A stretch of DNA of 37,067 nt, taken from assembly GCF_902809815.1 (NCBI RefSeq), contig NZ_CADDIL010000005.1:1421-38487 (forward strand), in the 5' to 3' direction. Below, piece by piece: positions 1 through 37,067 of the stretch; position 1 is the first letter of the stretch; each line of letters begins with the position of its first letter. The translations under genes and the position numbers were made by a program. Under the pieces are notes generated by a model, which was not told where the DNA came from, did no database searches, and saw nothing but the letters and a program-made list of their open reading frames with translations. Origin of the DNA: Spiroplasma endosymbiont of Danaus chrysippus (lineage in GTDB: Bacteria; Bacillota_I; Bacilli_A; Mycoplasmatales; VBWQ01).

Positions 1-462
1 TAATTATTGATTTTTATTCAAATAATATTGTAAGCTATAATACATGTTCAAACAAATCCTATCAAGATTTAATCCTTCCTGCACTTGAAAAAATAAATCA
101 ACAATTCTCTTGAAACCAAGTAAAAAACGTTATTTTACACTCAGATAACGCCAACGAATTTTATTGTCAAGACATCACAAATTGAGCTGCTGATAAGCAA
201 ATAATTTTAAGCAAAAAACAACCTTATGATATTGGTGGCAATGTAATATCTGAAAACTGATTTTCTCATTTATCTCAAGAATGACTACCTAAAGGTTCAA
301 ATCAATATTTTTCTCTCAATGAAGCTATAAATGATGTAAACCAATATATTATGTTTTATAATTACGAAAGAATACATTTTAAATTTCTAAAACCACCAAT
401 TTCACAAATAAAAATTTAAAACTGTCTATCCAAAAGTGGTCCAGTATTTAGGGCTAACCACC
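1..462 (+). mobile_element. IS3-family element, 3' end (copy 1)
   Basis: Right-hand part of an IS3-family insertion sequence that enters from outside the window. By eye it is the same sequence, in the opposite orientation, as the right part of the complete copy at 33403-34535. The right end is fixed by comparing the two copies: both share sequence up to ...GGGCTAACCACC (ending at 462) and then diverge. The element lies inside the IS256 transposase gene that resumes at 463. Confidence 0.85.
3..419 (+). CDS. IS3-family transposase, C-terminal part (partial)
   Basis: 5'-truncated by the window edge; ends with TAA at 417-419. It encodes the C-terminal part of an rve/DDE integrase core: LHSDNANEFY carries the second catalytic Asp and ISENWFSHL the likely catalytic Glu, followed by the usual IS3 tail with FYNYERIH. 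Several TGA codons fall at conserved Trp positions. The product matches the last 138 residues of the complete transposase at 33446-34423, so the full protein is expected to be about 325 aa and made from a single ORF. Confidence 0.9.
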
Positions 463-638
463 TGTCCTAAATAATTTTGCATCTCAGAATTCAACATTTT
501 TTCTACCAATCGTTTAGTTAATTCTTTATATAAGCCTCCCTCTTTAAAAACTGTTGTTAAATCCTCAGTATTTTCTAATAATAAATCTACTGCTTTTGAT
601 ATTGGATCATTGTTATTAAGATTATCTTTTTTAGCCAT
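426..638 (-). pseudogene. IS256 transposase, truncated by IS3
   Basis: Starts with the same [16 protein letters not shown]-terminus as the full-length IS256 transposase at 10694-11932. After about 58 residues (NYLG) it runs into the IS3 terminal repeat, adds a short foreign tail and stops after 70 aa. It lacks all three catalytic acidic residues, so it cannot be an active transposase. The start has a GAGTGAGTT-type upstream sequence identical to the other copies. Confidence 0.9.
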
Positions 639-733
639 CTGTAACTCACTCTTTCTAGATATATAAATTATATTTACTAGAATTAATTAAACATAGTTAT
701 TTTTGTAAGTCACACAGATTACTAAACATTCCC
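463..733 (-). mobile_element. IS256-family element, 5' remnant (copy A)
   Basis: The transposase start side of an IS256 element, cut off by the IS3 insertion at 462/463. The outer end at 733 is the inverted repeat also seen at 10084, 12027, 13327 and 36700 (core TTTAGTAATCTGTGT when read inward). The rest of this copy is not next to it within the window. Confidence 0.85.
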
Positions 734-736
734 AAA

Positions 737-970
737 AAAGACGCAGAAAAAAATATATTGAAAAGAAAAAAAAATAAAGAACTTATTGATAAGCAAATTC
801 AATTAATGATTAATGAAGTTAATAACTTTGCTAATTATGAAACAATACAGATAGAAGATATATTGCAAGAAAATCAAAAAATTCTGTCTTTAAATGATAT
901 TATTGATATTGAATCAGAATATTGAGTATATACAGTTAACTGTGTAAATTATAATCCTTTTAATCTTTAA
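737..970 (+). pseudogene. Unrecognised gene fragment, 5'-truncated by IS256
   Basis: An open frame starts immediately at the outer end of IS256 copy A and runs 77 codons to TAA at 968-970, with one TGA read as Trp near the C-terminus (SEYW). There is no start codon or ribosome binding site at the junction, so this is the 3' end of a gene whose front was lost when the IS inserted. The product is Lys/Ile/Asn-rich and probably helical. No family recognised. Confidence 0.5.
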
Positions 971-997
971 AAAAATCGTAAGTATTACTTACGATTT
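970..997 (-). terminator. Rho-independent terminator of typA
   Basis: Perfect 11-bp stem AAATCGTAAGT / ACTTACGATTT with a 3-base loop, followed on the minus strand by a run of T. The stem overlaps the stop codon of typA (985-987). Confidence 0.8.
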
Positions 998-2829
998 CTA
1001 TTTTGTTTACGTTCATTTTCAGTCAAGAATTTTTTACGCATACGAATATTTTGTGGTGTTACTTCAACTAATTCATCACTAGCAATAAATTCTAAAGATT
1101 CTTCTAAACTAAAAATAGTTGGTGGTGTTAATCTAACAGCTTCATCATTACCTGAACTTCTAGTATTTGTTAATTGTTTTGCTTTGCAAGGATTAACATC
1201 TAAATCTTTATCACGATTACTTAAACCAATAATCATTCCTTCATACACTTTAGTTTGTGGTTTAACAAATAAAGTACCACGTTCTTCTAAAGAATTTAAA
1301 GCATAAGGTAATGTTGTCCCTGTAATCATACTTACTAGAACGCCATTTCTATTATTATTAATTTCGCCTTTTAATGGTTCATATGTAAGGAAACTACGAA
1401 CCATAACACCAGTTCCGCGAGTAATATTAACGTATTGACGACCAAATCCAATTAATCCTCTTGTTGGAATATGAAAAATAATTTTATCACGAACATTATC
1501 AGAATCCATATTAGTCATAATACCTTTTCTTAGATTTAAATTATTAATAACAGTACTACTATATTCAGTAGAATGATTTAAAATAATTTCTTCGACTGGT
1601 TCAGTGGTGTGTCCTTTTTCATCTTTTTTAAATACTACTTCCGGTTTAGAAATACCTAATTCAAAGCCTTCGCGACGCATATTTTCAATTAAAACAGATA
1701 AATGTAATTCACCACGACCAAAAACTTTAAAACCATCAGCATTACTTCCAGATAATTGTTCTATTTTTAAACCAACATTAGTTTCTAATTCTCTTGTTAA
1801 ACGTTCTTTAATTTTATTACTAGTTACTAGTTTACCTTCAGTTCCAGAAAATGGTGAATTATTAACAAGGAAATTCATTGACATTGTTGGAGCCTGTATT
1901 GTAATTGGTTCCATTGGCACAACATTATCTTTATCACAAATAGTATTACCAATTGTTATATTTTCAATACCCGCTATGCAAACAATATCACCAGCAACAG
2001 CGTTTTTAACAGCTACTCGTTTTAATCCTTGATAAACAAATAAATATTTTACTTTAGCTTTTCTTTTTAAATCATAATCATCAACAACAATTATTTCTTG
2101 TCCTTCAGAAATAGTACCTTGAAATAATCTACCAATTCCAATTCTGCCAATAAAACTATCATAATCTAATGAACTAATTTGCATTTGTAAAGGCTCATTA
2201 TATTTTACTAATTTAGAAATTTTAGCATGTTTAATAATTGTTTCAAATAATGGTTCTAAATTTTCACTTGGTTGATTCAATTCATATTGGGCAATACCTT
2301 GTTTAGTAATTCCATAAAGTGTTGGAAAGTCTAACTGTTCATCATTAGCATTTAATTCCATAAAAAGTTCTAATACTTCATCTTTTACTTCTTCAATTCT
2401 TTGGTCCTTTTTATCAATTTTGTTAATCATTAAAATTGGATTTAAGTTATGTTCTAGTGCTTTTTGCAATACAAAACGAGTTTGTGGCATTGGTCCTTCA
2501 ACACTATCAACTAGTAAAATAACACAGTCTACTGTTTTCATAATTCTTTCAACTTCAGAGGAAAAGTCAGCATGACCAGGTGTATCAATAATATTAATTT
2601 TTGTATTACCATGCATGATTGAACAATTTTTAGAATAAATAGTAATTCCTCGTTGACGTTCTTGATCATTACTATCCATTATTTGTTCAACAATAACTTG
2701 GTTTTGATGAAAAATATTTGATTGCTTTAATAAAGCATCAACTAATGTTGACTTTCCAACATCGACGTGTGCTATCACTGCAATATTAATAATTTTTTGT
2801 TCAGCAGAAACTTTTTCTTGTTCAGACAT
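985..2829 (-). CDS. typA: Ribosome-associated GTPase TypA/BipA
   Basis: 614 aa, the normal length for TypA/BipA, a translational GTPase of the EF-G family that binds 70S ribosomes and helps 50S assembly and stress adaptation. The G domain is at the N-terminus: P-loop AHVDVGKST (residues about 20-28), switch I ERQRGITI, G3 DTPGHADF, G4 NKID. The EF-G-like domains II, III and V and the BipA C-terminal domain follow. Start chosen at ATG 2829, with GGAGA seven bases upstream. The G1 motif is VDVGKST where most bacteria have VDHGKTT; the Lys and hydroxyl residues are kept. It is monocistronic, with its own terminator. Confidence 0.96.
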   Translation of the reverse strand: MSEQEKVSAEQKIINIAVIAHVDVGKSTLVDALLKQSNIFHQNQVIVEQIMDSNDQERQRGITIYSKNCSIMHGNTKINIIDTPGHADFSSEVERIMKTVDCVILLVDSVEGPMPQTRFVLQKALEHNLNPILMINKIDKKDQRIEEVKDEVLELFMELNANDEQLDFPTLYGITKQGIAQYELNQPSENLEPLFETIIKHAKISKLVKYNEPLQMQISSLDYDSFIGRIGIGRLFQGTISEGQEIIVVDDYDLKRKAKVKYLFVYQGLKRVAVKNAVAGDIVCIAGIENITIGNTICDKDNVVPMEPITIQAPTMSMNFLVNNSPFSGTEGKLVTSNKIKERLTRELETNVGLKIEQLSGSNADGFKVFGRGELHLSVLIENMRREGFELGISKPEVVFKKDEKGHTTEPVEEIILNHSTEYSSTVINNLNLRKGIMTNMDSDNVRDKIIFHIPTRGLIGFGRQYVNITRGTGVMVRSFLTYEPLKGEINNNRNGVLVSMITGTTLPYALNSLEERGTLFVKPQTKVYEGMIIGLSNRDKDLDVNPCKAKQLTNTRSSGNDEAVRLTPPTIFSLEESLEFIASDELVEVTPQNIRMRKKFLTENERKQNRNRK

Positions 2830-2947
2830 TTTTCATTCTCCGTTATTCTTAAATTTTGACATTATATAAATTATACGCAATATTTTTAAATTTAGTAAAC
2901 TAATTAAAAAAATAATTTATTTAAAATTATTTTTTGACATATAGTAG

Positions 2948-3712
2948 TTATCTAAATCTTATGATTTGTGATTTTTTTTCATTATTATTTAAAAAATTAT
3001 TTTGTTGTATTTGTTCGGTTAATAAATATGTTTGTATATCATTAAAATTATTTGTATATATAAAACTGCTACTAGGTTTTGATATTTTTATTTCGATAAA
3101 TAAACTATGTTTAGTGTGTGTTTCTAATGTATTAGTATAATGTTTTTTATTAATTAAAGATGTGTTAATTTTTGTTGTTAATTCTCATATTTGATTTTTA
3201 TTTGGTAATGATAAATCTAATGGTTCTTGTTGTAGTCTTTGTTTTTTACTTGATAGTGATAAATCTAATGGTTTTTCATTTTTTAATTGTTCTGAAAATT
3301 GATGAGATATTGTAAATAAATATTGTAATTCTTCATCTGTTATGTTTTCTTGATTTATTAATTCACCTACAAATAAATTTAATTCACTTAATATTTCAAA
3401 TAATTGTTGAGGTTCTTTTTTATATTTATCAATAAAAAAACTAAATTTTTTTATTTGTGCTAAATATTTGTTTAAAATCTTATTTAATTTCTTTTTTATC
3501 TTTTTGTTTTTATTAAATTTTCTCTGAATTTTATTTCTGTATTTTCTATTATTTTCTAATTCTAAAAAATATTTTTGTTGTTTATATAAGTCATTATTGA
3601 TACTTGCAATTGCATTAGTTATTTCAGAAATTTTAAATTTGTAATTAATTAAAGTACTAATTTTTAAATTTCTATTCATCAATTCAAGTAATTTTTGTCT
3701 TCTTTCATTCAT
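2948..3712 (-). CDS. Coiled-coil protein with two PLDLSL motifs, unknown function
   Basis: 254 aa when the TGA at 3182-3184 is read as Trp; stop TAA at 2948-2950. The start at 3712 has AAAGAGG eight bases upstream. The first about 130 residues are Lys/Asn/Leu-rich and predicted helical/coiled-coil (KIQRKFNKNKKIKKKLNKI). Residues about 150-175 hold two near-repeats, KPLDLSLSSK and EPLDLSLPNK. No signal peptide or membrane segment is visible. I do not recognise the family. PLDLS is also the core of the eukaryotic CtBP-binding motif, which may be coincidence. It sits alone between typA and a divergent azoreductase gene. Confidence 0.75.
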
Positions 3713-4018
3713 ATTTTTGCCTCTTTCTATATTTTTGATAGTCTAATCTCAAATTTCTTAATAATTATAATTTGTGTACAAATACTAAATTTCTATAATA
3801 ACTACTTATATCTATTTAATTTAAAATTTTTCTATAAACTTTTTTAAAAGTTTTACACACTTTAATGATAACACTTTATAGAAATTGATAAAATTATAAT
3901 AAATATTTCATTTTTTTTATAAAACTATATTTTTATTTATTATTTTTTAAAAAATAATAAATAAAAACTGATAAAATCAAATTACAAAGTTATTTTAGAT
4001 ATTTCGGAGGCAAAAATA
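3713..4018. other. Divergent intergenic region
   Basis: About 300 bases between two divergent genes, extremely AT-rich with long A/T runs. It must hold the promoters of both. I see several TATAAT-like hexamers but no convincing -35 partner, and no ORF or RNA gene. Confidence 0.4.
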
Positions 4019-4681
4019 ATGGCAAATAAAATATTAGTAATTCGTTCTTCTATGATTAAAAAAGAACTATCTTATTCTGAAAGTTTAGTATCTCGTTTTG
4101 TTAAATATTATCGTGAATTTCATCCAGAAGATTCAATAATTGAATTAGATTTAAATCAAATACCAATGGCAAGTATTACTATTACGCAAAAAAACTTTAC
4201 TTCATATTTTAATGAAAAAGATTCTCATTATTATATTAATCAACTAAAAAATGTTAATAAAGTTATATATACAACACCAATGACAAATTTTAATGTTACT
4301 AGCATGACAAAAAATTATTTAGATCACATCTTAGTTGCTGGTAAAACTTTTGATTATAAATATACCAAACAAGGTGAAGCTAGAGGATTATTGCCACATT
4401 TAAAAGTTCAAATTTTGGCGACACAAGGAGCACCATATGGCTGATATTTATGAGGTAATCATGCAACTTATTTAAAAGGGACATGAGAATTTGTAGGTGC
4501 TAAAGTAGTAGAACCAATTCTTATTTGTGGTACTAAGGTTCAAGAACTTCATCAAAATGATGCTAATTTACTTATTGGTTCTAAAATATTAGCAAAAGGT
4601 GGAGGTTTGCCAGCATTAGGGCCAGAAAAAACGATCGATAAATTTGAACAGTATATTAAAGAAGCAGCAAAAAAGTTTTAA
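4019..4681 (+). CDS. azoR: FMN-dependent NADH:azoreductase
   Basis: 220 aa, typical for the AzoR/AcpD flavodoxin-fold family, which reduces azo compounds and quinones with NADH using bound FMN. The N-terminal strand KILVIRSS is followed by the phosphate-binding region; PMTNFNVTSMTKNYLDHI (residues about 88-105) matches the family's PMYNF...LK.Y.D motif. Later TQGAPY corresponds to the loop near the flavin. TGA codons at 4442 and beyond are Trp, so the gene does not end at 4444. AGGAGG-like TCGGAGG lies eight bases before the ATG. A detoxification or redox-balancing role in the cytoplasm is inferred from the family. Confidence 0.93.
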
Positions 4682-4775
4682 CTTTAAAAATATATTTTGT
4701 GAATTTGTCTTCAAAAAGTAGTAAAGTAAAATTGACTTCTTGAATAAAGTCAAAATAAAATAGAAGGATGGAAAA

Positions 4776-5319
4776 ATGAAAAAAATATTGACAGCATTAA
4801 GTGTTTTAACATTTGCATCAACTATAGGAAGTTTAACTGTAACTGTTTTAAACACAAGTTCACAAAAAAAATGATGTTTTAAATAATAAAACTCAACAAG
4901 ACACTATTTACATTGATGAAAATGGCAAAAAAGTAATAACTAATAAGCATAATCTATCAGATATAAAAACTACCAAAATTACTCAAATTGGATTTTATAA
5001 AAATGATGAGGGAGAAATTCAAGTTGTTAATATGCCAAGAACAATTAAAGAAGTTCCAAAACAATTACCACCATAAATAACTTCTTTGAGTTATATGTTT
5101 AATAATGCTTCATCATTCAACCAAAATATATCAAGTTGAGATACTTCACGTGTAACAAATATGAACAATATGTTTAGTAATGCATGAGTATTTAATCAAG
5201 ATTTATCAAAGTGAAATGTATCAAATGTTATGAAATACGAAAGTTTTTCTTTTGATTCAGGACTTCATAACTCAAAAAAATTACCAAAGTTTAAAAAAAT
5301 TTTTAATAATTTAAATTAA
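4776..5319 (+). pseudogene. DUF285/BspA-type surface protein, broken
   Basis: Starts with a secretory signal (MKKILTALSVLTFASTIG) behind AGAAGGATGG. The frame breaks at an A8 run (4864-4871): read as is, it stops at 4884-4886; with one A removed, it continues in good protein sequence to an in-frame TAA at 5074-5076. Immediately after that stop, in the same frame, are two typical DUF285 repeats: MFNNASSFNQNISSWDTS, then MFSNAWVFNQDLSKWNVS. The TAA sits where the family has a sense codon before ITSLSYMF. So one frameshift and one nonsense change split the gene. DUF285 proteins in Mollicutes are surface-exposed or lipoprotein-associated and often phase-variable or decaying. Confidence 0.8.
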
Positions 5320-5340
5320 TTTAAGATTTTTATAGTTTTT

Positions 5341-6606
5341 TTATCCTAAATCTTCGTCCTTTATTAGAATTTCACGATTAGGATTTTGTTCAATTATTAA
5401 TTGTTTGTAAATTGTATCACGATATTTTACACAACCATCAATAACATTATCTAAAGGATTTAGAGCAGTCCGCACTTCAAAAAGATCTCCTTCATATTTT
5501 TGACGCATTGGTTTTGTACCTTTTTCAGTTTTAACTTCAATATAATATTCTTTAGCTAATTCTTCTTGAATAAATTTATCAACTTTTTTAATATAAGCTC
5601 CACCACCACAAATTGTGATTCCCTTACCTTTTTTCTTTAAATCACTAATACTTCCAGCAGCCTTGTCACCAGCAGTTCTTAGTACTCTACGAATGGCCGG
5701 AATAATATGTTCTTTGAATTGAGCTTGCATAACATTTTCACGAATTTCTTCTGGTGTAATTTCAATAGTTTTAGAAATTGACATTGTTTCTCCTGGTTGA
5801 GAATTTAATCTAGGTAATGAAAAACCCGAAATTGTGTATGGTTTTTCATCTTGATATTTCATAAGTGAGCCAATATTTTTAATAACATCTTCAGCTTCTT
5901 TTATTCCAACTTTTAAGACATGTTTTTTTATAATATATTCTTGAACTTTTTGTATTAAATAGTCACCAGCACAATGTGTTGTATATGAATATAATATTGA
6001 ATTATTACTAATAATAGCAGCATCAGTACTGCCACCACCAATATCAATGCACATAATTGCACTTCCAAAAATATCTTGCCCTGAACCTAAGGCTGCCATT
6101 TTTACTTCTTCTTGTACAAATCCACGGAGTGCTCCTAAACGATATACAATATTTTCTAAAGCTTCTTTTTGTACTGAATTAATTTCACTTGGTGTTGCCA
6201 TCAACACAATCAAATTACGATTTTTATCTAATTTTTCATGTTTTTTTATAGAATTGTTATTAATTTCTTTTAAATTTTTAATTTCAAGTCTGAAATCTTG
6301 AAAAATTTTAGTAAGAATACGTTGTAAAGCATCTGGATCAGCAATATTACCATCACGAACTGGACGTTTAATAATAACGTTTTCATTTGTTTTGTCAGTT
6401 AAAGCCTTAGCCTCTTCACCGTAAAGAATTCTATTTTTTTCATAGTCTTCAGCTAAATAGGTTGGAGCATCATATCTAAGACCTATATTAATATGTCTAG
6501 CTTTAAAGTTTTCTGTTCCGATATCTAAAGCTAATCATTGATAATCAGTTATTGATTTAAGTTTGTTATTTTTCTGATTTAAATTTTCTTTTCTTGTTTT
6601 AAACAT
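5341..6606 (-). CDS. mreB: MreB-family bacterial actin, long divergent form
   Basis: 421 aa, some 70 residues longer than a usual MreB. Actin-fold ATPase motifs are visible: phosphate-1 LDIGTENFK (residue about 25), phosphate-2 DIGGGSTDAA (about 187) and the adenosine motif CGGGAYI (about 330). The segment MATPSEINSVQKEALE corresponds to the PSGIT region of MreB. In Spiroplasma, MreB paralogues form the internal ribbon that gives helical shape and kink-based swimming. I cannot say which paralogue (1-5) this is. Start at ATG 6606 with AAAGAAAGGG upstream; internal TGA is Trp. Positions 6130-6248 are duplicated, inverted, inside fruA at 7632-7750, but this copy reads as the intact donor. Confidence 0.88.
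6130..6248 (-). repeat. 119-bp inverted repeat, donor arm in mreB
   Basis: Identical by eye, in inverted orientation, to 7632-7750. The bases just outside differ at both ends. Here it encodes residues about 120-159 of MreB and fits the MreB alignment, so this is the original arm. Confidence 0.9.
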
Positions 6607-6885
6607 TTCTCTAATTTTCCCTTTCTTTAAATAATTAAATTTTATCTAAATTAATTTTACATTATTTTATAAATAAGTTATTTATATTAATTTATAAGGA
6701 AATATGGGATTAATGTTGATAATTTTTATTTATTATATTTTGTTTAAAAAACAGCAAAAACTTTGAAGTATGTAATATATCTAATTTTATAAATATTAAA
6801 TTTAATTGAATAAATAGTTAAAAATATATTTTAATTATCTGAAAAAATCTCTGGTTTTTATTAAAAAAAGGAGATAAAATAATCA

Positions 6886-8335
6886 TTGGAAAGGAAAGTA
6901 AAATTGAAAATAACTAATGATTTATTAAACAAATCACATATTATTTTTGAATCTAATACTAAAAATCAAATAGAAGCACTAACTAAAATTATTGATTTAG
7001 CATTTTCATTAGGTTATATTACTAATCGTGATGAATTACTAAAAGCATTTCTTGCTCACGAGCAAGAATCATCAACAGGTTTTGAAGGTGGAATTGCAAT
7101 TCCACACGCTAGAATTAAATCAATTAAAAAACCTGCAATTCTAATATTATGTAATAATAATGGTGTTGACTGAAAAGCAATAGATGGACAATTAACAACT
7201 TTTATTATTGCTTTAATAATTCCTGAAACACAAGCAGAAAATTTACATTTAGATATTTTAAGTACACTTGCAATTAAACTTGTAAATGAAGATTTTCGTA
7301 AAAAATTAAAAAATGCAAAAAATTCACAAGAAATAATATCGCTTATTAATGATGAAACAGTTAAAAATAGTACTAAAAAAGAAATAAAAACAATGAAAAA
7401 TAAGGGAACAAAAAAAATTATTAGAGTTTCTTCTTGTACAACTGGAGTAGTTCATACTTACATGTGTAAAGAATTATTAGAAACCGCAGGAAAAGAACTA
7501 GGCTATCAAGTACATATTGAATGTCAAGGTCAAAAAAGACCAGAATATGTACTAACAGAACAAAAAATTAAAGAAGCGGATGTCGTTATTTTAGCAACAG
7601 ATGTTGCAATTGACTTAGAACGTTTTATTGGTAAAAAAACATGAAAAATTAGATAAAAATCGTAATTTGATTGTGTTGATGGCAACACCAAGTGAAATTA
7701 ATTCAGTACAAAAAGAAGCTTTAGAAAATATTGTATATCGTTTAGGAGCAATGGTTGGATTTGATATGGGTGGTCCAATTAATAAAACAGCTGTTCTTGT
7801 TGCAACATCATTAATGGTACAAGATGGTAGTCGATTAATGGGACCAGTAGCAGCAGCGATTCCGATTGCACCATTGGGTTGTGCATTAACATCAACAGTA
7901 TTTAGTCGTAAATTATTTACAAAACAAGAACAATCATTAGGGTGAAATGCCTGATTATTAGGGTTTATGGGAATTTCTGAATCTGCTATTCCATTTGCAG
8001 TAAGAGATACATGAAGAACAATAGTTGCTAATGTTATTGGTAGTGCTGTTGCGGGTGCTTTAGCATTTGGTTTTGGTGTACTTGGTCATGTTGGGGCTTG
8101 AGGTTCTTTTATTATTGCTTTATTTGGTGGTGTTACTAATATTGATGGTAGTTATATTGGTATTTTATGATATGCAGTAGCTATTATTATTGGTACGGTA
8201 GTACAATCTATTATTTATACTTCACTTTTATTGCAAAATCAAGGATTATATAGATCTTCAATTTTAATGTTATTAAATAAAATTGGAATTAAAACTAAAA
8301 ATAAAAAAAAGAAAATAATATTAATATATGAATAA
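6886..8335 (+). pseudogene. fruA: Fructose PTS EIIABC, disrupted by an mreB fragment
   Basis: Fructose-class phosphotransferase transporter in the order EIIA-EIIB-EIIC. EIIA (residues about 1-150) has the phospho-His in GIAIPHAR (about residue 74). EIIB (about 175-255) has the phospho-Cys in SSCTTGVVHTYM, variant of CPTGIAHTFM. After DLERFIGKK the sequence switches to 119 bp copied from mreB; the fru frame stops at 7654-7656. The rest of EIIC resumes at MVGFDMGGPINK (7751), in frame with the mreB piece, and keeps GISESAIPFAVRD and late membrane helices, ending at 8333-8335. Roughly the first half of EIIC is missing, so transport should be lost. A free EIIAB (about 256 aa) could still be made. 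Start is TTG 6886 (AAAGGAG at 6867) or TTG 6904. Confidence 0.88.
7632..7750 (+). repeat. 119-bp inverted repeat, recipient arm in fruA
   Basis: Copy of mreB positions 6130-6248 in inverted orientation. It replaces the early EIIC part of fruA. The arms are separated by 1383 bases that contain the mreB 5' end, the divergent intergenic region and the fruA EIIAB part. Confidence 0.9.
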
Positions 8336-8666
8336 TAAAAAAAATTGATGATTTGAAAATCAATATAGTCGAAGTACAATAACTATTGATGATAAAAAAA
8401 TAACTATTTATCATAAAGGATTAACAACTTTTAGTTTAAAAAAACAAACTAAAAATATTATTATGATTAATAATATTAATTATTTAGTTCTTAAAAAACC
8501 AACTTTTTGACAGTGTGGGTACCTTTATTTTGTTTTAAAAAATGAAAATGAAAAAACTAATAATCAAGAAATTTTATTATCTAATTTATGTATAGCCTTC
8601 AAACGAAAAAATGAATTTAAAGAAGCAGAAGAAATTAAGCGTATTACTGATAATTTAATTATTTAA
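8328..8666 (+). CDS. Small PH-like (DUF4429-type) protein
   Basis: 112 aa; ATG at 8328 overlaps the end of fruA by 8 bases, so it is translationally coupled to that remnant. Three TGA codons are read as Trp. The layout resembles a bacterial PH-like domain (DUF4429): ITIYHKGL, then a short strand with LVLKKPTFWQCGYLYFVL, then a helical end AFKRKNEFKEAEEIKRI. The ligand and role are unknown and the family call is tentative. Confidence 0.6.
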
Positions 8667-8684
8667 ACCAAAAAAGAATTTTAA

Positions 8685-8714
8685 TTGACATATTAAAAAA
8701 AAATAAATTATAAT
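8685..8714 (+). promoter_or_regulatory. Sigma-70-type promoter
   Basis: Consensus -35 TTGACA at 8685-8690, 18-base spacer, consensus -10 TATAAT at 8709-8714. The best promoter match in the window; it faces the leader hairpin and the genes from 8819 on. Confidence 0.8.
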
Positions 8715-8745
8715 TTAATAGATGTCCATAGATGTATAGATGTCC

Positions 8746-8784
8746 AATCCTAATATAGAAATTTTTCTGTATTAGGATTTTTAT
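8746..8784 (+). promoter_or_regulatory. 5' leader hairpin with T-tract, type 1
   Basis: 15-bp stem AATCCTAATATAGAA / TTCTGTATTAGGATT (one G-U pair) with a 4-base loop, followed by TTTTATT. It lies about 25 bases after the likely transcription start and about 35 bases before the ATG at 8819, so it resembles an intrinsic terminator inside the leader. Related hairpins precede the genes starting at 20319 and 20961 (minus strand). Confidence 0.7.
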
Positions 8785-8818
8785 TAAATTAAAATATTTG
8801 AAAGGAAGATTAAAAGAT

Positions 8819-9588
8819 ATGCCTAAAAATATACAAAATATACAAATGACAGAAAAAGAATATAAAAATTTTAAAAATTATAAAAAACAAAAAGCAATTC
8901 AAGAAGAAATGATATTAAAAACAAAAAGTACAGCAAAAAAAGCGGGGAAAATTGCTATTAATCATGCGCCAACAATAGGTGGTACGTTGGGGTTTTTAGC
9001 GGGTGGATTTGGTGCAGGACTTACTGATAATAATCATAATACTATTTTTGATATACCTTTTGCAATTTCTTCAGGTGTTGGTGGAGCAATAATTGGATCT
9101 GTTGTAAAACAAAATTACAAAGCTAATATTGCTGAAAAAAAAGCAAAACGACAAGAAAAATTACAATACATGCTATTAGAAAATATAAATAATTCATCAG
9201 ATTCAGAATCCGAAGAAGAATCAGAACAAGAATTTGAACAAAACAAAGAAAATAGTTTGTATACTAATTTTGAAAAAAAATAACATTAAAAGAAGAAGCA
9301 ATAAAAAAGAGAGAACTTTTATTACAAAACATGAAATTAGATGCAAAATTTCAAAAGCAAGAACAACAATTAAAAGAATTGAGTATTCAAAATAATTCAG
9401 TTGATGATATTCTTCCAAAAGAATTAGCAAACACATTATCTACTGTTCCTATGACTTTTGCTAATTTAAATAATGGTAATCCTATTTCTCAAGATGTAAT
9501 AAATGCTGCTAATTTAATGTCTATAAGTCCATCTTCAAAACCTGTTGCTGATAAACAAGAAAACCAAAAACCTCTTATTTCTATGTAA
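8819..9588 (+). pseudogene. Glycine-zipper membrane protein, frameshifted
   Basis: Read as is, the ATG at 8819 (AAAGGAAG upstream) gives 154 aa ending at 9281-9283. A frame open from 9268 continues with MKLDAKFQKQEQQLKEL to 9588. One extra A in the A8 run 9273-9280 would join them into one protein of about 256 aa (NFEKK-ITLKEEAIKKREL) with a continuous coiled coil, so I read this as one gene with a homopolymer frameshift. Residues about 48-100 hold Gly-rich hydrophobic stretches (GGTLGFLAGGFGAG; SSGVGGAIIGSVV) typical of membrane glycine zippers, followed by an acidic Ser/Glu run. Function unknown. The alternative is two separate short proteins. Confidence 0.65.
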
Positions 9589-9646
9589 TATTATACATTA
9601 ATGAAACAAATAATAAAATCAGATATAGTTTAAAGGAGGATTACTT

Positions 9647-9957
9647 ATGCATTTTGATCCTATCGAAGACTTGTTTAATGATTTAGGTTCACAGTTTCAG
9701 TATTTTGGAAATGATACTGAAACTTTATTTAATAATTTTGGTGATAATATAAGTTCAGAATTTGAAGTATTTACAAAAGATTTAAATACTAATTTTCAAT
9801 CTTTTAGCAATGATGCAAGTAATGTCTTTAATGATCTAGGTAAGGAGTTTCAATCTCTGGGTAATGAAATTACTGAAGGTTTTCAAATTGTTAGTAATGA
9901 TGTAGAATTTTTTTTAATGATCTAGGTAAGGAGTTTCAATGTCTGGTATTTAATTAA
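9647..9957 (+). CDS. Small amphipathic repeat protein, frameshifted near its end
   Basis: ATG 9647 behind a strong AAAGGAGG. As read, 92 aa ending at 9923-9925. The protein is built from near-repeats of FNDLG.(Q/E)FQ.(F/L)GN(D/E), for example LFNDLGSQFQYFGNDTE and VFNDLGKEFQSLGNEIT, giving an amphipathic helix pattern of roughly 11 residues. A T8 run (9908-9915) shifts the frame: with one T more, a further NDLGKEFQ unit is read through to TAA 9955-9957, and the DNA AATGATCTAGGTAAGGAG itself is repeated at about 9829 and 9916. No family recognised. Lipid-surface or filament binding is only a guess from the helix pattern. Confidence 0.6.
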
Positions 9958-10047
9958 TTAAATTAAGTAACACAATTCAATTAAATTAAGTAACACTACT
10001 GTATTTAATTAATTAAGTAACACAATTCAATTAAGTAACACAATTCA
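9948..10047 (+). repeat. Short direct repeats around TTAAGTAACAC
   Basis: Four imperfect units containing AATTAAGTAACAC, three of them followed by AATTCA, separated by TTAATTAA-type spacers. They lie between the repeat-protein gene and the left end of IS256 copy B. Units are too short and irregular for a CRISPR array. Confidence 0.6.
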
Positions 10048-10083
10048 CCGCCATAAAACACAACAGCAATTTTAAAGAAGTAA

Positions 10084-10652
10084 GGGAATGTTTAGTAATC
10101 TGTGTGACTTACAAAAATAACTATGTTTAATTAATTCTAGTAAATATAATTTATATATCTAGAAAGAGTGAGTTACAGATGGCTAAAAAAGATAATCTTA
10201 ATAACAATGATCGAATATCAAAAGCAGTAGATTTATTATTAGAAAATACTGAAGATTTAACAACAGTTTTTAAAGAGGGAGGCTTATATAAAGAATTAAC
10301 TAAACGATTGTTAGAAAAAATGTTGAATTCTGAGATGCAAAATTATTTAGGACACGAAAGAAATCAACGCAGTAATAATGACAATGTTCGTAATGGTACA
10401 ACATCAAAAAAATTAATAACTCAACAAGGTAAAATTGAAATTGATGTACCAAGAGATCGCAATAGTAATTTTGAACCAGTAATAATCACAAAAAGACAGA
10501 GAAGATTTGATGGTTTTGATCAACAAGTTCTTTCACTATATGCAAAAGGTATGACTTTATCAGATATTAGAATGCAGTTGCAAGAGTTATATCATGGCGC
10601 AGATATTAGCGAAAGCGTAATTAGTCAAATTACTGATGATGTCATTGATGAT
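10084..10652 (+). mobile_element. IS256-family element, 5' half (copy B)
   Basis: Begins with the left inverted repeat at 10084 and is cut at 10652, where IS256 copy C begins. Together with copy E (13333-14174) it reconstitutes one plus-strand element into which C and D were inserted. B has private substitutions (Arg for Pro at residue 12, Leu for Val at 45, His for Asp at 147), so it is an older or diverged copy. Confidence 0.85.
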
Positions 10653-10664
10653 GAGGCTTTTTAG
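10179..10664 (+). pseudogene. IS256 transposase, 3'-truncated
   Basis: 161 codons: the N-terminal two-fifths of the 412-aa transposase, up to QITDDVIDD, then three codons from the terminal repeat of copy C and a stop at 10662-10664. The catalytic core is missing. Confidence 0.9.
10617..10652 (+). repeat. 36-bp direct repeat flanking the nested IS256 copies (left)
   Basis: The 36 bases up to the copy B/C junction recur exactly at 13333-13368, where copy E begins. Too long to be an ordinary IS256 target duplication (usually 8-9 bp). Confidence 0.85.
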
Positions 10665-12027
10665 TAATCTGTGTTTCTTTGTTTTACAAAGTACTAGTTC
10701 AGATTAATTCTGTCTTCAAATTTTATCATAAAATGAGCAATTGCTGTATTTCAATTTTGAATAGGCAATGTTCATTTTTTTGTGATATTTTCAATTGCTA
10801 AGTAAAAAATTTTAAAAACTGCCATATCATTAGGAAAAACTTTTTTATTTCTAATAACTTTTCGTAATTGGCTATTAACAGATTCAATAGCATTTGTAGT
10901 ATAAATTACCCTTTTAATTTCTGCTGGATAACTAATAAAAACCATTAAATTTTCTCAATTTTTATATCAAGATTTAGCAATTTGTGGATATTGTTTATTT
11001 CATTTACTTTCAAATGATTCTAAAGCTTGCATTGCTTGTTCTTCACTACATGCTGTATAAATTGGCTTTAAATCGATAACTAGAGACTTTCGATGTTTGT
11101 ATGAAACATATTTTAAGCTATTTCTAATTTGATGAACTATGCATAATTGATGTTCAGTTTTAGGATAAACTGATTGTATTGCCTCTGACATGCCTGTTAA
11201 ATTATCACTACAAGCAATAAGAATATCATTTAAGCCTCGATTTTTCATTTCTGTAAAATTATTTAATCAGAATTTAGCACCTTCATTTTCACTAATTCAT
11301 AAACCTAAAACATCTTTTTTACCTTCTAAATCAACTCCTAAAGCTATATAAACTGATTTGTTAATAATACGTTTATCCTGACGTACTTTAACTACGATAC
11401 AATCAAAATAAATGATTGGATAAACACTATCTAATGGACGATTTTGCCATGCTTTGACATCATCAATGACATCATCAGTAATTTGACTAATTACGCTTTC
11501 GCTAATATCTGCGCCATCATATAACTCTTGCAACTGCATTCTAATATCTGATAAAGTCATACCTTTTGCATATAGTGAAAGAACTTGTTGATCAAAACCA
11601 TCAAATCTTCTCTGTCTTTTTGTGATTATTACTGGTTCAAAATTACTATTGCGATCTCTTGGTACATCAATTTCAATTTTACCTTGTTGAGTTATTAATT
11701 TTTTTGATGTTGTACCATTACGAACATTGTCATTATTACTGCGTTGATTTCTTTCGTGTCCTAAATAATTTTGCATCTCAGAATTCAACATTTTTTCTAC
11801 CAATCGTTTAGTTAATTCTTTATATAAGCCTCCCTCTTTAAAAACTGTTGTTAAATCCTCAGTATTTTCTAATAATAAATCTACTGCTTTTGATATTGGA
11901 TCATTGTTATTAAGATTATCTTTTTTAGCCATCTGTAACTCACTCTTTCTAGATATATAAATTATATTTACTAGAATTAATTAAACATAGTTATTTTTGT
12001 AAGTCACACAGATTACTAAACATTCCC
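10653..12027 (-). mobile_element. Complete IS256-family element (copy C), 1375 bp
   Basis: The only copy in the window with both ends. The right end at 10653 (GAGGCTTTTTAGTAATC) and the left end at 12027 (GGGAATGTTTAGTAATC read inward) form imperfect inverted repeats sharing TTTAGTAATCTGTGT or close to it. The ends were set by comparing all copies. No matching target duplication is seen: it abuts copy B on one side and the truncated copy D on the other. Confidence 0.88.
10694..11932 (-). CDS. IS256-family transposase, full length
   Basis: 412 aa, usual for the Mutator-like IS256 DDE transposases, which cut and paste through a circular intermediate. The three acidic residues are in [10 protein letters not shown] (first Asp), ACSDNLTGM (second Asp) and [14 protein letters not shown] (Glu). 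[13 protein letters not shown] is the conserved helical insert region. Several TGA codons (e.g. GLW, KFW) must be Trp; reading them as stops would break the gene into 211- and 82-aa pieces. Looks intact and is the likely active source copy. Confidence 0.93.
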
Positions 12028-13232
12028 ATAAAATGAGCAATTGCTGTATTTCAATTTTGAATAGGCAATGTTCATTTTTTTGTGATATTTTCAATTGCTA
12101 AGTAAAAAATTTTAAAAACTGCCATATCATTAGGAAAAACTTTTTTATTTCTAATAACTTTTCGTAATTGGCTATTAACAGATTCAATAGCATTTGTAGT
12201 ATAAATTACCCTTTTAATTTCTGCTGGATAACTAATAAAAACCATTAAATTTTCTCAATTTTTATATCAAGATTTAGCAATTTGTGGATATTGTTTATTT
12301 CATTTACTTTCAAATGATTCTAAAGCTTGCATTGCTTGTTCTTCACTACATGCTGTATAAATTGGCTTTAAATCGATAACTAGAGACTTTCGATGTTTGT
12401 ATGAAACATATTTTAAGCTATTTCTAATTTGATGAACTATGCATAATTGATGTTCAGTTTTAGGATAAACTGATTGTATTGCCTCTGACATGCCTGTTAA
12501 ATTATCACTACAAGCAATAAGAATATCATTTAAGCCTCGATTTTTCATTTCTGTAAAATTATTTAATCAGAATTTAGCACCTTCATTTTCACTAATTCAT
12601 AAACCTAAAACATCTTTTTTACCTTCTAAATCAACTCCTAAAGCTATATAAACTGATTTGTTAATAATACGTTTATCCTGACGTACTTTAACTACGATAC
12701 AATCAAAATAAATGATTGGATAAACACTATCTAATGGACGATTTTGCCATGCTTTGACATCATCAATGACATCATCAGTAATTTGACTAATTACGCTTTC
12801 GCTAATATCTGCGCCATCATATAACTCTTGCAACTGCATTCTAATATCTGATAAAGTCATACCTTTTGCATATAGTGAAAGAACTTGTTGATCAAAACCA
12901 TCAAATCTTCTCTGTCTTTTTGTGATTATTACTGGTTCAAAATTACTATTACGATCTCTTGGTACATCAATTTCAATTTTACCTTGTTGAGTTATTAATT
13001 TTTTTGATGTTGTACCATTACGAACATTGTCATTATTACTGCGTTGATTTCTTTCGTGTCCTAAATAATTTTGCATCTCAGAATTCAACATTTTTTCTAC
13101 CAATCGTTTAGTTAATTCTTTATATAAGCCTCCCTCTTTAAAAACTGTTGTTAAATCCTCAGTATTTTCTAATAATAAATCTACTGCTTTTGATATTGGA
13201 TCATTGTTATTAAGATTATCTTTTTTAGCCAT
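11991..13232 (-). CDS. IS256-family transposase with replaced C-terminal tail
   Basis: Same protein as the copy C transposase through AIAHFM, with all three catalytic residues kept. The last 13 residues are replaced by [11 protein letters not shown] read out of the left terminal repeat of copy C, giving 413 aa and a stop at 11991-11993. It may still be active in trans because only the extreme C-terminus is changed; that is inference. Confidence 0.85.
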
Positions 13233-13327
13233 CTGTAACTCACTCTTTCTAGATATATAAATTATATTTACTAGAATTAATTAAACATAGTTATTTTTGT
13301 AAGTCACACAGATTACTAAACATTCCC
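12028..13327 (-). mobile_element. IS256-family element lacking its right end (copy D)
   Basis: Has the left inverted repeat at 13327 but lacks the last about 75 bases including the right repeat; copy C's left end abuts it at 12027/12028. By eye nearly identical to copy C over the shared length (one difference seen at 12951, A for G). Without a right end it cannot move by itself. Confidence 0.88.
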
Positions 13328-13332
13328 AAAAT

Positions 13333-14133
13333 GTAATTAGTCAAATTACTGATGATGTCATTGATGATGTCAAAGCATGGCAAAATCGTCCATTAGATAG
13401 TGTTTATCCAATCATTTATTTTGATTGTATCGTAGTTAAAGTACGTCAGGATAAACGTATTATTAACAAATCAGTTTATATAGCTTTAGGAGTTGATTTA
13501 GAAGGTAAAAAAGATGTTTTAGGTTTATGAATTAGTGAAAATGAAGGTGCTAAATTCTGATTAAATAATTTTACAGAAATGAAAAATCGAGGCTTAAATG
13601 ATATTCTTATTGCTTGTAGTGATAATTTAACAGGCATGTCAGAGGCAATACAATCAGTTTATCCTAAAACTGAACATCAATTATGCATAGTTCATCAAAT
13701 TAGAAATAGCTTAAAATATGTTTCATACAAACATCGAAAGTCTCTAGTTATCGATTTAAAGCCAATTTATACAGCATGTAGTGAAGAACAAGCAATGCAA
13801 GCTTTAGAATCATTTGAAAGTAAATGAAATAAACAATATCCACAAATTGCTAAATCTTGATATAAAAATTGAGAAAATTTAATGGTTTTTATTAGTTATC
13901 CAGCAGAAATTAAAAGGGTAATTTATACTACAAATGCTATTGAATCTGTTAATAGCCAATTACGAAAAGTTATTAGAAATAAAAAAGTTTTTCCTAATGA
14001 TATGGCAGTTTTTAAAATTTTTTACTTAGCAATTGAAAATATCACAAAAAAATGAACATTGCCTATTCAAAATTGAAATACAGCAATTGCTCATTTTATG
14101 ATAAAATTTGGAGACAGAATTAATCTGAACTAG
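13333..14133 (+). pseudogene. IS256 transposase, C-terminal part
   Basis: 266 codons without an N-terminus, covering the three catalytic acidic residues and the native C-terminus (MIKFGDRINLN), stop TAG 14131-14133. It lacks a start codon and ribosome site. The differences from copy C (Gly for Glu near the end) match its status as a separate older copy. Confidence 0.9.
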
Positions 14134-14174
14134 TACTTTGTAAAACAAAGAAACACAGATTACTAAAAAGCCTC
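13333..14174 (+). mobile_element. IS256-family element, 3' part (copy E)
   Basis: Continues the plus-strand element begun by copy B, repeating 36 bases (13333-13368 = 10617-10652), and ends in the right inverted repeat (...ACTAAAAAGCCTC) at 14174. No target duplication matches the left flank of copy B. Confidence 0.85.
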
Positions 14175-14213
14175 TATTTATCATGTAAGGAATATAAGAT
14201 ATGTTTTGAATTT

Positions 14214-15029
14214 TTACTTTTTTCTTTTCTTTTTTTTATTAAGTTGACGTAATATTTTTTGATAAAAATCATATAAATGATGTTCAGAAGTTTGATAACG
14301 TTTGAACATTAAATTATTAATTCAAATATAAAAATATTGTAAACTGAAAACTAAACCAAAAACAAAAACAACGGCACTAGCAGCGATTAATCATCCATAT
14401 TCACCATTTGAATAATCAAAGAAAAAATATGGATATCATGTATCTCTTGGTGGATGAGGGACTAAGCCTTTACTGATAGTATCTTGATAATCTAAATAAC
14501 GTAAATGACCTCTAATTAGAATAACAATACAATAAATTGCTGGATAAATAACAATTAATCATAAATATATTTTATGTTGTTGTTTCATATTAATATATTG
14601 ATGACCTGATGTAACAATAAAGCTAGTAATCATAATTATTGGCATTAATAAGTGTAAAATTAATGTTGCAATTCAATTATAAGCACTGTATTGTTTTGGA
14701 TCTTGCTCAGCAGTGAAAATACCTATTCAAAATACTAACATCGTAATAGTAATATAAACAGTTACTGCTAATCGAGTTTGAAAACTTGGTTTAGTACCAC
14801 GAAAATAAGAATCAAATAAATAAACACAAAAATAAATAACAACCATATGATTACTCTCAGTAGTAAAAAAAGCATAGTAGTTACTTACTCGTTCACCATA
14901 TCCTAAATCTTCAAATTTTTCCATTGGATAATATATTGCACTAATTAAATCAATAATTAAAAATAAAATTATCATTATTAATGCAGATAAACGTATATAA
15001 AAGTTGGCTTTGTTACTTAATTTATACAT
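14214..15029 (-). CDS. Pr6Pr-like multi-pass membrane protein
   Basis: 271 aa with TGA as Trp (14725-14727 is Trp, not stop). About six hydrophobic helices; the first is IMIILFLIIDLISAI. Motifs resemble the Pr6Pr (FAR-17a/AIG1-like) membrane family: YYAFFTTESNHMVV after helix 1, HLLMPIIMITSFIV mid-protein, and a Pro/Tyr-rich loop PRDTWYPYFFFDYSNGEYGW. The C-terminus is basic and cytoplasmic. Biochemical role not established. It begins 32 bases after the polC stop on the same strand and is probably co-transcribed with it; the upstream ribosome site is weak (GTGGGA). Confidence 0.65.
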
Positions 15030-15061
15030 AATAATCCCACATCTTTTCTTTTTTCTTTGTA

Positions 15062-18000
15062 TTATAATTCTAACATTAATTGTGTATTTTCTTCTAAATG
15101 TTCTAATACTCCTAACTCATTTAATAGTTGATAATTAGTTTTAGTAATATTAGTTCGTAGTTGTAAATCATTTTTTGAAGTAATTGCTTGTTCACTCCTT
15201 GCTTTAACAATTGAATTAGCCACAATTTCACCCAATCCATCTAAAGTAATAAAAGGTGGTAAAATTTGTTTTTCACCATTTATTATTTTAACTTGAAAAA
15301 GTTTAGCATCAGAATGTTCTAAACTAATATTGCTAAATTTAATATTTCTAGCATTCATTTCTAATGCTACTTCTAATAATGGGATTAAATCTTTTTCTTT
15401 AGTAGTAACTGTATTTTTTTGACCATCATTTTTTCTTAATCTGTTATTAATATCTTTTAATTTATTAGTAATAGCACCAATGCCTTGTAACATAGTTTTA
15501 ATATCAAAAATTTCACATCTTGTTGTAAAATAAGTAACATAATATTCATGCGGATAATAAACTTTAAATCAAGCTACTCTTCATGCCATTAATACATAAG
15601 CAGTAGCGTGTGCTTTAGGAAACATATATTTAATTTTTTTGCAAGATTGAATGTATCAATTAGGAACTTTCTTTTCTTGCATTAACTTTTCATATTCTTG
15701 TTTAATGCCTTTTCCTTTACGGACATCTTCCATAATGTTAAAGGCAATTTTTGCTGGTAAGCCTTGATATACTAAATAAGTCATAATATCATCACGACAA
15801 CCAATTACATCTTTTAGTTTTAAACCTTGTTGTGAAATTAATTCATCAGCATTATTTAATCAAACATCAGTACCATGTGATAAACCAGATATTTGTACTA
15901 ATTCAGAAAATGAAGTAGGTAATGTATCACTTAACATTTTACGAACAAAACCAGTACCAAATTCAGGGATACCAATTGCTCCTGTTTTTTCGCCAAGTAA
16001 ATCATCACTAGTAATATTTAAGGCACTTAAATTAGAAAATAATGATAAAACTTTTTCATCTTGATTAGGAATAGTTTTTGGATCAATACCAGTTAAATTT
16101 TCTAACATTTTTAATGCTGTTGGATCAACGTGACCTAGAATATCTAATTTTAATAAATTATCATGAATAGCATTAAAATCAAAGTGGGTAGTTTTTCATG
16201 TAGAACTAGTATCATCAGCTGGAAAATTAATTGGTGTAAAATCGTTAATATTATATTCTTTTGGTACAACAATAATACCGCCAGGATGTTGACCAGTTGT
16301 TCTTTTAATACCAACACATCCTTGACTTAGTAACTCTAGTTTTGCTGCACGCATATCTGATTGACCAATTTTTTCTGCATAAGCTTTAACATAACCATAA
16401 GCTGTTTTATTGGCAATTGTTGAAATTGTTCCAGCACGAAAAACATTTTCTTCACCAAACATTTCTTTAGTAAAATCATGAGCTTTATTTTGATATTCAC
16501 CAGAAAAGTTTAAATCAATATCAGGTGTTTTATCACCATCAAATCCTAAGAATGTTTCAAAAGGAATATCATGACCATCAGTAATTAAATCAATATTGCA
16601 TTGTGAACATATTTTTTTTGGTAAATCATAACCACACTTATAAGAACCATTACTAATAAATTCACTAGTTTTACATTGTGGACATAAATAGTGTGGTTGT
16701 AGTGGGTTAACCTCAGTAATGTTAGCAAAAGTAGCTACTAAAGATGAACCAACTGAGCCACGACTACCAACAAGATAACCATCTTGTAAAGATTTTTCTA
16801 CTAATTTGTGTGCAATTCAATAAACAACAGCAAAACCATGAGTAATAATTGCATCTAATTCGCGAGTTAAACGTTTTTCTACATATGTTGGTAATGGATT
16901 ACCGTAACGATTTCATGCTTGTTCATAACAAAGATTACGTAATTTAGTATCAACATTAACAATACTTGGTGTAAATAAGCCATCTTTAATTGGTTTAATC
17001 ATTTCAAATTGTTTAGCTAATTGCAAAGGATTATTAATAACAATATCATTAATTAAATTAGGGTCATCTAAAAAATTAAATTCTGTTAGCATTTGATTAG
17101 TAGTTCTTAAATGTTGATCGGGATATGATGCAACTTTACCTTTACGATCAAATAATGGGTGTAACAAACCGCCAATTGCTTTGCTATTAATAATAACATC
17201 ACGATACATTTTTTCATGGGGATGTAAATAGTGGGCATCGCTAGTAGCAATTACTAATTTATTTAATTTAAGGGCATTATTAATAATTTTTTTAATAGTA
17301 TCATCTAATTGTTCTTTAGTAATATTTCCTAACTGTATTAAGTGTTTATAAACAGCAGGTGGTTGGATTTCAATAAAATCAAATCATTTCATTATTTTAA
17401 TTAGTTCTTCTTCACTTTTATTTAATGCTGTTTCAAAAACAGCACCATTTATACAACTACTACCAATTAATAGTTCTTTTCTATTTTCATTAATTGCTTC
17501 TGATATGATTTTTGGTGTTTTATAAAAATACTTTGTATGAGATAGTGAAACTAATTGATATAAATCTTTTAATCCTAATTGATTTTTTGCAAAAATAGTA
17601 ATATGTTCACCACGAAGTTTAAAATTAATTTGTTCATTAATTAAGTTATTAATTTCTTGTAAATTACAACAATTAAATTCTGTTTTTAATTGTTGTAACA
17701 TTTTTAAAAATACTTGTGCTAATACATTAGCATCATAATCAGCACGGTGGGCAATTTCATCATCATATTTAATGCCATAAGTACGACAAATAGTACCTAA
17801 TCGATAATATTTTAGTTGTGGTAGAATTGCTCTAGATAATTGCAAAGTATCAATGACAGGATTATTTAAAGGCATAAAACCCAATTGTTTCATTGCTGCT
17901 TGTAAAAAACCAAAGTCAAAGTTAGCATTATGAGCAACTATTGTTTTATTGCCAATTATTTCAATAATTGTTGGCAATATTTGTTGTAATGTTTGTTTAT

Positions 18001-19411
18001 CTTTTAACATAACATTGGTAATACTAGTAAGTTCAGTAATATGTTCAGGTACGGGATTATTTGGTTTAATTAAAATTGTATCTTGTTTTAAAATCATATT
18101 GTCTTTAACAATTGTATAACCAAATTCAATAATTTCATGGTAATTGGTTGATAAACCAGTTGTTTCTAAGTCAAGAACAATGTATTCTAAATCTAATAAT
18201 GGTGTATTAATATTATTTTTAGTAATACTAATATTATTGGGGATTAAATCCATTTCAATACCATACATTACTTTTAAGTTTGGATGTTTTTTAGCGGCAT
18301 TAGCAATATCTGGGTATGCTTGTACATTTAAGTGATCAGTAAAACCAATTGCTTGGTGTCCTCATTTAGCTACTTGATTAATATAATCACTTGCTGAAGT
18401 AATACCATCCATAGCACTCATTTTAGTATGAGTATGAAATTCAATTCTTTTAGTTTTAGCATCATCATTATTGTTAGTATTTTTATTATTTAAATCAATA
18501 ATTAAATCATCAATTCATAGTACTTGTTCTTTACTATAATTATCATAACGACTATTAGCATTAATTTTTATTCAATCATCAACTTTAATATTATCAAATT
18601 TCTGATCTGGTTGATCGCTATTAATAAATGCTTTGCAAGTAATTGCATCACTATAATCAGTAATTCAAAATGAATAAAATCATTTTTGAGTTTTAGTTAA
18701 AAATTTATTAATTTTAAAAACTTTACCACTAATAATAATATTGGGTTCATCGCCAATGATATCTTTAATGCTATGAGTTGGGTCTGTTATTTCTAAATTA
18801 ACTTTTGCTTTTTTGCGATAAGTAGTTGTATTAAAATTTTTACTTATATTATTGTTAGGAATTTTAGTTTTTAAATTGTTAGTAATTTTGCTAATTTCTG
18901 CTTTAGATTCATTTTCATAACTAATAAATGGTTGCTCTGCTTTATTTATTTTAGTTTTTAATTGAATTTTTTTAAAACCATATTGTTGAAAGTAGTTAAT
19001 AAATTGTAAAAATTCATTAGTTATTAATTTTTCTTCAATACTATTATGAATAGTAATGGTAATAATATTATTTTTATAATTAATTGCTGAGTCGGGTAAA
19101 GAATAATAAATGCCAGCTAATAGTTGCAATTTATGAGTTTTAATATAATGAAAATATGTTAATACAGTTGATTCATCAGCAGTAAGGGAAACATTAAAAT
19201 CGACACTAATATTCGAAACAGGTAATTTTTCAAAATGTTGTTCAAAACTTTTTAAAGTAGTAGTTGTTAGAAAATTAGGTAAGTTGATGGTAATTATTAC
19301 TTGTTGATTATGATGAAAATATTGTACTTTTTTAATAGTAGCATGATTAAATTCATTATTAACATCATTAAAATCCATTTCATGGAAAAGTTTTTGCAAA
19401 TCTTGGTTCAT
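15062..19411 (-). CDS. polC: DNA polymerase III alpha subunit, PolC type
   Basis: 1449 aa, normal for the Gram-positive replicative polymerase PolC. Order: N-terminal domain, OB fold (about residues 220-310), PHP domain split by the exonuclease ([15 protein letters not shown]), 3'-5' exonuclease starting about residue 410 (IVLDLETTG), zinc-binding Cys cluster (CPQC ... KCG ... CSQC, about residues 905-940), then the polymerase core with PDIDLNFSG (about residue 960) carrying catalytic Asp residues. All sub-ORFs lie in one frame and are separated only by TGA-Trp codons, so the gene is intact despite many A/T runs. GAGAGGGA precedes ATG 19411. Works with the beta clamp at the fork. Confidence 0.97.
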
Positions 19412-19612
19412 ATATTTTTCCCTCTCTTAATACTAAATAATTAACAATAATAACTATATTTTAATTAAAATATATTAAATCATTATTCTAATGTTTAATC
19501 AAATTTCATATTTTAATTATAACTTAATTAAAATTCTTATTCTTATTCTTATATAAAAAAAGTATGAAATTTTAGTTATAAAAAAATAAAAACAAAATAA
19601 TTTAATTGCAAT

Positions 19613-19647
19613 AAAAAGTAATGCCTAATATTTAGGCATTACTTTTT
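19613..19647 (-). terminator. Strong bidirectional terminator
   Basis: 16-bp stem AAAAAGTAATGCCTAA / TTAGGCATTACTTTTT with a 3-base loop, overlapping the stop of the gene at 19646. It separates that gene from polC downstream on the same strand. Confidence 0.85.
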
Positions 19648-20319
19648 ATCATGAAGGTATTATTGGATTATTTGTTTTAGGTAATGATTTGGTTTCAAAA
19701 ATAGCATTTATATTATCCACATTAAAATTTGAATTTAATTGTTGATTTCTTGTTTGTATAGATGGTTTATTAAAAGCTTTTTTTGTTCTTTTGTAAAAAC
19801 TTGTATTTGTTCTTTGGTAAATGCTGCCTTTTGATTAGAAGTAAATCATTTTAATTGTTTTGGAGTTAATGATTCAATTTGAAATTTAAATTCATAAAAA
19901 TCATATTCTATTGTTAATTGATTATTAATTGTTTTTAATGCTTTTCTTATTCCTTTTTCTAGTAGCGAAAACTTATTATAACTGAAATTTTTTATTTGTT
20001 CTGTTGTAAATGCTTGAATTTGTTTTGTTGTAAGTGCTTTCATTTGTTTTTTTGAAAAAGCATAAAGCAGTAAATTATTTTTTGTAAATAAGGGAATTAA
20101 GTTGCAATTAATTGTTGAAACTTGATATGGACTTAATAGTTGCAATAATTGTCTTCAAATTGGTAACCCATTATTATTATTATTATTTGCTTTAATGATA
20201 CTTAAAATAAATTTATCAATTTCTTGTTTATTGACAGTGTTTGTAAATGATTGTATTTGTGTTTTAGTAAGCCCTTTAAGTTCTGCTTTGCTAAATAATA
20301 TTTGATTTTTTGTAGGCAT
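19646..20319 (-). pseudogene. T/S-x-x-Q-I repeat protein, frameshifted near the C-terminus
   Basis: From ATG 20319 (AAAAAGGACA upstream) the frame runs 194 codons to 19735-19737. One extra A in the A7 run at 19778-19784 (minus strand) instead gives EQKKAFNKPSIQTRNQQ and continues to a stop at 19646-19648, right at the terminator, so the native product is probably about 224 aa. It has repeated units such as LTTKQIQAFTTEQIKNF, LTPKQLKWF and FTKEQIQVFTKEQ, with QI/QL-F spacing of about 8 residues. No signal peptide. Family not recognised. The gene follows a type-1 leader hairpin, and 17 bases around its start codon are identical to those at 8819. Confidence 0.65.
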
Positions 20320-20360
20320 ATCTTTTAATTTTTGTCCTTTTTATTTAAATTTAATTTAAT

Positions 20361-20394
20361 AAAAATCCTAATATAGAAATAATTTCTATATTAG
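20361..20394 (-). promoter_or_regulatory. 5' leader hairpin, type 1
   Basis: Perfect stem CTAATATAGAAA / TTTCTATATTAG (20368-20394); on the minus strand it is followed by GGATTTTTATTAAATTAAA and then, about 45 bases on, the start codon at 20319. TATAAT-like -10 sequences lie upstream at about 20425-20440. Confidence 0.7.
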
Positions 20395-20521
20395 TTATGA
20401 ATATTTATATATTTATAAATTATAAAGTAATTATAATATAAATTAATTATTTTTGTTATATTATGCATTTTATGAATTATAATTTAATATTTTTTAAATG
20501 AATATGTAATTTGTTTTCTTT

Positions 20522-20961
20522 TTAGACAGAAGTTACTGTTAAACTTCTGGTTCTCATAACTGGTTCTTTTGATGAATTTGCTAGTTCATTAGATACTTTA
20601 ATGTAATCAGGAGTAATATTTGCTTTTGATACTCTTTTTGTAGAAACAAAACCACTTAATCTTAAAAATTCGTTAAATCGTGATTCTTTAATATCATTAG
20701 GATTAACATTTTCTTTTGATACTCTTACTGTGGGGATAGTAGGATTTGTTCTTAAAAATTTGTTAATTCTTGATTCTTTTCTTCCAAAATTTGTAGTAGT
20801 AGCCATTCCACTGCTATTAAAGTTGTACCAACAGCAGCTGGTAATAATGAAGTACCACCCCAGTCATAGGTGCTGCAGCAACACAAGCTGCTGTTATTCC
20901 TGCGGTTGTTGTTAATGTTCCTGTAGTTATTGTGACACCAGCATTTACTTTTCTTTTTCAA
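20522..20961 (-). pseudogene. Gly/Ala-rich membrane protein, multiply frameshifted
   Basis: No single frame covers the gene, but three frames in turn give plausible protein: first KVNAGVTITTGTLTTTAG and ITAACVAAAPMTG, then GGTSLLPAAVGTTLIAV, then MATTTNFGRKESRINKFL through two similar blocks ending RVSKENVNPNDIKESRFNEF and RVSKANITPDYIKVSNEL. Joining needs one added G at the GGGG near 20862 and one near 20808, plus a repair near the TTG start. A small Ala/Gly hydrophobic segment followed by a duplicated basic tail is the likely ancestral layout. Stop at 20522-20524. The longest single frame, from ATG 20806, is 94 aa and could be translated alone, but I see no good ribosome site for it. Confidence 0.55.
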
Positions 20962-20973
20962 TATTTAATTTAA

Positions 20974-21009
20974 TAAAAATCCTAATATAGAAATAATTTC
21001 TATATTAGG
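20974..21009 (-). promoter_or_regulatory. 5' leader hairpin, type 1
   Basis: Perfect stem CCTAATATAGAAA / TTTCTATATTAGG, followed on the minus strand by ATTTTTATTAAATTAAA, the same order as at 8746 and 20361. A TATAAT is about 30 bases upstream (around 21035-21045). About 20 bases separate the T-tract from the pseudogene start. Confidence 0.7.
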
Positions 21010-21217
21010 AATGAACAATTATTAAATTACAAAAATTATTATAATATAAAAAAATGAAAATATTTTATTTTTTTAAAAAAAATTATTGCTTAAAAGTACA
21101 TAATGAAATATCAAAATAATATTAAATATAATAATATTATTTTTTTATTGAAAAGTAACCAATTAATAATTGCATTTTTTAATCAAACAAGTTAAGATTA
21201 CTTATGGTAAATGTTAT

Positions 21218-21293
21218 GCCCACGTAGCTCAGTGGATAGAGCACCGCCCTTCTAAGGCGGGGGTCAGAAGTTCGAATCTTCTCGTGGGCGCCA
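21218..21293 (+). tRNA. tRNA-Arg (anticodon UCU)
   Basis: 76 nt with encoded CCA. Acceptor stem GCCCACG / CGTGGGC, discriminator G. D-arm GCTC AGTGGATA GAGC; anticodon stem CCGCC / GGCGG around loop CTTCTAA with anticodon TCT, reading AGA/AGG; T-arm with GTTCGAATC. Well formed throughout, decoding the main Arg codon of such AT-rich genomes. Confidence 0.97.
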
Positions 21294-21329
21294 TTAAATT
21301 TTAAAATACTAAGAAGGTTTAACTAAATA

Positions 21330-22091
21330 ATGATAAATCATGACAATTATTATCAAGACATTATTGGTAAAATTAACCACCTCATTAGTGAAAATAAATG
21401 AGATCAAGCAATGAAGTTGGTCAAACATGAATTAGAGATGCCTTATATTCCTATTCATCATGAAATTACATTACAAGAGTTACATCATAATATTACTACT
21501 CATATTAGATTAAATAGTAAAAATGAAAGTCATGAGTGAAATTTAGAGAGAATAAGTCGTGTATTAATGAATCCATTTGATGAAGATCTTCATCCGGTGG
21601 CATTTTATTATTTACAAAGTCATAATGCTAGGTTAATTTTGCCAACAATTAAGATTTTTCTTACAAATAAAAATATAAATAATATAAATAAAACACAACT
21701 ATTATTTATATTAAATAATCAAGGTATTGATGAAGAAATAGAAGTAATAAAAGGTCATGATACATTTAAAATTAATCCAAAAAAAATAACACAATGACAA
21801 GAATCACTCGTTTATTTAAAAATTACAAAAATATTTGAAAATGAAGTTCATATTGATAATCCAGGTATTTATGGTATTTGCTTGTTTTTATTGGATAGTT
21901 ATTTTGAGAATTTGTTTCCAACATTACCTAATAAAAATCAAGCAGCAGCATTAGCAGCTGCTTTGTATATTCGTGCTTGTAGTTTCCAGTTTATTAGTGT
22001 AAAATTGGTAGAAAGTGCTAAAAAATTTAAAACTACTACTACTTTAATAAAAAAATACTTAAGTATTATGATTCAACAACAAATTACATAA
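21330..22091 (+). CDS. DUF3196-like helical protein
   Basis: 253 aa with TGA as Trp, start ATG 21330 with AAGAAGG about ten bases upstream. All-helical. The N-terminal pattern ISENKWDQAMKLVKHELEM followed by PYIPIHHEITLQELHHNI resembles the Mollicutes/Firmicutes DUF3196 (TPR-like) family. A Lys/Asn-rich middle is followed by a helical end with AAALAAALYIRACSF. It lies between tRNA-Arg and tig with 15 bases to the tig start, so it is probably co-transcribed with tig. Function unknown; the family call is moderate. Confidence 0.7.
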
Positions 22092-22106
22092 GGAGAGATT
22101 TGAAAA

Positions 22107-23417
22107 ATGACATTAAATATTATAAAAGATGAAAAAAATGGTCTTGGAAAATGACATGTTACCATTGATGCTAAAACTTGAAAAGATCAATTGGCAAAAG
22201 CTGAAAATAAATTGATTGCACAAGTAGAAATCCCTGGATTTCGTAAAGGAAAAGTTCCTACTAAAATGGCTAAAAAACATGTAACTGAAGAACAAACTTT
22301 ACAAACAGCAACTAAAGCAGTTATTACTATTGCTTATGATTTTGCCTTAAAACAAAAACCTAACTTAATGCCTACTAATCAACCCGAAGTTAATGTGGAA
22401 AAATCTACTATTAAAGAGTGTGAAATAATGTTTGTATTTGATTTACCAGCAGAAATTACTATTGGTAAATATCGTGGTATTGATATAGTAAAACCTGTAG
22501 CAACTGTTAATCAAGAAGAAATTGATACTCAAATTAAACTATTACAAGATCGTTTTGCTATTTTTAATCCAAAAGAAAAAGGAAAATTAGAAAAAGGTGA
22601 TACTGCAGTTTTTAATTTCACTGGTTTTTTAGACGGTAAAAAATTCCCTGGCGGTGAAGCTAAAAACATGGAATTAGAAATTGGTTCTGGTAAATTTATT
22701 CCTGGTTTTGAAGAAGGAATGATCGATATGGAACCTAAATCTAAAAAAACTATTGAAGTAACTTTCCCAGAAGATTATCATGTTTCAAATTTAAAAGGTC
22801 AATTAGTACAATTTGAAATTGAATTAAACGAAATAAAAACAAAAGTTATTAATGAAGATTTAGAAGAATTAGTAAAAGATGTTAACATTCCAGATGTTAC
22901 TACTACTGAACAATTATTAGAAAATATTAAAAAACAAATTGAAGTACAAAAAACAATGACAATTAAGGAACAATTTATGGAAGAACTTATTGCTAAAATT
23001 GTTAAAGATTCAAAAATAATAATTCCAAGTTTTGCTGTTAAAAATGAAACTGAACGTTTAGAAAATGAATTTAAAAAACAATTAGCTAATCAAAACTTTA
23101 CAATTGAAAACTATATGGCAGCAACTGGTTTATCTCATGAAGAAATTATTAATGAAATAAAAAAGGATGCAATTATGCAACTTCAAAATTTTTTAGTTAT
23201 TGAAGAAATTATTAAACAAGAAAAAATAGAAATTACCGAAGAGGAAGTTCAAAAACAATTAACAACATTTGCCGACCAATTTAAAATAAGCATTGAAGAA
23301 GTTAAAGCAAATATTAAAGATTTAAGTTTAGTTACTACTACCCTAAAACGTAATAAAGCCTTTGATTTATTATGAGAAAGTAACGGTAAAAACCAAAAGC
23401 AAACAACAAGTGCTTAA
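22107..23417 (+). CDS. tig: Trigger factor
   Basis: 436 aa, full length. This ribosome-bound chaperone and peptidyl-prolyl isomerase folds nascent chains. The ribosome-binding signature GFRKGKVP is at residues about 45-52; the FKBP-type PPIase domain spans about 160-245 (GDTAVFNFTGFLDGK...FPGGEAKN, FIPGFEEGMIDM); the rest is the helical substrate cradle. The real start is ATG 22107 (AAGGAGAGA upstream); a shorter in-frame Met at 22191 would cut off part of the ribosome-binding domain. TGA codons at 22152 and 22179 are Trp. Confidence 0.96.
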
Positions 23418-23439
23418 TTTAATTTGATAATTATTATAT

Positions 23440-23475
23440 AACCTAATTACCAATTTAATAATTAGGTTATTTTAT
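23440..23475 (+). terminator. tig terminator
   Basis: 10-bp stem AACCTAATTA / TAATTAGGTT followed by ATTTTATTGTTT, 22 bases after the tig stop. Confidence 0.8.
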
Positions 23476-23506
23476 TGTTTATTTTTTTCAAAAAGTAAAA
23501 ATTATC

Positions 23507-23526
23507 AAAAAAAAAAAAAAAAAAAA
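23507..23526 (+). repeat. A20 homopolymer
   Basis: Run of 20 A in the tig-lon intergenic region, the longest homopolymer in the window. About 100 bases upstream of the lon promoter; true length may vary or be misread. Confidence 0.85.
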
Positions 23527-23615
23527 TAAATGTAATAAAATACTACTAGTATAAATTAAATATGAATTAATAAGTGCTGCTGTAATAGTATAGTATAAAT
23601 CAAAAATTAGATATT

Positions 23616-23642
23616 TTAGCAATTAAGTATTGCAAGTGCTAA
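23616..23642 (+). promoter_or_regulatory. CIRCE-like HrcA operator
   Basis: TTAGCAATT - 9 bases - AAGTGCTAA, matching the CIRCE consensus TTAGCACTC-N9-GAGTGCTAA at 14 of 18 positions with exact 9-9-9 geometry. The right half overlaps the spacer and -35 of the lon promoter, as expected for repression by HrcA. Heat-shock control of lon by CIRCE is known in Mollicutes. Confidence 0.75.
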
Positions 23643-23658
23643 TATTTTATATTATAAT
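23630..23658 (+). promoter_or_regulatory. lon promoter
   Basis: -35 TTGCAA (23630-23635), 17-base spacer, -10 TATAAT (23653-23658), 29 bases before ATG 23688. Overlaps the CIRCE-like operator. Confidence 0.75.
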
Positions 23659-23687
23659 CCAGTTAATACATTATTTGAGGTGAGACA

Positions 23688-26072
23688 ATGAAGATAAAAA
23701 ATATTACTAATATTCCAGTACTAGTAACAAGAGGAAGTTTTGTTTTCCCAACAGTTGAAATAGAACTAGAAGTTGGCAGACATAAATCAGTAGCGGCAAT
23801 TAATGAATCGGTAGCTAAGTTTAATTCAGAAATTATTTTAGTTTCGCAAAAGGATCCGAAAGTAGATAATCCGCAATTAAGTGAAGTCTACAATCATGGT
23901 ACTTTGTGTAAAGTGCAAATTCAAAAAAGTCATAATGATGGTACACTTACCGTATCTTTTTATGGACAACAAAGAGTTAAAGTTTCTAAGTTTTATGATG
24001 ATAAATTTTATACAGGAGATGCTGAAACTTTAGTTAGTCCTAATGTTTCAAAATCATTAGAAGAAGAGTTGATTCAAAGAATTGTAAATAATTTACAACA
24101 GATTTTAGATGTTCATGGTTCAATTCCACAAGGTGTAATTAGTCAAATCACCGATGGAATGAAAGCTAGTGAAATTATTGATAAAATGGCTCAATTTTTA
24201 CCATTTTTAACTATCAATAAACGCCAAGAAATTTTACAAGAAACTGATATTAATAAACGTTTAGATTTATTATTGAAAGATGTTGGTGGTCAAAAACAAG
24301 TTGGTGCCATTGAAAAGGATTTAACAGCTAAAATTAAAGATCGTATTGATGAACAACAACGTGAATATTATTTACGAGAAAGATTGCGTGCTATTAAAGA
24401 AGAATTAGGCGAAATTGATGGTAAGTCTAATGAAATGAAACGTTATTTAGAACGCTTAGAAACAGAAGAGTTTCCTGAAGCAATCAAAACTCGTGTTAAA
24501 GAAGAAATTAGTCGTTATGAAGATATGCCGCAAGCTTCAAGTGAATCAAATATAATTCGTACATACATTGATTGAATGATGACTTTACCTTGATTTCAAA
24601 AAAGTGAAGAAAAATTTGATTTAATTAATGCAAAAAAAATTCTTGATAAATATCACTATGGTTTAGAAAAAGTTAAAGAAAGAATTATTGAATATCTTGC
24701 TGTTAAAAAAATGGCTAAGGCAATGCCAGGACAAATTATTTGTTTAGTTGGCCCTCCTGGTGTTGGTAAGACTTCTTTAGCTAAATCAATTGCTGAAGCG
24801 ATGGGTCGTACTTTCGTTAAAGTTTCACTTGGTGGAGTTAAAGATGAATCTGAAATTCGTGGTCATCGTAAAACTTATATTGGTGCGATGCCAGGAAGAA
24901 TTATCCAAGGTATGAAACGTGCTAAAGTTATTAATCCATTATTTTTATTAGATGAAATTGATAAAATGTCATCTGATTATCGTGGTGATCCAGCTAGTGC
25001 TATGTTAGAAGTATTAGATCCTGAACAAAATGCTAATTTTTCAGATCATTATATTGAAGAAAATTATGATTTATCACAAGTTATGTTTCTAGCAACAGCT
25101 AATTATATGGAAGGTATCCCTGAACCATTAAAAGATCGAATGGAAATTATTGAACTTTCTTCATATACAGAATTAGAAAAACTTGAAATTGCAAAAAAAT
25201 ATTTAATTCCTCGTGTTATTGAAATTACTGGTTTAAATAATAAAATGTTAAAATTTAAACCAAATTCAATAGAAGAACTAATTAAATATTATACAAGAGA
25301 ATCAGGTGTTCGACAGTTAGAAAGATTATTAAATAAAATTGCTCGTAAATTTATTGTTAAACTTTTAAATAAAAAAATTAGTACTGAAGAAATTGTTGCT
25401 GATAATGTTAAAGATTATTTAGGAAAACAAATTTTTGATTATACTAAAAAAGAAAATGAATCACAAATTGGAGTGGTAACTGGTCTTGCTTATACTCAAT
25501 ATGGTGGTGATATCTTACCAATTGAAGTAAACTACTTTAAAGGAAAAGGTAATTTAGTATTAACTGGTAAATTAGGTGAGGTCATGAAAGAATCTGCTAC
25601 TATTGCTTTAGATTATATTAAAGCAAATGCTATTACTTTCAATATTCCTGATACTTTCTTTGCAGAACATGATATTCATATCCATGTTCCTGAAGGAGCA
25701 GTGCCAAAGGATGGTCCAAGTGCTGGTATTACTTTAACAACTGCAATTATTTCTGCTCTGACAAGTAGACCTGTATCAAAAGATATTGGTATGACAGGTG
25801 AAATTACACTTCGTGGTCATGTATTACCAATTGGTGGATTAAAAGAAAAATCAATTTCTGCTCATCGTAGTGGACTAAAAACAATTTTAATTCCAAAAGC
25901 TAATATAAAAGACTTAGAAGATATTCCAGAAGAAGTAAAGAAAAAATTAAATATTGTTTCAGTTGAATTTTATTCTGAAGTATATGATTTTATTTTTAAT
26001 AAACATAAAACAAAAATTCACTCACCTATTAATAATATTAAACCAACTTCAAGTATTATTGATGAAGGTTAA
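23688..26072 (+). CDS. lon: ATP-dependent protease Lon
   Basis: 794 aa, full length. A cytoplasmic AAA+ Ser-Lys protease that degrades misfolded and regulatory proteins; in Mollicutes it is a principal quality-control protease. N-terminal substrate domain (residues 1-210), coiled-coil linker ([22 protein letters not shown]), AAA+ module with Walker A GPPGVGKT (about 354) and Walker [10 protein letters not shown], sensor ATANY, then the protease domain with catalytic Ser in PKDGPSAG (about 677) and Lys in GGLKEKS (about 722). The two large sub-frames join through TGA-Trp codons (DWMMTLPW). GAGGTGAGAC precedes the ATG. A CIRCE-like operator upstream suggests heat-shock control. Confidence 0.97.
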
Positions 26073-26104
26073 AATCTAATTAAATTATTAATAACTATAA
26101 CTTT

Positions 26105-26143
26105 AAAAAAAGTAAATACTAAAAACAAGTATTTACTTTTTTT
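26105..26143 (+). terminator. lon terminator
   Basis: 16-bp stem AAAAAAAGTAAATACT / AGTATTTACTTTTTTT, about 30 bases after the lon stop; symmetric, so it can also serve the convergent gene ending at 26156. Confidence 0.85.
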
Positions 26144-26155
26144 ATATAATTTTTT

Positions 26156-26647
26156 TTATATTTGTGATAAATTTGATTTACTTTTATTTGTTACAGAAAA
26201 ATTAATTTCTGCATTTACATTATTAATTATATTTTTTTTGTTAATTCGTAATATTAGTTCATTTATTTTTACTAAATTTTGTTGTTTAATTTCTTTGATT
26301 TTTGTTAAAATAGTTATTTTTGTTTTTATTTTTTTTATTTCAATTAAATAATCCAATAGTAAGTACTTTTATTATTTTATTTATTTTTTTATTATTTAAT
26401 TTTTTTGATAGGTTATTTATTGAATTTATAAAATTATTTTCTAATTTTTTTAAAGATTCTAAAGTTTTTATTTTTTTATTTAAAAATTGATAATGATTTT
26501 GAGTATTTTTTTATTATTTTCTCAAAAGTCAAAAATATCATTGTAATCTTTACTATAAGTTTCAATTGGAAAATGTAAATAAAGATTAATAATATGATAA
26601 TTATCTGCTATAAAGTTAACTTCTCTTTCTAAGTCATTAATATCCAT
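26156..26647 (-). pseudogene. Coiled-coil protein, two homopolymer frameshifts
   Basis: ATG 26647 (GAGGAGAC upstream) opens MDINDLEREVNFIADNY and reads to DFWENNKK, then stops soon after a run of seven T (26506-26512; A7 on the coding strand). Adding one A restores NTQNHYQFLNKKIKTLE and a Lys/Asn/Leu coiled coil through IKVLTIGLFNWNKK. There an A8 run (26329-26336) must lose one A to continue as IKTKITILTKIKEIKQQN to the stop at 26156-26158. The composition and layout resemble the intact coiled-coil genes at 26812 and 30694, so this is probably a decayed member of the same kind. No known domain. Confidence 0.6.
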
Positions 26648-26811
26648 TTTTAATGTCTCCTCTTTTAAAATAAAGTAATGGGTTAAAACTTTGATTAAGT
26701 TTGTTTTTATATTATATATTATTTTAATTTTATAATTCAAAAATTAAATTATAAATAATAAAAGTGTTGTTATTAATAATTATTTAAATTTTTATATAAA
26801 AATATTTAAAA

Positions 26812-27189
26812 TTAAAAAATTGTGCATGGTGGACAACATTTTTTACCATATTGCATATTAATTAATTCTTCTGAATTTATACTATTTATATCATCATTTG
26901 TTATTAGAAAAGTACTATCTTTTAAATATTCATCTTCATTATTTAACTGTTGGAGGTTAAAATTAAATTCTAGATTTCCATTTTCAATTTCATCTAAATC
27001 TTCTTCATAATCTACTAATAATTTTTGTTTTAAGTTAATAATTTTTTCATTAATTAAAGCAATTTCTTTTAATACCTTTTCTTTATTATTAAGACTAAAA
27101 TTTTTGTTAAATGGATTGAAACTTTTTTCTAATTCTTTTTTCTCTTTTTTTAATTTTTTTATTTCTTTTTTTTGTGCATTTTTTTTCAT
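26812..27189 (-). CDS. Small coiled-coil protein ending in a CaaX-like motif
   Basis: 125 aa, ATG 27189 with AAAAAAGGAG eight bases upstream. The first 70 residues are a highly charged coiled coil (KKEIKKLKKEKKELEK; EIALINEKIINLKQKL), then an acidic region (DYEEDLDEIENG), then a short basic/cysteine tail: GKKCCPPCTIF at the very end. The last four residues, CTIF, fit the eukaryotic CaaX prenylation box, and the adjacent Cys-Cys pair and Lys pair resemble tails of prenylated GTPases. No signal peptide. Preceded by a type-2 leader hairpin. The function is unknown and the CaaX reading is inference; a metal- or disulfide-binding CC-PP-C cluster is the simpler alternative. Confidence 0.75.
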   Translation of the reverse strand: MKKNAQKKEIKKLKKEKKELEKSFNPFNKNFSLNNKEKVLKEIALINEKIINLKQKLLVDYEEDLDEIENGNLEFNFNLQQLNNEDEYLKDSTFLITNDDINSINSEELINMQYGKKCCPPCTIF

Positions 27190-27204
27190 AATTTTCTCCT
27201 TTTT

Positions 27205-27245
27205 TAAAAATAAAAACTCATTTACTTTTTATGAAAATAATGAGT
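27205..27245 (-). promoter_or_regulatory. 5' leader hairpin with T-tract, type 2
   Basis: ACTCATT (27216-27222) pairs with AATGAGT (27239-27245); on the minus strand the stem is followed by TTTTTATTTTTAAAAAAGGAG and the start codon at 27189. The same order, with the same AAATGAGTTTTTTATTTTTAA core, precedes the gene at 30694. Confidence 0.6.
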
Positions 27246-27364
27246 AAAAACCTAATGAAGTTTACATTATATTATATAATATTTTAATTTTTATATCTTA
27301 AAAAACAAGTAATATTTATGTAGTAATTATGATAAAATTATAAAATTATAGGAAGAAAGTAATT

Positions 27365-27832
27365 ATGATTAAAGATAAAAAAAATAATGTTGAAATCATT
27401 AATGTCAGTAAAAACTATGATAGTAATGAAGTCATTAAAAATGTTAGTCTGAATATTGCTATTGGTGCCAAAATTGGTATTGTTGGCCCCAATGGTACTA
27501 GAAAAACAACATTATGTGAAATGATTTCCCAACTTCGTAAACCAACAACGGGTACTATTAATATTAAATCTGATTTAAAAATAGGCATGCAATTACAAGA
27601 AACTAAATTTCCTCGTGGTTTAACTGGTTGAGATATGGCCCAATATTATATGAGAGCTTATCGTTTAAATAAGTCTGTTGAAGACATTCAAAAGTTATTG
27701 TACTATTTGGACGCCGAAGCATTTATTAATAAACCTATTATTACTTTATCGGGTGGTCAACAACAAAAAATAAATATTTTATTAGCATTAATTGTTGAAC
27801 CAGATTTATGGGCGTATCAAGTTAATGGTTAG
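27365..27832 (+). pseudogene. ABC transporter ATP-binding protein, degenerate
   Basis: 155 aa instead of the usual 220-300. N-terminal strands and Walker A are recognisable but altered: GPNGTRKTT, with Arg in place of the invariant Gly before the Lys. The signature TLSGGQQQK is intact. The sequence breaks off at the start of Walker B (ALIVEPDL, then WAYQVNG and stop), so the Walker B Asp-Glu, the H-loop His and the C-terminal part are missing. With both nucleotide motifs damaged it should not hydrolyse ATP. No permease gene lies next to it. GGAAGAAAG precedes ATG 27365. Confidence 0.85.
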
Positions 27833-27847
27833 ATTTAATAAGAACTT

Positions 27848-27873
27848 AAATGAGAGATAATACTCTCATTTTT
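27848..27873 (+). terminator. Terminator after the ABC remnant
   Basis: Stem AAATGAGAG / CTCTCATTT with an ATAATA-type loop and a T-tract, 16 bases after the stop. Confidence 0.75.
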
Positions 27874-28204
27874 AATTGTTGAACAATTATAATTAATTAT
27901 TTTATTAAACCTATACTTTATTAAAGTAATTAATTATTCCAAATTTAATAAAAATTATAAGGGACGGTAACAAAAACGGAGGATATAATTACTTTTTAAA
28001 CATTTCTTTAAAATTATAGACAAGAAATAATTGTAATTATATGCAATTGTACATAAATCTTACTACTAAATTAAATGAATTTCAATTAAAATACAAATAT
28101 TGAAAAAATCACTAATAAAATTAATATTTATACACAACAAAAATTCTTATTAAATTAAACTTTAATAAGTTTTTAATATTTTTTATTAAAAAATAAAATT
28201 TTGA
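27874..28204. other. Non-coding stretch
   Basis: 330 bases of AT-rich sequence without a supportable ORF. One unusually GC-containing piece, GGGACGGTAACAAAAACGGA (27961-27980), stands out; it could be a relic of a lost gene or of an IS end. Nothing else seen. Confidence 0.4.
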
Positions 28205-29323
28205 TTATGTTTTACAATTTATTTGATTACATTTAAAAATAACCATTTTAATATAAATATTTATGTTATAAGTTCTATTGCCAAGCATTTCTTTTAAAAT
28301 ATGTCAAATATTACCTTCTGTAAAACAACCTATATTTCACTTTGCACCTTGATTTTCAATACCTTGTTTATTATTTTTAAAATATTGTTTTTTTAATTTT
28401 TTATGGTTTTTTAATATTTCATTCATATATTTTATTAACTCATCATATTGACCATTTTCAATAAAATTTCTACAAATCTTATATTCATCTCAATATTTTC
28501 CTTTATTTCCAGCGATTATTCCAAGATATAATTTTTTAACTAAATGGAATTTATCTAAAACAAAACTTGCACGTAAATAATCAGCGACTTCTTTAATTCA
28601 TTCTGCACTATCTCCACAAATAATAATTTTTGCTTGGTCAAAATTTTCAAAAAATCTATTTCCTTGTTCTTTGATAAATTCAGCAGTTTTTTTAACACCA
28701 ATTGCTGTTTTTGTTGGTCTTATTATTACATCTGCTCTTTTATTAACTAATTTATGATTAACATTATCTGTACAAAATAATACTAAACGCATTGAATATT
28801 TACCAGAATTGCGTTTAAATTTTCAAAATTTTCGATGTCCATCATCAATACTAATATAAATAAATTGATTTGGTTCTAATTTTATTTTAGGAACATCTAA
28901 TTTATTAACTTGATATTCTTGAAATAATCTACTAATACTTGTTGTACTAAATTTTGTTTGCTTCATAGTATGTAAAATATCAACATATCTTTTTCCATCA
29001 GCAAAATGTTCAATAACATTATTTTTGATATCGTGACAAGTTCTTTTATATTTAGGTAATTCTAATTCTTCATCTAATAAACAAACTCTTACTCATTTTT
29101 TTAATTGTTCATCATAATATTTATAATCACGACATTTATAAGTAACAAGACCATTGATAGTATTTCTAGTTCTTTCTTTAATTTTAATTGGAATATATTT
29201 TCTATCTCTTTCTTTTAATATTCTTCAATCTGTTTTTTCTCATTGATTTTTTATATCATCTCTAAATGATTGATACATTCTTTTTGTTGCTTCTTTTAAA
29301 GTTCATAAGTAATTAAAACTCAT
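28205..29323 (-). CDS. UPF0236/ISLre2-type transposase-like protein
   Basis: 372 aa, open in one frame with TGA as Trp; start ATG 29323 with TAGGAG eight bases upstream. It fits the UPF0236 family linked to ISLre2 elements: an N-terminal part with KERDRKYIPIKIKERT and a Cys motif (YKCRDYKYYD), then FIYISIDDGHRKFWKF (likely first acidic residues), ADVIIRPTKTAIGVKK, IICGDSAEWIK (second acidic site) and FVLDKFHLVKKL. The family is usually about 430-480 aa, so the C-terminus (after GCFTEGNIWHILKEML) looks shortened. I found no clear terminal repeats flanking it. Confidence 0.75.
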
Positions 29324-29506
29324 ATTTTTTCTCCTAAATATTTTAAAAATCTAAATTTAGTGTAAATATATTTAAAAAAATAATTTACTTAATTATTATA
29401 TAAATATATAAGTGTAATTTTAAATAAAATAAAAATTATTTAAAAAAGTACTTTCATATTTACAATATAATAAACAAGTTATATACAATTAATATTATAG
29501 GTCTCA

Positions 29507-29539
29507 CAAAATAAACGCCTTTAATTTAGGCGTTATTTT
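29507..29539 (+). terminator. Bidirectional hairpin terminator
   Basis: CAAAATAA-ACGCC / GGCGTTATTTTG stem around TTTAATTTA, with A and T tracts on both sides. Lies between the minus-strand transposase start and the plus-strand gene at 29616; probably a relic terminator of a gene once upstream. Confidence 0.65.
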
Positions 29540-29615
29540 GCATTTAAAAGCATACTTGTAAAAATAATCAAAAATAGTACAATTTATAAGTAAAATCAAG
29601 GAAAAAAGAGAATTT

Positions 29616-29925
29616 ATGAGTAAAAAAAAGATGTAAGACAAAAATAAAAATTAAAAAACCAAAAAAACAAAATAAATTTAAAAATCAAAATCATGAAATA
29701 CTTGTAAATAAATATGAAGTTGAAAATACTAAACTTATTTTTTGTCAAAAAGAAGGATGTTTTAAAGAATGAACGAATGTTATAGATATAGATGAATTTG
29801 GTAAATTTTTTTTCTGTCATAAACATGCAAATGAATATGAAGAAGAGTTACCAAGTATTATAGATAATTTACCAAAAGAACAAGCAATAAAAATAATTGA
29901 AGCAAGCAAAAAATATAGGGAGTAA
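29616..29925 (+). pseudogene. Small Cys-rich (zinc-ribbon-like) protein, frameshifted at its start
   Basis: ATG 29616 (AAGGAAAAAAGAG upstream) reads MSKKKM and stops. Removing one A from the A8 run 29622-29629 gives a protein of about 102 aa: MSKKRCKTKIKIKKPKKQ, then IFCQKEGCFKEWTNVI and GKFFFCHKHANEYEEE, to TAA 29923-29925. The arrangement Cys-x4-Cys ... Cys-x2-His could bind zinc. The basic N-terminus suggests nucleic-acid contact, but that is a guess. It is followed after 6 bases by a lipoprotein gene and is probably co-transcribed with it. Confidence 0.6.
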
Positions 29926-29931
29926 TTTAAA

Positions 29932-30279
29932 ATGAAAAATATATTAACTATTTTGGGAGTAATAACTTTAGGTTGTATTATAACTTCAAATGTTATTGCA
30001 TGTGAAAAACCTAATTTAGATAAAGAAAAATATAAAATAAACGAACAAGGAGAAATAATATATAATTTTCAAGAAAAACAATCATACATAATAGGATTTA
30101 CAATAGATAGTCATATACATGAATCAAATATTTTTATAAGCGATATTCCTTTAAAAACAACAATTTATGGCAAAGGAACACAATATTGAACATATATTAA
30201 TATTAATCAAAATAAAGCATGAACTACTGGCTGATATACAAATAATTTAATATACTTAAAAAAAGCAGTAGTAATTTAA
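29932..30279 (+). CDS. Small lipoprotein
   Basis: 115 aa. Classic lipoprotein signal: MKNILTILGVITLGCIIT followed by SNVIAC, with Cys at residue 24 as the lipidated residue. The mature part is about 92 residues of beta-type sequence (YNFQEKQSYIIGFTIDSHI, TTIYGKGTQYWTYINI) with three TGA-Trp codons, suggesting a small extracellular beta domain on the membrane surface. ATATAGGGAG precedes the ATG. No family recognised. Confidence 0.8.
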
Positions 30280-30280
30280 T

Positions 30281-30572
30281 ATGAAAACATGAATAAGAAC
30301 AAATTTAAGTAAAATAACATTAGCATTAGCACTAACTGGTGCTACAACTGGAACAATAGGATTAATCATGGGGGGTGCTTACCCATAATGTTGGTACTAA
30401 TGTTAAATCTTATCTAGAAACAAATGGTCAAGTAATATTAGGAACAACAACTATATGGTCACATAAAAGTTTAGATAATCATCAAATATATTTATATTTT
30501 GATAAAATAAAGCATAATGATGATGATATAGTATGAGATGGAAATTATCCAGAAGGATATTTTAACAAATAA
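30281..30572 (+). pseudogene. Single-pass membrane or secreted protein, G-run frameshift
   Basis: ATG 30281 one base after the lipoprotein stop. MKTWIRTNLSKITLALALTG... is a membrane-spanning or signal segment (residues about 8-32). A G6 run (30370-30375) ends the frame after 35 codons. With G5 it continues as MGVLTHNVGTNVKSYLE, IWSHKSLDNHQIYLYFDKI and DGNYPEGYFNK to 30570-30572, about 96 aa. The mature part is similar in length to the lipoprotein before it and probably belongs to the same transcript. Function unknown. Confidence 0.6.
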
Positions 30573-30632
30573 TATTGATATTTATATATAAACATATATA
30601 ATTTTAAATAAGAACTAAATAAAGTTTTTTTT

Positions 30633-30670
30633 AACTCATTTCTTTATTTTTAAAGTAAATGAGTTTTTTA
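30633..30670 (+). promoter_or_regulatory. 5' leader hairpin with T-tract, type 2
   Basis: AACTCATTT (30633-30641) pairs with AAATGAGTT (30657-30665), followed by TTTTATTTTTAAGGAG and the ATG at 30694. Matches the leader before 27189 on the minus strand. Confidence 0.6.
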
Positions 30671-30693
30671 TTTTTAAGGAGATTTAAAAAAAT

Positions 30694-31575
30694 ATGATTA
30701 CAAAAAAAGAACAAGATTTTATTAATAGTCAAATATTAAAAAATCAAAAAAATATTGAAGAAATTGAAAAACAAATTCAAAGTTTAGAAAAAGAAAGAAA
30801 TTATTTTAAAAACGAAATTTCAATAAATGAAATTACAATAAAAAATTTTAAAACTAATATTTTTTTTTGAAGTGAACAAAGTAAAAAAATAGAAACAAAA
30901 ATAATTAATTATCAAAAACAAATTTTAAAGTTAAAAAAACAAAAAATTAATAAGATTAAAAATTTTTTTATTAAATTTTTTTCACTTGGAAAAATCAATA
31001 TAAATCAAAATATTAATAATTTAACTCAACAAGAAGAGAAAAATTGTGAATTATTAAAAGAAACAAATTTAAATAATCAGAAAAAAATTGAAATTTTAAA
31101 TTTAAGTTATAATGAAAACAAGGAAAATCAAAAAAATTTAATAACTAATATTAATAAAATAATTGAAAATATAAATAAATTATTGAACCATAAAAATAAA
31201 TTATTACAAAATAATAATAATTTATTATTTAACTTATTAAATCAAAAACAACAAAAAGTAATTATCAAAGTTGATGAACAAACGATTGAAAAATATGAAT
31301 TAGAAATATTTAAACTTAATGAGAAAATTTGTGATTTAGAAAATAAGTTATTATCTAGCAGCAATGATAATGATGAAGGATTTCATTCGAAATCTACATC
31401 AACAAATTCTTTACCTTCAAGTAATTCATTGTCTTTAAATAAACAACAAAAACCACAAATACCAAAAGTGATTAATAATCTAAAAGAAAAAATTAAACCA
31501 TGAGAAGAAACTTTAAGAGAATATCCAACAGAAAAAAGTATTCAAAAAAATAAGTTAAATTTATGAAAAATATAA
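30694..31575 (+). CDS. Long coiled-coil protein, unknown function
   Basis: 293 aa with three TGA codons as Trp; AAGGAGA ten bases before ATG 30694. Nearly all residues to about 215 are helical heptads rich in Lys, Asn, Glu, Leu and Ile (NIEEIEKQIQSLEKER; NKIIENINKLLNHKNKLLQN), interrupted at about residues 90-110 by a hydrophobic-aromatic stretch (IKNFFIKFFSLGKI). A Ser/Thr/Asn-rich linker (SKSTSTNSLPSSNSLSL) follows, then a short C-terminal part with PWEETLREYP. No signal peptide. It resembles in style the genes at 26812 and the broken gene at 26156, including the leader hairpin. Confidence 0.75.
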
Positions 31576-31576
31576 T

Positions 31577-32857
31577 TTAAATTTCTAAATTAATGTATGA
31601 AATATTCTCGTTATATTTATCAAATAAATTAATACTATTTAAATTTATTTCTTGTTTATCAGTTATTAAAATTAATTCATAATTACCAACACCAAAAATA
31701 CCACTAATTTCAATCCGATTTAAGTTATTAATCGGATTTTCAATTTCTAATTCAAATTCACTATTATTATCAATTTGTGAAATTTCTTTATAAAATTCTA
31801 ATTTAGAAAATAATTGTGTTTTATTTGAACCATATAAATTTAAAGAATTTTCAACTTTATTTTTATCAATAATTGCTCTTGTAAAGTATTTACCATATTC
31901 ACCATTACTTAATGTTCAATCAGCAGGAATTAATGAAGGTATATTATTACTTTCTAATTCGTTTGTTATAGATAATCAATTAAATTGGTTATCATCTAGT
32001 TTAAACAATTCATTTTGACTAATATCATTGTTTTTTAATTTAATATTATTTATATCTATAAAATCAAAATACTCAGATTTTAATATTACTTTTACATCTT
32101 TAAATTGTCAAATATCATTTTTACTAGGATGTATTGGACTTGATTTTAATTCAAAATAATAAGGTAATAAAATTTTATTATCATCATTTAAACCTTTACT
32201 AATAGACATATTTCAATAAATATTATTTGATAACATAATAATTATTTGTTTAAATATTTTTACTTGTTCTAAATTAATATAATTTGGATAATCTAATTTT
32301 CACTGTTTAAACAAATTACTAATTACTTCATCTGGTTTTTGATTTTCAAATTTTTCACGTAATTTTGCAATAGCATTTTCTGGTTTTCCATTTTTCTCAT
32401 TATATGTAGCACCATCAAAATTTCTATTATAATTATATGTATAACTTAGCATATCTAATAAAAGTTGTTGTAAACTATCAATTGTTGGCGCATCTTGTAT
32501 TTCAATTGCTATACTTTTAAATCTATTATTGGTTGCAAGATAAACATATCATCCTTCATTACTAAAAGATAAAACTTTTTTATCTTCCAAATGTATTTCA
32601 TTTTTTAATGGTCAATCACCAGTTCAAATAGAACCTAATTCTCAACCTAGTCAAGTATCAGTTACTCTTGCGTTATTAATAACTTCTTTTCTTGTTTCTT
32701 TGCCGCCACTAATAGCAATTAAATCTAAAACTGATTTTTCTTGTCCAATAAATTGTTTTGCTAATTTTCAAGGTAAAATTTGTTCACTAAATCATTGTTG
32801 TAATATTCTAACTTTTGGTTGAGTTTCAATAGGCATTGATAATAGCGGAAATGCTAT
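31577..32857 (-). CDS. Large protein of the phage-like cassette
   Basis: Open for 427 codons with eleven or more TGA-Trp, stop TAA 31577-31579. The start is uncertain: an ATA at 32857 overlaps the previous stop and has AAGGAT 5 bases upstream, giving 426 aa beginning IAFPLLSMPIE, much like the MAVPLL start of the preceding gene; the first ATG is at 32836 (419 aa) but has no ribosome site. No motif I recognise. The N-terminal half is Trp-rich (WLGWELGSIWTGDW), the C-terminal half looks beta-rich (EFELEIENPINNL, RIEISGIFGVGNYELILI). Last gene of the minus-strand cassette; a virion or surface protein is a guess from context. Confidence 0.6.
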
Positions 32858-33402
32858 CTTATCCTTGATAAATAACTTCGGGTATACTTTTCCATATTGT
32901 CAACTTCACCAAGTACCTTTATATTGCCGAAAATCATGCTTCTAGGGGCTTTAATTTTTAAACCAATTACTTTTGTATCTTTATCTAATGGTTTTTGCAA
33001 TTTAATAATGATTGGATAACCATCTCTTGTTTTAAAATCTTTAATTTTAATAATAGTTATACTTTTAGTACTTCTTGTTTTTGGGTTTTGATATGGCTGT
33101 GAATAATTATTTATGATATATAAATTATCAATATTATTTTCAGTTAAAGGTTCATTAATAGAAACTGCATATAATTTAAATTGATTTAATAAATTTATTT
33201 CTTGAAAAATTAAATTTTTAATATCAGTCATACTATACTCAATTGTATTGTCATTAATATTTGTGCTAGCTCTTTGATTTAATTGCATAGTAAAGTCTGA
33301 TGTTTCAGCAACAGTAGTTTTTAATACTTTATCAATATCAATAAAACCTATTTTAATAGTATTTGCTGAAAATCTTAAACTATTATTTTCATTATTTTTA
33401 AA

Positions 33403-34535
33403 GGTGGTTAGCCCTAAATACTGGACCACTTTTGGATAGACAGTTTTAAATTTTTATTTGTGAAATTGGTGGTTTTAGAAATTTAGAATGTATTCTTTCG
33501 TAATTATAAAACATAATATATTGGTTTACATCATTTATAGCTTCATTGAGAGAAAAATATTGATTTGAACCTTTAGGTAGTCATTCTTGAGATAAATGAG
33601 AAAATCAGTTTTCAGATATTACATTGCCACCAATATCATAAGGTTGTTTTTTGCTTAAAATTATTTGCTTATCAGCAGCTCAATTTGTGATGTCTTGACA
33701 ATAAAATTCGTTGGCGTTATCTGAGTGTAAAATAACGTTTTTTACTTGGTTTCAAGAGAATTGTTGATTTATTTTTTCAAGTGCAGGAAGAATTAAATCT
33801 TGATAGGATTTGTTTGAACATGTATTATAGCTTACAATATTATTTGAATAAAAATCAATAATTACAAAAAGATATAATCAACCTTCTTTAGTATTTATTT
33901 GTTTAGTGTCCATTGATCAAATTTGATTTGAAGAGGTTGTACTTTTATAATCTTTGTTTACTTTATCCATTGTAGGTATTCACTTATTTGGATTTTTTTT
34001 GTTTTTAGGATAGTTATTTTTAGTTTGTTTTAATCCTTGAAGATTGTGATCTTTCATAATTTTTCGCATTTGTTTTGTTGATAATTCTAGATTTAAAATA
34101 ATATGTTTGTATTGTTTTAATCATTCTTTAAATGCTGAAAAAATTCGTAAATAGCCATAAATTTGTCCTTTTCTTGTAAAATGAAATTCAAGTAAAAGTT
34201 GGCATAATTCTTGATATTTATGTGTACAATTACTAATTTGATTTTTTTCTTTTTTAATAGGGTTTTGTTTGTTTTTTACAAAATAATATGTTGATCGGTT
34301 TAGTTGAAGATGTTGGCAAAGATATCTAATTGAATATTGGTTTTTGCTATCATCAATAATTTGAATTTTTTGTTTGATATTTAACTTGTTAATTACTAAT
34401 GCTATTTGTTTAATTTTATCCATTATTAAAAATCCTTTCATGTCAAAATTAGTGTTAATTGTATAACACAATTGTTTTTCGAATACATTCAAGTTTTTTT
34501 TTAAATTAATGGTCTAGTAAAAAGGGCTAAGTAGC
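33403..34535 (-). mobile_element. Complete IS3-family element (copy 2), 1133 bp
   Basis: Ends defined by comparison with copy 1 (right end 33403) and by the matching inverted repeats: right GGTGGTTAGCCCTAAATACT, left GCTACTTAGCCCTTTTTACT, both continuing with GACCA after one or two bases. It disrupts the cassette gene at 32854-34556. Confidence 0.85.
33446..34423 (-). CDS. IS3-family transposase, single ORF
   Basis: 325 aa with TGA as Trp. N-terminal part has the IS3 OrfB-like helix-turn region (YSIRYLCQHLQLNRSTYYF) and the HTH_21-like segment GQIYGYLRI; then the rve core with first Asp in IWSMDTKQI, second in LHSDNANEFY and Glu in ISENWFSHL. Start taken as ATG 34423 (GAAAGGA upstream) rather than 34492. 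There is no separate OrfA with a slippery site in the element; a short frame upstream is part of the leader. The DDE residues are present, so it may be active. Confidence 0.88.
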
Positions 34536-34572
34536 AAGTAGCAATGGTACTGCCATTTTTTATTTTCCTTCC

Positions 34573-34950
34573 TTATAATTTATTTTTATTTTTATAATCC
34601 AATAAAGCATTTTTTATTGAATTTGGTTGATTTGTTATTATTGTTTGTGGTTTGCCACCTGTATTAATTGTTTCTTTAAATACTGGTTGTTCTTTAATTA
34701 TTTTTTTAATACTTTCTTCAATTTTTGAATTTTCTATATTACTTGTTTTAAATTTTAAATAATCATAAAATTCACTTTTAACTTGATATTTTTTAAATAT
34801 ATTAATCATTTCTTTTTCTTTAATTTCTTGATTAAGTTTATTTAACTTATTTTCTGCTTCATTAACTTTATTTTCTATTTCTTGTGAAGAAGCATTATTT
34901 TCAGTTAAAGGTTCAGTTGTTTGTTGAACATTATTTTCATTTTCTAACAT
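34573..34950 (-). CDS. Scaffold-like acidic coiled-coil protein of the cassette
   Basis: 125 aa; TTAGGAGAATG before ATG 34950. Acidic/Gln-Asn-rich start (TEPLTENNASSQEIENKV), a coiled coil (NEAENKLNKLNQEIKEKE), then FKKYQVKSEFYDYLKFKT and a C-terminus with a Pro/Asn turn and basic helix (PNSIKNALLDYKNKNKL). This layout is like phage head scaffold proteins (DUF4355/GP20 type), which also sit just before capsid genes. The similarity is one of architecture only. Sixteen bases separate it from the IS3-interrupted gene. Confidence 0.55.
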   Translation of the reverse strand: MLENENNVQQTTEPLTENNASSQEIENKVNEAENKLNKLNQEIKEKEMINIFKKYQVKSEFYDYLKFKTSNIENSKIEESIKKIIKEQPVFKETINTGGKPQTIITNQPNSIKNALLDYKNKNKL

Positions 34951-34967
34951 TTAACATTCTCCTAATC

Positions 34968-35153
34968 TTATCCTAATAATCAATCTTTAACTAATTGTGG
35001 CATTTCACTTATTAATTTTTTATAATCATTAACTGCATTTTCTAATGTATCAATATCAGAAAATTTAAAACAATTATCAATATGTAAATCAAAATCTCTA
35101 TCAATACTAATATCTTGTTTTCTATATTTTTCATTAAATTGAATTTTTGTCAT
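34968..35153 (-). CDS. Small cassette protein (61 aa)
   Basis: ATG 35153 behind AAGGAGAAAAATA; ends LVKDWLLG with a TGA-Trp, stop TAA 34968-34970. Soluble, charged (QFNEKYRKQDISIDRDFDL). A longer in-frame start at 35183 lies inside the previous gene and has no ribosome site. It overlaps nothing and follows the 62-aa gene by 1 base. No family recognised. Confidence 0.65.
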
Positions 35154-35154
35154 A

Positions 35155-35343
35155 TTATTTTTCTCCTTTATTAATCTTTTCATTTAATTTTGCTAATTTT
35201 TTTTGATGTTTTATAATTTTGTTATTTGCTCTAACATGTTTTGGAGTTGTGATAAATCTTTTTAATAAAACAATAATTTCTCTGCAAATTAATGTTCCAA
35301 CACTTGTTCCAATAATTATTAATTCATGTAAAAATTCTTTCAT
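35155..35343 (-). CDS. Small membrane protein of the cassette (62 aa)
   Basis: ATG 35343 with GAAAGGAAA upstream. One hydrophobic helix (ELIIIGTSVGTLIC, residues about 7-20) with a strongly basic C-terminal half (RFITTPKHVRANNKIIKHQKK). This shape fits a small phage membrane protein such as a holin-like or minor coat protein, or any small anchor; no specific call is possible. Confidence 0.6.
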   Translation of the reverse strand: MKEFLHELIIIGTSVGTLICREIIVLLKRFITTPKHVRANNKIIKHQKKLAKLNEKINKGEK

Positions 35344-35383
35344 GTCAATATTTTCCTTTCAACTATTTATTTTTAATTTTTAA

Positions 35384-35542
35384 TTATTCATCAAATTGAC
35401 CACCATTAATTTTTTCAATCATTGATTGTGAATTACTTATAACTTCTACTAATACAGATAGTTTTTTTTCTAATTCTTCTATTTGTTCTTTATATGTTTT
35501 TATTTCATTATTATAATATTCAAGTATTTTTTCTTTATTCAT
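35384..35542 (-). CDS. Small coiled-coil protein (52 aa)
   Basis: ATG 35542 behind a perfect AAAGGAGGTG, the strongest ribosome site of the cassette. Product MNKEKILEYYNNEIKTYK then EQIEELEKKLSVLVEVISN, a short Glu/Lys coiled coil ending NGGQFDE. Stop TAA 35384-35386. Function unknown. Confidence 0.65.
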   Translation of the reverse strand: MNKEKILEYYNNEIKTYKEQIEELEKKLSVLVEVISNSQSMIEKINGGQFDE

Positions 35543-35591
35543 AAATTATTCACCTCCTTTATAAACTCATGTGATTATAATCTCAATTTAA

Positions 35592-35852
35592 TTAAGCATT
35601 ATCTAATATTACTTCACTCATATCACTACCATAATATTGACTTGATGTTTCACTATTAATTGTGAATCTATTATCATTAATTAATCTTGCAGTTTCATTA
35701 TTAAATGATGTTTCTTGCATTTCTTCAATATGATTAGTTGTTTCCATAGGTAGTAAATTATGGATAATTTCACTTGCACCAGCAATTATGGTAGGTACTG
35801 CATAAGCATTATTAAAATCATTATTAATACCCATAGCAACACCACTTGATAT
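35592..35852 (-). pseudogene. Membrane-type cassette protein, 5'-truncated by IS256
   Basis: Open from the IS256 junction at 35852 to TAA 35592-35594. The fragment begins SSGVAMGINNDFNNAYAVP and continues TIIAGASEIIHNLL, then an acidic Ser/Thr/Asn tail (SSQYYGSDMSEVILDNA). SSGV followed by a small-residue membrane stretch recalls the SSGVGG segment of the glycine-zipper gene at 8819. A Met at 35834 could start an 80-aa product, but no ribosome site precedes it. The start of the gene was lost to IS256 copy F. Confidence 0.6.
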
Positions 35853-36699
35853 GAGGCTTTTTAGTAATCTGTGTTTCTTTGTTTTACAAAGTACTAGTTC
35901 AGATTAATTCTGTCTTCAAATTTTATCATAAAATGAGCAATTGCTGTATTTCAATTTTGAATAGGCAATGTTCATTTTTTTGTGATATTTTCAATTGCTA
36001 AGTAAAAAATTTTAAAAACTGCCATATCATTAGGAAAAACTTTTTTATTTCTAATAACTTTTCGTAATTGGCTATTAACAGATTCAATAGCATTTGTAGT
36101 ATAAATTACCCTTTTAATTTCTGCTGGATAACTAATAAAAACCATTAAATTTTCTCAATTTTTATATCAAGATTTAGCAATTTGTGGATATTGTTTATTT
36201 CATTTACTTTCAAATGATTCTAAAGCTTGCATTGCTTGTTCTTCACTACATGCTGTATAAATTGGCTTTAAATCGATAACTAGAGACTTTCGATGTTTGT
36301 ATGAAACATATTTTAAGCTATTTCTAATTTGATGAACTATGCATAATTGATGTTCAGTTTTAGGATAAACTGATTGTATTGCCTCTGACATGCCTGTTAA
36401 ATTATCACTACAAGCAATAAGAATATCATTTAAGCCTCGATTTTTCATTTCTGTAAAATTATTTAATCAGAATTTAGCACCTTCATTTTCACTAATTCAT
36501 AAACCTAAAACATCTTTTTTACCTTCTAAATCAACTCCTAAAGCTATATAAACTGATTTGTTAATAATACGTTTATCCTGACGTACTTTAACTACGATAC
36601 AATCAAAATAAATGATTGGATAAACACTATCTAATGGACGATTTTGCCATGCTTTGACATCATCAATGACATCATCAGTAATTTGACTAATTACGCTTT
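35853..36699 (-). mobile_element. IS256-family element, 3' part (copy F)
   Basis: Right terminal repeat at 35853 (GAGGCTTTTTAGTAATC); the element is cut at 36699, where the left end of copy G begins. The cut falls in the same internal region (around AAAGCGTAATTAG) as the copy D/E junction. Confidence 0.88.
35894..36699 (-). pseudogene. IS256 transposase, C-terminal part
   Basis: Lacks about the first 143 codons; contains all three catalytic acidic residues (YFDCI, ACSDNL, NAIES) and the native end, stop TAG at 35894-35896. No start codon at the junction. By eye nearly identical to copy C. Confidence 0.9.
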
Positions 36700-37067
36700 G
36701 GGAATGTTTAGTAATCTGTGTGACTTACAAAAATAACTATGTTTAATTAATTCTAGTAAATATAATTTATATATCTAGAAAGAGTGAGTTACAGAAGGCT
36801 AAAAAAGATAATCTTAATAACAATGATCCAATATCAAAAGCAGTAGATTTATTATTAGAAAATACTGAGGATTTAACAACAGTTTTTAAAGAGGGAGGCT
36901 TATATAAAGAATTAACTAAACGATTGGTAGAAAAAATGTTGAATTCTGAGATGCAAAATTATTTAGGACACGAAAGAAATCAACGCAGTAATAATGACAA
37001 TGTTCGTAATGGTACAACATCAAAAAAATTAATAACTCAACAAGGTAAAATTGAAATTGATGTACCA
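36700..37067 (+). mobile_element. IS256-family element, 5' part (copy G), runs off the window
   Basis: Begins with the left inverted repeat (GGGAATGTTTAGTAATC) at 36700, inserted into copy F in the opposite orientation. Confidence 0.88.
36795..37067 (+). pseudogene. IS256 transposase with lost start codon (partial)
   Basis: Frame and sequence match the full-length transposase, but the start ATG is AAG here (36795-36797: ACAGAAGGC against ACAGATGGC in all other copies). The first in-frame Met downstream is at the position of KMLNSEMQN, over 40 residues in, so the normal protein cannot be started. The frame is open to the window end. Confidence 0.8.

What the first reader, a model, noticed from the sequence alone, without database searches (positions are those of the whole stretch)
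26812..27189. Bacterial coiled-coil protein ending in a CaaX-like prenylation tail
The C-terminus is GKKCCPPCTIF. CTIF fits C-a-a-X with Phe at X (a geranylgeranylation-type residue), preceded by Pro-Pro, a Cys pair that could be palmitoylated, and two Lys, the usual set-up of membrane-anchored small GTPases. Some intracellular bacterial effectors, for example in Legionella, use host prenylation in this way. No signal peptide is seen, so export into a host cell would need another route.
Basis: partly seen in the sequence, partly recalled or inferred. Interest (0 to 1): 0.55.

Follow-up and report, generated by a model that had tools for sequence, protein, structure and literature searches.

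The report
Spiroplasma proteins with host-like lipid tails
An insect-associated Spiroplasma bacterium makes a small helical protein whose last four residues look like the signal animal cells use to attach a lipid anchor; related strains carry the same kind of ending on other, different small proteins, which hints (unproven) that the bacterium borrows the host's lipid-attaching enzymes.

Summary
In detail: window 26812-27189 (-) is a 125-aa ORF ending QYGKKCCPPCTIF at its stop codon. It is a real but accessory gene of a Spiroplasma-type genome (TGA=Trp), found in 2 of 6 genomes of the genus, dN/dS about 0.23. It has two helices, a disordered tail, and no signal peptide or membrane segment. One CaaX end alone means little: Spx in the same genome ends CEIF. 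What lifts the case is recurrence. The last 27 residues match the end of an otherwise unrelated 321-aa membrane protein in G002 (CPPCSIL*; 0 of 5000 shuffles). Three more small proteins in other strains end CVIS, CSIL and CIIF. C-x-I-[FLS] stands at 5 of 2025 distinct C-termini, against 3 in total over 11 shifted positions. Several tails also share [DE]xxxL[LI]...INSIN, like an acidic dileucine sorting signal. No genome of the family has a recognisable protein prenyltransferase, so any prenylation would be the host's. Against: some homologues keep the tail but not the CaaX end, no export route is visible, charges near membrane segments may put tails inside the bacterium, and nothing is biochemical. 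Host prenylation is the leading but unproven reading.

The parts
26812..27189 (-). P0001, 125-aa ORF: coiled-coil/helical N-terminus, disordered tail, CaaX-like C-terminus
   Evidence: orthologue in G003 96% identical, dN/dS 0.23
27196..27199 (-). GGAG, likely ribosome-binding site 6 nt upstream of the ATG
   Evidence: sequence; conserved in G003
26983..27189 (-). residues 1-69, Lys/Glu-rich helices (predicted 2-22 and 36-69)
   Evidence: AlphaFold2 model mf9f46ce41d2b, (two-sequence alignment; mean pLDDT 65.4)
26902..26919 (-). residues 91-96 DSTFLI, fits [DE]xxxL[LI]; aligns with ERTPLL, ETTPLL, EVTPLL in other tails
26866..26895 (-). residues 99-108 DDINSINSEE, segment shared with small membrane proteins (DITSINSEQ and the like)
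26824..26838 (-). residues 118-122 CCPPC, cysteine cluster before and within the CaaX end
   Evidence: CPPC shared with P0002 in G002
26815..26826 (-). residues 122-125 CTIF, CaaX-like end directly before the TAA stop
   Evidence: C-x-I-[FLS] ends elsewhere

Best explanation
P0001 is an accessory protein of an ixodetis-type Spiroplasma endosymbiont: a short helical domain joined to a disordered tail that also occurs on otherwise unrelated small proteins of the same genus. SHOWN: the tail is a shared, reassorted module, and a terminal C-x-I-[FLS] recurs on at least five different proteins in five of six genomes of the genus. INFERRED: the ends are read by the host. If the protein reaches the cytosol of an arthropod cell, geranylgeranyltransferase I (X = F or L; farnesyltransferase for the CVIS protein) would lipidate Cys122, possibly helped by palmitoylation of Cys118/119 and the lysines at 116-117, holding the helical domain on a host membrane; the [DE]xxxL[LI] part would be a second, adaptor-binding sorting signal. 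How a protein without a signal peptide leaves the bacterium is unknown (lysis inside the host cell, or an unrecognised route).
For: Tail homology between P0001 and P0002 (G002): Smith-Waterman 66, 0 of 5000 shuffles reach it, best of the other 875 sampled C-termini against the P0002 tail 31; N-terminal parts no better than shuffles, 37 of 500. Both end C[ST]I[FL] exactly at the stop. Three further ends: CVIS in G005, a coiled-coil protein with a TEVTPLL tail; CIIF in G004, a small membrane protein with EETSLLSQTQINSIN; CSIL in G005, soluble. Terminal C-x-I-[FLS]: 5 of 2025 distinct C-termini, against 0,1,0,0,1,0,0,0,0,0,1 at shifts 1 to 11. No PF00432 prenyltransferase in 9 of 9 genomes of the family; the 14-genome control rang in 3. 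Purifying selection on the gene, dN/dS 0.23. Ixodetis-clade Spiroplasma grows inside tick cells (PMC13049210, passage).
Against: The C-x-I-[FLS] motif was chosen after seeing hits; the looser textbook CaaX gives 11 at the true end but 10 at shift 1 and 8 at shift 5. One of the five is Spx (CEIF), a likely chance end, and one is P0001 itself, which was ascertained. CaaX ends turn over: homologues of P0002 in G000, G003, G005 end SSERRLSV/I, the G004 one runs on to VILITI; homologues of the CIIF protein end AITAIL or AISVSL; L052-type ends HCQLTF(S). No signal peptide or TM in P0001, L139 or L140. For P0002 and L178 the residues next to the last TM are Lys/Arg-rich (3 K/R), which by the positive-inside rule may put the tail in the bacterial cytoplasm. 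The link of L128 and L124 to the tail profile is weak (E 1.27 and 0.137), and L139 was not found by the tail HMM at all.
Confidence: 0.38

Rival explanations
1. The tail works inside the bacterium. The shared [DE]xTPLLxNNDIxSINSE stretch is a docking peptide for a Spiroplasma partner (for instance a membrane complex or a protease adaptor), and the terminal Cys residues are incidental or hold proteins together by disulfides or metal.
For: No export signal in P0001; the best conserved part between orthologues is the internal ETTPLLSQTQINSINN stretch, not the end; membrane-flanking charges of P0002 and L178 favour an inside tail; tails without any terminal Cys exist (L058/L091, L124).
Against: Does not explain why five unrelated ends have Cys at exactly -4 with Ile at a2 and F/L/S at X; a CPPC-type metal or redox site would not need the stop codon directly behind it.
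Confidence: 0.33
2. The end is a PDZ-ligand-like C-terminus ([ST]-x-hydrophobic) rather than a prenylation site, bound by a host or bacterial PDZ domain.
For: CTIF and CSIL also fit a class I PDZ ligand, CIIF a class II one (motif classes recalled; ends).
Against: CVIS does not fit, and the Cys at -4 is the common residue while position -2 varies (T, S, V, I, S).
Confidence: 0.08
3. Chance: an AT-rich genome with many short, fast-evolving ORFs yields a few CaaX-like ends, as Spx CEIF shows, and the shared tail of P0001 and P0002 spread by recombination without any lipidation.
For: 8 of 876 ORFs have Cys at -4, equal to the Cys frequency; the loose CaaX count is not clearly above shifted controls; Spx ends CEIF in G000 and G005 and CEFF in G006.
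Against: P0001 and P0002 tails are conserved through the end although surrounding genes differ (lon C-terminus 87% identical between these genomes); C-x-I-[FLS] ends exceed shifted positions.
Confidence: 0.21

Closest known systems
Host-prenylated CaaX effectors of Legionella (PelC, PelE; AnkB recalled) and Salmonella (GtgE; SifA recalled)
   Same: C-terminal CaaX at the stop in a bacterial protein, no prenyltransferase in the bacterium, relatives that live inside host cells
   Different: Those are injected by a type IV or III system; here no secretion system or signal is seen, the host is an arthropod, and prenylation is not shown. Known from abstract beginnings in a search listing only (PMC13081727, PMC13423502, PMC4951486)
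Eukaryotic acidic dileucine sorting signals, [ED]xxxL[LI] bound by AP-2 sigma2 (motif in abstract of PMC3655264)
   Same: ERTPLL, ETTPLL, EVTPLL, DSTFLI, ENTSLL in disordered tails, several after membrane segments
   Different: In a bacterium; exposure to host cytosol and AP binding untested; similar stretches can arise in acidic, Leu-containing tails
Tails of Ras/Rho-type small GTPases
   Same: Lys, Cys cluster and CaaX with X = Phe (recalled: brain CDC42 ends CCIF)
   Different: No GTPase domain; the body is a short helical protein
Spaid and other toxins of vertically transmitted Spiroplasma (PMC10232968, passages)
   Same: Spiroplasma proteins thought to act on host cells, modular and recombining
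   Different: No ankyrin, OTU or RIP domain here

Membership tests
Host-prenylated CaaX effectors | CaaX box exactly at the C-terminus | tested here: met
   CTIF directly before TAA, same in G003
Host-prenylated CaaX effectors | CaaX end conserved among homologues | tested here: inconclusive
   Same in the G003 orthologue and in P0002; absent from other tail homologues
Host-prenylated CaaX effectors | Bacterium lacks its own protein prenyltransferase | tested here: met
   PF00432 in 0 of 9 genomes of the family; control rings in 3 of 14. PF01239, the other subunit, was not tested
Host-prenylated CaaX effectors | Delivery into the host cytosol | not testable with these tools
   No signal peptide-like or TM segment in P0001; secretion genes were not surveyed
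Host-prenylated CaaX effectors | Lipid on the Cys and Cys-dependent membrane binding | not testable with these tools
   needs an experiment
Acidic dileucine cargo of clathrin adaptors | [DE]xxxL[LI] in an unstructured tail | tested here: met
   DSTFLI at residues 91-96; pLDDT below 50 at 75-96 and 107-125, but 98-103 and 106-113 are modelled as short helices
Acidic dileucine cargo of clathrin adaptors | Tail exposed to host cytosol and bound by an AP complex | not testable with these tools
   needs an experiment; membrane-flanking charges of P0002 and L178 argue for a bacterial-inside tail
Ras/Rho small GTPases | GTPase domain | tested here: not met
   No Pfam family at its cut-off; best hits E 0.11 and 0.36, unrelated

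The most novel reading that the evidence does not exclude
Ixodetis-type Spiroplasma endosymbionts carry a small, fast-changing set of proteins whose portable tails copy two eukaryotic trafficking signals, an acidic dileucine and a CaaX box, so that arthropod adaptors and prenyltransferases place bacterial proteins on host membranes: a prenylation-mimic repertoire in a wall-less bacterium that has no known injection system.
Probability: 0.3. Interest if true: 0.85.

Novelty: new variant of a known kind. Interest (0 to 1): 0.58.

Why it matters
How Spiroplasma endosymbionts act on their hosts (male killing, protection, incompatibility) is known for few proteins. A shared tail with host-like targeting signals would give a sequence handle to find further host-acting proteins and a simple test in insect cells. 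The papers searched show no report of it: 'Spiroplasma'+'prenylation' (1 paper, unrelated by title), 'Spiroplasma'+'CaaX' (3 papers, none on Spiroplasma by title) and 'Spiroplasma'+'dileucine' (1 paper, unrelated by title), seen as search listings only.

Tried and rejected
Led nowhere: whole-protein searches of genome contigs, viral contigs and plasmids found no relative; Pfam and NCBIfam gave nothing near a cut-off; the pattern TATGGNAAR..CPPCxxx-stop in genome contigs gave 13 stretches, of which only L048 is a Spiroplasma, and 0 in viral contigs; the other 12 were not read and are taken as chance from their taxonomy. The AlphaFold model of P0002 was too poor (mean pLDDT 44.5) and was not searched. 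N-terminal coiled-coil matches of P0001 (L011-L013) and of the CVIS protein (L131-L134) look like unspecific coil matches; L011-L013 were not read.

Rejected: a genome-wide excess of CaaX ends in G000 (8 of 876 with Cys at -4); a general genome-wide excess of [DE]xxPL[LI] (12 against 8.0 +- 2.7 in shuffles; the narrower PLL form 9 against 3.6 +- 2.0). The count of 10 of 12 tails fitting [DE]xxxL[LI] is descriptive only: three of the twelve (L077, L106, L080) were picked through that motif or confirmed by it, and the tails are partly homologous. Likewise the Fisher value rests on a profile that contains some of its hits.

Error of mine: the P0002 tail was typed with REPLLIEE; the sequence reads REPLIIEE. 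Nothing in the report rests on those two rows; searches use the right letters.

Full report
What is there. The window lies in G000 (1,745,430 bases, 12 contigs). TGA is read as Trp in its conserved genes, as in Spiroplasma; G002 of the same genus shares its contig length of 67,579 with the record L048, Spiroplasma sp. AdecLV25b. The ORF at 26812-27189 (-) encodes 125 aa ending QYGKKCCPPCTIF, with GGAG upstream. Its neighbours are lon on the other strand, a second small helical gene behind it, and the start of an ABC transporter gene in front.

Is it a gene. G003 has it at the same place, 96% identical, the last 36 residues and the stop unchanged; 4 synonymous and 5 nonsynonymous differences give dN/dS 0.23. 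Whole-protein searches found it in 2 of 6 genomes of the genus and none of the other 53 searched (one search lists three weak coil matches, E 1.9e-4 to 0.006, not taken as homologues). At the lon locus of G001, G004, G005 and G002 it is absent: it is accessory.

Is the end more than chance. Alone, no. In the 747,650 sampled bases of G000 8 of 876 ORFs have Cys at -4, matching the Cys frequency of 1.05%, and Spx ends CEIF. But a search with the last 28 residues in 9 genomes of the family found G002:C55, E 0.0012: a 321-aa membrane protein, P0002, ending SEDLLIASQYGKNLYCPPCSIL. The two ends score 66 in local alignment; 0 of 5000 shuffles reach this (highest 45), and the next of 876 sampled C-termini against the P0002 tail scores 31; the N-terminal parts are no more alike than shuffles (37 of 500). 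So an end including CaaX is shared between two different proteins. The CPPCxxx-stop pattern occurs in 4 of 40 relatives: G000, G003, G002 and one distant hit (G022).

The tail family. The stretch before the end, STFLITNDDINSINSEEL, resembles the tails of small membrane proteins: SERTPLLRNNDITSINSEQL (L052-L055 in G001, G000, G003, G005; 0 of 5000 shuffles against P0001), KKRTPLLANNDVTNINNFEL (L058, L062), ETTPLLSQTQINSINNNEV (L124, L123) and EVTPLLWLNDVSIINS (L128). The last two are weak by E-value (0.137 or 0.0907, and 1.27). L128, in G005, is a 112-aa coiled-coil protein that ends CVIS; the profile that found it contained no C-terminal residues, though I read it among other weak hits, most of them chance.

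Census. In samples of five genomes (G000, G005, G004, G002, G006; 2731 ORFs) two more appeared: L178:16869-17312 in G004, a 147-aa membrane protein with EETSLLSQTQINSINN ending QKCIIF, and L139:13922-14458 in G005, 178 aa without a membrane segment, ending NQYQQKCSIL. Of 2025 distinct C-termini, C-x-I-[FLS] stands at the end in 5 (P0001, L139, L140, L178, Spx) and at shifts 1-11 in 0,1,0,0,1,0,0,0,0,0,1. Without P0001 (ascertained) and Spx this is 3 against a mean of 0.27. The motif was framed after the fact, and the looser CaaX (11 at the end; 10,3,3,2,8,2,5,3,1,2,2 at shifts) is not convincing by itself. P0002 lies outside the sample.

Evidence against. The end is not kept everywhere. P0002's homologue in G004 (51-52% identical) lacks CPPC and reads out of register with G002's at the end, running on to VILITI; those in G000, G003 and G005 end SSERRLSV or SSERRLSI. 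The orthologues of the CIIF protein end AITAIL and AISVSL. L052-type tails end HCQLTF(S), L056 HCSM. The best conserved part across orthologues is the internal LLSQTQINSINN. P0001, L139 and L140 have no hydrophobic N-terminus; P0002 and L178 have 3 Lys/Arg next to the last membrane segment, which would favour a tail inside the bacterium if bacterial insertion applies (crude hydropathy).

Structure. AlphaFold2 on two sequences gives helices 2-22 and 36-69 and a low-confidence tail (pLDDT under 50 at 75-96 and 107-125).

Mechanism. PF00432, the prenyltransferase beta family, is absent from 9 of 9 genomes, so prenylation would need the host. Ixodetis-clade strains are cultured as intracellular infections in tick cells (PMC13049210, passage; the same reference list names an extracellular CI Spiroplasma, so lifestyle varies). 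CTIF, CSIL and CIIF have X = F or L, typical of GGTase I, CVIS of farnesyltransferase (recalled rules). I take host lipidation as the most likely use of the end (0.38), a bacterial-inside docking tail as the main rival (0.33). Step shown: shared, reassorted tail with recurrent CaaX-like ends. Steps inferred: export, lipidation, membrane binding, adaptor binding.

Novelty. CaaX effectors are known in Legionella and Salmonella (abstract beginnings). A tail module carrying CaaX ends in a mollicute was not found in the three literature searches made for it, of open-access papers only.

Noticed in passing
window 26156-26740 (-), compare L017:10569-11118 and L070:194-619: The small helical gene behind P0001 is split here into two frames, in G003 it reads on further and in G001 (L070) as one 141-aa frame; the difference lies in runs of A/T.
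   Followed up: partly
window 27365-27832 (+), compare L017:9019-9825: ABC transporter ATPase gene is cut to 155 aa here against 268 aa in G003, and its Walker A reads GPNGTRKTT instead of GPNGTGKTT: a decaying copy.
   Followed up: no
window 7628-7750 (+) and within 5341-6606 (-): About 40 residues (KKHEKLDKNRNLIVLMATPSEINSVQKEALENIVYRLGA) of an MreB-like gene recur at the start of a fructose-PTS-like ORF in the opposite orientation: inverted duplication, gene conversion or assembly fault.
   Followed up: no
L106:11827-12129, L077:5166-5495, L097:12619-13077, window 35592-35834, L131:747-1535: Further lineage-specific small proteins with DERMPLL, EFAPLL, ERARLI, ETARLI, EIAHLI in acidic tails, some ending in Cys (LPNYGSIC) or carrying SINSETxSQYGS.
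   Followed up: partly
L091:1195-1590, L160:7385-7780, L212:3734-4129: Spx-like protein ends CEIF in G000 and G005 and CEFF in G006: a useful warning that a CaaX-like end can be incidental.
   Followed up: no
L127:925-1725, L125:1231-1767: Ankyrin-repeat ORFs in G003 and G005, met as weak profile hits on the other strand.
   Followed up: no
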